From NCBI GenBank assembly GCA_947503885.1, contig CANNFD010000004.1, forward strand, positions 62,001 through 126,000: a DNA stretch of 64,000 bases, written 5' to 3'. A program made the translations under genes and the position numbers. This document shows, in pieces, positions 1 through 64,000 of the stretch; within the stretch, counting starts at the first letter, position 1; each line of letters starts with the position of its first letter. This stretch comes from an uncultured Olleya sp. (GTDB lineage: Bacteria; Bacteroidota; Bacteroidia; Flavobacteriales; Flavobacteriaceae). The notes under the pieces were generated by a model, which worked only from the letters and a program-made list of their open reading frames with translations, was not told where the DNA came from and ran no database searches.

Positions 1-343
1 ATATGATATGTATGTACCTTCAGAAATGTCTATTTTGATGAAGGAAATGCATGCGTTTAACCTACAACTTAAACAAGACATAATAGCGGGTAAGGAGCTA
101 GCCGATTTTCCTAACACTTTTTTAAATATTCATAGTGCTAAACTATCAGACTTTAAAGCTAGAACAGACCAGTTTAAAAGCTTTTCAAATGTATTTATTA
201 ATGCGCAACAGGACATTTACAATACAAATTCCTCATTAAAATTAAGAGATAGATTTAATAATGCTATTAACGCCTGTATCGCTTGTCATAAAACAGAATG
301 TACAGGTCCAATACCAAAAATTAAAAAATTAATAATAAAATAA
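1..343 (+). CDS. Cytochrome c class II-like protein, 5' end missing
   Basis: The reading frame is open to the left edge of the window (codons TAT GAT precede the first ATG at position 8), so the true start and any signal or lipoprotein peptide probably lie outside. The visible 111 residues are mostly helical and end with a single c-type heme site, CIACH, near residue 91, followed by a short basic tail. One C-terminal CXXCH on a helical body resembles cytochrome c class II (cytochrome c-prime-like) proteins, which would be exported and carry one heme. The stop is 5 bases before the mnmD start, so the two are probably co-transcribed. The fold and an electron-transfer role are inferred only from the motif and its position. 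Confidence 0.6.
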   Translation, partial: YDMYVPSEMSILMKEMHAFNLQLKQDIIAGKELADFPNTFLNIHSAKLSDFKARTDQFKSFSNVFINAQQDIYNTNSSLKLRDRFNNAINACIACHKTECTGPIPKIKKLIIK

Positions 344-348
344 TAAAG

Positions 349-1038
349 TTGAAACCAAAAATTGAAATTACAAAAGACGGTTCTTCAACCTTAATACATC
401 CAAAATATAACGCACATTATCATTCTACTGCAGGAGCAATTGAAGAGTCCGATTTTGTGTATTTAAAATCAGGGTTGTTTTATTTTTTGTCTTCGGAAAA
501 AAGGCAAGACTTAAAACAATCCTGTTCTATTTTAGAAGTAGGTTTTGGCTCGGGGCTTAATGCTTTTAACACTTTGATTAAAACCGAAGCTTTGGCTTTA
601 AACATTGAGTATTTGGGGATCGAAACTTACCCCGTTACATTAGATGTAATAAAACAGCTAAATTACCCTGAGCAATTATCAGCACAAGACCAGCAAGCTA
701 TTTATAATACAATGCATGAAGTCTCTTGGGAAAAAAACCATCAAATTACTAAGCAATTTAGCTTAGAAAAAAGAAACCACGATATTTTTAGTTTAAAAGA
801 CACTAACAAGTTTGATGTCATTTATTTTGATGCATTTGGTCCTACAGATCAACCAGAACTATGGACAGCACCAATTTTTAAAATTATGTTTGAAGCACTT
901 AAAAACAATGGGGTATTAATAACGTATTGTGCGCAAGGTGCAGCTAGACGCGCTATGCAAAGTGTAGGATTTAAAGTAGACCGTTTGTCAGGTCCACCTA
1001 GTAAACGACATATTTTAAGAGCTATAAAAGCGGTTTAA
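349..1038 (+). CDS. mnmD: tRNA 5-methylaminomethyl-2-thiouridine methyltransferase (MnmD type)
   Basis: Stand-alone version of the methyltransferase half of MnmC (DUF752), 229 residues. It would complete the mnm5s2U modification at the wobble base of tRNAs using S-adenosylmethionine. The SAM-binding glycine loop VGFGSG is at residues 64-69 and the family motif DAFGP at 161-165. The FAD-dependent oxidoreductase half of enterobacterial MnmC is absent, as in other organisms that encode MnmD alone. The only plausible start is TTG at 349, five bases after the upstream stop. This places the N terminus (MKPKIEITKDGS) where the family normally begins. Confidence 0.88.
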   Translation: MKPKIEITKDGSSTLIHPKYNAHYHSTAGAIEESDFVYLKSGLFYFLSSEKRQDLKQSCSILEVGFGSGLNAFNTLIKTEALALNIEYLGIETYPVTLDVIKQLNYPEQLSAQDQQAIYNTMHEVSWEKNHQITKQFSLEKRNHDIFSLKDTNKFDVIYFDAFGPTDQPELWTAPIFKIMFEALKNNGVLITYCAQGAARRAMQSVGFKVDRLSGPPSKRHILRAIKAV

Positions 1039-1132
1039 ATAGTTGACCAATTAGTATGATAATTAAAAAACGTTAAAGCTTACTTAAACAGATTAAATTA
1101 GCATTACAAATTTGTATTTTTAAATAAAAAAC

Positions 1133-2035
1133 ATGCGCATACTAATTACAGGAGCAACAGGATTAATTGGAAGCGAAATTGTAAAACAATGTCACAAAAA
1201 TAATATCGCTGTTAATTACCTAACTACAAGTAAATCTAAGATATCAAAAGATGATAATTATAAGGGATTTTATTGGAATCCTTCTGCCAACCAAATTGAT
1301 ACAAATTGTTTAAATGATGTTGATGCAATTATTCATTTAGTAGGAGCTAGCATCTCTAAACGTTGGACAGAAACTTATAAAAAAATAATATTATTAAGTC
1401 GTATTCAAACGTCACAGTTATTATTTGACACGCTTAAAAATACACCACATCAAGTTAAGCAAATCGTATCAGCCAGTGCAATTGGTGTTTACCCAAGCTC
1501 ATTAACAAACTATTACAAAGAAGACGCAACAGAAGTTAGTAATTCTTTTTTAGGACAAGTAGTAATCCAGTGGGAGCAAGCAGTAGATGCATTTTCTTCA
1601 TTGGACATAATAGTATCTAAAGTTAGGATTGGATTAGTATTATCATCAAAAGGAGGTGCACTTCCAGAAATGGCTAAACCAATTAAGTTTGGTGCTGGTG
1701 CAGCATTTGGTTCTGGTAAGCAGTGGCAATCTTGGATACACATTACCGATTTAGCAAGATTATTTTTACATGTAGTAAATAATCAGTTAGATGGGATTTA
1801 TAATGGTGTTGCACCAAACCCAGAAACTAACATACATCTTACAAAAGCAATTGCAAAGCAATTAAACCGCCCTTTATTTTTACCAAATATTCCAAAATTT
1901 GCAATGCAATTAATATTAGGAGAAATGCATATTTTATTATTTGAAAGCCAACGGGTCAGTTCTCAAAAAATAGAAGATACAGGGTTTAGCTTTAAGCATT
2001 ATAATTTGCAAAGTGCTTTACAAAAAGAATATTAG
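1133..2035 (+). CDS. TIGR01777-family NAD(P)-dependent epimerase (SDR39U1/YfcH type)
   Basis: Short-chain dehydrogenase of 300 residues with the N-terminal Rossmann signature GATGLIG at residues 7-13. The segment around GGALPEMAKPIKFGAG and the C-terminal helical domain are typical of the SDR39U1/YfcH family. The substrate of this family is not established; it is predicted to be a cytoplasmic NAD(P)-dependent sugar-nucleotide epimerase or reductase. It stands alone 94 bases after mnmD and is followed by a perfect hairpin terminator at 2073-2096. The family assignment is firm, the biochemical role is not. Confidence 0.85.
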   Translation: MRILITGATGLIGSEIVKQCHKNNIAVNYLTTSKSKISKDDNYKGFYWNPSANQIDTNCLNDVDAIIHLVGASISKRWTETYKKIILLSRIQTSQLLFDTLKNTPHQVKQIVSASAIGVYPSSLTNYYKEDATEVSNSFLGQVVIQWEQAVDAFSSLDIIVSKVRIGLVLSSKGGALPEMAKPIKFGAGAAFGSGKQWQSWIHITDLARLFLHVVNNQLDGIYNGVAPNPETNIHLTKAIAKQLNRPLFLPNIPKFAMQLILGEMHILLFESQRVSSQKIEDTGFSFKHYNLQSALQKEY

Positions 2036-2072
2036 ATTATTAAAAACATATATTATAATTAGAATTAAAAAA

Positions 2073-2104
2073 GGCTGTAAACGTACGTTTACAGCCTTTT
2101 TTTT
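2073..2104 (+). terminator. Rho-independent terminator, probably bidirectional
   Basis: A perfect 24-base palindrome occupies 2073-2096 (arms GGCTGTAAACGT and its complement). An A run precedes it and eight T residues follow it. It lies 38 bases after the epimerase stop and just before the end of the small minus-strand gene, so it can serve both. Confidence 0.9.
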
Positions 2105-2113
2105 ATAACTAAA

Positions 2114-2230
2114 TTAAGCAACTCTAGCTTTTCGTTTTTTCATTTTTTTCTCTTCTAATTTTTTCTGAATTTTTTCTTGTCTCTTCGCATTTAATTCGGC
2201 TTTTGTTAGCTTTTTTCTTAATACTGCCAT
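2114..2230 (-). CDS. Small lysine-rich basic protein, 38 aa
   Basis: A 38-residue frame beginning MAVLRKKLTKAELNAKRQEK and ending KKRKARVA. About 40 percent of residues are lysine or arginine and the rest suggest one amphipathic helix. Codons are those of normal local genes, and the frame ends directly beside the shared terminator at 2073-2104, which supports it being a real gene. No domain is recognised. Such charge suggests nucleic-acid or ribosome contact, but that is inference. It is preceded upstream by about 450 bases without another convincing gene. Confidence 0.6.
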   Translation of the reverse strand: MAVLRKKLTKAELNAKRQEKIQKKLEEKKMKKRKARVA

Positions 2231-2681
2231 GATATATTTTTTTTAATTTTATAAAAATAACATTGCTTAGACTCTTGGATATTACATTAATAAGTATAGA
2301 CGAGTAAAGATTTTCAATATGTTTTAAATTGATAATCTAGTTTGTTTAATAATGTAAATAGAGTTGTTCAGGCACACTCGTAATGCCTGCTTAATTCAGG
2401 AAGATAATTTTACGCTTTTTAGGTAATTCAAAATAAAAAAAAGCACAAAACAGCATAGAGATTTGCGTCTCGATACAGCTAGAAAAGTGATGTTTTATTA
2501 AGTGTTCCATTTTATTATTATAATAAAAAATATATCTTTATATAAAGAGTAAACATAGCCAATATGTTTTAATTTTCCTAATATAAACACTAGGTTTAAT
2601 AGTTAAATATAGTTAAAATATAAAACTAAGGTTTTGACATTATAAAGACGTTAACTTGGGTGATTTGATTAATTTTTTAAG
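2231..2681. other. 451-bp stretch with no convincing gene
   Basis: AT-rich intergenic DNA between the small basic gene and the GreA/B-type gene. It must hold the promoter of the small gene. The only frame seen is a 39-codon minus-strand ORF at 2391-2510 with no recognisable feature. No terminator hairpin or RNA motif was found. Confidence 0.5.
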
Positions 2682-3182
2682 CTAGTAATTAATAGCTATA
2701 ACTTCAAAGGTTTTGTTTTCTGTTGCTAGTTTGAGTATTGCTTTTTCTCCAACTTTCTTATTAGTTAATAGTTTAGCGATTGGAGAAATAAAAGAGAGTT
2801 TTCCTTTAGATATATCAGCTTCATCTACACCAACAATTTGATACTTTTGTAGGTTTGAAGATTTACCGATTTTTAATGTTACTAAAGCTCCAAAACGGAT
2901 TTCATTTTGAGGCTGTTTATTTAGATCAACTACTTTTGCTGTCAAAATCCTGTTATTAAGTAATTGTAATTTAGCATTAATAAAATTAGAAGCGATACGT
3001 CTGTCTTTATCATTTGTGGTATCTAGTTGCTCTCTTTCATCTACAAGAGCCTCTTTTTCTTTTAAAAGTGCTTCCATACCAATTTTAGTAACATAATTTG
3101 TTACACCAGGTGGTAGATCTGCTCTGGGTGGCACTATAGGGATTTCTTCTTGATCATCTTCTTTTACAAAACCTCTGCTCAT
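2682..3182 (-). CDS. GreA/GreB-family transcription elongation factor
   Basis: 166 residues. The N-terminal part after MSRGFVKEDDQEEIP is a helical hairpin (about residues 30-85, with the acidic and basic heptads expected of the Gre coiled coil). The C-terminal part (about 90-166) is the FKBP-like beta domain, ending FISPIAKLLTNKKVGEKAIL. Members insert the coiled coil into the RNA polymerase secondary channel to stimulate cleavage of backtracked RNA. It starts 3 bases after the stop of the oxidoreductase gene, so the two share a transcript. It may be a lineage-specific Gre paralogue rather than the main GreA. Confidence 0.8.
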   Translation of the reverse strand: MSRGFVKEDDQEEIPIVPPRADLPPGVTNYVTKIGMEALLKEKEALVDEREQLDTTNDKDRRIASNFINAKLQLLNNRILTAKVVDLNKQPQNEIRFGALVTLKIGKSSNLQKYQIVGVDEADISKGKLSFISPIAKLLTNKKVGEKAILKLATENKTFEVIAINY

Positions 3183-3185
3183 GAT

Positions 3186-4181
3186 TTACTTAGTTTTAAT
3201 AACAACTTTACCTTTGGTACGTCCTTTTTTAACATAAAGAAGCGCTTGTAATGTGTCTTTTAATTCAAATACTTTGTCTATTGTTGTTTTAATTTTTTCT
3301 GATTCTACTAATGCTTTAATTTCATTTAGTTGTTTTGCGTTAGCACGCATAAAAACTAAGCTATAAAAAGCAGATTTTAGCTTTATTTGTTTTGTTACTT
3401 TTCTTCTTTTCCAAGCAAGATATAATTTGATAATTATATTAAGCCTCATTCTGTTAGCAGTTTCTTTGTCAACTGGACCTACAAGTGATATTACTTTTCC
3501 TCCAGTTTTTATAACTTTAAAAGCATCCTCAGTGTATTTGTTTCCTAAGGTGTCCAAAACTAAATCGACGTTTTTTACAATAGATTTGTAGTCTTCAGTT
3601 TTATAATCAATAACTCTATCTGCGCCAAGTTGCTTTACCCATTTTACATTATCAGTACTTGTAGTTGTATACACATAAGCTCCTTTTGTTTTTGCATATT
3701 GTATAGCAAAAGCGCCTACACCACCAGAACCAGCATGAATTAATATTTTATCGTTAGCTTTTAGTTTTCCGCGTTTTAATGCTTGTATAGCAGTTAGTCC
3801 AACCAATGGTAAACTAGCAGCTTCCTTAAAAGTTGTGTTTTTTGGTTTTAAACTAATTAGATTTTTATTTACAGCCACAAACTCTGTAAAAGTTCCCATT
3901 ATATTGACTTTAGAAAACACTTCGTCTCCAATATTAAAATTAGTGACATTATCTCCCTTTTTAACTATTATTCCGCTAACATCATAACCTAAAGTTGCTG
4001 GTAACTTAAATTTAGTTACACTTTTTAATTGTCCCTCAACGACTTTAATGTCTAATGGATTGACACCTGCTGCATAAGTTTCAATTAAGACTTCATCTTT
4101 TGTTATTGTTGGTTTATCAATTTCTGAAATAGTAATATTAGTAGAAATTTTACCGTAATCTGTAAATTGTACTGCTTTCAT
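3186..4181 (-). CDS. Quinone oxidoreductase-like NAD(P)-dependent MDR protein
   Basis: Medium-chain dehydrogenase/reductase of 331 residues. The N-terminal GroES-like domain contains AAGVNPLDIKV (37-47). The coenzyme domain carries the NAD(P) loop GSGGVG at 151-156. No cysteine ligands for catalytic or structural zinc are visible, so it belongs to the zinc-free quinone oxidoreductase or enoyl reductase group rather than the alcohol dehydrogenases. The substrate cannot be read from the sequence. It is the first gene of a two-gene operon with the Gre-type factor (3-base gap). Confidence 0.85.
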   Translation of the reverse strand: MKAVQFTDYGKISTNITISEIDKPTITKDEVLIETYAAGVNPLDIKVVEGQLKSVTKFKLPATLGYDVSGIIVKKGDNVTNFNIGDEVFSKVNIMGTFTEFVAVNKNLISLKPKNTTFKEAASLPLVGLTAIQALKRGKLKANDKILIHAGSGGVGAFAIQYAKTKGAYVYTTTSTDNVKWVKQLGADRVIDYKTEDYKSIVKNVDLVLDTLGNKYTEDAFKVIKTGGKVISLVGPVDKETANRMRLNIIIKLYLAWKRRKVTKQIKLKSAFYSLVFMRANAKQLNEIKALVESEKIKTTIDKVFELKDTLQALLYVKKGRTKGKVVIKTK

Positions 4182-4199
4182 AATTTTTAGATAAAAAAA

Positions 4200-4228
4200 A
4201 GAGGGTAATTAAAATTAATTACCCTCTT
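4200..4228 (-). terminator. Rho-independent terminator of the HbpS-like gene
   Basis: Two 12-base arms, GAGGGTAATTAA at 4201-4212 and its complement at 4215-4226, pair perfectly. A run of A on the plus strand at 4193-4200 becomes the U tract of the minus-strand transcript. It lies 20 bases after the stop of the upstream minus gene. Confidence 0.88.
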
Positions 4229-4247
4229 TGCAAATGATAATTTATTT

Positions 4248-4646
4248 TTAGATTGCTTTTGCTCCAGCTTCCGCTACTGTATGGTCATTCTCTACAGAAC
4301 TTCCACTAACACCGATTGCTCCAATAATAGCTCCTTGTGCATTTTTAATAGGGATTCCTCCTGGAAAAGTAATTAATCCATTATTTGAATGCTCGATATT
4401 ATATAGAGGTTGTCCTGGTTGGGATAACTCTCCTACAATACCTGTGTTCATATCAAAAAAACGTGCAGTTTTTGCTTTTTTAATAGAGATGTCTAATGAC
4501 CCTAACCATGCGCCATCCATACGTCCAAATGCTACTAGATTTGCTCCTGCATCTACAACTGCGATGTTCATTTTTGTGTCTATTGCTGTAGATTTTGCTT
4601 TTGCTGCTTCGATTGCTTTTTCTGCTTGTGCTAATGTAATATTCAT
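4248..4646 (-). CDS. HbpS/GlcG-family (DUF336) heme-binding-like protein
   Basis: 132 residues from [19 protein letters not shown] with the family's C-terminal glycine-rich segments FPGGIPI and GAIGVSG. The family includes the secreted heme-binding HbpS and GlcG of the glycolate locus. No signal peptide is visible here, so this copy is probably cytoplasmic. A longer frame opens at 4691, but a promoter-like TATCTTTG box sits inside that extension (4681-4688), so the start at 4646 is preferred. Function in this organism is unknown. It is a single-gene unit with its own terminator. Confidence 0.8.
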
Positions 4647-4680
4647 AGTATATTGTTTTAGTTTTGTTATTAATACAATA

Positions 4681-4688
4681 CAAAGATA
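4681..4688 (-). promoter_or_regulatory. Bacteroidota -7 promoter box (TATCTTTG) of HbpS-like gene
   Basis: On the minus strand TATCTTTG matches the Bacteroidota -7 consensus TAnnTTTG, 35 bases before the ATG at 4646. No clear TTG -33 element is seen. Its position rules against the longer upstream start. Confidence 0.5.
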
Positions 4689-4777
4689 CATATAGAGTTA
4701 TTCTATTTTGTTACTAAAACAGTTCAATAACTTATGAAAAAAGGTCAGATTATATTGTGATAATTTTATGATTATTA

Positions 4778-5614
4778 CTAAGCTGTTTCACTTGGACTAA
4801 AGCCAAACTTATTTTTAAAGGCAGCACTAAAGTTTGAAAGATTGTTATATCCAAAATCAAAATAAATATCTGATGGTTTTAATTTACCTTGCTCTAAAGT
4901 TTCTTTAGCTTTATTTAGACGTTTGTCTTGTAGCCATTTTCCAGGAGAGGTATTATATTCACTTATAAAATGTCGCTTAAATGTAGATAAACTCATGTTG
5001 CACAAAAACGCAATTTCCTCAAGTTTTAAGTTAGAGTGTATTTTGCTTTCTATAATTTTTTTAAAAGGTGAACTTTGATTAACAATTAAAGATTGTAAAT
5101 AGTTTTCAAAATTGTTACCATATTTTTGAAGTAGATACAGCATTATTTCTTCAAACTTAACCATAAGCAAATTCTCCATAAAAATAGGAGGTGCTTCACT
5201 AATTGTAGATAATGAATTTAAATATGAAGTAATGTAAGCATCATTTTGTATTATAAAAAAAGGGGTGTCTTGTTTTAAAGTTACTTTATTTAGAGAATGT
5301 TTTTCTAAAAACTCTTTAAGTTTTTGTTCAGAAAAAAAGAATAGTTTACAATAATAACTAGCATCTACGTCCAATAGTTCTGTCCACAACCAATTTCCTT
5401 TTTTAAGTAATAGTGATTGGTCTCTATTTACTGCAACTGCTGTTCCTGCAAAATGGACTTGTTTTTTACCAACTTGTAAAAAACTAAACATATTCATGCT
5501 TAAATTAACCTTGCTTTTAACTACATCGTTGGTCATTTTAAAATCATACACAAACAAGTCTGGTGTTTTAGACTTGTCTTTGATGTAAATCTGGGGTATG
5601 TTTTCTATTGACAT
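4778..5614 (-). CDS. AraC-family transcriptional regulator
   Basis: 278 residues. The C-terminal third (about 185-278) is a double helix-turn-helix AraC domain, with KLEEIAFLCNMSLSTFKRHF and the signature FDFGYNNLSNFSAAFKNKFG. The N-terminal part (about 1-160) is an AraC-type sensor region that resembles no ligand domain I can name. It begins 15 bases after the stop of the histidine kinase gene on the same strand, so both are probably made together. The kinase has no other response regulator nearby, so this may be its functional output, although no phospho-receiver domain is visible. Confidence 0.85.
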   Translation of the reverse strand: MSIENIPQIYIKDKSKTPDLFVYDFKMTNDVVKSKVNLSMNMFSFLQVGKKQVHFAGTAVAVNRDQSLLLKKGNWLWTELLDVDASYYCKLFFFSEQKLKEFLEKHSLNKVTLKQDTPFFIIQNDAYITSYLNSLSTISEAPPIFMENLLMVKFEEIMLYLLQKYGNNFENYLQSLIVNQSSPFKKIIESKIHSNLKLEEIAFLCNMSLSTFKRHFISEYNTSPGKWLQDKRLNKAKETLEQGKLKPSDIYFDFGYNNLSNFSAAFKNKFGFSPSETA

Positions 5615-5629
5615 TTAGTGATGGCTGAT

Positions 5630-7207
5630 TTATTCTGAAAAACTAATTTCTATTGGTTTAAAATATACTTTAAAAGTGCTCTTTTCTTTGTTAGTGTATT
5701 TCATTTCTCCATTTAGTTGATCTGCTAATATCAATACAAGTTGCATACCTAAAGATTCAGATTCTTCAAAATTATAATTTTCTGGTAGTCCTGGTCCATT
5801 ATCAGAATAAACTAAAACGTAATGGTCATTTTCTTTTAAAATAGTTATGTCTAAAGTGTTTTTCTTATCTAGTTTAAAAGCATGTTTGAAGGAGTTGGTT
5901 ACCAATTCGTTCATGATTAATCCTAGATTAGATGTGGTGTCTCCATCAAAAATTAAATCTTCATCTATAGTTATGGTCTTTTCTATATCTAAATCTTTTA
6001 CACTAATAATTTGCTCGACAAAATCTAATAGCTGTTCTGTGTATTCTTTAGTTTTTATGTCTTTAAGGGAAACACTTCCGTAAAGTTTTTCATGTACTAA
6101 AGCCATAGAGTGTATACGCGATTTACTTTGCTCTAATGCAGAGACAACATTCTTGTCATTACTTTCTTCTTGTTGTAATGTTAATATACCAGAAATCATT
6201 TGCATATTGTTTTTAACTCTATGGTGTATTTCTTTAATAAGGGTTTGTATTTTAAAGAGGCTTTTTTCTAATTCAGTATTAGCACTTTTTAAATTTTTAT
6301 TAAGTGTCTTGTTTTTAAAATATTGATAAAAGATAGTTAGTATTGCTAAACAAATAATAAAATACCATAAATAGCCTAAATAGGCTAGGGTGTTTGAAGC
6401 TTCGGGTCTATTTTTAAAAGCGCTCCCTATTTTTAAGTCTAAACCAAATACGTTAATATTAGAGTAAATAAACTCGTCTTCAGCAATTTTAAAATTCTTA
6501 TAATATTCAGGGTCTAAATTTTTATTAAAAACAGTAGTGTTATTGTAAAGCACTTCTCTGGTTAAATCGTAATCGTCTTTTACAATAAATTTGTGTGCAA
6601 ACTCATGATTGTTCTCGTAGTTATAAAAATAATCTAATAAATATTTTACATTAATAATTGGAGCGATATATCCTAAAGCATTTTTTTCTTTATCAAACAC
6701 AGTAAAATCAAACGGAAATCCAACCCAACCTTCTCTTAGATTTATTGGTGTAAACAAGCGGATGTCTTCACTTGTCATCAGTTGTTCTAACTCGTCTATT
6801 CTATTTTGATCTAAAAACTCTTTTGCAGAAACCCCTTTTAATCCAGCAGGATCTATTGCATCTGGAGCTATTACATATTTAAAAACATGGTTTTTGTCTA
6901 TATAACTTACTATAATTGAATCGTTAAATTTTATTTCATTCAACAAGTCGTTTAAATAACTTTGTAACTCTTCTTCAGTAGGGAATGCAGTTGTATTTTT
7001 TGTATAACTTTTTATAGATGCAACAATTGTAGCATAAACGTTAATACCCGCGCTTGCTCTTATAATAGCGTCAGAGTGTGTTTTTTCTAATTTAGCTTGG
7101 ATTTTTTTTTGCTCTAGGTCTTGGTAAGAGGATACTAATTTGTGTAGATATACACCTCCTGCTAGAAGAATAAAAAGAATGATTATTAGGGACTTGCTAT
7201 TTCTCAT
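5630..7207 (-). CDS. Membrane sensor histidine kinase, HisKA_2 type
   Basis: 525 residues. Membrane segment 1 is at about 7-25 and segment 2 at about 276-296; between them is an extracytoplasmic sensor region of about 250 residues, likely CHASE- or Cache-like. A short coiled coil (300-322) leads to the HisKA_2 dimerisation domain with KEIHHRVKNNMQ (phospho-acceptor His328 or 329). An HATPase domain follows, with N-box NELVTNSFKHA (433-443) and G1 box SDNGPGLP (468-475). HisKA_2 kinases often signal to atypical partners. It is the first gene of an operon with an AraC regulator. Confidence 0.88.
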   Translation of the reverse strand: MRNSKSLIIILFILLAGGVYLHKLVSSYQDLEQKKIQAKLEKTHSDAIIRASAGINVYATIVASIKSYTKNTTAFPTEEELQSYLNDLLNEIKFNDSIIVSYIDKNHVFKYVIAPDAIDPAGLKGVSAKEFLDQNRIDELEQLMTSEDIRLFTPINLREGWVGFPFDFTVFDKEKNALGYIAPIINVKYLLDYFYNYENNHEFAHKFIVKDDYDLTREVLYNNTTVFNKNLDPEYYKNFKIAEDEFIYSNINVFGLDLKIGSAFKNRPEASNTLAYLGYLWYFIICLAILTIFYQYFKNKTLNKNLKSANTELEKSLFKIQTLIKEIHHRVKNNMQMISGILTLQQEESNDKNVVSALEQSKSRIHSMALVHEKLYGSVSLKDIKTKEYTEQLLDFVEQIISVKDLDIEKTITIDEDLIFDGDTTSNLGLIMNELVTNSFKHAFKLDKKNTLDITILKENDHYVLVYSDNGPGLPENYNFEESESLGMQLVLILADQLNGEMKYTNKEKSTFKVYFKPIEISFSE

Positions 7208-7257
7208 TAAATATATATGGGGTAAATACTTAAAATTGGGAGCTATTATTATACGTT

Positions 7258-7265
7258 CAAAGATA
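7258..7265 (-). promoter_or_regulatory. -7 promoter box (TATCTTTG) of the kinase-AraC operon
   Basis: TATCTTTG on the minus strand matches TAnnTTTG, 51 bases before the kinase start codon. No good TTG element is seen at -33. Confidence 0.4.
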
Positions 7266-7404
7266 CCGAATTTAACCTTGTTTTTAATAGCATTAATGAT
7301 GGTTTTAACATTTTATATTAAAATGTAGTACCATTAAAATTAATTAAACATAAAGTTTGGCTTTTTAATAAACTTATTAAAGTAAGATAATAAATAAAAT
7401 AGAA

Positions 7405-8649
7405 TTATTTATTGTTTTGTCTATTTAAATTATGGATTCTGTCTAATAAAGTCGGGTGTGAATAATGCATAAACACATAAGCTGGATGCGGAGTCAAATT
7501 ACTTAAACTGTTTTTAGATAGTTTTTTAAGCGAAGTAATTAAGGGTTTGGCTTTGTAGGTTGTTTTTGCATAATCATCTGCTTGGTATTCAAATTTACGC
7601 GAAAACCAATTCATGATTAACCCTGTAACCTCTGATAGAGGTGAATATAAAATTCCGAATGCAATCAAACCAATATGAAAGCTTGGAGTTGACACGCCCA
7701 AAGCCTCACTTAACAAAGGATTTGCTATTAAAAGAGACAGAATGAAAAGGGTCAAACCAGTTAACAAAACTGAAGTTACTAAATTAAAAATAATATGCTT
7801 TTTCTTGTAATGACCAACTTCGTGCGCTAGTACAGCAACAATTTCGTCTTCATCTAAGTCATTTATTAGCGTATCATAAAGTGTGACACGTTTTTCGTTT
7901 CCAAAACCAGAAAAATAGGCGTTAGCCTTTGTGCTTCGTTTTGACCCATCAATTACAAAAATTTTATCTAAATTAAATCCTACAGTTTTAGCATAATTAG
8001 ATATAGCTGTACGTAAAGGTCCTTCTTCAAGCGGACTTTGTTTGTTAAAAATTGGGACGATTAATCGTGAATAAAATAAGTTAACAAAAACAGTAAACAC
8101 CGTAATTAATAACCAAGCATATAACCAAAAATCAGGTCCTGTAGTTTGATAAAACCATGTTAAAGCCCCTAAAATTACTCCGCCAACAATAATGGTCATA
8201 ACCCAACCTTTAATTTTATCTATTACAAATAGCTTTTTGGTGGTTTTGTTAAACCCAAATTGTTCTTCGATAACAAAGGTTTTATAATAAGAAAAAGGAG
8301 TTGTTAGTATATCGCTACCCAACAGGATTATACCAAAAAAAATTAACGTGACAAAAATGGTATTATCTGTAAGTTGCCTTGCTAATTGATCTACAAAAGC
8401 AAAACCATCTAACATAAAAAAAGCTAAGGTTAATATTATTGAAAACGTCGAGGTTACTATCCCAAACTTATAGTTTGTAGCCTTGTAGCGTTGCGATTTA
8501 GTGTACTCTTCCGTATCATAAACGTCTTGTAGTTCTGGTGGTAGCGCATCATTATAGTGTTTTGCATTTAACGCATCTAAAACTTTATCAATAATAAAAC
8601 TGATAATAATTATTGCAATTATGATGTAAAATAAGGTAGTAGAAGTCAT
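7405..8649 (-). CDS. Ste24-type CAAX prenyl protease (M48 metallopeptidase)
   Basis: 414-residue multi-pass membrane zinc protease. The catalytic HEVGH is at residues 276-280 within VAVLAHEVGHYKKKH, and the third zinc ligand is the glutamate in SRKFEYQADDYA further on. Hydrophobic helices occupy about 5-22, 62-80, 98-112, 150-166, 176-196 and two more after the active site. Bacterial members are not known to act on prenylated proteins; they probably degrade misfolded membrane proteins. It follows the SpoU methyltransferase gene by 44 bases on the same strand and may be co-transcribed from the promoter at 9527-9556. Confidence 0.9.
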   Translation of the reverse strand: MTSTTLFYIIIAIIIISFIIDKVLDALNAKHYNDALPPELQDVYDTEEYTKSQRYKATNYKFGIVTSTFSIILTLAFFMLDGFAFVDQLARQLTDNTIFVTLIFFGIILLGSDILTTPFSYYKTFVIEEQFGFNKTTKKLFVIDKIKGWVMTIIVGGVILGALTWFYQTTGPDFWLYAWLLITVFTVFVNLFYSRLIVPIFNKQSPLEEGPLRTAISNYAKTVGFNLDKIFVIDGSKRSTKANAYFSGFGNEKRVTLYDTLINDLDEDEIVAVLAHEVGHYKKKHIIFNLVTSVLLTGLTLFILSLLIANPLLSEALGVSTPSFHIGLIAFGILYSPLSEVTGLIMNWFSRKFEYQADDYAKTTYKAKPLITSLKKLSKNSLSNLTPHPAYVFMHYSHPTLLDRIHNLNRQNNK

Positions 8650-8693
8650 ATAAATTTTAAAAGATTACCAACTTTATCGGCAATAAGATTGTG

Positions 8694-9491
8694 TTACTTA
8701 AAATTACGTTGTCGCTTTGCTTCAAAAATAAGTATTCCAGCAGCTACAGAAACATTCATTGAGTCGATTGCACCTTGCATTGGTATTTTTATATTTTGTT
8801 TGGAGGCCCTTCTCCAAGTGTCACTAAGACCATCAGCTTCGGTACCAACAACTATAGCAGTACTTTGGGTGTAATCTTGTTGATGATACGCTTCTGCATC
8901 TTGTAAAATAGCACTATAAATATTAATGTTGTTTTTGTTTAAAAAAGCAATAATATCCTCTGTGGTACCAGTTGCTATTTGGTTGGTAAATAAGCAACCA
9001 ACACTAGAGCGCACAATATTTGGGTTATATAAATCTGTTTTTGGATTTGCAATAATTACTGCATCTACATTTGCAGCGTCAGCAGTACGTAGTATGGCGC
9101 CAATATTGCCAGGTTTTTCTGGTGCTTCAGCAATTAATAGTAAAGGATTGTTGTTATTAAAAATAATACTATCTAATTGATGCGATTTGTTTTTTACAAT
9201 TGCAATAATCCCTTCTGTAGTTTCGCGATAGGCTATTTTTTGATAGACATCTTTTGTTACTTCAATTATATCGGTCGATTTAGAGAAGTTAGCTAGTTTT
9301 TGGACATCATAAATTTCGGGTAAAACTAAAATAGTTTCAATTGTATAGTTTCCTTTTAGTGCCAATTGTATCTCACGTTCGCCCTCTAATACAAAAGTGT
9401 TTGTTTTTTTGCGTTCGCGGGATTTATCTTTTAATAAAACAATATGTTTAATTAATGGATTTTGAGTGCTGCTTATCTGTTTATTAATCAT
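8694..9491 (-). CDS. TrmH/SpoU-family RNA 2'-O-methyltransferase
   Basis: 265 residues. The N-terminal part (1-100) is the substrate-binding L30e/L7Ae-like region. The SPOUT knot domain contains motif 1 (NIGAILRTADAANVDAVI), motif 2 (VVGTEADGLSD) and motif 3 (IPMQGAIDSMNVSVAAGIL). This architecture resembles the RlmB/TsnR group acting on rRNA; the exact target nucleotide cannot be deduced. It is first in a probable unit with the Ste24-type protease. A good promoter (TTG, 19 bases, TAAATTTG) lies 36-65 bases upstream. Confidence 0.88.
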   Translation of the reverse strand: MINKQISSTQNPLIKHIVLLKDKSRERKKTNTFVLEGEREIQLALKGNYTIETILVLPEIYDVQKLANFSKSTDIIEVTKDVYQKIAYRETTEGIIAIVKNKSHQLDSIIFNNNNPLLLIAEAPEKPGNIGAILRTADAANVDAVIIANPKTDLYNPNIVRSSVGCLFTNQIATGTTEDIIAFLNKNNINIYSAILQDAEAYHQQDYTQSTAIVVGTEADGLSDTWRRASKQNIKIPMQGAIDSMNVSVAAGILIFEAKRQRNFK

Positions 9492-9526
9492 TTATATATT
9501 TATAAAATCCGTAATCTAAGATGCTA

Positions 9527-9556
9527 CAAATTTAAGGTAATTCTAGCAGTATACAA
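9527..9556 (-). promoter_or_regulatory. Bacteroidota promoter of the SpoU gene
   Basis: On the minus strand TTG (9554-9556), a 19-base spacer and TAAATTTG (9527-9534) match the flavobacterial consensus TTG-N17-23-TAnnTTTG. It is the best promoter match noticed in the window. Confidence 0.65.
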
Positions 9557-9685
9557 GATGTTGTAATTATCTAAAATATAAGCAAGATTTATAGGGTTTG
9601 ATTTATGAAAAGAAGTTTTACAACTTATTATGTAAAGAATTATAATTATTGACGACCTAACATAAAATTTAAAACCAATTATTAA

Positions 9686-10492
9686 ATGAAGCAATTATTT
9701 ATAGCATTAACCTTAAGTGTATTTCTGTTTTCGTGTAAAACAGAAACTAAATCTGAAGCTGTTACAGAAGTTAATAACACAGAAAAACAGTTAGAAGTTA
9801 AGTCCACAAAGTATCCAGAAAATTTAGTAAAAGTTTTTGATGCCCATGGTGGATTGGACGTATGGAAAACTATGAAGTCTTTAGAGTTTACCCAAGATAA
9901 ACCTGAGGGAAAAGAGGTCACTATTACAGATTTAAATAGCAGAAAAGCATTAATAGAATCTCCAAATCACGCAATTGGTTTTGATGGTCAAAAACCATGG
10001 TTGCTAAATAAAACCGAAAAAGAGTATAAAGGTTATGACCCTAAATTTGGCTATAATTTAATGTTTTACTTTTATTCGATGCCTTTTATAATGGCAGATA
10101 ACGGAATTAATTATGCAGAAACAGAGCCTTTAGTTTTTGAAGGTGTAACCTACCCAGGAATTAAAATAACTTATGATAATGGAGTAGGAGAAACACCAGA
10201 AGATCAATACTTGTTGTTTTACAATCCTAATACTTACAAAATGGAATGGTTAGGTTATACTGTAAATTTTGTACCTGGAATCGATACAAAAGAATTTCAT
10301 TTTAGAAGATATAATGATTGGCAAGAGGTTAATGGTTTGATTTTACCTAATTCTATTACGGGTTATGGTTATAAAAATGACAAACCAACAGAAGCAAAAT
10401 CGCCTAATTTTTTTACTGATGTAAAAATTACAACTGAAGCACCAAATGCATCACTTTTTGAAAAGCCAGAAAACGCGATATTTGTTGACTAG
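9686..10492 (+). CDS. Putative lipoprotein, DUF6503-like
   Basis: 268 residues beginning MKQLFIALTLSVFLFSCKTE, a typical signal peptide with lipobox cysteine at residue 17. The mature part contains VFDAHGGLDVWKTMKSLEF near the N terminus and otherwise looks like a beta-rich envelope domain, ending with the segment around VKITTEAPNASLFEKPENA. This resembles lipoproteins annotated as DUF6503 in Flavobacteriia, and I could not confirm the match. No catalytic motif is visible. It is monocistronic and shares the hairpin terminator at 10529-10545 with the convergent amidohydrolase gene. Confidence 0.7.
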   Translation: MKQLFIALTLSVFLFSCKTETKSEAVTEVNNTEKQLEVKSTKYPENLVKVFDAHGGLDVWKTMKSLEFTQDKPEGKEVTITDLNSRKALIESPNHAIGFDGQKPWLLNKTEKEYKGYDPKFGYNLMFYFYSMPFIMADNGINYAETEPLVFEGVTYPGIKITYDNGVGETPEDQYLLFYNPNTYKMEWLGYTVNFVPGIDTKEFHFRRYNDWQEVNGLILPNSITGYGYKNDKPTEAKSPNFFTDVKITTEAPNASLFEKPENAIFVD

Positions 10493-10521
10493 TTTAGCTT
10501 TATAAAAAAATATTTTAGCAT

Positions 10522-10552
10522 AAAAAAAGCGACCTAATTGGTCGCTTTTTTT
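10522..10552. terminator. Bidirectional hairpin terminator
   Basis: GCGACC (10529-10534) pairs with GGTCGC (10540-10545) around a TAATT loop, with seven A before and seven T after. It serves the lipoprotein gene on the plus strand and the convergent amidohydrolase gene on the minus strand. Confidence 0.9.
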
Positions 10553-10570
10553 ATGTAAACTAATTAACTA

Positions 10571-11866
10571 TTAGTTGTTTTTATATTTTTCAGAATAACG
10601 TTTGTATAATTCTGTTTGGTGCGTTTCTAAACTAACATCGCGACCTTGTATAAATGCTTTGTCCAATTTATTAGTACGCATATCCAATGCATCACCTTCG
10701 CAAATAAATAGGGTAGCGTCTTTACCAACTTCTAAAGAGCCTACTTTATCATCTACACCTAATATTTTAGCAGTATTTAAAGTAATTAAACTTAAAGCTT
10801 GCGCTTTAGTTAGTCCGTAGGCAACTGTTGTGCCTGCTAAAAAAGGTAGGTTTCTAGTATTCATACGCTCCATATCACCAGAGTTTTCTAAACCTACTAA
10901 AACTCCAGCATTAACTAATTGAGTAGCTAACTTATAAGGTAAATCATAATCATGATCGTCTCCTTTTGGTCTAGAATGTGTACGTTGTAATAATACAGGG
11001 ATGTTATTTTGTTTTAATAAATCCACAACATTAATTGCCTCGTAACCACCGACAATTACTAACTGTGTAATGTTTTGCGCTTTAGCAAAATTAATAGCGT
11101 CTGTAATTCCTTTTTCATAATCTACGTGTACGTAAAGCTTTTTTGTACCATTAGTTACACCTTCTAAAGCTTCAAACGGTAAATCTTTTGGTGTTGTTTT
11201 ATTAGCATTGTAAGCTTTACTTTGTGCAAAGTAGTTGTTTAACTCTTCAACTTCTTTTGTGTAATTTTTATTCTCTTTTAAAACATTAGGTTCTCCTAAC
11301 CACCAACGCCCTCTAGAGTAGTTACTTGGCCAGTTTAGGTGTACTGCATCATCTTCCTTTATAACCGCGTCTTCCCAGTTCCAAGCGTCTAATTGCACCA
11401 CACTTGATGTGCCAGAAATACGTCCGCCACGAGGTGTAATTTGTGCCATTAATACTCCGTTTGGACGCATAGACTCTACTATTTTAGACTCTGTGTTATA
11501 AGCAATAATACTACGTACATGCGGATTCATAGCGCCAACTTCATCATCGTCATTAGTAGCTCTAACTGCATCAACTTCTACTAAACCTAAAGTAGAGTTT
11601 GGTGCAATAAAACCAGGATATACATGTTTGCCTTTACCGTCAATTATAGTTCCAGATCTAGCAATTTTTGTGTTAGCACTTCCAACAAAAGTTAGTTTGC
11701 CATTTTCAAACATGATTAATGCATTTTCTATCACTTCACCATTTCCTAGATGGGCAGTTGCGCCTTCTATAGTAATGGCTTTGGTTTGTTTGTCTCCTGG
11801 AGTTTGTTGTGCAAAGCTGAATGCCGAAACAAACAAAGTCAGGATTAATATTTTGAGTTTTCTCAT
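10571..11866 (-). CDS. Secreted amidohydrolase-like protein lacking the HxH metal site
   Basis: 431 residues with an N-terminal signal peptide cleaved after about residue 19 (FVSAFSFAQ). The beta-sandwich start (ITIEGATAHLGNGEVIENAL) and end (VGSLEVGKDATLFICEGDAL) are those of amidohydrolase-superfamily enzymes. At the place where active members have HxH after YPGFI, this protein reads APNS (88-91), so the first metal-binding pair is missing. It is probably a degenerate paralogue, perhaps a partner of the larger protein encoded just upstream (77-base gap). Periplasmic or exported location is expected. Confidence 0.8.
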   Translation of the reverse strand: MRKLKILILTLFVSAFSFAQQTPGDKQTKAITIEGATAHLGNGEVIENALIMFENGKLTFVGSANTKIARSGTIIDGKGKHVYPGFIAPNSTLGLVEVDAVRATNDDDEVGAMNPHVRSIIAYNTESKIVESMRPNGVLMAQITPRGGRISGTSSVVQLDAWNWEDAVIKEDDAVHLNWPSNYSRGRWWLGEPNVLKENKNYTKEVEELNNYFAQSKAYNANKTTPKDLPFEALEGVTNGTKKLYVHVDYEKGITDAINFAKAQNITQLVIVGGYEAINVVDLLKQNNIPVLLQRTHSRPKGDDHDYDLPYKLATQLVNAGVLVGLENSGDMERMNTRNLPFLAGTTVAYGLTKAQALSLITLNTAKILGVDDKVGSLEVGKDATLFICEGDALDMRTNKLDKAFIQGRDVSLETHQTELYKRYSEKYKNN

Positions 11867-11884
11867 GATTTATTATCTTTTTTA

Positions 11885-11902
11885 TTTTCGCTTAAGCGGA
11901 AA
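11885..11902. repeat. Short interspersed palindrome (TTTCCGC family)
   Basis: TTTTCGCTTAAGCGGAAA, nearly a perfect palindrome (one C missing in the left arm), lies in the 77-base gap between the two amidohydrolase genes. Related copies are at 49138-49158, 51136-51153 and 58593-58611. Confidence 0.55.
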
Positions 11903-11943
11903 TTTTTATGAGTGTATATTTTCTTTTTTATGAATGCTATTAA

Positions 11944-14940
11944 CTAAAACTGATGGTCAATAGAGTCGCAATGTAATAGCTCTTTTTCTTTCTTTTCAAT
12001 AGGTTTTGTTTTTAAACCTTTGTTTTTAGCTTGAAGCATTAGCATTGTTAATTCATTTTTTTCCTTATTGATAGTTGCTCTTAATTTAGCATCACGTTCT
12101 ATATCAAAATAGACTTTTCCTTCAATGATAGTTTTTTCCGCTTTAGCGTAAATTGATAAAGGGTTATCACTCCATAACACAACATCTGCATCTTTACCTA
12201 CTTTAATACTTCCAACACGATCGTCGATGTGTAATAATTTTGCAGGATTTAAGGTTACAAATTTCCAAGCGTCCTCCTCGCTAACATCACCGTATTTAAC
12301 AGATTTTGCAGCTTCTTGATTTAAACGTCTTGACATCTCTGCATCATCACTGTTTATTGCTACTAATACACCCGCTTTGTGCATGATTGGTGCATTAAAA
12401 GGTATGGCATCATTAACCTCGTATTTGTAAGCCCACCAGTCAGAGAAGGTTGATCCTCCAACACCATGAGCAACCATTTTGTCAGCGACTTTATAACCTT
12501 CTAGAATATGCGTGAAGGTGTTGATTCTAAAATCAAATTTTTCGGCAACCTTCATTAGCATATTAATTTCGCTTTGAACATATGAGTGACATGATACAAA
12601 ACGCTCTCCATTTAAAATTTCGACTAGGGTTTCTAGCTCTATATCTTTTCTGTAAGGTTTACCACTTTTTTGTAATGCTTCATACTCTCTTGCACGCTGA
12701 AAGTAGTCTGTATACACTTGTTCTACACCCATTCTGGTTTGCGGAAAACGTGTTTTAGCATTATCACCCCAATTGGATTGTTTTACGTTTTCACCTAAAG
12801 CAAATTTGATAAATTTAGGACTATTTTGATACACTAAGTTATCGGCTTTTTCGCCCCATTTTAATTTAATAATTGCTGATCGCCCACCAATAGGATTTGC
12901 AGAACCATGTAGTATTTGAGCACTAGTTACACCACCTGCAAGGTTACGATAGATGTCAACATCTTCGGCGTCTAATACATCTTCAATTGTTACTTCTGCG
13001 GTGCTATTGTGACCAGCTTCATTAACACTTTCCGTAGCAATGTGTGTATGCTCGTCAATAATACCAGCAGTTAAATGCTTGTCTGTTCCGTCAATAACAG
13101 TAGCGTTTCTTTCGTTAAGATTAGACCCTATTTTAGCAATTTTTCCGTTTTTAATTAAAACGTCAGTGTTTTTAACAATACCATCAGCTTCGTTAGTCCA
13201 AACAGTAACGTTTTTAAATAATAAGGTTTCTTGTTGCGGTAAACTTTCCATACCATAAGCCATGTTTGGATAGGTTACAGGATATATTTTTGGGGTTTCA
13301 TCTTCATCATCTTTATCCTTGTCTTCCTTATCCTTTTTATCTTTTAACGCCTCATCTTTGACTTGCTTAGTTGCAATAAACGTCCCTTCGTTTCCGTTAG
13401 GATAATACACTTTACCATTTAGTGTTTTAGGGTTTGTAATATTAGAGACTACTCTGATAAACTCTTTTTTAGTGGAGTCTACTGTAGAAAATGTTAATTG
13501 CATCCAATTGTCAGAAAAACTGATTTTAGATCCAAATTCCTTATCACTAGTTTTTACTTTAGATTTTAGTTTTTCAATTTCTCCAGAAATTTCTAACTCA
13601 TACTCTGAATTGTCCAGATTAAAGGTGTAGTTACCACGTAAATCTTTGGTGGTCATTGACGTTAGTTCGTCTTTAATACCAGTCACCCAGTTTTGGTAAA
13701 TAGTAGTTTCTTTATCAAAAATATCTCCAGAAGTAATCAAAAAGTTGGCATAAGCACCAGCTTTAAGGTGACCTAATTCTGTAGATTTACCGATTATCCC
13801 TGCAGGAATAGTAGTTAACGCTTCTAAAGCTTTAGTTTTATCTAGACCATATTTTATAGCTTTTAGTAAGTTTGGCATTAACGTTTTAGCTTCTTTTAAT
13901 TTATGAGTTGTTAAAGCAAACTGGATATTATTATCGGCTAATATTTTTGGGTTTGCAGGTCTTTGGTTCCAAGCTTTTAAATCTTCAAGACTTACAGATT
14001 GTGCTAATAATGGGTCTTCCATATCATAAGCATCCGGGAAATCTAGAGGTAAGATAAACTTTGCATTAGTGTTTTTTATGTCGTTAATTAACTCATACTC
14101 ATCACCACCACCAACAAAGACATACTGGATGCCAAATTGGTCTCCTAATTTGTCAAAACGTAAGGCATTAACCTTTTTTCCAGCATCAAAGAACTGAACT
14201 AGATTTTTGTTAGCAATATAGGCTTCTAAAGCGCGATCTTTTTCTTTAATATTTCCTTTAGCATACCAATCTGCATCATGGTTTACTTGACGTAATAACG
14301 CCATAACACCCATTAAAGAAGTAGGGTAGGCTTGTCTAGAGGTTTTACTTTTAGAGGTCCCAGAAAATTGTCCAACTCTGTCGTCCAATAATCTTGTCGC
14401 GTCGCTACCAGATGGTGCTAATGTAACTAAAACACCAGTCCCTTGGATAATCCCATCATCAATATGCGAGTTTACCACTCCAAATCCAGCTTTACGTAAC
14501 TCTTCAGCTTTTTTACTGTCAAACTCAAAATGATCGATAGCATTTTGGTCAGGTCTAATATGGTCATTCCAATAAAAGCCTTCACGACTAGCATCGTACT
14601 GTGGACTTCTTCTGTCACCAGAAGCACTAGTAGGTTTTTTAATACCAAAATCTGTGTAAATATCTATAAAAGACGGATAAATAGATTTTCCTGTAACATC
14701 AATAACTACCGCGTTTTTGGGTATAGTTACAGAAGCACCAGAGGATACTACTTTTCCATCTTTAATAAGCAAAGTACCCTTGTCAATGACTTGATTGGGG
14801 GTTACATAAATTTTTGCGTTTGTTAAAGCAGTGTAATTGGAAGTGTTGGTTTTAACACCGTCGTTTTTTGGAACGTACTCTTGTGCAAAAGATAAATAGC
14901 TACACAAAAGCAGGCTTAAGATTGCCCATTTTTTAATCAT
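11944..14940 (-). CDS. Large secreted double amidohydrolase
   Basis: 998 residues with signal peptide (LLLCSYLSFAQ, cleavage near 19). Two amidohydrolase-like units are in tandem. The first (about 35-430) reads YPSFIDIYTD where HxH is expected, so it is degenerate. The second (about 575-960) has an intact site, DEHTHIA, with the histidines at 631 and 633, followed by family motifs such as NSDDAEMSRR and LNPAKLLHIDDRVGSIKVGKDADVVLW. An acidic-basic linker rich in D, E and K lies near 540-560. The substrate is unknown; imidazolonepropionase- or prolidase-like hydrolysis in the periplasm is a guess. It is probably co-transcribed with the shorter paralogue downstream. Confidence 0.85.
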   Translation of the reverse strand: MIKKWAILSLLLCSYLSFAQEYVPKNDGVKTNTSNYTALTNAKIYVTPNQVIDKGTLLIKDGKVVSSGASVTIPKNAVVIDVTGKSIYPSFIDIYTDFGIKKPTSASGDRRSPQYDASREGFYWNDHIRPDQNAIDHFEFDSKKAEELRKAGFGVVNSHIDDGIIQGTGVLVTLAPSGSDATRLLDDRVGQFSGTSKSKTSRQAYPTSLMGVMALLRQVNHDADWYAKGNIKEKDRALEAYIANKNLVQFFDAGKKVNALRFDKLGDQFGIQYVFVGGGDEYELINDIKNTNAKFILPLDFPDAYDMEDPLLAQSVSLEDLKAWNQRPANPKILADNNIQFALTTHKLKEAKTLMPNLLKAIKYGLDKTKALEALTTIPAGIIGKSTELGHLKAGAYANFLITSGDIFDKETTIYQNWVTGIKDELTSMTTKDLRGNYTFNLDNSEYELEISGEIEKLKSKVKTSDKEFGSKISFSDNWMQLTFSTVDSTKKEFIRVVSNITNPKTLNGKVYYPNGNEGTFIATKQVKDEALKDKKDKEDKDKDDEDETPKIYPVTYPNMAYGMESLPQQETLLFKNVTVWTNEADGIVKNTDVLIKNGKIAKIGSNLNERNATVIDGTDKHLTAGIIDEHTHIATESVNEAGHNSTAEVTIEDVLDAEDVDIYRNLAGGVTSAQILHGSANPIGGRSAIIKLKWGEKADNLVYQNSPKFIKFALGENVKQSNWGDNAKTRFPQTRMGVEQVYTDYFQRAREYEALQKSGKPYRKDIELETLVEILNGERFVSCHSYVQSEINMLMKVAEKFDFRINTFTHILEGYKVADKMVAHGVGGSTFSDWWAYKYEVNDAIPFNAPIMHKAGVLVAINSDDAEMSRRLNQEAAKSVKYGDVSEEDAWKFVTLNPAKLLHIDDRVGSIKVGKDADVVLWSDNPLSIYAKAEKTIIEGKVYFDIERDAKLRATINKEKNELTMLMLQAKNKGLKTKPIEKKEKELLHCDSIDHQF

Positions 14941-14968
14941 TATTAGATAGTTTAAGGTTGATAAAAAC

Positions 14969-14996
14969 TAAAGATACACAATAGCCAATATGCCAA
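14969..14996 (-). promoter_or_regulatory. Probable promoter of the amidohydrolase operon
   Basis: On the minus strand TTG (14994-14996), 17 bases and TATCTTTA (14969-14976) match the Bacteroidota promoter pattern except for the last base. It lies 29-56 bases before the start codon at 14940. Confidence 0.45.
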
Positions 14997-15023
14997 ACAA
15001 CACCCAATGCTATTTTAACTTTT

Positions 15024-16091
15024 TTATAAGATTTTATCTTCTAAATAATTTACCAATAATGCAACCACATAACTGTAGCTATCCATGCCTTTTGCTTGAT
15101 TGTTGGCTTTTAAATAAGTGGTGTAAGTAGATATAAAAAAGGGCTCTATTGGGTTTTTGTATGCATCCCAAAAATCTCTTACTTCTTGGTAGTTTTTTAT
15201 AATCCCTTTATTAATAGTCGGTAGTAATTGGTAATATAAATCGGGATTGCGTCTAAAAATTTCGCCCAAACAATGTCTTAATCCAAAAGTATAACCAGAG
15301 TATTTAAAGTAAATATTTTCATTACTAATAGTCGCTAAAAATCCAATAAAATTAGCTTCATTTTCTTTAGCATAACCCAATTGGTGCGCCACTTCATGCG
15401 CAGCAGTCGTCGGAAATTTATACACAGGAATCATATAATCCACCTGTGCTTCATTAGTTAAAGGGTTTAGATAACCACTAAAACCCATGTAGGTTAAAGG
15501 TAGGCTAAATAACGATTTTTTTAAACTTTTAGGATGGTATTCTAACTCTGGAAATGTTTTACTTAATGCAAGATAACTATTTGGAGTTAGCTTTAAAACC
15601 TCCTTCTTAGTAAACGGAATATCAATCCTTAAGCTATCATTTTTTGCGATTTGCAAATGTATTGTATTTGATTTTTCAATCAGTTTTTTGGTCACAGTAA
15701 TTAACTGTTCGGTAGTATAGTCGTCCTCTAAATTTAGATTTTTATGTAACGGGTTACGGTAATAATTAAACCCCCAAAAAACATGAAAAGCAATGTAAAT
15801 AACACTAGCAGTAGCAGAGATGTCCAGCAGCCAATTAACAGTGTCTTTCCAGATACGTTTAATATTTAAAATTAACCATCGGATTATAAAAATAATACTA
15901 AAACCATACACAAGATCGCCAAAACTAAATGGTAACCAGCCTAAAGTATATCTAAATAACTTAGAAATAATAGGGTACAAACCGTTACTATACAACGTGT
16001 CAACAGTATCAGGGAATTTAGCCGACAATTTTACTAAAATATACATTGGTATAATTAGTAAGGCAATCCACAGTTTTTTGTTTTTTAGCAT
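15024..16091 (-). CDS. DUF3810 membrane zinc peptidase-like protein
   Basis: 355 residues. Three hydrophobic segments lie in the first 110 residues (LWIALLIIPMYILVKL; FSFGDLVYGFSIIFIIRWLI; SATASVIYIAFHVFWGFNYY), followed by a soluble domain. That domain contains a gluzincin-like motif TAAHEVAHQLGYAKENEANF, in which HEVAH binds zinc and the downstream glutamates can complete the site. This organisation matches DUF3810 proteins, which have no settled function. It lies alone between the amidohydrolase operon and a palindromic insertion element, and is divergent from pepD. Confidence 0.8.
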   Translation of the reverse strand: MLKNKKLWIALLIIPMYILVKLSAKFPDTVDTLYSNGLYPIISKLFRYTLGWLPFSFGDLVYGFSIIFIIRWLILNIKRIWKDTVNWLLDISATASVIYIAFHVFWGFNYYRNPLHKNLNLEDDYTTEQLITVTKKLIEKSNTIHLQIAKNDSLRIDIPFTKKEVLKLTPNSYLALSKTFPELEYHPKSLKKSLFSLPLTYMGFSGYLNPLTNEAQVDYMIPVYKFPTTAAHEVAHQLGYAKENEANFIGFLATISNENIYFKYSGYTFGLRHCLGEIFRRNPDLYYQLLPTINKGIIKNYQEVRDFWDAYKNPIEPFFISTYTTYLKANNQAKGMDSYSYVVALLVNYLEDKIL

Positions 16092-16134
16092 GACTCAAAA
16101 ATAATTAAAATTAGAACCAATCGCTTAGGTTTTT

Positions 16135-16286
16135 TTAAAAGGTTTCTACCTGCTGTCCGTTATATCTTTTTTATTAGTTTTAGATATATGTCTCACTGCG
16201 TTCGACATTCTCAAACTAACATAAAAAAGGATGCCACTAGCATCAGGAGTAGCGACTAGTGTTATTACTATCTTAAAAGGTTTCTA
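16135..16286. mobile_element. MITE-like palindromic element with 14-bp direct repeats
   Basis: The 14-base sequence TTAAAAGGTTTCTA occurs exactly at 16135-16148 and again at 16273-16286. The bases adjoining each copy differ, so the match ends sharply. The 124 bases between them (16149-16272) contain an imperfect inverted repeat, with arms of about 30 bases at 16149-16177 and 16216-16247. A smaller hairpin (ATGTC at 16188-16192 with GACAT at 16204-16208) caps it. There is no coding capacity. The layout is that of a small non-autonomous element with a target-site duplication, sitting just upstream of the pepD promoter. Confidence 0.6.
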
Positions 16287-16303
16287 AATATATTTTCAAT
16301 TTG

Positions 16304-16311
16304 TACTTTTG
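16304..16311 (+). promoter_or_regulatory. -7 promoter box (TACTTTTG) of pepD
   Basis: TACTTTTG matches TAnnTTTG and lies 23 bases before the ATG at 16334. The second 14-bp repeat of the palindromic element lies where the -33 region would be. The box also argues against a start at 16301. Confidence 0.5.
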
Positions 16312-16333
16312 TAATTCAATAAAAACAATACAA

Positions 16334-17794
16334 ATGAGTCAAGAAGTTAGAGCTTTAGAGCCAAAAGCATTATGGAATAAATTTGCAGATTTAAACGCAG
16401 TACCAAGACCTTCAAAAAAGGAAGAACGCGTGATTAAATTCATGAAAGACTTTGGTGCTAAATTAGGTCTAGAAACTATAGAAGATGAGGTAGGAAACGT
16501 CATCATAAAAAAACCAGCAACTGCAGGTATGGAAGACCGTGTTACTATTGTAATGCAATCTCATTTAGATATGGTACACCAAAAAAATGCAGATACCGAT
16601 TTTGATTTTGACACACAAGGGATCCAAATGGTTGTAGAAGGTGACTGGGTAAAAGCAAAAGGCACAACGCTTGGTGCAGATAACGGTTTAGGAGTGGCTA
16701 CAATTATGGCAATTTTAGAAAGTACAGACATCCCACATCCAGCAATTGAGGCTTTGTTTACTATTGATGAAGAAACAGGAATGACTGGTGCAATGGGACT
16801 TAAAGGTGGTTTATTATCTGGCGGAATCTTATTAAACCTAGATACCGAAGAAGATGACGAAATTGGTGTAGGTTGTGCAGGTGGTATTGATGTGACTGCA
16901 ACTAGAACTTACGAGCAAGAAGAAACACCTGAGTTTAAAACAGGATACGAGATAAAAGTAAAAGGCTTACAAGGTGGACACTCTGGTATGCAAATACACG
17001 AAGGTTTAGGTAATGCTAACAAAATAATGAACCGATTATTATTTGATGGTTTTGAAAATTTTGGTTTACGTATTTCAGAAATTGATGGAGGTAGTTTACG
17101 TAATGCAATCCCAAGAGAGAGTAGAGCAGTAGTAGCTATTGATGCAGTACACGAAGAAGCTTTTATTAACGAAATGGAAACATTAGCTAATAGCATTAAA
17201 ACAGAACTGAAGACGATGGAACCAGATTTAGAAGTGGAGATTTCTAAAACTGAAACACCAGAATTAATTATGGATCTTGGTGTGCAAGAAGGTTTAACGC
17301 GTGCAATTTATGCAGCATTAAATGGAGTGTATCGTATGAGTGCTGATATTCCAGAATTGGTAGAAACTTCTAATAATATTGCACGAGTAATTGTAAAAGA
17401 TGGTCAGGTTAAAATAGGTTGTTTAACACGTAGCTCTGTAGAAAGTAGTAAAATGGACTTAGCTAACACGTTACGTTCTGCATTTGAGCTTACAGGTTGC
17501 GAGGTTGAGTTATCAGGAGATTATCCAGGATGGACACCAAACATGGACAGCTCTATATTAAAAGTGTTAGATAATTTATACCAAAAATTAAATGGCGAAA
17601 AAGCGCATATCGCAGCTTGTCACGCTGGATTAGAATGTGGTATTTTAGGACAAAACTATCCAGACATGGAAATGATTAGTTTTGGACCAAACATAAAAGG
17701 AGCCCATAGTCCAGATGAACGAGCACAAATATCTTCAGCACAAAAATATTGGAACTTTGTATTAGAGATTTTAAAAGAAATCCCTAAAAAATAA
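16334..17794 (+). CDS. pepD: Aminoacyl-histidine dipeptidase (M20 family)
   Basis: 486 residues from MSQEVRALEPKALWNKFADL. Zinc-binding elements of the M20/PepD family are seen in order: MQSHLDMVHQKN, GTTLGADNGLGVA, TIDEETGMTGA and the late FGPNIKGAHSPDERAQI. The insert with GGHSGMQIHEGLGNANK is the dimerisation region. PepD hydrolyses beta-alanyl-histidine and other Xaa-His dipeptides in the cytoplasm. A frame extending 11 codons upstream overlaps the promoter box at 16304-16311, so the ATG at 16334 is chosen. It is monocistronic and followed by a perfect hairpin terminator. Confidence 0.92.
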   Translation: MSQEVRALEPKALWNKFADLNAVPRPSKKEERVIKFMKDFGAKLGLETIEDEVGNVIIKKPATAGMEDRVTIVMQSHLDMVHQKNADTDFDFDTQGIQMVVEGDWVKAKGTTLGADNGLGVATIMAILESTDIPHPAIEALFTIDEETGMTGAMGLKGGLLSGGILLNLDTEEDDEIGVGCAGGIDVTATRTYEQEETPEFKTGYEIKVKGLQGGHSGMQIHEGLGNANKIMNRLLFDGFENFGLRISEIDGGSLRNAIPRESRAVVAIDAVHEEAFINEMETLANSIKTELKTMEPDLEVEISKTETPELIMDLGVQEGLTRAIYAALNGVYRMSADIPELVETSNNIARVIVKDGQVKIGCLTRSSVESSKMDLANTLRSAFELTGCEVELSGDYPGWTPNMDSSILKVLDNLYQKLNGEKAHIAACHAGLECGILGQNYPDMEMISFGPNIKGAHSPDERAQISSAQKYWNFVLEILKEIPKK

Positions 17795-17830
17795 TATTAC
17801 TTTAAAAGAAGGACTATTATATTATAATAA

Positions 17831-17863
17831 AAAAAAGCACAATCTTAAGATTGTGCTTTTTTT
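17831..17863. terminator. Bidirectional terminator of pepD and the GNAT gene
   Basis: The perfect palindrome GCACAATCTTAAGATTGTGC (17837-17856) has six A before and seven T after. It lies between convergent genes. The stem is nearly identical to the terminator at 61416-61435. Confidence 0.92.
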
Positions 17864-17894
17864 GTTGGAATTAACAATTTTAATATTTCAATAA

Positions 17895-18425
17895 CTATGA
17901 TTGTTTTTTATAAATAATAGGATGATATTTTTGTATAAAAATGTCAACATCACTAGCAGTTAGTAGGTTTGGGTGTGACATTAATAATAATTGTAATGGC
18001 GATTGTCCATTTTTTACAGAAGGTATTTCATAATAATGTTGGTTTAACTTAAACCCATGTCTTGTATAAAACTCTATTCTCCTTTTGTTTAAATTGGATG
18101 TTGGCAATTCCACTTCTAGTAAAATTGGCTTGGTATTAAGTGTAATAATTTTTTCTAGGATTAAACTTCCAATACCTTTATTTCGATGGTGTTTGGAGGT
18201 TGCAAAATGGTCTATAAATTTATATGATTCAAAGTCCCACCATAAAATAAATCCAATAAATTGATTCTGATCAATTAAAACGTCATAGTGATAATTGTCA
18301 TTTTTCAAAATATTTGATTGTTCGTCCAACAGCTTTCTTTCTTCAATAGGAAAAGCTTCTTCATAGAGTTGCCATGCTTCCTGAAAAAAATTATCAGTAA
18401 TATTTTTTAACCTTAAAAGTCTCAT
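17895..18425 (-). CDS. GNAT-family N-acetyltransferase
   Basis: 176 residues from MRLLRLKNITDNFFQEAW. The central part has the GNAT acetyl-CoA motif HRNKGIGSLILEKII (motif A, Q/RxxGxG/A), followed by the strand LLEVELP and the typical C-terminal RRIEFYTRHGFKL. It acetylates an amine on a small molecule or protein that cannot be predicted. An alternative TTG start at 18443 would add six residues (MPTKTQ), but the ATG at 18425 matches the usual family start better. It ends beside the terminator shared with pepD. Confidence 0.82.
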   Translation of the reverse strand: MRLLRLKNITDNFFQEAWQLYEEAFPIEERKLLDEQSNILKNDNYHYDVLIDQNQFIGFILWWDFESYKFIDHFATSKHHRNKGIGSLILEKIITLNTKPILLEVELPTSNLNKRRIEFYTRHGFKLNQHYYEIPSVKNGQSPLQLLLMSHPNLLTASDVDIFIQKYHPIIYKKQS

Positions 18426-18483
18426 TTGTGTTTTTGTGGGCAAAGTATTACAGCAAACTAGTTATAGTAACCTATATGTCATA

Positions 18484-18708
18484 TTAATCTAAAATCTCAT
18501 AATCAATGTTCAGTTTACGTAATGCTCTTAATGCCGAGCCTGAGTTTTTGTCTCCTACTTCAAAATCTACAGGGTCACCTTCTAAAAGTATGTCGGTTAG
18601 CTCGCTTGCTAAGGACTCATTAATATTTATCGAGATTTCTGCAATACATTTTACTATGGCTCTTTTATCTGGTCTTTGAGCATCGCAAGACAATAGGTTA
18701 ATTTTCAT
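18484..18708 (-). CDS. Small conserved protein, ribosomal L7/L12 C-domain-like
   Basis: 74 residues with no signal peptide. The pattern KRAIVKCIAEIS ... ALRALRKLNIDYEIL recalls the alpha-beta C-terminal domain of ribosomal protein L7/L12 (VIKAVRE ... KKALEEAGAEVEV), including the basic start of the first helix and the final strand. This is a fold-level guess from pattern only. It could bind translation GTPases or be an unrelated small protein. It lies 58 bases upstream of the GNAT gene on the same strand and downstream of the DUF349 gene, separated from the latter by a terminator. Confidence 0.6.
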   Translation of the reverse strand: MKINLLSCDAQRPDKRAIVKCIAEISININESLASELTDILLEGDPVDFEVGDKNSGSALRALRKLNIDYEILD

Positions 18709-18765
18709 AATTGTACAATTTATTAGTTATAATTATATCCTTGAAATTTTACAAATCACCTTAAA

Positions 18766-18813
18766 TAAAAAAAGTTGCTATATCCATTGTCTAGTAATGT
18801 TTATAGCAACTTT
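18766..18813 (-). terminator. Terminator of the DUF349 gene
   Basis: AAAGTTGCTATA (18771-18782) and its complement (18802-18813) form a 12-bp stem with a 19-base loop. The A run at 18767-18773 supplies the U tract on the minus strand. It lies just after the DUF349 stop. Confidence 0.8.
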
Positions 18814-18833
18814 AGTTGTTTATCTATGTGGTT

Positions 18834-20741
18834 TTAGTTAGAATATAATCCTTTAATTTTTTTTAGTTTTATAGTCCACAACTCTAAATCCTCCTTATGT
18901 TTTTTAATGTTTTTATGCACTTCTTTTACTAAAGGATTATCAGACTTAACATTTGAGAAAAATTGTAAATTATTTTCAAGTTGAATAATTTCACCTTTAA
19001 TACCGTCTACTTTTTTCTGAATATAAACACGCTCGTTATCAATAGCTCTACTATCATCTCCAGAGGCTAGTTGGTCCAGTTTATTATCAAACTTAATTAG
19101 TTCGGTTTCGGTTTTGTTTAAATCTAAAGCGTTAAATAAATCATTTAGGACTTCATTAAAATCGCTTTCAATTTGACGTTTATTACGCGGAACACGACCA
19201 ATAGTTTTCCAACTATTAATTTGTGTTTTAATAGTCTCAAGGTCTACTTTTTGGTCTCCAGATAATTTTATGTTTTTAACCTCGGTTAAAAGTGCTTCCT
19301 TTTTAGTTAAAGCTTCCTCTTCTTCTGCGCTTGCAGCATTACGTTGTTCTTTTATACGATCAAAATAATGGTTACAAGCACTTTTAAATTGCTTCCAGAT
19401 TTTGTCACTATCTTTTCTAGGGACATGACCTATTTTTTTCCAATCGCCTTGGATTTTTTTCATTAGTTGTGTAGTTGCCTGAAAGTCATCACTGTCTTTA
19501 TTAGCTTCTGCAATTTTAACTAATTCTTGTTTTTTCTCTAGGTTTTCGTATTGGTCCTTTTTTAAGTTTTTATAAAAGTCGTTTTTATTTCTATTAAACG
19601 CTCTTACTGCTTCTTTAAATTGTGCCCAAGTAGCTTCGTTTACTTTTACAGGTACTTTACCAGCTTTAAAAAACTCTTCCCTTAGGGCTTCAATTTCTTT
19701 TATTTTGTTTTGCCAACCACTATGAGTTGTAATTTTTTCGCTAGTTTTTTCTTTAATTAAGGTGATAATTGCCTGCTTGTTTATTAAGTTTTGCTCATAA
19801 ACAGTGTCTAGATTTTTATAGTAATCTTGACGTTTAGCATTTATCTTTCTGGTTGCTTCTTTAAAACGTTCCCAGATTGGTTCTCTGTGTTCTCTTGCTA
19901 CAGGACCAAGCTCTTCCTTCCAAATTTTATGTAAATTTTGAAGTTCTCTAAAGGCTCTGTTTGTGTTTTCGTCATTGGCTAAAGCCTCTGCTTGCTCAAT
20001 AACTTTGGTTTTTAACTCTAAGTTATGCTCAAAATCTTTATCGCGTAGGTCACGGTCTAAATGTAATAAATCGTAAAAACGCTCCACATTAAAATGGTAG
20101 CTATTCCAAGCATTATTATATTTGTCTCTAGGTATTGGACCAGCCACTTTCCATTGGTCTTGAAGCTCTTTAAACTTTTTGTATTTAGTGTTCATAGAGT
20201 CTTCTGCATCTTCAGTTAATGCTTTTATTTGCTCTATAATTTCTAATCTATTGGTTAGGTTTTGCTTATGGTTTTGCTCTATATTTTTATAGTGCGCATT
20301 TAAGCGTTGTCTGTAATCTTTATAGCTGTCTTTAAAACTTTGTTGTAAAGGCGATTGGTATCTAAAGTCAATGATATTACCACCATTGCTTAAAAATTCT
20401 TCCTTTTTTTCTTCAAGCAAATCATGAAACTGCTTATCAAACTCAGTTTTTATAGCGTCTACATGCTTTTTAATGGCTTGTACTTTTTCGTTTTTAAGTA
20501 AACGGTCAATCTCAATTACCAATTGCTCAAGGTTTAAAGACTCGTAATCTTTATCCTCTATATTATGTCTATCAACGTTACCTTCGTCTTCTGCATCTTC
20601 TGCATTAGAGTCCTCAATTTCATTTATAACATCATCATTCTCTTCTGTTGTAGAAGTAGCTTCTTGAGGTGTTTCAGGTTGTGCGTTTTCAATAGTTTCT
20701 TTCGTTCCATCTGCATCTTGCAGGTTATCTAGCTCTGACAT
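18834..20741 (-). CDS. DUF349 repeat protein
   Basis: 635 residues. The first 70 are acidic and low-complexity (EDSNAEDAEDEGN). Then come five DUF349 repeats recognised by their tryptophan and Gly-Pro/Val-Pro-Arg elements, for example QDQWKVAGPIPRDKYNNAW, GDWKKIGHVPRKDSDKIW and NSWKTIGRVPRNKR. Between these are long charged helices, so the protein is an extended helical rod, probably cytoplasmic. DUF349 proteins have no firmly established biochemical role. The gene is a single transcription unit ended by the hairpin at 18766-18813. Confidence 0.88.
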   Translation of the reverse strand: MSELDNLQDADGTKETIENAQPETPQEATSTTEENDDVINEIEDSNAEDAEDEGNVDRHNIEDKDYESLNLEQLVIEIDRLLKNEKVQAIKKHVDAIKTEFDKQFHDLLEEKKEEFLSNGGNIIDFRYQSPLQQSFKDSYKDYRQRLNAHYKNIEQNHKQNLTNRLEIIEQIKALTEDAEDSMNTKYKKFKELQDQWKVAGPIPRDKYNNAWNSYHFNVERFYDLLHLDRDLRDKDFEHNLELKTKVIEQAEALANDENTNRAFRELQNLHKIWKEELGPVAREHREPIWERFKEATRKINAKRQDYYKNLDTVYEQNLINKQAIITLIKEKTSEKITTHSGWQNKIKEIEALREEFFKAGKVPVKVNEATWAQFKEAVRAFNRNKNDFYKNLKKDQYENLEKKQELVKIAEANKDSDDFQATTQLMKKIQGDWKKIGHVPRKDSDKIWKQFKSACNHYFDRIKEQRNAASAEEEEALTKKEALLTEVKNIKLSGDQKVDLETIKTQINSWKTIGRVPRNKRQIESDFNEVLNDLFNALDLNKTETELIKFDNKLDQLASGDDSRAIDNERVYIQKKVDGIKGEIIQLENNLQFFSNVKSDNPLVKEVHKNIKKHKEDLELWTIKLKKIKGLYSN

Positions 20742-20835
20742 TTTTAAAATGTTTTTTAGTTGATTTATATGTATTTAGCTTTTAAAGATAGTGACAACTT
20801 CAAAAACTACCAATAATTTGTTGATTAAGTCTTTA

Positions 20836-21579
20836 TTATTTGTTTTTATTCCAAATTCGCCATGCTTTTTCTGCTTGAAAAACTAGCATGTCATACCCGT
20901 TAATGGTTGTTGCACCTTGCTGTTTACCTTGTTTTAAAAATAAAGTTTGAGAAGGGTTGTAAATTAAATCAAATAAAATATGTTTTGAAGAAATCCCATC
21001 ATAGGGTAGGATTGGTGCTTGGTCTACATTAGGAAACGTACCAACAGGAGAGCAATTAATAATTATTTGATGATCATTTATAATGTCTTGTGTTAACAAA
21101 TCATAGGTGTAACTTACATTTTTAGAGGCTTGTCTTGATACAAAATGAAACTCTATTTTTAGTTTATTAAGTACATAAGCAATTGCTTTACTTGCGCCAC
21201 CAGTACCAAGGATTAATGCTTTTTGATGATGCTTTTTTAAATGTGGTTTTAAACTTTTTTTAAAACCGTAAATATCTGTATTATAGCCTTTAAGTTTACC
21301 TTTTTTTGTGAGTTTTATGGTGTTGACAGCTCCTATTTGTTTCGCTTTTTTATCTAAGCTATCTAAATATGGTATAATGGTTTCTTTATACGGAATAGTA
21401 ACGTTTAAGCCAGCTAAACCTTTAGTAGACAAGACTCTGTCTTTAAAATTTGTGATAGCAGCGATATCAAAATTTTGATAGGTTGCGTCTTTTATATTTT
21501 CATCATTAAATTTTATAGAAAAATAATTTTTTGAAAAAGAGTAGGAGATGTCCTTACCAATTAAACCATAGTTACGCAT
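20836..21579 (-). CDS. aroE: Shikimate dehydrogenase
   Basis: 247 residues from MRNYGLIGKDISYSFSKNYF. Family signatures are NVTIPYKETI (with the catalytic lysine), GAVNTIK, NTDIYGF (substrate-binding aspartate), the NADP loop ILGTGGASKAIAYVL and the C-terminal NGYDMLVFQAEKAW. It reduces 3-dehydroshikimate in aromatic amino acid synthesis. A longer frame begins at 21603, but the ATG at 21579 gives the standard N terminus and overlaps the DUF368 stop by eight bases, which suggests translational coupling. It is the last gene of the DUF368-DUF368-aroE operon. Confidence 0.93.
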   Translation of the reverse strand: MRNYGLIGKDISYSFSKNYFSIKFNDENIKDATYQNFDIAAITNFKDRVLSTKGLAGLNVTIPYKETIIPYLDSLDKKAKQIGAVNTIKLTKKGKLKGYNTDIYGFKKSLKPHLKKHHQKALILGTGGASKAIAYVLNKLKIEFHFVSRQASKNVSYTYDLLTQDIINDHQIIINCSPVGTFPNVDQAPILPYDGISSKHILFDLIYNPSQTLFLKQGKQQGATTINGYDMLVFQAEKAWRIWNKNK

Positions 21580-22591
21580 GTGATTGTTTTGTTTTTTGCC
21601 CATAAATTTCTAGTGCTAACACGATTGCAATACCTAATAAGGTGTAAATAAAAGCAAGTAATGTTTCAGTGTTTAGTTCTGGTAAGTAACGTTCGTAGTT
21701 TTCGATTATTTTTTGTCCTCTAGAATCGTATAATAAATCACCGGTTGTCGCTGTTTTGTAAATCGTGTGTTTAAAAGGCCAAACGACACCTAAAGAGCCT
21801 ACTATAAAACCAATTATAGAGGCGATTGTTACACTTTTGTAATGTTTTAAAATATAATTAAGGGCATGAGAAAATGTGACAAGACCAACAACAGATCCAA
21901 TAGTAAATACAGCTAAAACTTTAAGCATCCTAATACGTTCTAAATTAGAAGTAAAGCTAAAATCGCCAACTAAAATGTCTGAAAACGTATCAAATAATGC
22001 ATTTACTGAGTCTACTAAAAGCAATACATAATTACCTAATAATATTAAAATAAATGATCCTGAAAATCCAGGAAGTGTCATTCCGGAAACGCTTATAATA
22101 CCGCAGAAAAAGACAAAAATAAGGTTGTCATTTTCTGTAGCAGGATCTAAAAAACTAATAGCTAATCCAAGGACAGCGCCAATTGCTAATGCAAAGTAGG
22201 TGGTCGTTTTCCAGTCTTTAAAATCTTTGCTGATATAGTAAATAGACCCTATAATCATTCCAAAAAAGACGCTCCAAACATACAATTGGTAATGGGTTAT
22301 TAAATAGTCTAGTATTTTTGAAATACTAAAATAACTGACAACCATCCCTAAAAATAACAAGCTTAAAAAACGACCATTTATATAATGGTAAAACGATTTA
22401 AAACGCCCTTTAAGAAGTAGTTTAAAGGCTGTTCCGTTTACTCTTTGTAGCGAGTAAATAAACTCTTCGTAAAAACCAGCAACAAATGCAACGACACCGC
22501 CAGATACACCAGGAACTTTATTTGCAGCTCCCATTCCTAATCCTTTTAAAATTAAGAACATTTTATCCTTTAATGTGCGCGTGTTTTCCAT
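21572..22591 (-). CDS. DUF368 (PopT-type) membrane protein, second copy
   Basis: 339 residues with about eight to ten membrane helices. The duplicated family motif is GMGAANKVPGVSGGVVAFVAG (near residue 15, with Asn in place of the usual Asp before the PGVSGG loop) and GMTLPGFSGSFILILLGNY further on. DUF368 proteins have been identified as polyprenyl-phosphate (C55-P) translocases called PopT, which return the lipid carrier to the cytoplasmic face. The start codon abuts the stop of the paralogous gene upstream, and its end overlaps aroE. Whether both copies are active is unknown. Confidence 0.88.
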   Translation of the reverse strand: MENTRTLKDKMFLILKGLGMGAANKVPGVSGGVVAFVAGFYEEFIYSLQRVNGTAFKLLLKGRFKSFYHYINGRFLSLLFLGMVVSYFSISKILDYLITHYQLYVWSVFFGMIIGSIYYISKDFKDWKTTTYFALAIGAVLGLAISFLDPATENDNLIFVFFCGIISVSGMTLPGFSGSFILILLGNYVLLLVDSVNALFDTFSDILVGDFSFTSNLERIRMLKVLAVFTIGSVVGLVTFSHALNYILKHYKSVTIASIIGFIVGSLGVVWPFKHTIYKTATTGDLLYDSRGQKIIENYERYLPELNTETLLAFIYTLLGIAIVLALEIYGQKTKQSHA

Positions 22592-23602
22592 TTATTTGGC
22601 TTTGTTACCTACTTTTTCAAGAATAAAAATAGTTAAAAACCCGGCAATCATTAAGCCAATTGCTAAAAATAATTGTGGGTTAGTGTTAGCGTTTATTTGA
22701 GAAAAGGTTGATGGTAACACACTTTGTTCTAAAACTGTTTTGTAGGTTTCAAAATCTAATGTGTTTTGTTGTAAAACACTTAGCGTTTCATATTTAGAAA
22801 TACCTGTAAATTCTACCACTTTACCGGTTGCATCTTCCATAACCGAAACCGTTTTTTTGTAAGGCCAAACTTTGTTTAGGGAACCTAAAATAAAACCTGT
22901 TAGAATTGCTAAAGTAGTGTTGTGATAGTTTTTAAATAACCATTTTAACACATGGCTAAAGCTTAATAAACCCACGATTGCACCACCAGCAAACAGTGCT
23001 ATTTTTTTAATATCAAAGTCATGAAAAGCATCACTTAATGTTTTGTAAGCGCCTAAAATTACTAAAATAAAGCTTCCTGAGATACCAGGTAAAATCATAG
23101 CGCAAATGGCTATTGCACCTGCTATAAATAAAAAGTAGGAGTTAGTGTTACTAGCTAAAGACGGTAGACTTGTAATGTAAAAAGCAATTATAGCGCCTAA
23201 TATTAAAGCGATTATTGTTTTTGCAGACCACTTATTAATTTGTTTACCTACAAAAAAGATACTAGCTATAATTAAACCAAAAAAGAAAGACCAAATTAAA
23301 ACGGTATGTTGCTCGATTAGATACTTAGCTAATCTCATAAAAGAGACAAAACTAATAATGATACCAGATAATAGAGCTAATAAAAAGTTACCATTAAGCT
23401 GTTTCCAAAATGCAAAAAATCCTTTGGATTTTAAAGTTTTTAATAAAGATAAGTTAACACCACTAATGGTTGTAATTAACTCTTCATAAATACCAGAAAT
23501 AAAGGCAATGGTACCACCTGATACTCCTGGCACTGCATCTGCTGCTCCCATAGCCATACCTTTTAAGCTTACTAAAAGGTAATCTTTTAAGCGTCTTTGC
23601 AT
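22592..23602 (-). CDS. DUF368 (PopT-type) membrane protein, first copy
   Basis: 336 residues and about eight to ten membrane helices. It has the canonical motif GMAMGAADAVPGVSGGTIAF near residue 15 and the internal repeat GMILPGISGSFILVILGAY. By family it is a candidate undecaprenyl-phosphate recycling translocase in the inner membrane, needed for peptidoglycan and surface glycan synthesis. It is immediately followed, with no spacer, by a second DUF368 gene, and then aroE. The TPR gene upstream is 52 bases away on the same strand, so it may join this transcript. Confidence 0.9.
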   Translation of the reverse strand: MQRRLKDYLLVSLKGMAMGAADAVPGVSGGTIAFISGIYEELITTISGVNLSLLKTLKSKGFFAFWKQLNGNFLLALLSGIIISFVSFMRLAKYLIEQHTVLIWSFFFGLIIASIFFVGKQINKWSAKTIIALILGAIIAFYITSLPSLASNTNSYFLFIAGAIAICAMILPGISGSFILVILGAYKTLSDAFHDFDIKKIALFAGGAIVGLLSFSHVLKWLFKNYHNTTLAILTGFILGSLNKVWPYKKTVSVMEDATGKVVEFTGISKYETLSVLQQNTLDFETYKTVLEQSVLPSTFSQINANTNPQLFLAIGLMIAGFLTIFILEKVGNKAK

Positions 23603-23654
23603 AATTTGATTTTGTTAGTAATCAAAGGTATGTAAAAATCGTTTTATGTAAAGA

Positions 23655-25043
23655 TTAAAGTAACTTTTTTAATGCCTTATTAAAGGTTGTAGATTGGTAA
23701 ACTAACGGAAATAATTCTTCAATAACAAATAACAGTTCTTTATCAAAAGTTAATCCATTTTTTAAGTGATAGCTTCCTTTTTCTGTTTCTAATCTGCTAT
23801 AATAAATACCAGCTAATCTAAACTCTATTTCAGCATCTTCAGGATAAAACTCGGCTGCTTGTATTAAATTAAGACTTGCAGCTTCTGTTTCGCCTAATTG
23901 CACTAGTAAATCTGCTCTTTGTAACCATGAAGCTAACTCGTAATTACCAAGTTCTAAAGCACGTTTATAGCCACGTTCAGATTCTTCCAAAAAGTTTAAT
24001 CTGTGGTTTATTTTAGCATATAATGTCCAATATACTGCATTTTCTGCATCAATATTTATTGCTTTATTGATATAGTATAGTGCTTTTTGATAGTTTTTTT
24101 GTTTGTTGTAAAACTTAGTTATAGCAATCCATCCTTTATCTAATAAAGGGTCTTCTTTTACAGTTTTGTAATAGTATTGTTTTGCTAAATCATTTTGACC
24201 TAATTTTTCATGACAACACCCTAATCTTAATAATGCAAAAGAGGTTGGGTCTTCCAGTTCTAGGGTTAATGCATAATTTTCTATAGCTTCATTATAACGT
24301 TTAAGTTTTTCTAAAACTTTACCTTTTTCTATATATGCACCAACAAAAGTATCGTCAGATATTATTGCAAACTCGTAAGCGTTTAATGCTTTTTTATAAT
24401 CCTTTAGGGTGTAATATTGTTTCCCTAATTGATGCCAAGCTACTTCGCAATATGGACTAGTATTTAAATATTCGTTTAAAAATGTAATAGCTTCATCATT
24501 TTCATTTAAAAACTCAAAACAATAAATAACATTGTATAATGAAGAGTAATCTTCTGGATCATTTTCTAGGCATCGCATAAAACTTTGCTTTGCCTCTTCA
24601 AAATTATCTAAAAACAAGTATTCCATTCCTATTAACGAATGTAATTCTGAGGTTTCTTCTGATAAATCTAATGCAAGTTTTAAAACCTTTATAGCATCTT
24701 CGTGCTTATTATCTTTAGATAAAATGTTTGCTTTTTGGATATAAATTTCTTCGTTAGAAGGTTCTAATATATAAAGGGCGTCTAATAACTGATTAGCATC
24801 TTTAAGCTTGTTTTCAAATACGTAAATTTCTACTTGAAATAATTTTAAATTAGTAGACGTAGGGTGTTGCTCTAGGCCAAGCTTAACTGCTTTTTTGGCT
24901 AGAGAGACTTTACCTTGATTTAGGTAATGGTGTATAATATTTTCAAATTCGTCCGAGTCAAAAAACAACACATTGTTTGTTTTTAACATGGATTCAAATT
25001 TTGAAAGAGACATTTTGTTTGGTTCTTCTTGACTAAACTCCAT
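23655..25043 (-). CDS. Tetratricopeptide-repeat protein
   Basis: 462 residues made of about ten TPR units, for example LIGMEYLFLDNFEEAKQSFMR, YYTLKDYKKALNAYEFA, KLKRYNEAIENYALTLEL and QKNYQKALYYINKAINID. There is no signal peptide or membrane segment, so it is probably a cytoplasmic scaffold. The frame can be extended two codons to a GTG at 25049; the ATG at 25043 is preferred. The partner is unknown. Downstream on the same strand are the DUF368 genes. Confidence 0.82.
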   Translation of the reverse strand: MEFSQEEPNKMSLSKFESMLKTNNVLFFDSDEFENIIHHYLNQGKVSLAKKAVKLGLEQHPTSTNLKLFQVEIYVFENKLKDANQLLDALYILEPSNEEIYIQKANILSKDNKHEDAIKVLKLALDLSEETSELHSLIGMEYLFLDNFEEAKQSFMRCLENDPEDYSSLYNVIYCFEFLNENDEAITFLNEYLNTSPYCEVAWHQLGKQYYTLKDYKKALNAYEFAIISDDTFVGAYIEKGKVLEKLKRYNEAIENYALTLELEDPTSFALLRLGCCHEKLGQNDLAKQYYYKTVKEDPLLDKGWIAITKFYNKQKNYQKALYYINKAINIDAENAVYWTLYAKINHRLNFLEESERGYKRALELGNYELASWLQRADLLVQLGETEAASLNLIQAAEFYPEDAEIEFRLAGIYYSRLETEKGSYHLKNGLTFDKELLFVIEELFPLVYQSTTFNKALKKLL

Positions 25044-25186
25044 AGGCACTGTTTAGGTGTTTCTATTTTAATAAATGTACTGCACTATTACTTTTTAAAT
25101 GACATTTGCCACTTTTGTTTTTAACAAAGTAATCAACAATTACAGGTAATTATGTGTTTTTTGATTGATTTGTAGTGACTTAGATG

Positions 25187-26374
25187 TTATTTATTGTCAC
25201 TAATTTTATTAAGTAGGTCAATAATAATGCCACAACCTTTCACTATTTCTTCATTACTAATGGTTAAAGGAGGTGTTATACGAATTGCTTTAGGCTCAAA
25301 CAATAACCAAAACAATATCAGTCCTTGTTTTTGTGCCTCTAAAACGACTTGGTCAGTGACTTTTGCTGATGTAGTGATAGCTGCTAACATTAACCCTCGA
25401 CCTCTAATTTCAGCAATTAAAGGGTGTTTTAAATGTTGTCTAAATAATTGTTCCTTGATTAATGCTTGTGACATTAAGTCACTTGTAACCACTTCTTTTA
25501 ATGTCGCTAATGCGGAAGCTGCTATTAGTGGATTACCACCAAATGTAGTGATATGTCCAAGTTTAGGACTATCTTTAAGTTGGTCCATATGTGCTTTTGA
25601 AGCAGTAAATGCGCCAATTGGTAATCCGCCACCAAGACCCTTTCCGGTTACAACAATATCGGGGATGACATTATAATTTTCAAAACCAAATAGTTTACCA
25701 GTACGACCAATACCTGGTTGGATTTCGTCCAAAATTAAAAGTGCGCCAACTTCATGACACTTAGCTTTTAGTTTTGCTAAATAGTCGTTTTTAGGTTCTA
25801 TAAAACCGGCCCCACCTTGAATAGTTTCGACAATTACTGCTGCGGTTTTAGTAGTGATATGTTTAAAATGAGGCTCATAATTAAACGTAATATGACTAAT
25901 ATCTGGTAATAAAGGTCTAAAAGGCGCTTTGCGTTCTTCAAAATCCATTAAACTAAGGGATCCCATTGTATTACCATGATACGCATTATGTGCTGCAATT
26001 ATTTGACTGCGACCTGTAACACGACGTGCTAGTTTTAATGCACCTTCAATAGCCTCTGTACCAGAATTTACCAAATATGTAGATTCCAATGGGTCTGGTA
26101 AATGGTTAGCAATAAATTGACATAACTCTACAGCTGGTTGTTGTGCATATTCACCATAAACCATGACATGTAAATATTTGTCGGCTTGGTTTTTTATGGC
26201 TTCTACTACTTTTGGGTGACTATGTCCTAATGTACAGGCAGATACACCTGCAACAAAATCTAAATACGCTTTGTTGTTAGTGTCAAAAATATAGCTTCCT
26301 TTGGCATGAGAAACTTCTAAAGCTAAAGGGTAGGGCGTCGTTTGTGCTTGGTATTTTAAAAATTGATCCTTCAT
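25187..26374 (-). CDS. Class III aminotransferase (acetylornithine/ornithine type)
   Basis: 395 residues, fold-type I PLP enzyme. Seen are the N-terminal AYLDFVAGVSACTLGHSHPKVV, the PLP-phosphate region VNSGTEAIEGALKLARR, the aspartate LILDEIQPGIGRTGK, and the PLP lysine in VVTGKGLGGGLPIGAF. It resembles acetylornithine, 4-aminobutyrate and similar omega-aminotransferases; the exact substrate is uncertain, as no arginine-pathway neighbours are present. Its ATG overlaps the stop of the OstA-like gene by one base (TAATG), which implies translational coupling with an envelope gene. Confidence 0.85.
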   Translation of the reverse strand: MKDQFLKYQAQTTPYPLALEVSHAKGSYIFDTNNKAYLDFVAGVSACTLGHSHPKVVEAIKNQADKYLHVMVYGEYAQQPAVELCQFIANHLPDPLESTYLVNSGTEAIEGALKLARRVTGRSQIIAAHNAYHGNTMGSLSLMDFEERKAPFRPLLPDISHITFNYEPHFKHITTKTAAVIVETIQGGAGFIEPKNDYLAKLKAKCHEVGALLILDEIQPGIGRTGKLFGFENYNVIPDIVVTGKGLGGGLPIGAFTASKAHMDQLKDSPKLGHITTFGGNPLIAASALATLKEVVTSDLMSQALIKEQLFRQHLKHPLIAEIRGRGLMLAAITTSAKVTDQVVLEAQKQGLILFWLLFEPKAIRITPPLTISNEEIVKGCGIIIDLLNKISDNK

Positions 26375-28206
26375 TAATTTTCCTTTTCAGTATCCTTAAC
26401 CTGAACCTTTTTTTTTGCTGAAGCCTTTTGACTAAGAGGCGTTTTTGATTTGGGGTTTAAGAATTTTTTTGGAACATTTCTAGACGCTTTCGGTGCTTCG
26501 TCTTTTTTATTAAGCTTTTTGTCTTCCGCTTCTTTATCGGCTTTATTAACACGACCGATTAAAGCGTCTCCAAAAAAGGGTTCACCTTCTTGATAAGGTT
26601 CTAGTCCTTTAATAACTGGTAGGTTTAAAGGAGGATCGTCTTTAAATAAATCTTCGACAGATTTTGGACGTTCGTCATCACGCCAATCAAAACCTCTAAG
26701 TTTTCTGGCGTTTAAAGGCAAGTCTTCTTCTGTGTAAAGTTTTCCTTCAAACTGAGAAATTTTTCTTAGTTCAATAACTTCTTTATCTTCAAAATATATA
26801 ACGATATCTGCCGATTTTGATTTTTCAATACCTATTAATTCCTGCTTGTCATTTCTACTGAAATTAATAGATTCGGCATTTTTAAGAATATCAACTTGTT
26901 TAATATCATTATTGTCATCAAATAATCCTATCAAGCGTTTACCTGAAATTTGATTGTAAGCATCTTTGCTAATCGTGTCTTTACTAATTAAAAAGGCGTT
27001 ATAAAACACGATGAGCGAATCTAGTTTCTCGGTTTTGGGATTTGATTTTAAATGAATAGTGTCACCGGTCATTTGATTGTCAATATTCCAAAGTATTGGT
27101 TTTCTTGCTGCCGAAAACGCGTCCCCTTTATTTAATCGTTTTAAATTGATTAATTGCGTTAGTCCAGTTTTATGGTCTGCATGAATCGAATCTGCTTTAG
27201 CGCTAATGTCAGATTTATACACCTTACCATTATAATATCCTCTAGTAATACGATGCTCTGGCTTACCTGTTACCATTAACGTGTCTGCATGCATATAGAT
27301 GCTGTCCTTTTCTTGAATGGTAATTGCTAAAGCGCGTTTAGTAATAAAAACAGAATCTTTAGCACGATACACTTCTGCATAATGTCCTTTAATAATACTA
27401 CTATTTATGGTATCTGTAACTGTAATATTATTGGTTGCAGATGCAAAATTGCGGTTTCTGTCAAAAAATAAGCTATCCCCTTCAATCACACGATTGTCGT
27501 AGTCTATTCTTGATTTTCTTACAAAATAGCCTGTGTCATTTTTAGTGTTGTAAAATCCGCGTTCGCTATAAATTTTGCTGCTGTCTCCAACAATAGTGGA
27601 TGGTCCATACATGTAAGCATGTCCATTATCAGAATAGTAATCTAGTGTTTTTGTGTTTAGCTCGTAATCAGGATTGACTAGTTTTACACTATCTACAAAA
27701 CGATATTTTTTATCATTCATAAAATAATGTCCAATACGACTAGTAATAGTGCCAGATGAGTCTCTGACCACTTTTCCGCCAGATTTATAATACGATTCTT
27801 GCTTAGCTCTGTTAAAATAAAGTGTGTCTGAGGTAATGGTAGATTGTGGGTCAGTTAATACAACATCACCACTTGCAAAAGCTAATTGTGTTTTACCTGA
27901 ATATTCAACATAAGTTGAAGTTAAGTTAATGGTGTCACCTTGTTTCATGTTAACATTACCATAGGCTTCAACAAAATCTTCTTTTCCATAAAAAATGGCT
28001 TTGTCGCAAAACATATCAATGCCATCATGGTAAATGTGGACTTGACCTTGGTCACTTCTGGTAAGGATACTTGCTCCTGGAAAGTTTTCTTCGTCAATAT
28101 CACCAAATGCACCAGAGTCTTTAATCTCGATGGTTTTTTGCTGTGCTATCCCAAATTGCATTATTAGTACAAGGAATAAAAAGTATGTGTATTTATTAAA
28201 TTTCAA
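26374..28206 (-). CDS. OstA/LptA-like envelope protein
   Basis: 610 residues with an N-terminal signal peptide (FLFLVLIMQFGIAQ). Residues about 25-270 hold repeated strands of the OstA/LptA type (AYGNVNMKQGDTINLTS, ASGDVVLTDPQSTITSDTLYF). This fold in LptA forms the periplasmic bridge carrying lipopolysaccharide to the outer membrane. The C-terminal 100 residues are basic and low-complexity (KKDEAPKASRNVPKKF, ending DTEKEN). The protein is longer than E. coli LptA (about 185 residues) and is typical of Bacteroidota. It is followed by an overlapping aminotransferase gene. Confidence 0.82.
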   Translation of the reverse strand: MKFNKYTYFLFLVLIMQFGIAQQKTIEIKDSGAFGDIDEENFPGASILTRSDQGQVHIYHDGIDMFCDKAIFYGKEDFVEAYGNVNMKQGDTINLTSTYVEYSGKTQLAFASGDVVLTDPQSTITSDTLYFNRAKQESYYKSGGKVVRDSSGTITSRIGHYFMNDKKYRFVDSVKLVNPDYELNTKTLDYYSDNGHAYMYGPSTIVGDSSKIYSERGFYNTKNDTGYFVRKSRIDYDNRVIEGDSLFFDRNRNFASATNNITVTDTINSSIIKGHYAEVYRAKDSVFITKRALAITIQEKDSIYMHADTLMVTGKPEHRITRGYYNGKVYKSDISAKADSIHADHKTGLTQLINLKRLNKGDAFSAARKPILWNIDNQMTGDTIHLKSNPKTEKLDSLIVFYNAFLISKDTISKDAYNQISGKRLIGLFDDNNDIKQVDILKNAESINFSRNDKQELIGIEKSKSADIVIYFEDKEVIELRKISQFEGKLYTEEDLPLNARKLRGFDWRDDERPKSVEDLFKDDPPLNLPVIKGLEPYQEGEPFFGDALIGRVNKADKEAEDKKLNKKDEAPKASRNVPKKFLNPKSKTPLSQKASAKKKVQVKDTEKEN

Positions 28207-28276
28207 GTTGTAGTATTTTGATACAAAAATAACGATTAAATAGACTTAGTATTATCTATTAGGAATTATTTAAGAT

Positions 28277-28307
28277 GAAAAAACCTGCTATTAAATTGAA
28301 TAGCAGG
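28277..28307 (-). terminator. Terminator of purA
   Basis: CCTGCTATT (28284-28292) pairs with AATAGCAGG (28299-28307). Six A residues before it give a U tract on the minus strand. It lies 27 bases beyond the purA stop. Confidence 0.85.
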
Positions 28308-28333
28308 CTTATACTTTTTTCTGTAATTTTAGA

Positions 28334-29605
28334 TTACCTAAAAATAGTCTGCTTTCTATCTGGTCCAACAGATACTATTGTAATAGGAAGTTCTAGTTCT
28401 TTTTCTAGAAAATCGATATAATCATTAAGTTCTTTTGGAAGGGTAGAAGCTTCAGACATTTCTGTTAAATCTGCAGTCCAACCTTTAAAGTCAGAATATA
28501 TTGGTTCTATATTTTCAGGTTCTATATTAAACGGTAAATGTGTAATAGTTTCGCCTTTATATTTATAAGCTGTAGCTACTTTTAAAGTTTTAAAACCAGA
28601 TAGCACATCTGCTTTCATCATCATTAATTGTGTAACACCATTAACTTGACAAGCGTATTTTAGTGCTACTAAGTCTAACCAACCACAACGTCTTGCACGA
28701 CCTGTTGTTGCTCCAAACTCTTGACCAACTTTAGCCATCATTTCTCCATCTGCATCAAATAGCTCTGTTGGGAATGGTCCAGAACCTACACGTGTTGTGT
28801 ATGCTTTAAATATCCCAAAAACCTCACCAATTTGGTTAGGCGCAACACCTAAACCTGTACAGGCACCTGCTGCTGTAGTATTACTAGAGGTTACAAATGG
28901 ATAAGTTCCAAAATCAATATCTAATAATGAGCCTTGAGCTCCTTCTGCTAATATAGATTGTCCTGATTTTTGTGCTTGGTATATGTATTCTTCCGAGTCA
29001 ATAAACTTTAAAGACTTTAATACTTTTACTGCCGCAAAAAACTCAGTTTCTAATTCTTTTAAATCGTATTGGATATCTACATTATAAAAGTCAATCATAG
29101 ACTCGTGCTTATTAGCTAATGCGCGATATTTTTCTTTCCAATTGTCTAATTCTAAATCTCCAACACGTAAACCATTACGTCCAGTTTTGTCCATGTATGT
29201 TGGTCCAATACCTTTTAAAGTCGAACCAATTTTAGCTTTACCTTTTGAGGCTTCGCTTGCTGCATCTAATAGACGGTGTGTTGGTAATATGATGTGTGCT
29301 TTACGAGAAATAAGAAGCGATTTTTTGTAATCCACATCTTGTTCAGCAAGCTTATCTAATTCTTTTTTGAAAATTACAGGGTCTATAACCACCCCGTTTC
29401 CAACAAGATTAGTAGCCTTGTCATGGAAAATTCCTGATGGGATAGTGTGTAATACGTGTTTTTTACCATTAAACACTAACGTGTGTCCTGCATTTGGACC
29501 ACCCTGAAAGCGTGCTATGATATTATATTTGGAAGTTAAAACGTCGACAATTTTTCCTTTGCCTTCATCTCCCCATTGTAAACCAAGTAGTAAATCTACT
29601 GCCAT
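28334..29605 (-). CDS. purA: Adenylosuccinate synthase
   Basis: 423 residues. It has the phosphate-binding loop GLQWGDEGKGKIVD at 8-21, the GPNAGHT segment, KGIGPTYMDK, and GxRPRxxGxxD-type residues in TTGRARRCGWLDLVALKYA. It joins IMP and aspartate using GTP in the first step from IMP to AMP, in the cytoplasm. Length and motifs are complete. The gene starts two bases after the stop of a Fur-family regulator, so the two are co-transcribed, and a strong terminator follows. Confidence 0.95.
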   Translation of the reverse strand: MAVDLLLGLQWGDEGKGKIVDVLTSKYNIIARFQGGPNAGHTLVFNGKKHVLHTIPSGIFHDKATNLVGNGVVIDPVIFKKELDKLAEQDVDYKKSLLISRKAHIILPTHRLLDAASEASKGKAKIGSTLKGIGPTYMDKTGRNGLRVGDLELDNWKEKYRALANKHESMIDFYNVDIQYDLKELETEFFAAVKVLKSLKFIDSEEYIYQAQKSGQSILAEGAQGSLLDIDFGTYPFVTSSNTTAAGACTGLGVAPNQIGEVFGIFKAYTTRVGSGPFPTELFDADGEMMAKVGQEFGATTGRARRCGWLDLVALKYACQVNGVTQLMMMKADVLSGFKTLKVATAYKYKGETITHLPFNIEPENIEPIYSDFKGWTADLTEMSEASTLPKELNDYIDFLEKELELPITIVSVGPDRKQTIFR

Positions 29606-29607
29606 TT

Positions 29608-30075
29608 TTAATTAGTTGTGTTGTTATTATTTTTTTTTCGATTTCCGTAAAAGTATAACGAGTGTTTAGAGATTTCGATATCAAAGACTTCTTCAATTGT
29701 TTTTTTAATTGCCTGAATCCTTGGGTCGCAAAACTCTATTACTTCTCCTGTATCCTGAAGTATAACATGGTCATGTTGTTTATCAAAATAAGACTTCTCG
29801 TAATGTGCTTGGTTTTTACCAAACTGGTGTTTTCTAACTAATGCGCAATCTAGAAGTAACTCGATAGTATTGTACAGTGTTGCACGACTTACACGATACT
29901 TTTTGTTTTTCATGTTTAGATATAGGGATTCTATATCAAAATGCTCATCATTAGAATAGATTTCTTGAAGTATAGCATAACGTTCCGGCGTTTTTCTATG
30001 CCCATTCGCTTCTAAAAAAGAAGTGAATACGTTTTTTACAATCTCTTGATTTTTTATATCTGTTTTTGCGCTCAT
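29608..30075 (-). CDS. Fur/PerR-family transcriptional repressor
   Basis: 155 residues. The winged-helix domain (about 15-85, with [14 protein letters not shown] and [20 protein letters not shown]) is followed by the metal-sensing dimerisation domain with [20 protein letters not shown]. In Fur and PerR the phrase after the HxH is usually CxxCG; here it reads LQDTG, so the structural zinc CXXC is absent. Which metal or signal it senses is unclear. It is directly upstream of purA with a two-base gap. The gap to relA/spoT is 95 bases. Confidence 0.85.
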
Positions 30076-30170
30076 AAATACTTAGCAAATTTACATCTTT
30101 TTTTGAGCCTGCAATCATAAAATTTAGACTTTACTTTAAGTGTTATTAGACAGTTATTAACAACATTGTT

Positions 30171-32390
30171 TTAAACCCTTGTAACCTTGTCAATACCGTT
30201 AATTTTTTTAAGATTATCCATTAACTTCTTAAGCATGGTTTTATTGCGTACAATGACATTGATTTTACCTTTAAAAATCCCATCATCGCTCTGAAAACTA
30301 ATACTATTCATGTTAACATGCATGTTTGAAGAGATGACTTTGGTAATATCATTTACTAAGCCTAAGTTGTCAATACCTGATAAAATTATTTGTGCTGCAA
30401 ACTCTTGTTGAGAGGAGTCAATCCATCGTGCTTGAATTATACGATAGGCATAATTAGATTGTAAACTTATTGCATTTGGACAGTTTTTTTTATGCACTTT
30501 AATTCCGTCATTAATAGTAATAAAACCAAAAACAGAATCTCCGGGTATTGGGTTACAACAATTTGCTAATTTGTAGTCTAGTTTTTCTTCTTCTTTACCA
30601 AAAACTAAAAGATCGTATTTTTGGGTAATTTCATCTTTACTAATCTCTTCTTTATTGACACCTGGTTTTCTGGTTATTTTATTTTTAAAATAACTCATTA
30701 ACGCATTGCTTCTAGATGCAGCATAATCCTTAAGCATACTATTATCAATGTTTCCAGTACCTACACGATAAAATAAATCTAAACTTGTTTTTAAACTAAA
30801 ATGGCTCACCATTTCGTTTACAGATTTTTCATTTAAAGTAATTTTAAGTTGTTTTAATTTTCTTCTTAAAATCTCTTTACCGTCTTCTGCAATTATTTTA
30901 GTGTCCTCTTTTAGTAATGATTTAATTTTACTTCTAGCTCTAGCAGTAGTTGCATAATCAAGCCAGTTAGCATTTGGTTTGGCGTTTTCAGATGTTATTA
31001 TTTCTACCTGATCACCACTGTTTAACTCGTGACTTAAAGGCACTAATTTTCCGTTTACCTTGGCACCTCTTGTTTTTTTACCAACTTCGGTATGTATACT
31101 AAAAGCAAAATCTAATGGTGTAGCCCCTTTTGGAAGCGACTTTAATTCCCCTTTAGGGGTAAATACAAAAATTTCTTTAGAATATAAGTTGAGTTTAAAT
31201 TGCTCTACAAAATCGACTGCGTTGGTGGACGCATTTTCTAAAGCTTCCTGCAGACGATTAATCCAGATGTCTAAATTGTCTTCTTTATCATCGGTGTTTT
31301 TGTATTTGTAGTGTGCAGCGTAGCCTTTTTCTGCGATTTCATTCATCCGCTCACTACGTACTTGTACTTCTACCCATCGTCCTTTAGGCCCCATAACGGT
31401 AATGTGGAGCGCTTCGTAACCTGTGGATTTTGGTGACGAAATCCAGTCGCGTAATCGGGTTGGATTGGGTCTAAAATGATCTGTAACTATCGAGTATATT
31501 TTCCAAGCTAGAAACTTCTCGTTTTCCCGATCACTTTTATATATAATTCTAACTGCAAATTTATCGTAGATTTCATCAAAAGAAATCCCTTGTTTGTCTA
31601 TTTTTCGTTTAATTGAAAAAATAGATTTTGGACGTCCTTTAATGTTGTAATTTAAACCTTCTTTATCTAAAGATTTTTTTATAACATCACTAAACTCTTC
31701 AATATAAGCATCTTGCTCTTCTTTGCTTTCTTTGATTTTTAATAAAATGTCATTGTAAACTTCAGGTTCTGTATATTTTAATCCAAGGTCTTCTAATTCG
31801 GTTTTAATATTATATAGTCCAATCCTATGTGCTAAAGGGGCGTAAATATATAAAGTTTCTGAAGCTATTTTTTCTTGTTTATCAGGACGCATACTGTCCA
31901 TGGTTTGCATGTTATGCAAACGGTCTGCTATTTTTATAATAATTACTCTAACATCATCATTTAATGTTAGTAGCATTTTCCTGAAGTTTTCAGCTTGTAA
32001 AGACACGTCCATGTCTTTTTCTCTACTTAAAGTCGAAATTTTTGTCAGTCCATCTACAATCTTAGCTACAGTTTCGCCAAATAAATCTTCAATGTCTTTA
32101 ATGGTGTAGTTTTCGTTATCTTCTACAACATCGTGTAGTAGGGCTGCTGCAATAGAAGTTGCATCCAATCCAATTTGTTGAGCAACAATTTTAGCAACTG
32201 CAATTGGATGAAAAATATAGGCTTCACCACTTTTTCTGCGTTGCGGACGATGTGCTTCAACTGCTACATCAAATGCTTTTCTAATTAATTTTTTATCTTC
32301 CTTTGATAAAGTACGATAACTAACTTTTAAAAGCTGTTTGTAGGCTTTAGCGATTTCAGCATTTTCTTTTTCAATATCGATATCTGTCAT
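30171..32390 (-). CDS. Bifunctional (p)ppGpp synthetase/hydrolase (Rel/SpoT)
   Basis: 739 residues with the full RSH architecture. The HD hydrolase (about 45-200) has HRPQRRKSGEAYIFHP, LLHDVVEDN and KIADRLHNMQTM. The synthetase (about 235-365) has GRPKSIFSIKRKI, YDKFAVRIIY and WVEVQVRSERMNEIAEKG. A TGS domain (about 410-470), a zinc-finger-like region with YKLANCCNPIPGDSVFG, and a C-terminal ACT domain ending KINGIDKVTRV follow. Both catalytic sites look intact. It makes and degrades the stringent-response alarmone. Confidence 0.93.
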   Translation of the reverse strand: MTDIDIEKENAEIAKAYKQLLKVSYRTLSKEDKKLIRKAFDVAVEAHRPQRRKSGEAYIFHPIAVAKIVAQQIGLDATSIAAALLHDVVEDNENYTIKDIEDLFGETVAKIVDGLTKISTLSREKDMDVSLQAENFRKMLLTLNDDVRVIIIKIADRLHNMQTMDSMRPDKQEKIASETLYIYAPLAHRIGLYNIKTELEDLGLKYTEPEVYNDILLKIKESKEEQDAYIEEFSDVIKKSLDKEGLNYNIKGRPKSIFSIKRKIDKQGISFDEIYDKFAVRIIYKSDRENEKFLAWKIYSIVTDHFRPNPTRLRDWISSPKSTGYEALHITVMGPKGRWVEVQVRSERMNEIAEKGYAAHYKYKNTDDKEDNLDIWINRLQEALENASTNAVDFVEQFKLNLYSKEIFVFTPKGELKSLPKGATPLDFAFSIHTEVGKKTRGAKVNGKLVPLSHELNSGDQVEIITSENAKPNANWLDYATTARARSKIKSLLKEDTKIIAEDGKEILRRKLKQLKITLNEKSVNEMVSHFSLKTSLDLFYRVGTGNIDNSMLKDYAASRSNALMSYFKNKITRKPGVNKEEISKDEITQKYDLLVFGKEEEKLDYKLANCCNPIPGDSVFGFITINDGIKVHKKNCPNAISLQSNYAYRIIQARWIDSSQQEFAAQIILSGIDNLGLVNDITKVISSNMHVNMNSISFQSDDGIFKGKINVIVRNKTMLKKLMDNLKKINGIDKVTRV

Positions 32391-32436
32391 AGACTATTCT
32401 ACTTCATTAAAAATGGAATGAATACTAAAAATACTA

Positions 32437-32444
32437 CAAAATTA
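32437..32444 (-). promoter_or_regulatory. -7 promoter box (TAATTTTG) of rel/spoT
   Basis: TAATTTTG on the minus strand matches TAnnTTTG, 47 bases upstream of the start codon at 32390. The -33 element is not clear. Confidence 0.4.
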
Positions 32445-32525
32445 TGAATAGACAACACCCTATTTACTAATTTTGAATAAAACTGAATAACCTGCTTTTT
32501 TTATTGCTAATATGAAGTTGAAATT

Positions 32526-33509
32526 TTACTGTTCTTTATAAACTTCCATTTTTAAACCCATACCATAGTTGTTTAAACCTGCGTTTAATAGGTTAGAGTT
32601 TTTGATGTTTTTTTTGTCAAAAAGCACCCATTGTCCATTGTTTTGAAAAATGCGTTTGACATAAGTTGTTTTATCTTCAATTTGATCTGTAAATGGCAAT
32701 AAAGGTCTAAAAGTGGTTGATACTTTTATAATACCACGCCTAGTTTTAACTTCTTTATATTTTTTGTTTGGTAATAGCTTACCGTTTTTATCTGTAAATC
32801 CTAAGACTTGAATGGACACAAAAATGCCATCTTTTGGTATAAAAATATCAAAACCAGAGACGTCAAATTCAAATACAGGCTTGGTGTCTTGCGTAGCGAT
32901 AAAAACTATTTTTTCGTAAGTCACAACATCTCCCGGAAGCCCTTTATGGTTTTTGTAAAATTGGACTCTAAATAAGGTGGAAAATGGTCGTTTTTCTTTT
33001 TTCTTATTACCTCTTTTATTCCAGTCTTTAGCTTCGGTTTTAATAGGTAGTAATAGTTTTGTTAAGTGTTTTGGTTTAGCATCATTATTTGGAAAAAATA
33101 CAGCAATTTCGCTTTCTATTGTTGGTAGCCAACATTTAAAATAATCGTTATGATCGGTTGGTTTTAAAGTAACTTCTTTAAATTTTCCAGTAGGTCTAGC
33201 TGTTACTATAACTTCGTCCAGTAAATCGGATTGAGGTGCTAAAAATAGTGTGTCTTTTAATGACGAAGAAACTAATTTTATGTCTTTATAGCCTAAAGCA
33301 GAAATAAATAAAGAGTCAATATCTGCATATAATTTTTTAGTGAAGAAAAACTGACCATCATCATCAGCAAATATTCCGTTTCCGTTTCCAAATGAAATCG
33401 TTGCAAACGACACTCCTTTTTTTGAAATACTATCTATAATTGTGGTTTGTCCAAAACTATTGATTGTAAATACAATGGAAAGGCATAAAATGATATGTTT
33501 AAACTTCAT
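32526..33509 (-). CDS. Exported carboxypeptidase-regulatory-like protein
   Basis: 327 residues with a signal peptide (IILCLSIVFTINSFGQ). Residues about 22-100 form a CarboxypepD_reg-like beta-sandwich, KKGVSFATISFGNGNGIFADDDGQF to DEVIVTARP, as found at the N terminus of TonB-dependent receptors. No barrel follows; instead there is a soluble domain of about 200 residues with no motif I recognise. It is probably a periplasmic or surface protein of unknown role. It follows the DEAD-box helicase gene by 18 bases and is likely co-transcribed with it. Confidence 0.72.
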   Translation of the reverse strand: MKFKHIILCLSIVFTINSFGQTTIIDSISKKGVSFATISFGNGNGIFADDDGQFFFTKKLYADIDSLFISALGYKDIKLVSSSLKDTLFLAPQSDLLDEVIVTARPTGKFKEVTLKPTDHNDYFKCWLPTIESEIAVFFPNNDAKPKHLTKLLLPIKTEAKDWNKRGNKKKEKRPFSTLFRVQFYKNHKGLPGDVVTYEKIVFIATQDTKPVFEFDVSGFDIFIPKDGIFVSIQVLGFTDKNGKLLPNKKYKEVKTRRGIIKVSTTFRPLLPFTDQIEDKTTYVKRIFQNNGQWVLFDKKNIKNSNLLNAGLNNYGMGLKMEVYKEQ

Positions 33510-33527
33510 ATTACTAATTGTTCAGAT

Positions 33528-34769
33528 TTAATACCAACGTTTTTTCTTCTTTTTAGAGGCTTCACTTTTACGTCCTTTTTTGTGTTTACTTCCTTTTTTA
33601 GCAGATTTATGCACAATAGGTTTTGCTTTTGGATCTAATGGGAATGGATGGTCGTCCATAACATCTAATTGTAAATGTATCAGTTTTTGTATATCTGCTA
33701 AATAGGTTTTCTCGTCAGCACTACATAGTGAGTATGCCATACCTGATTGCCCAGCACGAGCTGTACGACCAATCCTGTGCACGTAAGTTTCTGGGACACT
33801 TGGTAAGTCAAAATTAACTACCGCATCCAAATGGTCAATATCAATACCACGTGCAGCAACATCTGTTGCAATCAAGATATTAACTTCTTTTTTCTTAAAT
33901 TTATTTAAAGCGTCTTGTCGCGCAGTTTGACTTTTATCACCATGTATGCTATCTGCTAAGTAGCCATTTTTAATTAAGGTTTTTTCTAACTTATCTACAC
34001 CATATTTAGTGCGTCTAAATATAATAATGTTCCCTTTTATAGTATTACGTAGTAAGTGTAAGCAAAGCTCGATTTTATCCTTTTTTGGTACAAAATAAAC
34101 TAACTGATTAACGTTTTTTGAAGTCGAACTGTTTTGTGCTACCTCAATACGTTTTGGGTCGGTAAGTATTGTGCTAGCTAATTGCTCCACCTTAAAAGGA
34201 ATGGTTGCAGAAAACAATAGTGTTTGTTTTGTTTTAGGACATAAGCGTTCGATTTTTTTGACATCATCAATAAATCCCATGTCTAGCATTAAATCTGCTT
34301 CGTCTAATACTAAGGTTTGGATGTAATCTAGATTAATTACATCTTGCTTGTGTAAATCTAATAAACGACCAGGAGTTGCAATTAAAATGTCAACGCCTTT
34401 GCGTAAAACTTCTATTTGAGGCTCAATTGATGCGCCACCAAAAATGACTGCACTTTCAAGATTAGTATAAGTGGCGTAAGCTTTAAAGTTTTCTGAAATT
34501 TGTATTGCTAATTCACGCGTTGGACTTACAATTAATGCTTTAATTTTTCTGCCTTTTTTAGGCGAATCTTGCTTGTCAAATAATAACTGTAAAATAGGTA
34601 ATGCAAATGCAGCAGTTTTACCTGTTCCTGTTTGTGCAGAAACAATAACATCTTTTTTGTCTAGTACTGACGGAATTGTTTTTTCCTGTACTAAAGTAGG
34701 GTTGTCGTATCCTTTTTCGGCAATGGCGCGTAAAATAGGTCTGTTAAGTTGTAAATCTTTAAATGACAT
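33528..34769 (-). CDS. DEAD-box ATP-dependent RNA helicase (RhlE-like)
   Basis: 413 residues. All helicase motifs are present in order: Q motif region (NPTLVQEKTIPSVL), motif I AQTGTGKTAAFALP, Ia PTRELAIQI, II VLDEADLMLDMGF, III LFSATIP, IV IIIFRRTKYGVDKL, V VLIATDVAARGIDI and VI HRIGRTARAG. The C terminus is a basic tail of about 25 residues rich in K, typical of RhlE-type enzymes, which aid ribosome assembly and RNA decay. A promoter box (TACCTTTG, 34786-34793) lies 17-24 bases upstream. Confidence 0.92.
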   Translation of the reverse strand: MSFKDLQLNRPILRAIAEKGYDNPTLVQEKTIPSVLDKKDVIVSAQTGTGKTAAFALPILQLLFDKQDSPKKGRKIKALIVSPTRELAIQISENFKAYATYTNLESAVIFGGASIEPQIEVLRKGVDILIATPGRLLDLHKQDVINLDYIQTLVLDEADLMLDMGFIDDVKKIERLCPKTKQTLLFSATIPFKVEQLASTILTDPKRIEVAQNSSTSKNVNQLVYFVPKKDKIELCLHLLRNTIKGNIIIFRRTKYGVDKLEKTLIKNGYLADSIHGDKSQTARQDALNKFKKKEVNILIATDVAARGIDIDHLDAVVNFDLPSVPETYVHRIGRTARAGQSGMAYSLCSADEKTYLADIQKLIHLQLDVMDDHPFPLDPKAKPIVHKSAKKGSKHKKGRKSEASKKKKKRWY

Positions 34770-34785
34770 GAATAATTATTTACTA

Positions 34786-34793
34786 CAAAGGTA
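34786..34793 (-). promoter_or_regulatory. -7 promoter box (TACCTTTG) of the helicase gene
   Basis: TACCTTTG on the minus strand matches TAnnTTTG, 17 bases before the start codon, giving a very short leader. No clear -33 TTG is seen. Confidence 0.45.
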
Positions 34794-34852
34794 GTTTTTT
34801 CCAAGCATTTAATGTTGTTTATATTTTTTTGAATGTATCTGCTCTATTTATA

Positions 34853-35851
34853 TTAATTAACATCTATAGTGTAAGTTGCTACAATGTCGTTTTTAATTTT
34901 TAAGTGAACATCAAATGTCGTCTTGTTTTTAAATGCATAAGTAAAAGACACTAAATCGTTATCGATTTTTAGATTATTTATTTTAAAAGGAATTTGTTTA
35001 AAACCATATAATTGAACAAGTGATACATCTTCTATTTTTATGGTGTTTAGTGCTTTAAAACTAAAGGTTACTTTGTCTTTTAATTTAACAGTTGTGTATA
35101 GATTATTAGGAGTTATTGGAAGTGTTTTATGTAAAAATGTATTGGCATATACAATTGGCGAAGCAGTAAAATCTGTATCAAGTAAAGTGTCATTTAGCAG
35201 CCACTTTTTTTCTAGAGGATAATGGTTTTTAGCAAATAGTCTTGGGTCTGTTAAAAAGTAACCTAAGTTATAGTCTTTTATAAAAACATCATTTATAAAA
35301 TAACCGCTAGACCAAGTGGCATCACACAAATACCATTTGTCATTTAGTTTTACTGCATTCCAAGAGTGATTGGCAAGCTCTAAACTTGTAACATTAGTAG
35401 TGGTTGATCGTCCATAACCGTTAATAATTGCACATTCTATATCTGCTAAAAAACATAACTCTTTAATTAAGTACGCATAACCAGTACACATAGTTTTTTT
35501 CTGTTTTCTTAATTTTTTAAAAGCTGTTTTTTTATAAGCGTTATTCCATTTTAAGTAAGCAATACTATCATTTTTATATTTTTTTCGATTTTTACTTACT
35601 TTGTTATCTTGTACTAAATCCCCTTTAATGTTTAGACAAACCCAAGTGTAAATTGCTCTAAATTTTTCAGCTTTAGTATGTAATTTATTAGTTAGGTTAT
35701 GCGCAAGTAATGGTAAGTTTTCTAAGCTAGCATCTGCATTTAATTTAGCAATGTTATCTGCTCTGGTAAAATCGATAGCTTTAAAATCTGATACTTGCGC
35801 AATAGCACTGTTAAGTATAAGTAAGAAAAATAGTAGGCTTACGTTTTTCAT
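34853..35851 (-). CDS. Transglutaminase-like exported protein
   Basis: 332 residues with signal peptide (SLLFFLLILNSAIAQ). The catalytic triad of the transglutaminase/protease fold is visible: cysteine in TMCTGYAYLIKELC, histidine in LANHSWNAVKL and aspartate in WYLCDATWSSGYF. These bacterial proteins are generally predicted periplasmic cysteine peptidases or crosslinking enzymes. A C-terminal beta domain of about 90 residues follows. It starts 10 bases after the stop of the carboxypeptidase-regulatory-like gene, so both are co-transcribed. Confidence 0.83.
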   Translation of the reverse strand: MKNVSLLFFLLILNSAIAQVSDFKAIDFTRADNIAKLNADASLENLPLLAHNLTNKLHTKAEKFRAIYTWVCLNIKGDLVQDNKVSKNRKKYKNDSIAYLKWNNAYKKTAFKKLRKQKKTMCTGYAYLIKELCFLADIECAIINGYGRSTTTNVTSLELANHSWNAVKLNDKWYLCDATWSSGYFINDVFIKDYNLGYFLTDPRLFAKNHYPLEKKWLLNDTLLDTDFTASPIVYANTFLHKTLPITPNNLYTTVKLKDKVTFSFKALNTIKIEDVSLVQLYGFKQIPFKINNLKIDNDLVSFTYAFKNKTTFDVHLKIKNDIVATYTIDVN

Positions 35852-35861
35852 AAAAAATTAA

Positions 35862-36527
35862 TTATTTCTTTTTAGAAGAATATACTTCATCTACTGCAAC
35901 TTTACCCATCATAATATATGTGTCATTGTTTAGGCTAACATTTAACGCAATATTTGAAGTTAAATTTTCATCTTTAATGGTTACTTTTTTAGACTGGTAA
36001 CCAACATAGCTAAAAACTAATACATCACCTTGTTTTAGTTTTTTAGGAAACTCAAAATTACCATCAAAATCTGAAGTTACTCCAGTACTTGTGCCTTGTA
36101 AAACAACGTTTACACTTGGTAGTGGTAATCCTGTTTCGTCATAAATAGTTCCGCTAACAGTAACCTCATTATTAGTTTGACTTGCATTTATTTTAGAGGC
36201 ATTATTAGTCAGTCCTTTATCTTGTGCAGTTGCGGTGGTTAAGGAAAATATTGCTAAACAAGCTAATCCTACTGCACTTATAAAACTTAATTTGCTTTTT
36301 TTAGAGGTAGTTTTGTAAGTTTTTAACTGAGTGTTTTTAAATCTGCCACAAGTATTTTGATTGTCTTTTTTGTTGAAAAAAGTAGTAATCTGATCCGTGT
36401 TCATATTAGTAAAATCTACCACTTCTTTTGTGCAAGAATTGCAAAAACCTCCATTTGGAGTAGGTGTAAATTGATTAAATTTTTCTGAACAAGGAGACGT
36501 AATGTTTAAGCTAATTTGATTTTTCAT
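35862..36527 (-). CDS. Zinc-ribbon-like N-domain, TM helix and CarboxypepD_reg domain protein
   Basis: 221 residues. Residues 1-65 carry cysteines typical of a Bacteroidota N-domain: SPCSEKFNQFTPTPNGGFCN, CxxC at FCNSCTKEVVDF, and NTCGRF. They are followed by a basic patch and one membrane helix (SFISAVGLACLAIFSLTTA, near 80-98). A carboxypeptidase-regulatory-like beta domain comes next (VSGTIYDETGLPLPSVNVVL ... VLVFSYVGYQSKKV). The cytoplasmic metal-binding part and the periplasmic beta domain are inferred from the order. It precedes and is probably co-transcribed with the transglutaminase gene. Function unknown. Confidence 0.78.
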   Translation of the reverse strand: MKNQISLNITSPCSEKFNQFTPTPNGGFCNSCTKEVVDFTNMNTDQITTFFNKKDNQNTCGRFKNTQLKTYKTTSKKSKLSFISAVGLACLAIFSLTTATAQDKGLTNNASKINASQTNNEVTVSGTIYDETGLPLPSVNVVLQGTSTGVTSDFDGNFEFPKKLKQGDVLVFSYVGYQSKKVTIKDENLTSNIALNVSLNNDTYIMMGKVAVDEVYSSKKK

Positions 36528-36570
36528 GATATATAAGTTTAGATGTTACTATACATCAAATCTATATATC
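36528..36570 (-). promoter_or_regulatory. Inverted repeat in the leader of the CarboxypepD_reg gene
   Basis: GATATATA (36528-36535) is complementary to TATATATC (36563-36570), and GATGT (36542-36546) to ACATC (36553-36557). The two nested arms form an interrupted hairpin that begins immediately before the start codon at 36527 on the minus strand. It could fold in the mRNA and cover the ribosome entry region, or be an operator. Confidence 0.35.
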
Positions 36571-36669
36571 TATTAGGTGTTATAAAACCCGCAATTAGTA
36601 AACTGTGCTTTTGGGTTAGGGAAGTGTCTTTTTAGTCAAGTTAAACTAAAATGTAGTAATACAGGATGC

Positions 36670-37587
36670 TTATTCTTTTACACCTTGTGGTTGTTTAGCG
36701 TTTTCAGGATTTGTGCCTTTTAAAGAATATACATACGCAGTAAGCTGTCCTACTTGTTCTGGGTTAAACAAGCTTTTCCAGGAAATCATTCCTTTTCCTG
36801 CAACACCAAAAGATATGGTTTTGGCAATTTCTAATTTGCTGCCACCATGTAGCCAATAGTCATCTGTTAAGTTTGGGCCAATACCACCAGCACCGTTTTG
36901 TCTGTGACAGGCAATGCAATTTATAGTAAATAATTTTTTGCCCAATTCTATGCTGTCTTCATTATTTGCAACTTTAAGAAGTGTACTGTTTTTATCAAAA
37001 CTAACTTTATCCCAAACCGATGTTTCTTTATCAAATGCTTTTTGTTCAATGCTGATAATTTTCTTATAATAGTTACTTGTTGGTATTTGACGTAAGTAAG
37101 CAATTAGTGCTAGTGTTTCTGTGTTTTCAATAGGTTCCGATATCTTTAAAGTATTATAAATTACATTTGCCTGGTCAATTAAAGTGTCCCATAATTTATC
37201 AGGATTGGTTGCCAAATTGTTTTCTTCTGCAATTTTAGAGACCGTTTTTTTATTAAGTTGTTTTTTAGCTAGTTTAGAGTAAGCCGGCATTTTAGCGTCA
37301 TACATGACCATTTTTGGTTGGTCTAAATAATGAAACAACCAATTGTTAGAGTATTTTCCGCCAAGTCCATCTAAACTAATTAGTTGATTGGTTTGGTTTT
37401 TAATATGTTGCGTATGACATTGGCTACAAGATTCTCTAGTATATATTTTTTGACCATAAGCAGCTAAAATAGTATTATCTGTATTAGGTATTGCTTGGTA
37501 AATAGACGTGTTATTTTTTATAGCACAATTTTGAAAAGCTGTAATTATAATTATAAATAATATTAAGATGGATAAAACTTTTTTCAT
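36670..37587 (-). CDS. Diheme cytochrome c lipoprotein-like (CcoO/CcoP-related)
   Basis: 305 residues with an N-terminal hydrophobic export segment ending FQNC (a possible but non-canonical lipobox at Cys21). The first heme site, RESCSQCHTQH, is followed by GGKYSNNWLFHYLDQPKMVM and DAKMPAY, which resemble the CcoO (FixO) subunit of cbb3 oxidases. The second, NCIACHRQNG, is followed by GIGPNLTDDYWLHGGSK, a CcoP-like signature. Yet no catalytic CcoN gene is nearby. The protein may be an isolated electron shuttle. It is 52 bases downstream of the radical SAM gene on the same strand. Confidence 0.82.
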   Translation of the reverse strand: MKKVLSILILFIIIITAFQNCAIKNNTSIYQAIPNTDNTILAAYGQKIYTRESCSQCHTQHIKNQTNQLISLDGLGGKYSNNWLFHYLDQPKMVMYDAKMPAYSKLAKKQLNKKTVSKIAEENNLATNPDKLWDTLIDQANVIYNTLKISEPIENTETLALIAYLRQIPTSNYYKKIISIEQKAFDKETSVWDKVSFDKNSTLLKVANNEDSIELGKKLFTINCIACHRQNGAGGIGPNLTDDYWLHGGSKLEIAKTISFGVAGKGMISWKSLFNPEQVGQLTAYVYSLKGTNPENAKQPQGVKE

Positions 37588-37639
37588 AGTTGGGTTGTTT
37601 GTACCTTTTTATGGGCACGCTTATCTAATTTAAGATAGG

Positions 37640-39844
37640 CTATAGTTGTAGCAATCCAAAATTTTTAAGTTTCTGAATTGGTTTAGAAAACCAAAATAAC
37701 TCAAAATCTTCAAACTGAGTTTCAAAATCCTTTTTTAATGCCGAAAAAGAGATTGGTTTACCAACAGAAGGTTTTATGCTTTCAAGTGTGTCAAGCAACC
37801 ATTCGCCTTCAGGCTTATTTACTGAAATTTCAAGTCTGTCCGTTTTGTCATGAAACGTTAATTCTAATATTTCATTTGTAAACCCTTTTTTAGTTTTTGT
37901 GCGTTCTGTAACTAATGGTAAATGACCTAGCCATACTATTTTAGCAGTGGGTTTTGTGGTTAATGTAGTTTCGGTATTTAAGCAATCTTCAATATAAAAT
38001 CGTGTAATTGTGCTTTGCGGAATTTTAAAATCAAACCAGTCTTGCAAGTCTAGGTCAAACCCAATACCATGCATAAAGTTGAATAACGATTTTTTTAAAC
38101 CGAAGCTAAACAGACTATGATCAATCCCAGTTTTGTCGGTAAAATCAACATCATTATTTGCAAATGTAATAGCCTTATAGTTAGGTGTTACTCCAAATTC
38201 TGAAGGATTTAAACCAATAGGGCTGTGGGTTGTTAAAGCAAATTGATGCCAAAAACCTGATTGAATAATACCAAGCTGAAACAATTGCCTAACCATCTCT
38301 AAACTGTCCACCGTTTCCTGAACAGTTTGCGTTGGATAACCATACATTAAATAGGAATGCACCATAATGTTGGCTTGTGTAAAGTTTCTAGTTACTTGTG
38401 CAACTTGCTCTACCGTTACCCCTTTGTCAATTAACTTTAATAAACGGTCTGATGCCACTTCTAATCCGCCAGAGACAGCTATACAACCCGATGCTTTTAG
38501 TAAAAAGCAAAGATCTTGAGTAAAGTTTTTTTCAAATCTAATATTGGTCCACCATGTAACGGTTAGTTTTCGTTTTATAATTTCTAACGCTAAGGCTTTC
38601 ATTAATGCAGGAGGTGCAGCTTCGTCTACAAAATGAAATCCGTTTTCTCCGGTTTGTTCAATTAGTTGTTCCATTCTGTCCACTAATAGTGAAGCAGCAA
38701 TGGGCTCGTAAATTTTAATATAATCTAAAGATATGTCGCAAAACGTACATTTCCCCCAATAACAACCATGTGCCATAGTTAGTTTGTTCCAACGTCCATC
38801 GCTCCATAAACTGTGCATTGGATTAGCAATTTCTATAACAGAAATATAATCGTCTAATCGCAAGTCAGAATAGTCAGGTGTGCCTACTTGTACCTGTTTG
38901 TAATCTGGTTTTGTAGTATTGTTTTTGTAGGTTACAATTCCGTTTTCAAGTAGGAAGGTTCTCTTAAACTCGTTTTCTGAGACTCCATTATTATATTCAG
39001 ATTTACACACCGCTTTGTGTAATAATTCGATAGGTAATTCGCCATCATCAAGAGTAATAAAGTCAAAAAACTCGAATACACGTTTGTCAGTTACTTGTCG
39101 TAATTCTGTATTAGGAAAACCACCACCCATTGTAATTTTAATACTTGGGTAATTAGCTTTTATAAACTGTGCACATCTAAACGCACTATATAAATTACCT
39201 GGAAAGGGAACTGAAAACCCTACTAGTTTTGGTTGGACCGTGTTTAAGCGCTCCTTTAAAATAGTAAGTGTTAGCTCATCAATAAATGAAGGTTGATTTT
39301 GTAGGCTATCATATAAATCGTCAAAAGCATTAGCACTTTGTCCTAGACGCTCTGCATATCTACTAAATCCAAAATTAGGATCAATACATTCAATTATAAA
39401 ATCGGATAAATCTTCAAGATATAAGGTTGCTAAATGTTTGGCTTTATCTTGCATTCCCATTTCTCCAAACGCCCAATCTAAATCTTCTAATTGATCAAAT
39501 CTAGAGGCTTGTGGTAAAAAATTACTAGTACAAATTTGTCTAGCTAACGTTTGGTTTTTGCCTTGTAAAAATAAAATTACTGCATCTAATGGTTGTAAGT
39601 AATCCTCCTTTAGAGTATAAATACGTTGACCATTTTCTGATGTAATGGTGTTGTTTTTGATTGCTAAATCAAATAATTTTTCAAAGGTCTTTTTGCTAAA
39701 TAACTCCAAGATTACCTCTATCCCTAAATCCATCTGAAATACTGAAACATCAATGGTATTTAAAAACCCTTTTAAATATGCAGTCGCAGGGTAAGGTGTG
39801 TTTAATTGAGTAAAAGGAGGTGTTATTAGTAAAAGGTCTTTCAA
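37640..39844 (-). CDS. B12-binding-type radical SAM protein
   Basis: 734 residues. The N-terminal half has a cobalamin-binding-like region, seen as KLVGFSVPFPGNLYSAFRCA and ITMGGGFPN. The radical SAM domain has the cluster motif in AHGCYWGKCTFCDISLDYIK (about residues 360-380), where the cysteines are spaced CX4CX2C rather than the common CX3CX2C. Later motifs WWTNIRFEK, SGGLEVASDRLLKLIDKG and YPTQTVQETVDSL follow. Such proteins often methylate unactivated carbons or rearrange tetrapyrroles. The substrate is unknown. A cytochrome c gene follows. Confidence 0.8.
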   Translation of the reverse strand: MKDLLLITPPFTQLNTPYPATAYLKGFLNTIDVSVFQMDLGIEVILELFSKKTFEKLFDLAIKNNTITSENGQRIYTLKEDYLQPLDAVILFLQGKNQTLARQICTSNFLPQASRFDQLEDLDWAFGEMGMQDKAKHLATLYLEDLSDFIIECIDPNFGFSRYAERLGQSANAFDDLYDSLQNQPSFIDELTLTILKERLNTVQPKLVGFSVPFPGNLYSAFRCAQFIKANYPSIKITMGGGFPNTELRQVTDKRVFEFFDFITLDDGELPIELLHKAVCKSEYNNGVSENEFKRTFLLENGIVTYKNNTTKPDYKQVQVGTPDYSDLRLDDYISVIEIANPMHSLWSDGRWNKLTMAHGCYWGKCTFCDISLDYIKIYEPIAASLLVDRMEQLIEQTGENGFHFVDEAAPPALMKALALEIIKRKLTVTWWTNIRFEKNFTQDLCFLLKASGCIAVSGGLEVASDRLLKLIDKGVTVEQVAQVTRNFTQANIMVHSYLMYGYPTQTVQETVDSLEMVRQLFQLGIIQSGFWHQFALTTHSPIGLNPSEFGVTPNYKAITFANNDVDFTDKTGIDHSLFSFGLKKSLFNFMHGIGFDLDLQDWFDFKIPQSTITRFYIEDCLNTETTLTTKPTAKIVWLGHLPLVTERTKTKKGFTNEILELTFHDKTDRLEISVNKPEGEWLLDTLESIKPSVGKPISFSALKKDFETQFEDFELFWFSKPIQKLKNFGLLQL

Positions 39845-39928
39845 TTGAAAAATATTTAAAGCAAGTGCAAAGGTAACTGAAAATAGATTAAATAGTAGTT
39901 ACACTAAAAGAGGTGAAAAGATATTTAA

Positions 39929-39953
39929 TAAATTAGTCTTTTTATTAGACCAA
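39929..39953 (-). terminator. Weak hairpin terminator after the Dus gene
   Basis: TTAGTCT (39933-39939) and AGACCAA (39947-39953) form a 7-bp stem with one wobble pair, directly after the minus-strand stop. A short AT-rich tail follows it on the minus strand. Weaker than the other terminators in the window. Confidence 0.4.
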
Positions 39954-40904
39954 TCAAGTCTTTTCATTATTTAAAATACTAGCAACCGCTTGTTTGTACT
40001 TAACCGGATTACTGGCTTTTTTTATGGCTTTGTATGTTTTTTGAGGATTAGAAAACGACTGAGAGAAAAACTCCCAAAAGCCTAGCATTTTCATTTTAAT
40101 TGGTGTTGGACCAGAAAGATAGTCGTCGTATTGTTGATATATTGTATCGTGGAATTCGCTAAAAATCTCCCAACGATTTTTAGGATATTCTGTGGTATTG
40201 TTTTTAATCATACTTGGTAAAAACGGATCAGCAATTAGACCGCGACCAATCATAAAATGGTCTATACTAGGAAAGCGTGATTCCATTTTTTTAAAAGACG
40301 CGACACTAGTAATATCACCGTTATAATACAGTTTATGTTTTGTATTTTGTGTACAACGATCAAAAGCGTCTAAATCTACAGGACCTTTGTATAATTGCTT
40401 ACCTATTCTGGCATGAATCGCAATATTTTTAAGCGGATAACTATCTAAGATCGGGAAGGTGTCTAAAATTTCTTCTGCATGGTCGTAGCCCATTCTCATT
40501 TTCATGGAGACAGTAATATCACTTTCGTTGTGAGCACGTTTTAAAATCTCGTCAATTTTAGTAGGGTTGCATATTAATCCAGAACCCATTCCGGATTTAG
40601 TAACCATTGGATAAGGACAACCTAAATTCCAGTTTAACTCATTATAGCCTAAACTTTGGACATACTTAACAACAAACATAAACTCGTCTGCATCATTAGT
40701 CATGACTTGAGGAATCACGTTTAGGGTCGTATTATTTTCTGGAAGTAAATCTAATTGGTAGGATTGCTTAATTTTTAATTTTCCGTTTAGCCTAATATAT
40801 GGTGCATAAAACGTGTCTATACCACCAAAATAGTGATGAAATGCATTACGAAATCTAAAATCCGTAAAACCTTGTAATGGGGAAGACAATAATGTAATTG
40901 ACAT
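39954..40904 (-). CDS. tRNA-dihydrouridine synthase family protein
   Basis: 316 residues, DusC-like. FMN- and RNA-binding elements are seen in SPLQGFTDFRFRNAF, in NLGCPYPMVTKSGMGSGL with the catalytic cysteine, and in MKMRMGY, AIHARIGKQLYKGPVD and FMIGRGLIADPFL. It reduces uridines in the D loop of tRNAs with NADPH and FMN. Which positions are targeted cannot be read from the sequence. It is a separate gene with a weak hairpin after it. Confidence 0.9.
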   Translation of the reverse strand: MSITLLSSPLQGFTDFRFRNAFHHYFGGIDTFYAPYIRLNGKLKIKQSYQLDLLPENNTTLNVIPQVMTNDADEFMFVVKYVQSLGYNELNWNLGCPYPMVTKSGMGSGLICNPTKIDEILKRAHNESDITVSMKMRMGYDHAEEILDTFPILDSYPLKNIAIHARIGKQLYKGPVDLDAFDRCTQNTKHKLYYNGDITSVASFKKMESRFPSIDHFMIGRGLIADPFLPSMIKNNTTEYPKNRWEIFSEFHDTIYQQYDDYLSGPTPIKMKMLGFWEFFSQSFSNPQKTYKAIKKASNPVKYKQAVASILNNEKT

Positions 40905-40998
40905 CTATAAAATTAAGTTGGGCAAATATAGTTTCAAAAAGTTAGAATTAAGACAAGAAATTTAGACTTGTATATATTCTTAATTAATTGAACGAATT

Positions 40999-42300
40999 TT
41001 ATTTGATTTCAGATAATTTGAAGCTTTTGTAGGCACCAAGTAATCCAAACAATGACAGTACTAAAACAACACCTTCAATAGACAGTAAAGAAACCAAAGC
41101 ACTTAAGCCACCAGTTACTAATAATATTAAGCCTATTACGGTGTTGCTTACAGAAACATAATCTGTACGTTTATTACCTTTAGCCATATCTACAATGTAA
41201 GTTTTTCTGCCTAATCGTACACCTCCATGTGCTATTCCTAAAATAAAAAATGCGACAGGGTATAACCAAACTAGAGTTCTTATAGTATCAAAGTAGCTAA
41301 CAATAAAAAAGGTGATAATACCTAAAGCAGATGCTATTGTTACAGCAATAGCCATAACGTTTTTACTAGATTTATCGGCTAATCGCCCCCAGGTTGGCGC
41401 GCTTATAATTGCAGCGATACCTCTTGCAATAATAAATAAACCAAGTAAATAAGCTTCTTTACCAATATATTTTTGAGATAATACAATATAATAAGGTGCT
41501 GTTAAAGCAGAACATAATAATAGTGATCTTGCTATTACAAAAGCTCTAAAATTAGGATCTGTTTTTAGTAGTCTTAATTTTGAAAGAAAACCAGATTGTT
41601 GGTCATTATCCGTTTGAATAGTTTCTGGAAACTCTTTTATTCTAGAATATATTAATGCTGCAATCAACCACATAACTGAAGCAAAAAAGATTAGATTACT
41701 GTAAAATGTTATGGTTTGCTCGTTTTTAGATTGATATAAAATAAAAAGCCCAGCAGCTAAAACTAAAATACCTGAGATGGACACGGTATATCCTTTTAAT
41801 TTTCCTCGTCTAGTTTTTGGGATGGTTTTTCCGGTAACATCTTTAGAGGATATCGAGCACAAGCTTCTTGACAAGCTAAATAAAATAACAGCAGCTATTA
41901 TTAACCAACCTGCAGTTGTACCTTCAAAATATAAGGTTATAAAACCAATTGAGGCAATTGCCAAAAATTGAAATAACGACCCCATTACCCAAATCCATTT
42001 TCTTATAGGTTGTTGTTTTACAAATTTAGATAAATAAACCTGCGGTACCATTGATCCTGATTCTCTAATTGGGACTATTAAACTTATTAAATAAACAGGC
42101 GCACTAACATAGCTCATTAACCAAGTTAATACAGTTTTAGGATTGCTTAGCGTGTCACCAAGCTTAGAAAACACGCTGCTAAAAATTAGTAAAAAATAAT
42201 TTTTAGGAACATGTTTACAAGCCTCTTGGGTAATATCTTTACAGACACGTTCTTCTGTTTCGTTATTTAAATAACGATATAGCTTTTCTAATTTTGACAA
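40999..42300 (-). CDS. Major facilitator superfamily transporter
   Basis: 433 residues with about 12 hydrophobic helices. The first 35 residues are a cytoplasmic extension. The loop GRLADKSSKNVMAIAVTI resembles the motif A-type loop of MFS transporters. The substrate is unpredictable from sequence. Bacteroidota MFS members of this length act in export or sugar uptake, but there is no neighbour that decides it. It is alone on its transcript as far as can be seen. Confidence 0.8.
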   Translation of the reverse strand: MSKLEKLYRYLNNETEERVCKDITQEACKHVPKNYFLLIFSSVFSKLGDTLSNPKTVLTWLMSYVSAPVYLISLIVPIRESGSMVPQVYLSKFVKQQPIRKWIWVMGSLFQFLAIASIGFITLYFEGTTAGWLIIAAVILFSLSRSLCSISSKDVTGKTIPKTRRGKLKGYTVSISGILVLAAGLFILYQSKNEQTITFYSNLIFFASVMWLIAALIYSRIKEFPETIQTDNDQQSGFLSKLRLLKTDPNFRAFVIARSLLLCSALTAPYYIVLSQKYIGKEAYLLGLFIIARGIAAIISAPTWGRLADKSSKNVMAIAVTIASALGIITFFIVSYFDTIRTLVWLYPVAFFILGIAHGGVRLGRKTYIVDMAKGNKRTDYVSVSNTVIGLILLVTGGLSALVSLLSIEGVVLVLSLFGLLGAYKSFKLSEIK

Positions 42301-42377
42301 AGTGTTATGTCTTTATTTTAAAGAAGGTTGTAATATTGCTTCTAGATTAATCTATCACTTTTAATCTGTAATAGGTA

Positions 42378-44216
42378 TTACTTTTTAGTTGCATTATCTA
42401 GTGCATCTTTACCACCTAAAACAGGTAATGTTAGACGTGTTTTATTTAAATCAACAGTTAAAACTGTACCGGGTTTTGGATGAATAGTAAACTCTTTATC
42501 ACTTGAAAAGATCATCAACCCAATTTTTTGACCAGCTTTAATAATTTGATCGTCTGGTTGTAATTTAAACGTCAAATCATAGAATTTTCCGGGTTTTAAA
42601 GGGTTACTTTGTCTTATTGATTTATGGTTTTGCGGGTCTGCCCAGCCACGAGTAATAATATTATCTGTAATGACTTTTACTTCGTTTTCAAAAGGAAGCG
42701 AAACTAACCAAACCGATAAGTTAGCTGCAGGTTTACTACTAGATAAGCTAATTGTAATTTCGGCTTCACCAGATATATGTACATCTTCATTTAAAATAGC
42801 AGTACTATATAATAATCTGTTTTTAGAGTAGGTAGCTTGCGCATGATCTTTCCCAGTAATGGTAAAATCATCTATTAACACTTCTGATTTTTGTTTTTTA
42901 TTAGGCGCTATTGTTGTTAAAGCACCTTCTTTATTTCCGCCATTATTTAAATACAATGTTACGTTTTTAGCATCGGGATTTGGATAAGCTTCATACGCAG
43001 TAGGTTGGTCTTGTCTATCGTTTTCTCTAACAATCCAAGCTTGTGCATCTTTTTCGACATCATTTTTAACTCCGTGTAAATATCTTGTAAACCAACGGTT
43101 CATCATTGTCATTGGTGGTGGTCCACCATGTCCATTTTGATGGTAATAGACTTGTGTTGGCAAGCCCATTGCTTTTGCTTTTTGGTAAATACGGTTACTG
43201 TGTTCTGGCATTACATTCCAATCGTTAAAACCGTGTGCCATTAGTAAGGCAGCTTTCATACCTTCCATTTGGTTTAGGTAATCACGTCCAGCCCAAAAAT
43301 CATTATAATCTCCTGTTTTTCTGTCCATACCGTTTGCCATTTCTGTATCTCTAACGGTTTTGTTATTGTAGGGACGTTTACTCTCGTCACCACTATGGAT
43401 AAAGTCATATAATACATCTATATCTTCACCTAAATAACCTCCAGGCGAGCGCACTAAACCATTAGATCTGTAATAATGATAATAGGATGTATTTGGTGCT
43501 ATTGGGATAATAGCTTCTAAGCCTTCTACACCTGTAGTTGCTGCAGCTAGAGGTAGTGTACCATTATAAGAAGTACCGGTCATACCTACTTTACCTGTGG
43601 ACCAAGTTGCTTCAACTTGTTCTTGTCCATCTGGTGTTGTGTAACCTTTTGCACGACCATTTAACCAGTCTATGACTGCTTTTGGTGCAAGGGTTTCGTT
43701 TTCTCCACCAACGGTTGGGCTACCTTGTGATAATCCAGTACCTGGAGAAGAGGAGTGTACCACAATATAACCACGAGGTACCCATTTTAAAATATGCGAA
43801 TTTGAAATTATTGGACGCTTTCCTCTGCGTGTAACTTCTGGATGTGAGCGTGCTTGAGTAGGTAAATCGCCTAATTCGTGCTCTACATTCCACATTATAC
43901 CAGGTACATCCGGTGCAACACCTGCAAAATAAGGGCTAGTAACATATATAATAGGTAGTTTTAAACCTTCAGTATCTGTTTGTTTTGGTCTAGTTACAGA
44001 CACATGCATCCTATCTAATTTATCGTCACCATCTGTGTTAAAAGTAGTCTCTACCCAAAGGTCATGTCTAATCCAATCTTTAGGACTGCTAAAGCCTTCT
44101 ACTATTTGTGCTTCTCCGTTTTCAAAAACAGGAACGGTTTTGTCTTGTGCAAAACTAATTGTAGTTATTAAAAATAATAATGTAAATAAATTGGATGATA
44201 ATTGTTTTAACGTCAT
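42378..44216 (-). CDS. CocE/NonD-family hydrolase (X-Pro dipeptidyl-peptidase-like)
   Basis: 612 residues with signal peptide (LFTLLFLITTISFAQ). The catalytic serine lies in VGMTGTSYNGTLPLAAA, the aspartate in LLMAHGFNDWNVMPEH and the histidine in YYHQNGHGGPPP. A C-terminal jelly-roll (from about residue 400) is typical of the CocE/X-Pro dipeptidyl-peptidase group. Secretion suggests cleavage of Xaa-Pro peptides or esters outside the cytoplasm. The gene is monocistronic. Confidence 0.88.
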   Translation of the reverse strand: MTLKQLSSNLFTLLFLITTISFAQDKTVPVFENGEAQIVEGFSSPKDWIRHDLWVETTFNTDGDDKLDRMHVSVTRPKQTDTEGLKLPIIYVTSPYFAGVAPDVPGIMWNVEHELGDLPTQARSHPEVTRRGKRPIISNSHILKWVPRGYIVVHSSSPGTGLSQGSPTVGGENETLAPKAVIDWLNGRAKGYTTPDGQEQVEATWSTGKVGMTGTSYNGTLPLAAATTGVEGLEAIIPIAPNTSYYHYYRSNGLVRSPGGYLGEDIDVLYDFIHSGDESKRPYNNKTVRDTEMANGMDRKTGDYNDFWAGRDYLNQMEGMKAALLMAHGFNDWNVMPEHSNRIYQKAKAMGLPTQVYYHQNGHGGPPPMTMMNRWFTRYLHGVKNDVEKDAQAWIVRENDRQDQPTAYEAYPNPDAKNVTLYLNNGGNKEGALTTIAPNKKQKSEVLIDDFTITGKDHAQATYSKNRLLYSTAILNEDVHISGEAEITISLSSSKPAANLSVWLVSLPFENEVKVITDNIITRGWADPQNHKSIRQSNPLKPGKFYDLTFKLQPDDQIIKAGQKIGLMIFSSDKEFTIHPKPGTVLTVDLNKTRLTLPVLGGKDALDNATKK

Positions 44217-44366
44217 AATAACTGCTTGTAAATTTATTGGCTACAAGTTAGTTATTTTTTAGGAATAGGGAAGAGGTTTGATGTTAAGGGAATTGTAAAA
44301 TTATTAGATTGATTATGAAAGTAGAAGATAATGTTGCTTTATTATTATAATAATGAGTTTAAGTAC

Positions 44367-44397
44367 AAAAAAACCACCTTGTTAGGTGGTTTTTAAT
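44367..44397 (-). terminator. Terminator of the PadR operon
   Basis: ACCACCT (44373-44379) pairs with AGGTGGT (44384-44390). A run of seven A before the stem gives the minus-strand U tract. The 31-base block is identical to the terminator of pyc at 45458-45488. It is followed by a palindrome-like remnant (TTTCCGTTATAGCGG). Confidence 0.9.
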
Positions 44398-44416
44398 TTC
44401 CGTTATAGCGGTATTG

Positions 44417-44602
44417 CTAATTTGCTATTGCATCTTTTTTGTACAACTTATAAAACAAGGTTGGTAAAAACCCAAAGTTAAATAGTAAAAACCCAATAAA
44501 TAGTATCATACCGGAATAAGGCCAATGCATGATTTTAAACATTGTTGCTGTACTTAGTGTAAACAAGGCTAAAAAGCCTAAAACATAAACTGATTTTTTC
44601 AT
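44417..44602 (-). CDS. Small GldL-like membrane protein
   Basis: 61 residues with two membrane helices (VYVLGFLALFTLSTATMF and GMILFIGFLLFNFGFLPTLF). Between them lies FKIMHWPYSGMILFIG. The motif resembles the N-terminal helical hairpin of the gliding-motility protein GldL (FKIxHWPGAxxxLxIG). The C-terminal tail is lysine-rich. It is the last gene of the PadR operon, 23 bases after the preceding gene, which carries the same motif. It may be a membrane accessory protein of unknown function. Confidence 0.72.
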   Translation of the reverse strand: MKKSVYVLGFLALFTLSTATMFKIMHWPYSGMILFIGFLLFNFGFLPTLFYKLYKKDAIAN

Positions 44603-44625
44603 TTTGATTGATTTTAATGTTCGTA

Positions 44626-45057
44626 TTAAGATTGATATTTAAGTGATTGGTCTTTATGTTTACTGTAAAAATATAAGGGTAATGTCATAAGGATTAAGCA
44701 CACAAAACCTATAAATATTAACATGCCTGCGTATGGCCAATGCATGATTTTAAATAGACTGCCAGTAGCTATAAGCATGGCAGTTATAAGCTCTAGAAAG
44801 GATAGTAGTCTTTTTCGGTTTTTAGAAGACTTAAGATATAGTTGAGCGTTGGTTTCTCTTTGTATTTGGTTGATGTGTAAATATCCACCAAATTGCTGTA
44901 TTGCTTGTTGATAGGCTTGGTCAAAATTAGTATTATCGGCTTGTTCTATATAAGAGCAAATATGATCTAAGATGTCCTCTTTTAAGTCTTGATTTTTTAA
45001 ACCATATAACTTTAAATTAGTAGAGATATAGTCTATTTGTTTGTCGGAAAGTATCAT
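44626..45057 (-). CDS. Membrane protein with HAAS-like helical N-domain and GldL-like hairpin
   Basis: 143 residues. The first 70 are soluble helices (DYISTNLKLYGLKNQDLKEDI with LDHICSYIEQ) resembling the HAAS/DUF1700 domains found beside PadR regulators. Two membrane helices follow, with the motif GSLFKIMHWPYAGMLIFIGF (about residues 100-120) as in the next small protein. The start overlaps the padR stop by four bases, so translation is coupled. Its activity is unknown; HAAS-type proteins often act together with PadR. Confidence 0.72.
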   Translation of the reverse strand: MILSDKQIDYISTNLKLYGLKNQDLKEDILDHICSYIEQADNTNFDQAYQQAIQQFGGYLHINQIQRETNAQLYLKSSKNRKRLLSFLELITAMLIATGSLFKIMHWPYAGMLIFIGFVCLILMTLPLYFYSKHKDQSLKYQS

Positions 45058-45392
45058 TTTAAAGTTGGTTTAGGATTAAATATTAACGATAACGTTTTTA
45101 TAAAATCGTTAATCTGGTTGGTTTGATCTGCAATGACTTGCTTACCAGATTTTGTTACCGAATAGTATTTACGGACACGTTTGCCAATGTATACTTTTTC
45201 GGTTTTTAAAACTTTATTGTTTTCTAACTTATGTAAAATAGGGTATAAGGCACCTTCAGAGATGTCTATTTTTCCTTTAGTTAGGTCTTTTACCTTTTGG
45301 GTAATCTCATAACCATACATTTTTTCATGTTGACTTAACAACTTTAAAATGATAGGTTGTAGAGTTCCTTTTGTGAGTTCTTTGCTATACAT
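45054..45392 (-). CDS. PadR-family transcriptional regulator
   Basis: 112 residues. The winged-helix core holds MYGYEITQKVKDLTKGKIDISEGALYPILHKLENNKVLK and the basic wing with GKRVRKYYSVTKSGK. The short length and lack of an extra C-terminal domain fit the PadR subfamily 2. It is the first gene of an operon with two small membrane proteins, as PadR-HAAS pairs are elsewhere. It probably represses its own operon. Confidence 0.88.
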   Translation of the reverse strand: MYSKELTKGTLQPIILKLLSQHEKMYGYEITQKVKDLTKGKIDISEGALYPILHKLENNKVLKTEKVYIGKRVRKYYSVTKSGKQVIADQTNQINDFIKTLSLIFNPKPTLK

Positions 45393-45457
45393 ATGTCAAA
45401 TATACATTTTTTGTAAATACATTTTATTAAAATGTATATTTTTTTTTAAAATTTTAA

Positions 45458-45488
45458 AAAAAAACCACCTTGTTAGGTGGTTTTTAAT
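45458..45488 (-). terminator. Terminator of pyc
   Basis: ACCACCT (45464-45470) pairs with AGGTGGT (45475-45481). A run of nine A before it supplies the minus-strand U tract. The 31-base block is identical to 44367-44397. Confidence 0.9.
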
Positions 45489-45509
45489 GCTTTGATATCT
45501 AAAATTGTT

Positions 45510-48500
45510 TTATTCCAAAGTGATAATTAAATCGTTTTGTTTAACCATTTTACCTTCTTTCAAGGTTACAGATTTTACTTTTCCTGTTTTAAAAGCGACA
45601 ACTGTAGTTTCCATTTTCATGGCTTCAATTATAAATAAAGGATCGTTTTCTTTAACGACTTGTCCTTTTTTAACTAACACTTTATAAAGTGAACCTTGTA
45701 AAGGGGCGCCAATCTGATTAGCATCTGCAGGATCTACTTTAGTATGTTCTTCTTTTGTAATATTTAGCGATTTGTCTAGTACTTTTACAAAACGGTTTTC
45801 TCCATTAACTCTAAAAAATACGGTTCTCATACCTTCTTCATTAGGGATTCCAACAGATAGTAATTTAACAATAATTGTTTTTCCGGGTTCTAGCTCGATA
45901 GACGTTTCTTCACGTAACTTCATACCGTAAAAGAAATTTTTAGTTGGTACTAATGCTAAGTTTCCGTAAAGTTTATAGTTTTCGTGAGCTTGCTCGAATA
46001 CTTTAGGGTATAAGGTGTATGATAAAAAGTCTTCAATCTCAATAGCACGTGTAAAACCTTTTTGGAATTTCTTTTTGAAGGTTTCAAACTCTTCATCAAA
46101 ATTTATAGGTTCTAAATGCGCATTTGGTCTGTCTTTATATGCTTTGTGGTTTTTAAGGATAATCTTTTGAAGCTTAGCAGGAAATCCTCCAACTGGTTGT
46201 CCTAAATCGCCTTTAAAGAAATTAATTACTGATTCTGGAAACGAAATCTCTTCACCACGTTGCATAACATCTTCCGGTGTCAGGTTATTGGTTACCATAA
46301 AAATAGCCATGTCACCAACTACTTTAGAGCTTGGTGTAACTTTAATTAAATTGCCAAACATGGTATTGACCTGTGCGTACATTTTTTTAACTTCTTCAAA
46401 ACGGTCGCCTAATCCTAAAGCAGTTGCTTGTGGGCGTAGGTTAGAGTATTGTCCACCAGGGATTTCATGCTGAAATACTTCGGCAGTTCCTGCTTTTAAA
46501 CCAGACTCGAAAGGGTAGTACATCTCGCGAGTATCTTCCCAGAAATTTGAAAACTGATTTAATGAGTTTATTTCAAACTCATGTGCTCTTGGTTGGTATT
46601 TCATCATCTCTACAACTGCATTAAAGTTAGGTTGAGAGGTTAATCCTGAAAGCCCCCCTAATGCTACATCTACCACGTCAATACCAGCTTCAATAGCTTT
46701 TAAATATGTAGCAGTTTGTAAGGATGAGGTGTCGTGTGTATGTAAGTGTATTGGGATGTTTACGGTGTCTTTTAAAGCACCTATTAATTGGGTAGCAGCA
46801 TAAGGTTTTAATAAACCAGCCATATCTTTAATGGCTAACATATGTGCTCCAGCGTTTTCTAAATCTTTAGCTAATTGCGTGTAATATTTAAGGTTGTACT
46901 TTGTTTGATTAACATCCAAAATATCTCCTGTGTAACTAATCGCACCTTCTGCAATACCGCCTGTTTTGTTTCTAACATAACTAATACTTGGCTCCATTGC
47001 TTTTACCCAGTTTAACGAGTCAAATATTCTGAAAATATCAACGCCATTTTCCCAAGATTTTTCAACAAATTTTTCGATTAAATTATCTGGATAGGCTTTG
47101 TAACCCACGCCATTAGAGCCACGTAATAACATTTGAAACAGGATATTTGGTACAGCTTTACGTAACTCGCGTAATCGTGTCCAAGGACTTTCGTGTAAAA
47201 AGCGTAAACAAACATCAAAAGTGGCACCTCCCCAAACTTCCATACTAAAAGTGTTTGGATGGTTTTTTGCAAAACTTTCTGCTACTTTAAGCATGTCAAA
47301 AGTCCGCATTCTGGTAGCTAATAATGATTGGTGCGCATCACGCATTGTTGTATCTGTATAATGAATCTTGTTATCCTCTTTAAGCCACTGGCAAAACTTT
47401 TCAGGACCTAATTGTGTCAACAAATCTTTTGTCCCTTTTGGATAAGGTGAAGAAGCACTAAATTTAGGTGTTTTTGGCTTTTGAAATACTTTACTATCGT
47501 CAGTAAATTTAACATCAGGATTACCATTAACAATTACCTCTGCCAAATATTGTGTGAATTTTGAAGTCCTATCTTGTGGTAATTTTATTTTAAATAGCGA
47601 AGGTGTATTTTGAATAAAATTAACGGTTACATTGCCCTCTTTAAAAGTGTCATGCTGGATTACATTTTGTAAAAAATGAATATTAGTATTTACACCTCTA
47701 ATCCTAAACTCTTTTAAAGCTCTGACCATTTTTCTGACAGCTCCATCTAGCGTTCTACCATGAGCAGAAACTTTAACTAACATAGAGTCGAAAAAAGGAC
47801 TAACCTGATACCCTTGATAAATACTTCCTGCATCTAATCTAATCCCCATTCCAGAAGCACTTCTGTAGGTGGTTATAGATCCATAATCTGGTGTAAAATT
47901 ATTTGTAGGGTCTTCTGTTGTTAAACGACATTGTAATGCAAAACCATAGGTTGCTAAAGTGTCTTGTTCGTAAATTTTAATTTGTTTGTCTGATAATTTA
48001 TAGCCACCAGCAACAAAAATTTGGGTTTTAACCAAATCGATACCTGTAACCATTTCGGTAACGGTATGCTCAACTTGAATCCTTGGGTTAACTTCAATAA
48101 AAAAGATATTATCTTCTTTATCTACTAAAAATTCAACCGTACCTATATTATTATAATTTACTTCTGACGCTATTGCAACTGCGTATTTATATAAATCCTG
48201 TTTAACTTTATCTGTAACGTTAAACGATGGTGCAATTTCTACTACTTTTTGATGACGACGTTGTACGGAGCAATCACGCTCAAAAAGATGACGAATATTA
48301 CCATGGTTATCTGCAACCACTTGTACTTCAATATGTTTTGGGTCTTCGACATATTTTTCTAAAAACATGGTGTCATCACCAAAAGCATTAAGTGCTTCGT
48401 TTCTAGCAGAGTCAAAATTAAATTCTAAATCCTCATCCTTCCTAATAATACGCATTCCGCGACCACCACCACCAGATGCAGCTTTAAGCATTAATGGGTA

Positions 48501-48962
48501 ACCAATGGTTTGCGCTTCAGAAAGTGCTACTTTTAAAGAGGTTAGTTTCTTTTTATTACTTTCAATAATCGGAACTTTACATTTTACAGCAATCTTTTTT
48601 GCAGTAATCTTATCGCCTAAAGCATCCATTACTTCTGGTTTTGGCCCAATAAAAATAATGTTGTTATCTGCACATCTTCGTGCAAATTCTGAATTTTCAG
48701 AAAGAAAACCATACCCAGGGTGAATAGCGTCGACATTTTTTGCTTTAGCTAATTCAATAATTTCATCCATATCTAAATACGGTTTCAACGGTTGGTTGTC
48801 TTCTCCGATTTGATAGGATTCATCCGCTTTATTTCTATGTTGCGAATAACGGTCTTCAAAAGTGTAAATAGCAACTGTAGCAATATTTAGCTCTGTACAA
48901 GCGCGTAAAACTCTAATTGCAATTTCCCCTCTGTTAGCGACCAGGATTTTTTTAATTTTCAT
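45510..48962 (-). CDS. pyc: Pyruvate carboxylase
   Basis: 1150 residues, single-chain enzyme. The biotin carboxylase domain (about 1-460) includes GYPLMLKAASGGGGRGMRI and FFIEVNPRIQVEHTVTE. The carboxyltransferase domain (about 530-1000) includes DTTMRDAHQSLLATRMRT and HLHTHDTSSLQTATYL. The C-terminal biotinyl domain has the target lysine in FIIEAMKMETTVV. It carboxylates pyruvate to oxaloacetate with ATP and bicarbonate to refill the TCA cycle. Length and all three domains are complete. A palindrome at 49062-49085 lies 100-123 bases upstream and may be an operator. Confidence 0.95.
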   Translation of the reverse strand: MKIKKILVANRGEIAIRVLRACTELNIATVAIYTFEDRYSQHRNKADESYQIGEDNQPLKPYLDMDEIIELAKAKNVDAIHPGYGFLSENSEFARRCADNNIIFIGPKPEVMDALGDKITAKKIAVKCKVPIIESNKKKLTSLKVALSEAQTIGYPLMLKAASGGGGRGMRIIRKDEDLEFNFDSARNEALNAFGDDTMFLEKYVEDPKHIEVQVVADNHGNIRHLFERDCSVQRRHQKVVEIAPSFNVTDKVKQDLYKYAVAIASEVNYNNIGTVEFLVDKEDNIFFIEVNPRIQVEHTVTEMVTGIDLVKTQIFVAGGYKLSDKQIKIYEQDTLATYGFALQCRLTTEDPTNNFTPDYGSITTYRSASGMGIRLDAGSIYQGYQVSPFFDSMLVKVSAHGRTLDGAVRKMVRALKEFRIRGVNTNIHFLQNVIQHDTFKEGNVTVNFIQNTPSLFKIKLPQDRTSKFTQYLAEVIVNGNPDVKFTDDSKVFQKPKTPKFSASSPYPKGTKDLLTQLGPEKFCQWLKEDNKIHYTDTTMRDAHQSLLATRMRTFDMLKVAESFAKNHPNTFSMEVWGGATFDVCLRFLHESPWTRLRELRKAVPNILFQMLLRGSNGVGYKAYPDNLIEKFVEKSWENGVDIFRIFDSLNWVKAMEPSISYVRNKTGGIAEGAISYTGDILDVNQTKYNLKYYTQLAKDLENAGAHMLAIKDMAGLLKPYAATQLIGALKDTVNIPIHLHTHDTSSLQTATYLKAIEAGIDVVDVALGGLSGLTSQPNFNAVVEMMKYQPRAHEFEINSLNQFSNFWEDTREMYYPFESGLKAGTAEVFQHEIPGGQYSNLRPQATALGLGDRFEEVKKMYAQVNTMFGNLIKVTPSSKVVGDMAIFMVTNNLTPEDVMQRGEEISFPESVINFFKGDLGQPVGGFPAKLQKIILKNHKAYKDRPNAHLEPINFDEEFETFKKKFQKGFTRAIEIEDFLSYTLYPKVFEQAHENYKLYGNLALVPTKNFFYGMKLREETSIELEPGKTIIVKLLSVGIPNEEGMRTVFFRVNGENRFVKVLDKSLNITKEEHTKVDPADANQIGAPLQGSLYKVLVKKGQVVKENDPLFIIEAMKMETTVVAFKTGKVKSVTLKEGKMVKQNDLIITLE

Positions 48963-49061
48963 TGTAGTAGTTGTGTGTTGATTTATATGGTTTTTGCTTT
49001 TAAATTAATTATTTATTTATCAGTATAATTTAAAGTCTATAAGGTAATTTTTATTTGCTTA

Positions 49062-49085
49062 AAATACAATGCGTGCATAGTATTT
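49062..49085. promoter_or_regulatory. Palindrome with ATGCGTGCAT core upstream of pyc
   Basis: Arms of 11 bases (AAATACAATGC, 49062-49072, and its partner 49075-49085) pair with one mismatch around a central GT. A run of T follows on the plus strand. It sits between the htpG terminator and pyc. It shares the core ATGC-RT-GCAT with the palindrome at 51242-51255. It could be a repressor-binding site or an extra terminator. Confidence 0.4.
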
Positions 49086-49104
49086 TTTTTATAATATTAA
49101 TAAC

Positions 49105-49137
49105 AAAAAAACCACTCCGTTTAAGAAGTGGTTTTTT
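49105..49137 (-). terminator. Terminator of htpG
   Basis: AAACCACT pairs with AGTGGTTT around a CCGTTTAAGA loop (stem 49109-49134). A run of A on the plus strand gives the minus-strand U tract. It is followed at once by the 49138-49158 palindrome, as the pyc/padR-type terminator at 44367 is followed by a similar remnant. Confidence 0.85.
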
Positions 49138-49158
49138 AATTTCCGCGAAAGCGAAATT
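49138..49158. repeat. Short interspersed palindrome (TTTCCGC family)
   Basis: AATTTCCGC and GCGAAATT with a GAAA loop. This copy abuts the htpG terminator. It belongs with the copies at 11885-11902, 51136-51153 and 58593-58611. Confidence 0.55.
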
Positions 49159-49197
49159 AGTTATATAGTTTGCTTTGTCTTGCGACTTGCATAGTTG

Positions 49198-51114
49198 TTA
49201 TTTTAAAATCTCGTAGCTACGTTTGATAAAGTCAGATAATTCTTTTCCTTTTAAAAGACCTTGAGATAAACGAGCTAAGTCTAAACTTTGTGTAATTAAA
49301 CGCTCTTGTTTTTTCTTAGTTTTAGTGTTTAAAATCTCATTTACTAAATCAGAGTTTGTATTTACAACAAGGTTGTACATTTCTGGCATATTACCAAACA
49401 TCTGCATACCACCTCCGCCACCAGACGCTTGCATCTCTTTCATACGACGCATAAATTCTGGTTGTGTGATCATAAATGGTGTTGCGTTGCTATCCATAGC
49501 TTCTAATTGCACCATAAATTTTTCTGAAGGGATAACCTCTTTTAATAACTCGTCTAAAGCTTTAGTTTGATCTTCGTCAAGCTTAGAAATAGCTGCTTCG
49601 TCTTTAGCAATTAATTTGTCAATAGAATCTGCATCTACACGAGAGAACGTAATGTTTTCTTTAGTAGATTCTAGTTTTTGCATTAAATGCGAAACAATAG
49701 GACTGTCTAACAATAATACCTCATAACCTTTATCTTTTGCAGCCTCAACATAACTGTGTTGCTCTTCTTGGTTGCTAGTATAAAGGATTACTAATTTGTT
49801 GTCTTTGTCTGTTTGCTTAGCTTTTATTTTATTAAATAACTCCTCGTAAGTATAGTATTTACCATCTACGGTTGGGTATAATGCAAATGCATCTGCTTTG
49901 TCAAAAAACTTGTCATCAGATAGCATACCGTACTCGATAACAATCTTAATATCGTTCCATTTAGCTTCAAACTCCTCACGACTATTATTAAATAGTGATT
50001 TTAGTTTATCGGCTACTTTACGTGATATGTAAGATGATATTTTTTTAACAGCACCATCTGCTTGCAGGTAACTACGCGATACGTTTAATGGTATGTCTGG
50101 ACTGTCAATTACACCACGTAACATAGTTAAAAACTCTGGTACAATCCCTTCTACATTATCAGTTACATAAACTTGGTTTTGGTACAATTGGATTTTATCC
50201 TTTTGCATAGCCATATCCTGTGTCATCTTAGGGAAGTATAAAATACCAGTAAGATTAAAAGGATAGTCTACATTTAAATGAATATGGAATAATGGATCTT
50301 CAAATTGCGAAGGGTATAACTCGCGATAAAAGTTGGTATAATCCTCGTCTTTTAAATCTGCTGGTTGTTTTGTCCAAGCAGGATTAGGATTATTAATAAT
50401 ATTATCTACAGTTATTTTTTTCTGAGGTTCAGTCGTTTCTTTACCATCAGCATCTTTTGTAGTTTCAGGTTTGTGATCAGGGTCGTTTACTTCTTTAGTT
50501 CCAAATTTAATTGGTATAGGCATAAACTTGTTATACTTATTTAGTAAACTACTGATACGAGCTTCTTCTAAAAACTCTGTCGAGTCCTCAGCAATATGCA
50601 AGATAATCTCAGTACCTCTGTCTGTTTTGTCGTGTGGCTCTAAAGTAAACTCTGGAGATCCATCACAAGTCCAATGTGCTGCTGTAGTCCCTTCTTTATG
50701 AGACTTAGTAATGATTTCTACTTTTTCTGCTACCATAAATGCAGAGTAAAAACCTAGTCCAAAGTGTCCGATAATTCCAGCATCTTTGGCGCTATCTTTA
50801 TATTGGTCTAAAAACTCTTCTGCACCAGAAAAAGCCACTTGGTTGATATATTTTTCAACCTCGTCTGCTGTCATCCCTAAACCTTGATCGATGATATGAA
50901 GTTTTTTACCTTCTTTATCAATTTTAACTTCAATTACAGGGTTTCCGTATTCAGATTTTGACTCTCCAATGCTAGTTAAATGCTTTAACTTTAATGTTGC
51001 GTCTGTACCATTACTAATAAGCTCACGTAAAAATATTTCGTGATCACTATACAAGAATTTTTTAATTAATGGGAAAATGTTTTCAACTGAAACATTAATA
51101 CTTCCTTTTGCCAT
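49198..51114 (-). CDS. htpG: Molecular chaperone HtpG (Hsp90)
   Basis: 638 residues. The N-terminal GHKL ATPase domain holds LRELISNGTDATLKLK, LHIIDQGLGMTADEVEKY and IGHFGLGFYSAFMVA. The middle domain and C-terminal dimerisation domain follow; the latter has the flexible glycine-rich stretch ASGGGGGMQMF near residue 565. It refolds client proteins in an ATP-dependent manner. Compared with E. coli HtpG there is a low-complexity insert KPETTKDADGKETTEPQKK near residue 210. The upstream region has a sigma54-like promoter and TGACA repeats (51182-51222). Confidence 0.95.
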   Translation of the reverse strand: MAKGSINVSVENIFPLIKKFLYSDHEIFLRELISNGTDATLKLKHLTSIGESKSEYGNPVIEVKIDKEGKKLHIIDQGLGMTADEVEKYINQVAFSGAEEFLDQYKDSAKDAGIIGHFGLGFYSAFMVAEKVEIITKSHKEGTTAAHWTCDGSPEFTLEPHDKTDRGTEIILHIAEDSTEFLEEARISSLLNKYNKFMPIPIKFGTKEVNDPDHKPETTKDADGKETTEPQKKITVDNIINNPNPAWTKQPADLKDEDYTNFYRELYPSQFEDPLFHIHLNVDYPFNLTGILYFPKMTQDMAMQKDKIQLYQNQVYVTDNVEGIVPEFLTMLRGVIDSPDIPLNVSRSYLQADGAVKKISSYISRKVADKLKSLFNNSREEFEAKWNDIKIVIEYGMLSDDKFFDKADAFALYPTVDGKYYTYEELFNKIKAKQTDKDNKLVILYTSNQEEQHSYVEAAKDKGYEVLLLDSPIVSHLMQKLESTKENITFSRVDADSIDKLIAKDEAAISKLDEDQTKALDELLKEVIPSEKFMVQLEAMDSNATPFMITQPEFMRRMKEMQASGGGGGMQMFGNMPEMYNLVVNTNSDLVNEILNTKTKKKQERLITQSLDLARLSQGLLKGKELSDFIKRSYEILK

Positions 51115-51135
51115 AATTTTATGTTTTATTATTTA

Positions 51136-51153
51136 TTTCCGCTTGAAGCGAAA
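51136..51153. repeat. Short interspersed palindrome (TTTCCGC family)
   Basis: TTTCCGCTTGAAGCGAAA lies in the predicted 5' leader of htpG, between its sigma54-like promoter and start codon. Related copies are at 11885-11902, 49138-49158 and 58593-58611. Confidence 0.55.
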
Positions 51154-51181
51154 CGTACTATTAATTTCTGATTATCTAATA

Positions 51182-51222
51182 GTCAACAAAAATGCCAATT
51201 GCTTAAAGGTGACAAGATGACA
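51182..51222 (-). promoter_or_regulatory. Sigma54-like promoter with TGACA repeats, htpG
   Basis: On the minus strand TTGGCA and GTTGAC are spaced so that ten bases separate the -24 GG (51195-51196) from the -12 GA (51183-51184). This is the sigma54 spacing, with A in place of C at -12. Just upstream are two TGTCA words separated by three bases (51210-51222). The transcript would have a leader of about 60 bases before htpG. Confidence 0.4.
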
Positions 51223-51241
51223 TTTTAAATAAGCAAAAGTA

Positions 51242-51255
51242 TTATGCATGCATAA
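51242..51255. promoter_or_regulatory. Perfect palindrome with ATGCATGCAT core upstream of the FabH-like gene
   Basis: TTATGCATGCATAA is a perfect palindrome about 97 bases before the FabH-like start at 51352. Its core matches the palindrome upstream of pyc (49062-49085) at 9 of 10 positions. Confidence 0.35.
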
Positions 51256-51351
51256 CGAATTAAAAACAATTGTAGACACTTTATATATGAAAGCATTAAA
51301 TTGCAAATCCATTTTTTTAAGTAGAAAAAGATGTAGAAACAATAAATATTA

Positions 51352-52362
51352 ATGTACAATTCAAAAATTATTGGTTTAGGTAAATATGTGCCTGACAACA
51401 TTGTCACAAATGAAGATTTATCCAAAATGATGGATACTAATGATGAGTGGATTACTGAACGCACTGGAATAAAAGAAAGACGTTGGGTAAAAGAAGGCTC
51501 TGGTGACACAACTGCAACTATGGGAGTGAAAGCTGCCAAACAAGCAATAGAACGTTCTGGAATAGATAAAGATGATATTGATTTTATCATCTTTGCAACT
51601 TTAAGTCCAGATATGTATTTTCCTGGTCCAGGTGTGCAAGTACAACATGCTTTAGGTATTAAAACGGTTGGTGCTTTAGATGTACGTAACCAATGTTCTG
51701 GATTTGTATATGCAATATCTGTAGCAGATAATTTTATAAAAACTGGTATGTATAAAAACATATTAGTAATTGGTAGCGAGCTACATTCTCACGGTTTAGA
51801 TAAAACTACAAGAGGGCGTGGTGTAACCGTAATTTTTGGTGATGGTGCAGGAGCTGCAGTATTAACAAGAGAAGAAGATAATAGTAAAGGAATTTTATCT
51901 ACACACTTGCACAGTCAAGGAGAACACGCTGAAGAGCTGGTTTTAGTGGCGCCAGGGATGGGTAAACGTTGGGTAAATGATATCATTGCTGATAATGATC
52001 CTAATGACCAAAGTTACTTCCCGCATATGAATGGTCAATTTGTATTTAAAAATGCAGTGGTCCGTTTTAGCGAAGTAATTATGGAAGGTCTAGCTAAAAA
52101 CAATATGGATAAAGATGCTATTGATATGCTAATCCCACATCAAGCTAATTTACGTATTGCACAGTTTATACAAAAGAAATTTGGTTTAAGTGATGACCAA
52201 GTCTTTAATAATATCATGAAATATGGTAATACTACAGCTGCCTCTATACCAATTGCTTTAACTGAAGCTTGGGAACAAGGTAAAGTTAAAGAAGGTGACA
52301 ATGTTGTGTTAGCTGCTTTTGGTAGTGGATTTACTTGGGGAAGTGTTATTATAAAGTGGTAA
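51352..52362 (+). CDS. 3-oxoacyl-ACP synthase III family protein (FabH-like)
   Basis: 336 residues. The catalytic Cys-His-Asn triad of the KAS III fold is visible in DVRNQCSGFVYAIS, MLIPHQANLRIAQF and MKYGNTTAASIPIAL. Other family elements are TGIKERRWV at 43-51 and the C-terminal GSGFTWGSVII. It would condense an acyl-CoA with malonyl-ACP, either in fatty acid initiation or in a specialised lipid pathway. No other fab genes are nearby, so it is not in the standard fab cluster. A terminator follows at 52411-52447. Confidence 0.85.
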   Translation: MYNSKIIGLGKYVPDNIVTNEDLSKMMDTNDEWITERTGIKERRWVKEGSGDTTATMGVKAAKQAIERSGIDKDDIDFIIFATLSPDMYFPGPGVQVQHALGIKTVGALDVRNQCSGFVYAISVADNFIKTGMYKNILVIGSELHSHGLDKTTRGRGVTVIFGDGAGAAVLTREEDNSKGILSTHLHSQGEHAEELVLVAPGMGKRWVNDIIADNDPNDQSYFPHMNGQFVFKNAVVRFSEVIMEGLAKNNMDKDAIDMLIPHQANLRIAQFIQKKFGLSDDQVFNNIMKYGNTTAASIPIALTEAWEQGKVKEGDNVVLAAFGSGFTWGSVIIKW

Positions 52363-52410
52363 CAATCGACTAAGTTTAGCTCTATAGTTTTACAAAATAA
52401 TTAAACGCAA

Positions 52411-52447
52411 AAAAGCCAGAAACATAAATATGTTACTGGCTTTTTTT
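52411..52447 (+). terminator. Terminator of the FabH-like gene
   Basis: AGCCAG (52414-52419) pairs with CTGGCT (52436-52441), extended inside by AACAT/ATGTT. Four A precede and seven or more T follow. Confidence 0.88.
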
Positions 52448-52644
52448 ATATAAATTAACTAACTACTTAAACTAAACTTTATAAATCTATTGGTTTTTTT
52501 GTGAAGACTAATTCAAATAAAAAATAAAACGATTTACTGTTTGTTTATAATAAGACGCATTAAATTGAGTTTTATTACATTGATTATCAGCTTTTAACGT
52601 ATTTTTAACACAGTTTATGCCTTAAATAAAAAAAAGTGTTAAAA

Positions 52645-52679
52645 CAAAAATCCAAAGATGATCAGTCTTTGGATTTTTT
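52645..52679 (-). terminator. Terminator of the receptor gene
   Basis: AATCCAAAGA (52649-52658) and TCTTTGGATT (52666-52675) form a 10-bp stem around TGATCAG. Both flanks have A or T runs, so it can act in both directions. Confidence 0.88.
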
Positions 52680-52758
52680 ATTTAGCAACTAGTATAACAC
52701 TAACCATTAACTGTTTTAAAAGCTGCTAAATAACTTCTAGAAAGTGTTATTAATAGTT

Positions 52759-55203
52759 TTACATAAACCCGCCACCAGATTTAGTATCGTCGTCTCTTTG
52801 TTTTCGGGATTTAGCTCTGTATTTTCCGCCTCCAAAACGATACGATAATCTACCAGATATTTGTTGACTTTCCCAATTAAATTGTCCTACTTGTAAAAAA
52901 GGTCTTTCGCCTTCAAACTTAGCATACATGGTATCAAAAATATCGTTATAGCTTAAGCTAAAACTAGCTTTGCCTTGTAAAAAGCTATAGCGCATACCTA
53001 AATTAACCATTAGCATATCATTCATTTCAAATTGGATGTTTTTGTTTTTACCACTATACATTCCAAATGCAGATAAGCTTAATGCTTTAGTAACTTTAAA
53101 GTTGTTAAAGGCTCTAATATTCCAAACTACATTATCTACTTTAACCGTATTTAATACAATGTCTTGGTTAGTGTCAAAAGACTCGGCAAGACTTTTTTGG
53201 GTTTGAGAGTACAAATCAAAACTAGCATTAAGACTCCACCACTTAGTCGGTCTATAATTGGACGATAATTCTAATCCGTAGGCAGTCGAGTTGTCAAAAT
53301 TTAAGTTTGTAAAAAACAATCTATTAGTATCATCTCTATCAATTAAGATGGCTTGTTGTATTTCGTCTTCAATAATTCTATAAAATACACCAGCTGTAAT
53401 ACTTCCGTTTTTTAGCTGTCTAGTATAATTAGTCTCAATAGAGTTTGTAAACTGCGGTCTTAACTCTTGATTACCAAATTGAGAAATTAAAGGTGTGCTC
53501 CATTCTGGTAAAGGGTTAACTTGTCCAATACCTGGACGGTCTACACGTCTGCTATAATTAATTTGATAGGCATTTTTATCTGAGGGTGTGTAAGTTAAAA
53601 ATGCAGATGGATATAATTTAAAATAATCATTATCAAAGGGTATAGCGGTTTCTGCATTTGAAGCTAAATCTTTTTTAAAGGCTTCAGAGTCTACAGCAAC
53701 AGTCTCTGCACGTAAACCAACTTGGTAGCTCCACTTATCTAATGTTTTTCCATATGTAGCATAGGCAGAGTAGATGTCTCGTGTATAATCAAAGGTTGTA
53801 GTTGTAGGAATATAATCTCCAGATTGATTAGTCTCTCTAGCATCAGACTTGTAAAAAATTGACGTGTTAAAAAGTCGTGCTTGAACCCCTAATTCTAACT
53901 TAGTAGTTTCATTTAATGGGTTAGTATAATCAAGATTAATTGTAGAGCTACGTCTGTCTGTATCTGTGTTTTCGATAAAATTTGGACGTTGAGAACTGTA
54001 AAAGTTGTTGTTTGAATCTCCAAACCCATCATAGATATTATGGTCAACTTCAAGCTCTATATTATGGCCTTCATCATTAAAGTCATGCTTGTAATTAAAA
54101 TTGTATTGTTCAGAATCATTTTCGTTATCGTTTCTAGTAAACTGTGTTTCGTTTAAAGAAGGATTATTCAAATATGTAATCCCAGAATTAACATTAACCC
54201 AGCTGTCAAAAATATTTTGATTTGTAAATACAGAAATTGTGTTCTTTTCGTCAAAATAATAATCAACACCAACTTTAAACATATGTGATTTGTTATTATT
54301 TAAAATGTCAAAATTTTGCTGAATGTTTTGCTCGACTCTACTAATTTCTCCATAATTAAAATTTTTGGTAACGCTATTACTGTAAGACCCGTAAAAGTTG
54401 AATTTTCCGTTACGGTAATTTGCATCAATAGAACTGTTAAACTTAGCTTCTATATCATGAGCTACTCCAATATTGATGTTACCGTTAAATCCGATTTTTG
54501 TGTTTTTATGAAGTATAATATTAATAATACCGCTCATACCTTCAGGGTTATATTTTGCGGATGGATTAGTAATTAACTCTATACTTTTTATAGATGAAGA
54601 AGGGATTTGTTTTAATAATTGGTCAGCAGGAATATTTGATAATTTTCCATCTACCATAACTCTTACATTTTGGTTACCACGTAAGCTTATAGCTCCCGAT
54701 TGCTGATCTACGCTAACCGAAGGTAAATTATTCATAATCTCGCTAGCAGTTGCGCCAGCGGTTTGTAAATCTTTACCGATAGTAATAACTTTTCTGTCTA
54801 CTTTTTGTTGTATGGTTGAGGTTTCTGCAACAATAGTGACTTCGTCTAGGCTAGTAGCAGCTTCCTCTAAATTAATGGTGCCTAGATCTATTTTATTATT
54901 AGCTTTAGTAATAACAATCGTTTTAGTTTGTGGTAAAAAACCTAAATATTCAATAGTAATAATATTGTTGCCCTCAGGGATTTGATTCACTTCAAAATCA
55001 CCATTATTGTTTGTAATACCTCCGGTAATTAAATTATTATTGGTGTCCTTAACAATAACATTTACATAGGGTAACGGTTGATTAAGTGATACGTCTAAAA
55101 CGTGACCAAAAATTGTTCCGATTTTAGGTTGTGGACTTGTTTTCTCTTGTGCTTGCACGCTAAAGGCTGCCAATAGCAATGCGATGATTAGTAGTTTTTT
55201 CAT
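52759..55203 (-). CDS. TonB-dependent receptor-like outer membrane protein
   Basis: 814 residues with signal peptide (LLIIALLLAAFSVQAQ). Residues about 25-110 form a CarboxypepD_reg-like domain (FGHVLDVSLNQPLPYVNVIV). A plug domain follows (ATASEIMNNLPSVSVDQQSG, VRVMVDGKLSNIPADQLLKQ, SIELITNPSAKYNPEGMSGI). An outer membrane beta-barrel of about 550 residues comes next. The C terminus is basic and glycine-rich and lacks the terminal aromatic residue of classical porins. It likely imports a substrate across the outer membrane. No SusD-like gene follows, so this is not a standard Sus pair. Confidence 0.85.
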   Translation of the reverse strand: MKKLLIIALLLAAFSVQAQEKTSPQPKIGTIFGHVLDVSLNQPLPYVNVIVKDTNNNLITGGITNNNGDFEVNQIPEGNNIITIEYLGFLPQTKTIVITKANNKIDLGTINLEEAATSLDEVTIVAETSTIQQKVDRKVITIGKDLQTAGATASEIMNNLPSVSVDQQSGAISLRGNQNVRVMVDGKLSNIPADQLLKQIPSSSIKSIELITNPSAKYNPEGMSGIINIILHKNTKIGFNGNINIGVAHDIEAKFNSSIDANYRNGKFNFYGSYSNSVTKNFNYGEISRVEQNIQQNFDILNNNKSHMFKVGVDYYFDEKNTISVFTNQNIFDSWVNVNSGITYLNNPSLNETQFTRNDNENDSEQYNFNYKHDFNDEGHNIELEVDHNIYDGFGDSNNNFYSSQRPNFIENTDTDRRSSTINLDYTNPLNETTKLELGVQARLFNTSIFYKSDARETNQSGDYIPTTTTFDYTRDIYSAYATYGKTLDKWSYQVGLRAETVAVDSEAFKKDLASNAETAIPFDNDYFKLYPSAFLTYTPSDKNAYQINYSRRVDRPGIGQVNPLPEWSTPLISQFGNQELRPQFTNSIETNYTRQLKNGSITAGVFYRIIEDEIQQAILIDRDDTNRLFFTNLNFDNSTAYGLELSSNYRPTKWWSLNASFDLYSQTQKSLAESFDTNQDIVLNTVKVDNVVWNIRAFNNFKVTKALSLSAFGMYSGKNKNIQFEMNDMLMVNLGMRYSFLQGKASFSLSYNDIFDTMYAKFEGERPFLQVGQFNWESQQISGRLSYRFGGGKYRAKSRKQRDDDTKSGGGFM

Positions 55204-55311
55204 TGGTTGATTTATAGATTAATTGATTGATGAGTTTTTGATATAATATAAAGACGCCTAAAATGTTAATCTGTTACTGTATATTTACTATAATTTAAAA
55301 TTTTAACATTT

Positions 55312-55674
55312 ATGAGTAAGAAAACTTTAGTAATTGGAGCGTCTTTAAAACTAGATAGATATAGTAATATTGCAATACGTAGATTGGTTAAGTATAACCA
55401 TGAAACTGTAGCTTTTGGTATGAAAGCAGGGGATGTTGCGGGTGTTAGTATTGATACAGAATTAAAGCAATATAAAGACATCGATACAGTAACTTTATAT
55501 TTAAACCCAACAAGGCAAAAAGACTACTATAATTATATTGTAAGTTTAAAACCTAATCGTGTTGTATTTAATCCAGGAACAGAAAACCCTGAGTTTTATA
55601 CAATTTTAAAAGAAAATAATATTGATTTTGAAGTCGCTTGTACTTTAGTGCTTTTAGGAACTAATCAGTATTAG
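55312..55674 (+). CDS. CoA-binding domain protein
   Basis: 120 residues. The Rossmann-like CoA-binding domain is complete: TLVIGASLKLDRYSNIAIRRL at 5-25, the central strands, and a late VVFNPGTENPEFYTIL. It resembles the stand-alone YccU-like CoA-binding proteins. Function is unknown. It ends three bases before the stop of the convergent symporter gene. Confidence 0.85.
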   Translation: MSKKTLVIGASLKLDRYSNIAIRRLVKYNHETVAFGMKAGDVAGVSIDTELKQYKDIDTVTLYLNPTRQKDYYNYIVSLKPNRVVFNPGTENPEFYTILKENNIDFEVACTLVLLGTNQY

Positions 55675-55677
55675 TTT

Positions 55678-57156
55678 TTAGTTTTTAGTTTTTTTTTTTG
55701 AAATTAATAACAGCCCTATAAAGGTAATTAATCCATTTAAAGGTAAAATCTCCCAATGAAACTGATAGCTGCCTATTAAGCTATCCGGTAAATTTGCAGG
55801 CAATTCTGTAATTATATAAGTTATTATTATTGAAGCTAATCCAATAACCCAAGCAAATTTATCTTTAATACTACGCTTGGTAAGTATACCAAAAGCAAAA
55901 AGCCCCAATAAAGGACCGTAAGTAAAGGTTGCAAATTTAAAAAGGTTGTTAACTACACTACCTTCTAATTCGTTAAAAATAACAACAACAATAATTAAAA
56001 GTAAAGAGACACCAATGTGTACTTTTTTACGAAGCGGTTTTTGTTGAGCTTCAGGTAGTTTTTCAATATTTAAAAAGTCAATTGAAAAAGAAGTGGTTAA
56101 GGAAGTTAAAGCGCTATCTGCACTGCTATAAGCAGCAGCTATTAGTCCAATTAAAAATGTGATTTGTAAGCCTAGACCCAACCCTTGATTCATAGCTATT
56201 TCAGGAAACAATAAATCGGTTCTAACTTTACCATCAACTTCAGGTATTGTAACCCCAAATTGTTCTGAATATATAAATAACAAAGCACCTAATGATAAAA
56301 AGATAACATTTACAAAGACCAATAAAACAGACATGCTAAACATATTTTTCTTAGCATCACTCGGGCTTTTACAGGTTAGATTTTTTTGCATCATATCTTG
56401 GTCTAAACCAGTCATTGCAATGGTTATAAAAATACCTCCAATAAAGTATTTCCAGAAATAAACTTTATTATTAACATCGTCAAAAAAGAATAATTGACTT
56501 TTAGCTTTAAAGGCTTCCTTGCTAAAGACTTCTGTGATAGACCAATCTAATTTATTTACAATTAAAACAATTGCAACAATAACAGACGTTAGCATTGCGA
56601 TAGTTTGTAACGTGTCAGTCCAAACTATAGTTTTGATACCACCACGGTTAGTGTATAACCAAATTAATAATATAGAGATTACAACAGTAATCCAAAAGGG
56701 CACGCCTAAAGCTTCAAATACAATATATTGCATTGCTAAAGCCACTAAAAACAGTCTAAAAGCAGCACCAGTAACACGAGACAATAAAAAGAAAAAGGCA
56801 CCAGTTTTATAACTTACGGTTCCAAAACGTTGCTCTAAGTATTGATAAATTGAAGTTACATTTAGTTTGTAGTATAAAGGAAGTAATACTAAAAGGACGA
56901 TTAGATATCCAACAAAAAATCCAAAAACTCCTTGCATATATGCAAATTGTTGACCTTCTATTAAACCAGGAACAGAGATAAAGGTGACGCCAGATAATGA
57001 GGCGCCAATCATACCAAATGCAACAACATACCAAGGCGATTGTTTTTTTCCTTTAAAAAAGACATCGTTAGAGTCGTCTTTACCAGTAAAATAGGAGATT
57101 AAAATTAGTACACCAAAATAGGCAGCTATTAATAAAAGGATTTGTATTGAAGTCAT
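55678..57156 (-). CDS. Sodium:solute symporter
   Basis: 492 residues with about 13 membrane helices. Family segments include GASLSGVTFISVPGLI (near 50-65), YNxGG-like VWTDTLQTIAMLTSVIVA and the late LIAAAYSSADSALTSLTT. The substrate is not obvious; the group includes sugar, proline and nucleoside symporters. A TAATTTTG promoter box is at 57183-57190, 27 bases upstream. It is convergent with the CoA-binding gene. Confidence 0.88.
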   Translation of the reverse strand: MTSIQILLLIAAYFGVLILISYFTGKDDSNDVFFKGKKQSPWYVVAFGMIGASLSGVTFISVPGLIEGQQFAYMQGVFGFFVGYLIVLLVLLPLYYKLNVTSIYQYLEQRFGTVSYKTGAFFFLLSRVTGAAFRLFLVALAMQYIVFEALGVPFWITVVISILLIWLYTNRGGIKTIVWTDTLQTIAMLTSVIVAIVLIVNKLDWSITEVFSKEAFKAKSQLFFFDDVNNKVYFWKYFIGGIFITIAMTGLDQDMMQKNLTCKSPSDAKKNMFSMSVLLVFVNVIFLSLGALLFIYSEQFGVTIPEVDGKVRTDLLFPEIAMNQGLGLGLQITFLIGLIAAAYSSADSALTSLTTSFSIDFLNIEKLPEAQQKPLRKKVHIGVSLLLIIVVVIFNELEGSVVNNLFKFATFTYGPLLGLFAFGILTKRSIKDKFAWVIGLASIIITYIITELPANLPDSLIGSYQFHWEILPLNGLITFIGLLLISKKKTKN

Positions 57157-57182
57157 AATTATTTTTTGTCAGTGCCAAAGTA

Positions 57183-57190
57183 CAAAATTA
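57183..57190 (-). promoter_or_regulatory. -7 promoter box (TAATTTTG) of the symporter gene
   Basis: TAATTTTG on the minus strand matches TAnnTTTG. A clear -33 TTG is absent. Confidence 0.4.
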
Positions 57191-57311
57191 GTAAAAAGGA
57201 CTAATGCTAATAATTATAAAATTATTAGTCAAGACTACTCGGTTTAAAAATTAAGTTATCAATTAGTCTATTCTTAACAAAAATAAATTCGTGAATCAGT
57301 AGCAAAAGCAT

Positions 57312-57319
57312 TAATTTTG
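57312..57319 (+). promoter_or_regulatory. -7 promoter box (TAATTTTG) of recR
   Basis: TAATTTTG lies six bases before the recR ATG, so the leader would be extremely short or leaderless. It would drive the recR-glycosyltransferase-PRTase-HAD operon. Confidence 0.4.
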
Positions 57320-57324
57320 TAGTT

Positions 57325-57942
57325 ATGGAATTTTCTTCAAAACTTCTTGAAAATGCAGTAAACGAGATCTCGCAATTACCAGGTATTGGTAAGCGTACGG
57401 CATTGCGTTTAGCATTACATTTATTACGTCAGCCCAAAGAGCATACTCATAATTTAAGTCATGCACTGCTTAATATGGTTAACGATTTAAAGCTGTGCAA
57501 ATCTTGTCATAATATTAGCGACAACCTGTTATGTGACATTTGTTCTAACCCATTACGAAAAGAAGATGTCGTTTGTGTAGTCGAAGATATTAGAGATGTC
57601 ATGGCTATTGAGAATACAGCATCGCATAAAGGGTTGTATCATGTGTTAGGCGGAAAAATATCGCCAATGGATGGTGTTGGACCACACGATTTAAACATAC
57701 CTAGTTTAATACAAAAAGTAAAAACAGGAAAAATAAAAGAATTGATATTTGCATTAAGTCCAACTATGGAAGGTGACACCACTAATTTTTATATTTATAA
57801 GCAGATAAAAGATTTTAATATTGAAACATCAACAATCGCTAGAGGAATATCTGTTGGTGACGAGCTTGAATATGCAGACGAGATTACTTTAGGACGAAGT
57901 ATATTAAATAGAATTCCGTTTGAGTCTTCCTTGAAATTATAA
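57325..57942 (+). CDS. recR: Recombination mediator RecR
   Basis: 205 residues. The helix-hairpin-helix region is [18 protein letters not shown] (18-35). The C4 zinc site is at [16 protein letters not shown] (57-72) and the Toprim domain follows with [11 protein letters not shown]. RecR with RecF and RecO loads RecA at gaps. It is complete and typical. A glycosyltransferase gene starts 10 bases after its stop, so recR heads a transcript that continues into a polysaccharide-type gene cluster. Confidence 0.95.
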
Positions 57943-57952
57943 TTCTATAATA

Positions 57953-58759
57953 ATGGAGCATCTATTAGCCGTTTTATTGCCACACTACAATAATATTGAA
58001 GGGCTAGATGCTACGTTACAATCTTTGACAACTGAAGCTGAAGATTTTACAGTTATTATTATCGATGACGGTAGCGATAACCAAAAGCAGGTAGAAACAC
58101 TAGTCCAATCGTATAAAAAACAACTGCATATCACTTTAATCAAACAGCCAATATGTTTAGGTGTTACAAAGACACTTAATAACGGATTAACCTATATATT
58201 AAAACAAAAACATTTTATTTATATAGCAAGGATTGATGCAGGAGATCGCTGTATAAATAACAGGTTTAAGAAGCAATTAGAAGCATTTAAGTTGGACTCA
58301 AATTTAGGGATAGTCTCAAGTTGGGTCACTTTTGTGGATACAAGTAATACATTCTTGTTTAACTTTAAGCCACCAACAACTTATAAAAAAATAAAGCAAA
58401 ATATTTATAAATACAATCCATTTGTTCATCCAGCTGTAATGTATAAATCAGAGGTGGTGGAGACTATCGGGATGTATCCCGAAAACTACCCTGCATTAGA
58501 GGATCATGCTTATTTTTTTAAAATGATTAAGCAATATAAAGCCAAAATTTTGCCACAATTTCTTTTAGAATATGAAGTCAACCCTAAAAGTATTTCCGCT
58601 TTAAAGCGAAAAGAGCAAACCAAAAGTAGAATTAAGTTATTTTTAAACAATTATAACTTTACATTTACAGCAACTGTTGGGTTAATTAGGGCTTTTATAA
58701 CTAATATTATACCTCAAAAAACAATGCTATATTTTAAAAAGACTGTTTTCTATAAATAA
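57953..58759 (+). CDS. Family 2 glycosyltransferase
   Basis: 268 residues. The GT-A fold is shown by LLAVLLPHYNNIEGLDATLQ (4-23), the nucleotide motif IIIDDGSDN (35-43) and DAGD (95-98), in the place of the DxD metal motif. The acceptor-side region has ALEDHAYFFKMIK. There is no membrane helix, so it would act at the inner face of the cytoplasmic membrane. The sequence between 58593 and 58611, inside the frame, is a copy of the TTTCCGC palindrome family, translated as ISALKR. It begins a tight cluster with a phosphoribosyltransferase and a HAD protein. Confidence 0.85.
   Translation: MEHLLAVLLPHYNNIEGLDATLQSLTTEAEDFTVIIIDDGSDNQKQVETLVQSYKKQLHITLIKQPICLGVTKTLNNGLTYILKQKHFIYIARIDAGDRCINNRFKKQLEAFKLDSNLGIVSSWVTFVDTSNTFLFNFKPPTTYKKIKQNIYKYNPFVHPAVMYKSEVVETIGMYPENYPALEDHAYFFKMIKQYKAKILPQFLLEYEVNPKSISALKRKEQTKSRIKLFLNNYNFTFTATVGLIRAFITNIIPQKTMLYFKKTVFYK
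58593..58611. repeat. TTTCCGC-family palindrome inside the glycosyltransferase gene
   Basis: TTTCCGCTTTAAAGCGAAA, a near-perfect palindrome, lies within the reading frame and is translated as part of ISALKRK. The frame is unbroken. It suggests that the repeat family can occur within genes. Confidence 0.5.
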
Positions 58760-58760
58760 A

Positions 58761-59336
58761 ATGGAGGTAATTACATTACATAATAATGCTTTTAAAGAGG
58801 ATAGTTTGAAGCTGATTTCAAAACTAAAACTTAAGCCAGACTTAGTATTAGGTGTTTTAACTGGTGGAGGCTATTTGCTTGAGGTAGTAAAAAATGACCC
58901 TCAACTAAAAAACAGCTTATTTAAGTCAGTAACTTTACAACGAAAGTCAACAAGTATAAAAAAAAGATTTTTTAAAAAAGTATTGCCCCTTTTGCCATAT
59001 CTTATTTTAAATTGGTTGCGTATTAAAGAATCTAAGCAAGTAGAAAAAAAAATACATAAATTAAATGTAAACGCGCTTAAAAATAAGAGGGTTGATTTCA
59101 GTTTTAATGAAATACAGATAAAAGGTATAAAAAACATTCTTATTATTGATGATGCTTTAGATACCGGAAAAACAATGTTTATTGTTAAAAACAACTTGCA
59201 GCATTGGTTTCCAAATGCAAAAATAGAGATAGCTGTAATAGCCTGGACAATTGAAGCTTCAATTGTAAAACCAGATTATTACCTATATAAAAAAAAACTA
59301 GTTCGATTTCCGTGGTCTAATGATTATAAACGATAA
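58761..59336 (+). CDS. Phosphoribosyltransferase-like protein
   Basis: 191 residues. The PRPP-binding signature is ILIIDDALDTGKT (126-138), preceded by the pyrophosphate-loop-like GVLTGGGYLLEVV (31-43). The C terminus FPWSND is like that of other type I PRTases. A basic hydrophobic stretch near 65-90 (KKRFFKKVLPLLPYLILNWLRIK) may bind the membrane or a lipid-linked acceptor. It starts one base after the glycosyltransferase stop and overlaps the HAD gene by 17 bases. The neighbours suggest the ribosyl group goes to a glycan rather than to a base. Confidence 0.75.
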   Translation: MEVITLHNNAFKEDSLKLISKLKLKPDLVLGVLTGGGYLLEVVKNDPQLKNSLFKSVTLQRKSTSIKKRFFKKVLPLLPYLILNWLRIKESKQVEKKIHKLNVNALKNKRVDFSFNEIQIKGIKNILIIDDALDTGKTMFIVKNNLQHWFPNAKIEIAVIAWTIEASIVKPDYYLYKKKLVRFPWSNDYKR

Positions 59337-59958
59337 AAATTCAAATAAAAAAGTACTTATAGTAGATTTGGATGGTACGTTATATAGCATTAATACCTTT
59401 CATTATTTTATTAAGTATTTAGTCCGATTTAGTATAGTAACTATTAATATATTATTGTTGTTAAGGCTTGTAAAGGCTATGATTTTAAGGGTGTTGGGTG
59501 TTATAGAGCATTCCAAAATGAAATTTATAATTCTAAAAGCAATCCAAAACAATCAAAAGATAAATTATAACGCATTTGTAGATAGTATTGTAAACTATAA
59601 AAATCAATTACCGCAATTGGAGAATTCTAGTTTTGATATTAAAGTATTAGCTACAGCTGCACCTAGTTGTTATGCAACTATTATTGCTAAAAATGAGGGG
59701 TTTACTTCATGTTTAGCAACTAATTTTACAGAGACTAGTTATCATCAAAACTTTGAAAATGTAAGAGAGGTAAAAAAACAAAACGTACTTGGTTATTTAA
59801 AAACAAAAGGTGTGTTGGATGTACATACAATTATAACAGACCATTATGATGATTTACCTTTAATTAAAATTTCAAAACAAGTAATTTTAGTCAATCCTAA
59901 TAAAGAGACACAAAATATACTACTTGAAAACCAAATATTTTTTAATATTGCAAAGTAA
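59320..59958 (+). CDS. HAD-superfamily phosphatase-like protein
   Basis: 212 residues. Motif I is VLIVDLDGTLYS (Asp16, Asp18), motif II lies in VLATAAPSCYA (Thr112 or Ser116), and motif IV is IITDHYDDLPL (Asp174, Asp177/178). Between motif I and the core there is a hydrophobic cap region (YLVRFSIVTINILLLLRLVKAMIL, about 33-56) that could be a membrane-associated helix. HAD enzymes of this size often remove phosphate from sugar phosphates. In this cluster it could dephosphorylate a phosphoribosylated glycan. Translation is coupled to the PRTase gene. Confidence 0.8.
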   Translation: MIINDKNSNKKVLIVDLDGTLYSINTFHYFIKYLVRFSIVTINILLLLRLVKAMILRVLGVIEHSKMKFIILKAIQNNQKINYNAFVDSIVNYKNQLPQLENSSFDIKVLATAAPSCYATIIAKNEGFTSCLATNFTETSYHQNFENVREVKKQNVLGYLKTKGVLDVHTIITDHYDDLPLIKISKQVILVNPNKETQNILLENQIFFNIAK

Positions 59959-60026
59959 ATCAAATCATTAACGTTTTTTTAAGTTTATGTTTTAAACTTA
60001 ATTAGTTAAATGATTGATTTTTTTAT

Positions 60027-60034
60027 TAATTTTG
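60027..60034 (+). promoter_or_regulatory. -7 promoter box (TAATTTTG) of the E2 gene
   Basis: TAATTTTG matches TAnnTTTG, 38 bases before the ATG at 60072. The -33 region is not clear. Confidence 0.45.
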
Positions 60035-60071
60035 CAATTCAACACAGTAAAAAGACTATTAGATTATTAAT

Positions 60072-61391
60072 ATGGCAAGATTTGAACTTAAATTACCAAA
60101 AATGGGAGAGAGCGTTGCAGAAGCAACAATTACCTCTTGGTTAAAAGAAGTTGGTGACACTATAGAAGCGGATGAGGCAGTTTTAGAAATTGCAACAGAT
60201 AAAGTAGATAGCGAAGTACCCAGTGAGGTAGATGGTGTTCTAGTTGAAATTCTATTTAACGTTGACGATGTTGTTCAGGTAGGCCAAACTATTGCTGTAA
60301 TTGAAACAGAAGGAGAAGGTGGTGTAACTACCGAAGAAGCTCCTAAATCAGAAACAAGTTCTGCACCTGCGCCAGTTGCAGCTCAAGAAGTTGCTAAAAC
60401 TGTAGAGGTTGCACAACAAGCAACCCAACCATTAGCATCTAACGATGATCGCTTTTACTCGCCATTAGTAAAAAACATGGCTAAAGCAGAAGGGATTTCT
60501 CAATCAGAACTTGATGCAATTAATGGAACAGGAAAAGATGGTCGTGTTACTAAAAACGACATGATTACTTATTTAGAAAACAGAGGTAATCAACCAGTTA
60601 AAGCTGCAGCACAAACTACAGCAGCGACTCCGTCAGCACCAAAACAACAAGCAAAACCTAAGGCACCAACTCAAGTTGCTGCAGGAGATGAGATTATAGA
60701 AATGACCAGAATGGGTAAATTAATTGCTCATCATATGGTGGAATCTGTTCAAACTAGTGCTCACGTACAAAGTTTTATTGAAGCAGATGTTACTAATATA
60801 TGGAATTGGCGTAAAAAAGTAAAAGATAGCTTTGCAAAACGCGAAGGTCAAAACTTAACTTTTACTCCAATATTTATGGAGGCTGTTGCTAAAGCATTAC
60901 GTGACTTTCCAATGATGAATATCTCTTTACAAGGAGATACTATTGTCAAAAAGAAAAATATAAACCTTGGTATGGCTGCAGCTTTACCGGATGGTAATTT
61001 AATTGTACCAGTTATTAAAAATGCAGATCAACTTAATTTAGTTGGTATGACTAAGCAAGTTAATGATTTGGCAGGACGTGCTAGAGATGGTAAGTTGTCG
61101 CCAGACGATATACAAGGTGGGACTTATACAGTAACTAACGTTGGTACTTTTGGTAGTATAATGGGTACGCCAATTATCAACCAACCACAAGTGGGTATTT
61201 TAGCGTTAGGTGCAATACGTAAAGTGCCAGCGGTTATTGAAACACCTGATGGCGATTTTATCGGAATCCGTTACAAAATGTTCCTATCTCACAGTTATGA
61301 TCACAGAGTTGTAAATGGTGCATTAGGAGGTCAATTTGTTAAAGCGGTTAAGGATTATTTAGAAGCTTGGGATAAAAACAGAGAGATATAA
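60072..61391 (+). CDS. 2-oxo acid dehydrogenase E2 (dihydrolipoyl acyltransferase)
   Basis: 439 residues. The lipoyl domain (1-80) has the target lysine in LEIATDKVDSEVPS. A linker rich in Ala and Pro is followed by the E3/E1-binding domain (about 128-170, SPLVKNMAKAEGISQSEL). The catalytic domain (about 215-439) ends with SHSYDHRVVNGALGGQFV, which contains the HxxxDG-type active site as HRVVNG. Only one lipoyl domain is present. Whether it serves the pyruvate, 2-oxoglutarate or branched-chain complex cannot be decided from sequence; no E1 or E3 gene is adjacent. Confidence 0.9.
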   Translation: MARFELKLPKMGESVAEATITSWLKEVGDTIEADEAVLEIATDKVDSEVPSEVDGVLVEILFNVDDVVQVGQTIAVIETEGEGGVTTEEAPKSETSSAPAPVAAQEVAKTVEVAQQATQPLASNDDRFYSPLVKNMAKAEGISQSELDAINGTGKDGRVTKNDMITYLENRGNQPVKAAAQTTAATPSAPKQQAKPKAPTQVAAGDEIIEMTRMGKLIAHHMVESVQTSAHVQSFIEADVTNIWNWRKKVKDSFAKREGQNLTFTPIFMEAVAKALRDFPMMNISLQGDTIVKKKNINLGMAAALPDGNLIVPVIKNADQLNLVGMTKQVNDLAGRARDGKLSPDDIQGGTYTVTNVGTFGSIMGTPIINQPQVGILALGAIRKVPAVIETPDGDFIGIRYKMFLSHSYDHRVVNGALGGQFVKAVKDYLEAWDKNREI

Positions 61392-61410
61392 AAAGTATTA
61401 TTATTTAGTA

Positions 61411-61442
61411 AAAAAGCACAATCCTAGGATTGTGCTTTTTTT
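61411..61442. terminator. Bidirectional terminator of E2 and the thioredoxin-like gene
   Basis: GCACAATCCTAGGATTGTGC (61416-61435) is a perfect palindrome flanked by five A and seven T. It differs from the pepD terminator at 17837-17856 only in the central two base pairs on each side. Confidence 0.92.
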
Positions 61443-61448
61443 ATATGT

Positions 61449-62093
61449 TTAATTTAAACCTTCGCGTAACGCTTTAATAAAATCGTCTAAAGACTTTATA
61501 TTATTATAAAGCTTATCCTCAATTTTTAAAATTGGGATGTTGTTAAAGTTGCTCTTAGGCTTAATGGTTTCAAATTCTTTAATAATCCTATTATAGTTTG
61601 TAGTGTCTTTGTCCAAATTATATTCAGTATAACTAATCTTGTTTTTAGCCAAAATATGTTTAGCATCTGGACAAATAGCGCAATCATCCTTTGTAAATAA
61701 TATGACTGATTTGCTATTAAGTGCTTTATCTAATTTAAAGTCTATAATTTCGTAATCTTTATCAACTTTTAGAGCGTAAGAGACTTCATTTACAACTAAA
61801 ATATATGTGTATTTACCTTCTGTTCCGTTAAGCTTAACCATTGTTAATACACGTTTTTTGCTATTACCGGGAATAGTCTCTAAAATAGGACGCTCACTGC
61901 TACGTCTAAAATCATTACTATCTACTTTTAAAAACACGTCGTAAGAGATAGAGTCTGTGTTTTCTATAAAAAGTTCGTAGCGTTTACCTTTAATTTCTTC
62001 TAACAACTTTACATGCTTATGGTTGTTTTGCGCAAAAGTATTTATGGATAGTAAAGTAAAAAGTAGTAATGTCAGGTTTCTTATCATTTTCAA
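61449..62093 (-). CDS. Exported thioredoxin- or glutaredoxin-like protein
   Basis: 214 residues with signal peptide (LTLLLFTLLSINTFAQ). The N-terminal 100 residues are a beta-rich domain with no motif I recognise. The C-terminal domain (about 125-214) has a CXXC in ILFTKDDCAICPDAKHILAK, then SYTEYNLDKDT and PILKIEDKLY, as in glutaredoxin-like folds. The loop CAIC is an uncommon active-site sequence. A periplasmic thiol role is plausible. It is divergent from the exonuclease gene. Confidence 0.72.
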   Translation of the reverse strand: MKMIRNLTLLLFTLLSINTFAQNNHKHVKLLEEIKGKRYELFIENTDSISYDVFLKVDSNDFRRSSERPILETIPGNSKKRVLTMVKLNGTEGKYTYILVVNEVSYALKVDKDYEIIDFKLDKALNSKSVILFTKDDCAICPDAKHILAKNKISYTEYNLDKDTTNYNRIIKEFETIKPKSNFNNIPILKIEDKLYNNIKSLDDFIKALREGLN

Positions 62094-62125
62094 AGTATTA
62101 CAAAGTAAAAGTAACAGATTAGAAT

Positions 62126-62133
62126 TATATTTG
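62126..62133 (+). promoter_or_regulatory. -7 promoter box (TATATTTG) of the exonuclease gene
   Basis: TATATTTG matches TAnnTTTG, 27 bases before the ATG at 62160. A -33 TTG is not seen. Confidence 0.45.
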
Positions 62134-62159
62134 CATGAATCATACCAATAAATTCATTT

Positions 62160-62933
62160 ATGTCTTTAAACCTTACAAAACCAATTTGCTTTTTCGATTT
62201 AGAAACTACCGGAATCAATATCACAACAGATAGGGTTGTAGAAATTTCAATATTAAAAGTATTCCCAAACGGAAATAAAGAAAGTAAAACTTGGTTAGTT
62301 AATCCCGAGATGCCAATACCCGCAGTAGTATCTGCAATACATGGTGTAACGGACGAGAGAGTTGCTAATGAGCCAACCTTTAAACAGCTAGCGCCAGAAA
62401 TTAATGCTATGATTAAAGATGCTGATTTGGCTGGGTTTAATTCTAACCGTTTTGATATTCCGCTTTTAGCGGAAGAAATGCTTCGCGCAGAGATGGATTT
62501 TGATATGAAGGGTCGTGTCGCTGTCGATGTACAGACTATTTTTCATAAAATGGAACAACGTACACTTAGTGCTGCTTATAAATTTTATTGTGATAAAAGT
62601 TTAGAAAATGCACACACAGCAGAAGCTGATACTTTGGCAACTTACGAGGTGTTAAAAGCACAAGTAGAGCGTTATGACGAGCTAGAAAATGACACTAAAT
62701 TTTTAGCAGAATTTAGTTCTCGCAGAAAATTTGCTGATTTTGCAGGTTTTATTGGATATAACAAAGAAGGTCAAGAAATATTCTCTTTTGGAAAACATAA
62801 AGGTAAATTGGTAACAGAGGTATTGGATAAAGAACCTGGCTATTTTGGATGGTTACTTAATGCCGATTTTCCATTATACACTAAAAAGGTATTAACAGCA
62901 ATTAAATTAAGAGCTTTAAATAATAAGTTTTAA
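62160..62933 (+). CDS. DEDDh 3'-5' exonuclease (DnaQ/ExoX-like)
   Basis: 257 residues. The DEDDh catalytic residues are seen in FFDLETTGI (Asp and Glu at 13 and 15), NSNRFDIPLLAEE and NAHTAEADTLATYEVL. The C-terminal 60 residues (FSFGKHKGKLVTEVL to WLLNADFPLYTKKVL) look like an ExoX-type C-terminal module. It would degrade single-stranded DNA or RNA from the 3' end, perhaps in repair or proofreading. It is a single-gene unit. Confidence 0.88.
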   Translation: MSLNLTKPICFFDLETTGINITTDRVVEISILKVFPNGNKESKTWLVNPEMPIPAVVSAIHGVTDERVANEPTFKQLAPEINAMIKDADLAGFNSNRFDIPLLAEEMLRAEMDFDMKGRVAVDVQTIFHKMEQRTLSAAYKFYCDKSLENAHTAEADTLATYEVLKAQVERYDELENDTKFLAEFSSRRKFADFAGFIGYNKEGQEIFSFGKHKGKLVTEVLDKEPGYFGWLLNADFPLYTKKVLTAIKLRALNNKF

Positions 62934-63054
62934 TTAAATTAAATCAAGAAGAAAGACTTAAGAGGTAAAAGGTTTTCTTCAAAAAAAATATTATAATCCA
63001 AGAATTTTCGTCTTGGTTCTTGTAGCAAACGTTTATTTATATTATTTAAAAAAA

Positions 63055-63666
63055 ATGAAATTAATCTGCATAGGTCGTAATTATACAGACCATATTAAAG
63101 AGTTAGAAAACGAAAAACCTACAGATCCTGTGGTTTTTATCAAGTCTGATAATGCGATACTTTTAAAAAAGCAACCCTTTTTTATCCCAGATTTTTCAAA
63201 CGATGTGCATCATGAGGTTGAGGTGTTGGTGAAGATTACAAAACTAGGGAAGCATATTGATAAAAAATTTGCACATAAATATTATGATCAAATAGGTTTA
63301 GGTATCGATTTTACAGCACGTGATGTACAAAAACAATTAAAAGATAAAGGTTTGCCTTGGGAAAAAGCAAAGTCTTTTGACGGAGCAGCAGTAATAGGTA
63401 AATGGGTTGATAAATCAGAATTTTCTGATGTTAATAATCTTAATTTTAGACTAGAAAAAAATTCAAGTGTGGTTCAAACCGCAAATACAAGTTTAATGTT
63501 GTGGAAAATTGATGAAATTGTAGAATATGTGTCAAAATATTTTACTTTAAAGATAGGAGATGTTATATTTACGGGAACACCCGCAGGAGTTGGCAGGGTA
63601 GTTGCTAATGATAAATTAAAAGGTTTTCTTGAAGATAGAGAGCTATTTTCAATAACAGTAAAATAA
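63055..63666 (+). CDS. Fumarylacetoacetate hydrolase (FAH) family protein
   Basis: 203 residues from MKLICIGRNYTDHIKELENE. The metal-binding Glu-rich motif HHEVEVLVKITKLGKHI and DFTARDVQ are seen, as are SLMLWKIDEIVEYVSKYFTL and the late VIFTGTPAGVGRV. The family includes fumarylpyruvate hydrolase and oxaloacetate decarboxylase. The substrate here cannot be determined. A longer frame begins at 63013, but the family's N terminus fits the ATG at 63055. It is followed after three bases by the Hpt gene. Confidence 0.87.
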   Translation: MKLICIGRNYTDHIKELENEKPTDPVVFIKSDNAILLKKQPFFIPDFSNDVHHEVEVLVKITKLGKHIDKKFAHKYYDQIGLGIDFTARDVQKQLKDKGLPWEKAKSFDGAAVIGKWVDKSEFSDVNNLNFRLEKNSSVVQTANTSLMLWKIDEIVEYVSKYFTLKIGDVIFTGTPAGVGRVVANDKLKGFLEDRELFSITVK

Positions 63667-63669
63667 TAC

Positions 63670-64000
63670 ATGGAACAACACTACAAACTACACAGGCTAA
63701 ACGAATTAGCTGATAATGATCAAGACTTTATTTTGGCATTAGCTACTACTTTTATAGATGAAGTCCCTTGCGATGCTAAAGTGCTTAAAATAGCAGTTGA
63801 AAACAAAAATTATTTATTGACTTATCAAACTGCACATAAAATGAAACCTACTGTAGATATGTTCGAGCTAGGTATTTTAGATGATATAATTGAGGTACAA
63901 GATTGGGGTAAGCTAGAAAAAAAAGATGTGGATATAACCGATAAATTAAATAAGGTTTTAAATGCAATTGAAAATGCTACCAACGAAATAATTCAAGATT
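63670..64000 (+). CDS. Hpt (histidine phosphotransfer) domain protein, 3' end missing
   Basis: The frame runs from ATG at 63670 to the window edge without a stop (110 codons). The first 60 residues match an Hpt helical bundle with phospho-acceptor His56 in TAHKMKPTVDMF, like the AHxLKG motif. The rest is charged and helical. It starts three bases after the FAH gene stop, so it is probably co-transcribed. Hpt proteins relay phosphate from sensor kinases to response regulators. Confidence 0.8.
   Translation, partial: MEQHYKLHRLNELADNDQDFILALATTFIDEVPCDAKVLKIAVENKNYLLTYQTAHKMKPTVDMFELGILDDIIEVQDWGKLEKKDVDITDKLNKVLNAIENATNEIIQD

Follow-up and report, generated by a model that had tools for sequence, protein, structure and literature searches.

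Ribofuranosyl enzymes have been described before, and PMC11127046, PMC10299916, PMC12096443, PMC11231755 and PMC13171606 were drawn on here. In the gPRT/PRP enzymes of Klebsiella O4/O7, H. influenzae type b (CriT/CrpP) and C. jejuni (Cj1432), as presented in the available text, a phosphoribosyltransferase (PRTase) is paired with a HAD phosphatase, PRPP is established as the donor, and the enzymes are tied to glycosyltransferases and polysaccharide genes. PMC10299916 describes CriT as carrying helical bundles, with an acidic pair split between two loops (D680 and E818). PRPP is also the donor for the UbiA-type polyprenyl phosphoribose synthases Rv3806c and C. youngae ORF15, which have an integral membrane UbiA fold; ORF15 likewise has a HAD phosphatase partner. 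Two further groups of enzymes are relevant by fold, the 6-oxopurine PRTases of P. horikoshii (1vdm), S. solfataricus (4z1o) and H. pylori (7kl6) and the HAD-IB phosphatases (SerB/PSP, 3fvv).

The window analyzed here is the whole 64,000-nucleotide stretch of DNA presented above, and its contig is part of a 3.04 Mb genome. All features of the window given below with coordinates lie on the + strand. Three ORFs are flanked on the left by recR (57325..57942; TIGR00615, 1.6e-66) and on the right by a dihydrolipoyl acyltransferase gene, here called “sucB” (60072..61391; NCBIfam models for E2 components match at 1.8e-110 at best, short of the curated cut-offs), and both flanks are conserved. The first ORF (57953..58759) encodes a GT2 glycosyltransferase of 268 amino acids that has the features of its class, namely a PF00535 domain (7e-13) and an N-terminal DD motif (DDGSD at residues 38-42). 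One base separates it from the gene for a type I PRTase of 191 amino acids (58761..59336; PF00156, 9.4e-6, just under the cut-off), a predicted PRPP-dependent phosphoribosyl transferase, which in turn overlaps by 17 bases the gene for a HAD-IB phosphatase of 212 amino acids (59320..59958; PF12710, 1.1e-7), predicted to remove the 5'-phosphate of ribose. The PRPP-binding motif DDALDTGKT lies at PRTase residues 130-138 (59148..59174) and HAD motif I, DLDGT, at residues 16-20 (59365..59379). The preliminary description had given the same ORFs, coordinates, spacing and motifs, and its three assignments are upheld in Pfam, that of the PRTase just below the cut-off.

Relatives of the PRTase were collected from a genome-contig collection. 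A single-sequence scan of it returned no relative; a profile scan gave 65 confirmed loci (L022-L086), most of them matched over nearly the whole PRTase. Among plasmids and phages nothing matched at 1e-5. Together with the window these make a set of 66 loci. In 64 of the 66, the gene directly downstream of the PRTase, in the same orientation, encodes a HAD relative, and the two typically overlap by 4 to 28 bases; at one of the other two loci, L068, the contig ends. The remaining locus, L078 (10001-11129), is the only one of the 66 in which PRTase and HAD are convergent, overlapping tail to tail. Note that the HAD of L077 lies in two frames, and that PRTase positions in L058, L079, L084 and L085 were taken from the profile scan. 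A PRTase-HAD fusion considered for L085 was ruled out, there being two ORFs in different frames.

On a tree of 64 PRTases, 26 rows including the window fall in one strongly supported group; outside it are PRTases from Bacteroidales, Campylobacterota, Pseudomonadota and one Bacillota-labelled MAG. The family is sparse: across 395 genomes of the phylum the sole strong PRTase match was the window's own, with 25 others at 7.7e-6 or weaker. What is conserved is the PRTase-HAD pair and not the GT2-PRTase-HAD trio that had been proposed as a module. The GT2 is an optional partner, found before the PRTase in 8 of the 26 flavobacterial loci (the window plus 25, L031 counted in); four of these GT2s are of the window's kind and four of another, the two kinds sharing 23-24% identity. 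In 17 of the 26, recR stands directly before the PRTase, and L028 has neither recR nor GT2 there. The record for L031 is labelled as a Chlorobiota MAG, yet its genes are ordered as in flavobacteria and its PRTase nests with those of Flavobacteriaceae; the contig is probably mis-binned.

PF00156 was found in all 44 PRTase relatives scanned, and the window enzyme is classed as type I by the presence of both the PRPP motif and the PRTase core. Within the motif, D130, D131, A132, D134, G136 and T138 are invariant in 66/66 PRTases, a conservation that is partly built in because the profile scan was seeded with window patterns from that region. Outside the search patterns, P79, R87, T163, R182, W185 and D188 are equally invariant (66/66). 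A basic insertion of about 40 residues precedes the motif. Its core, residues 60-105 (58938..59075), has conserved K67, P79, R87 and E90 in the alignment and a net charge of +11 in the window, and the charge is positive in all 66; the basic patch noted earlier is therefore real. The HAD retains D16 and D18 in 65/65 sequences and K152 and D178 in 64/65, with T or S at position 112. Motifs I to IV (D16, D18, T/S 112, K152, D174, D178) and a helical cap following motif I are features of HAD-IB enzymes, and all are present in the window protein. From these intact catalytic residues both PRTase and HAD look active.

The closest solved folds to the PRTase are purine PRTases (best 50 matches); 1vdm, 4z1o and 7kl6 are the best-matching solved structures among the matches listed (best 60 of 107). 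The preliminary description had counted such an outcome against its own proposal, and in this respect the fold comparison is unfavourable to it. We do not regard this as fatal, given that the PRTase has other residues at two purine-contact positions and carries the long conserved insertion. In the acceptor-side hood (residues 163-188; 59247..59324), T163 (66/66) and L180 (63/66) stand at positions that HMMER aligns with a Lys and a Trp of 1vdm; the 4z1o alignment puts the Lys one position away from T163. We take the Lys of 1vdm to contact the purine and the hood Trp to stack on it, a combination that marks 6-oxopurine PRTases and that the window enzyme does not have. R182, invariant in the family, aligns with V in 1vdm. 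Note that the structure model of the PRTase is weak, with a mean pLDDT of 69.4 and values below 50 in the hood. Judged by these alignments, the PRTase is a purine-PRTase-like type I enzyme whose purine-contact positions are changed and which carries a basic insertion. It shows no sign of the UbiA integral-membrane fold, the best 19-residue hydropathy mean being 1.07 in the window and reaching 1.6 or more in just 3 of 66 PRTases. No match to known ribofuranosyl enzymes was recognised for the PRTase among the matches listed (best 60 of 107; best 50). Known ribofuranosyl structures were likewise not recognised among the best 50 matches per PRTase or HAD listing, an absence that shows little.

The HAD model is of higher quality (pLDDT 91.3). 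Its cap (residues 26-89; 59395..59586) is formed by helices 26-40, 44-58, 64-75 and 83-89 and is hydrophobic, as had been claimed: the best 19-residue Kyte-Doolittle mean is 2.27 in the window, and across the family the median is 1.54, with values of 1.6 or more in 29 of 64. All 34 HAD relatives scanned match the general HAD-IB model TIGR01490 at E up to 0.01, the window HAD scoring under its curated cut-off, and 24 of the 34 weakly match the UbiA-HAD model NF006088 (best 3.7e-8). The best structural match of the HAD had been named as a check on its substrate, and here the outcome gave the proposal no clear backing: 3fvv (function unknown) and phosphoserine-phosphatase-type enzymes came out on top, and no PRP structure was recognised among the best 50 matches.

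Some PADLOC defence models match the PRTase (PRTase_III-A, 6.7e-7; ShosT, 3.3e-6; PsyrT, 7.8e-4), and GT2 and HAD match no PADLOC model at E up to 0.1. We take these matches to reflect general PRTase similarity, and a role in defence was not adopted.

Outside the flavobacteria there are 40 loci, of which L053 and L080 start at a contig end, leaving 38 assessable. A glycosyltransferase gene lies directly upstream of the pair in 28 of the 38 and within two genes in 30, with families set by BLAST linkage and a Pfam check made on representatives from L051, L045, L055, L052 and L084 only. The pair is surrounded by GT4, GT2 and Bac_transf genes in L052, by GT4s and an epimerase in L055, and by GT2 and Bac_transf in L084. 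L054 has an LPS-galactosyltransferase-like gene, together with GT4, epimerase and Bac_transf genes placed by sequence family only, and L045 and L048 have GT2 with rmlC/rmlD-like genes (by sequence recognition only). The eight loci with no glycosyltransferase within two genes upstream are L058, L061 (recR), L066 (GNAT), L069, L073, L074, L078 and L079. In L069 and L073 (Rickettsiales and Pseudomonadota MAGs) the pair sits beside genes that by eye are response-regulator-like, with no nearby upstream glycosyltransferase, and the acceptor may differ there. The order recR-PRTase-HAD also occurs in Bacteroidales, in a Coprobacter MAG (L061, 9315-11214), so the linkage to recR is either old or arose twice.

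The cluster had been described as lying outside any recognisable polysaccharide locus, a view that overlooks the GT2 borne by the same site in many relatives. Among 10 genomes of the window's genus, GT2-PRTase-HAD is found in 3; the other 7 match a different GT2 of 365 amino acids (PF00535, 7.3e-24), which in 6 of them is alone between recR and sucB. In the seventh, G587 (L122, 732-7962), the 365-aa GT2 is on the recR side, truncated where the retrieved stretch ends; that side also carries a run of glycosyltransferase genes (GT2s and two of WaaS/CpsH type) and a DltB-like acyltransferase. The 365-aa GT2 was within 150 bases of recR in 30 of 30 genomes taken in list order with a GT2 match shown, and in 0 of 4 picked for looking different. 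For the flank survey, 75 flavobacterial stretches were used, of which L028 and L122 were omitted for want of both flanks. In each of the remaining 73 loci the gap between recR and sucB holds either the 365-aa GT2 or the pair; note that these loci were picked for holding one or the other, and that the 44 GT2 loci are non-random, having been fetched because they bear the GT2.

Counts by genome were also made. At 1e-60 the 365-aa GT2 is present in 119 of 199 family genomes, and a PRTase orthologue in 7; none has both and 73 have neither. The PRTase matched 13 of the 199 at 0.001, seven being orthologues (6e-44 or better) and six weak matches (3e-7 to 6e-4) that were not counted. Since at these thresholds neither gene is found in 73 genomes, recR-sucB is not a strict two-allele system. 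The 365-aa GT2 was found at 1e-30 in none of 23 PRTase-bearing genomes, a set that leaves out that of L028, includes several of the seven above and contains a probable duplicate (G581 and the L022 genome). In Winogradskyella, with 60 genomes surveyed, the PRTase is present in 8 and the GT2 in the other 52; no genome has both or lacks both, and the GT2 match in G616 spans residues 1-263. Gene order is recR-GT2-sucB in all 18 inspected of the 52 and recR-PRTase-HAD-sucB in 8/8, the pair in this genus sitting between recR and sucB without any GT2. Fisher values for the exclusion (0.0014, 3.9e-10 and 1.7e-9) ignore relatedness, and the last compares genomes with a sample sharing some of those genomes; a count on a tree is fairer. 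On a recR+sucB protein tree built by a quick method from 71 loci (the 73 less duplicates L022 and L046), the GT2 and pair states need 12 changes, at least five of which are forced by well-supported branches. The eight Winogradskyella PRTase loci form one clade on this tree, so the count for that genus may represent one event; the recurrence of switching comes from the family as a whole.

With a probability of roughly 0.6, the PRTase and HAD are a PRPP-dependent ribofuranosyltransferase and a 5'-phosphatase acting on a glycan. The PRTase would move ribose-5-phosphate from PRPP to a hydroxyl group on a glycan that faces the cytoplasm and is probably linked to a lipid, and the HAD would then strip the 5'-phosphate from the transferred ribose. 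We arrive at this reading because the linkage of the two genes across distant phyla, the upstream glycosyltransferases, the polysaccharide-type clusters and the exclusion with the GT2 match its predictions. The residues T163 and L180 in place of the Lys and Trp of 1vdm, the invariant R182 and the hpt, pyrE, upp, pyrR-like and prs genes found elsewhere in the genome also speak for it. Counting against it are the purine-PRTase folds as the closest solved ones, the weak PRTase model, the lack of a recognised match to known ribofuranosyl enzymes among the matches listed, the sparseness of the family, the 73 family genomes with neither gene, the single Winogradskyella clade and the eight non-flavobacterial loci whose two upstream genes include no glycosyltransferase. 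As the pair without a GT2 occupies the place of one glycosyltransferase, it would perform the transfer itself. In its simplest reading the exclusion makes the ribose-adding pair and the 365-aa GT2 alternative ways to decorate one glycan, the GT2 presumably adding another sugar to the same acceptor, so that the two alleles at recR-sucB would give different glycan forms. The GT2 of the window may add a further or neighbouring sugar. The original ribofuranosylation idea is supported in part: its class of chemistry is the favoured one, but kinship with known ribofuranosyl enzymes finds no support, the trio is not obligate and the site does bear glycosyltransferases in relatives.

The main rival keeps the same two reactions on another acceptor: the PRTase would charge polyprenyl phosphate with ribose-5-phosphate, the HAD would dephosphorylate the product, and the resulting lipid-linked ribofuranose donor, once flipped, would serve a GT-C enzyme on the outer side, much as the three-component system of Citrobacter works. 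The basic insertion (66/66) and the hydrophobic HAD cap would suit a membrane substrate, the weak NF006088 matches point the same way, and such a route is established for UbiA-type enzymes (PMC11127046). We nevertheless hold it unlikely. The PRTase is type I without UbiA features, no flippase or GT-C gene is found with it between recR and sucB at the loci inspected, the pair takes the place of a GT2, and more of the HADs match the general HAD-IB model than NF006088. A regulatory role for the pair, or the making of some small ribosylated metabolite, is decidedly unlikely; GT2 replacement would then mark a variable site and not a shared function. The recR side is indeed variable, with several glycosyltransferase and other genes beside recR in G587, and the two genes upstream of the pair include no glycosyltransferase in L069, L073, L074 and L079. 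Against this stand the content of the gap in the 73 two-flank loci, either the 365-aa GT2 or the pair, chosen though these loci were for holding one state or the other, and the at least five switches with no case of both, which exceed what simple insertion gives because an inserted pair could leave the GT2 in place.

A part in salvaging nucleobases or turning over nucleotides, in which the PRTase would make a nucleotide and the HAD be a nucleotidase, is very improbable. The residues at the positions of the 1vdm Lys and Trp, the insertion, the glycosyltransferase context and the exclusion with the GT2 all argue against it, as does the presence of hpt, upp, pyrE and pyrR-like genes elsewhere in the genome. 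These and prs lie away from the window cassette, in a listing of PRTase genes that is non-exhaustive, the window's own PRTase being absent from it. The same genome carries a hypoxanthine phosphoribosyltransferase fused to adenylate kinase in one reading frame (L125, 877-1989; C5) and a second PyrR-like protein (L126, 1468-1968; C4) beside the one in L128.

Taken further, the ribofuranosyltransferase reading leads to a broader proposal, to which we give even odds: a type I PRTase of the purine-salvage fold became an enzyme that attaches ribofuranose to glycans, served by a HAD phosphatase of its own, forming in several phyla a third, structurally separate PRPP route after gPRT/CriT and UbiA, and in flavobacteria a whole-cassette swap with a sugar-nucleotide GT2 changes the sugar at one glycan position. 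Among the matches listed from the open-access literature (titles and abstract openings), no type I PRTase of this kind was found as a glycosyltransferase, nor anything useful on ribose or O-glycans in related organisms or on a recR-linked glycosyltransferase. Should this be correct, surface-sugar synthesis has taken over a fold common in nucleotide metabolism, and the set of ribofuranose-introducing enzymes grows. This PRTase with this HAD behind it, beside a glycosyltransferase, would then be a simple genomic marker predicting ribose in glycans of bacteria not yet studied. The swap of alleles at recR-sucB provides a natural experiment, in that close strains should differ in one sugar.

The pair resembles the gPRT/PRP enzymes, as far as their available descriptions go, in joining a PRTase to a HAD phosphatase, in its ties to glycosyltransferases and polysaccharide genes and in its predicted donor. 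It differs in consisting of separate genes where those are domains, and no sequence match was seen among the matches listed. In place of a large helical-bundle enzyme with a split acidic pair, as PMC10299916 has it for CriT and its homologues, a protein of 191 amino acids carries adjacent D130 and D131, a DD that its relatives share with the window PRTase partly through the search pattern. No support emerges for kinship with the known gPRT/PRP enzymes. With the UbiA-type synthases the pair would share PRPP as donor and, in the case of ORF15, a HAD partner, whereas the window PRTase is of type I. The core fold and PRPP motif are common to the window PRTase and the 6-oxopurine PRTases, and the FPW hood motif is seen in both the 1vdm and 4z1o alignments; T163 and L180 replace the K and W of 1vdm, R182 is invariant, about 40 residues are extra, and a HAD is the neighbour in nearly all loci. 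Compared with SerB/PSP and 3fvv, the window HAD family has the further conserved residues N25, R57, H64, K68, Y118 and H175.
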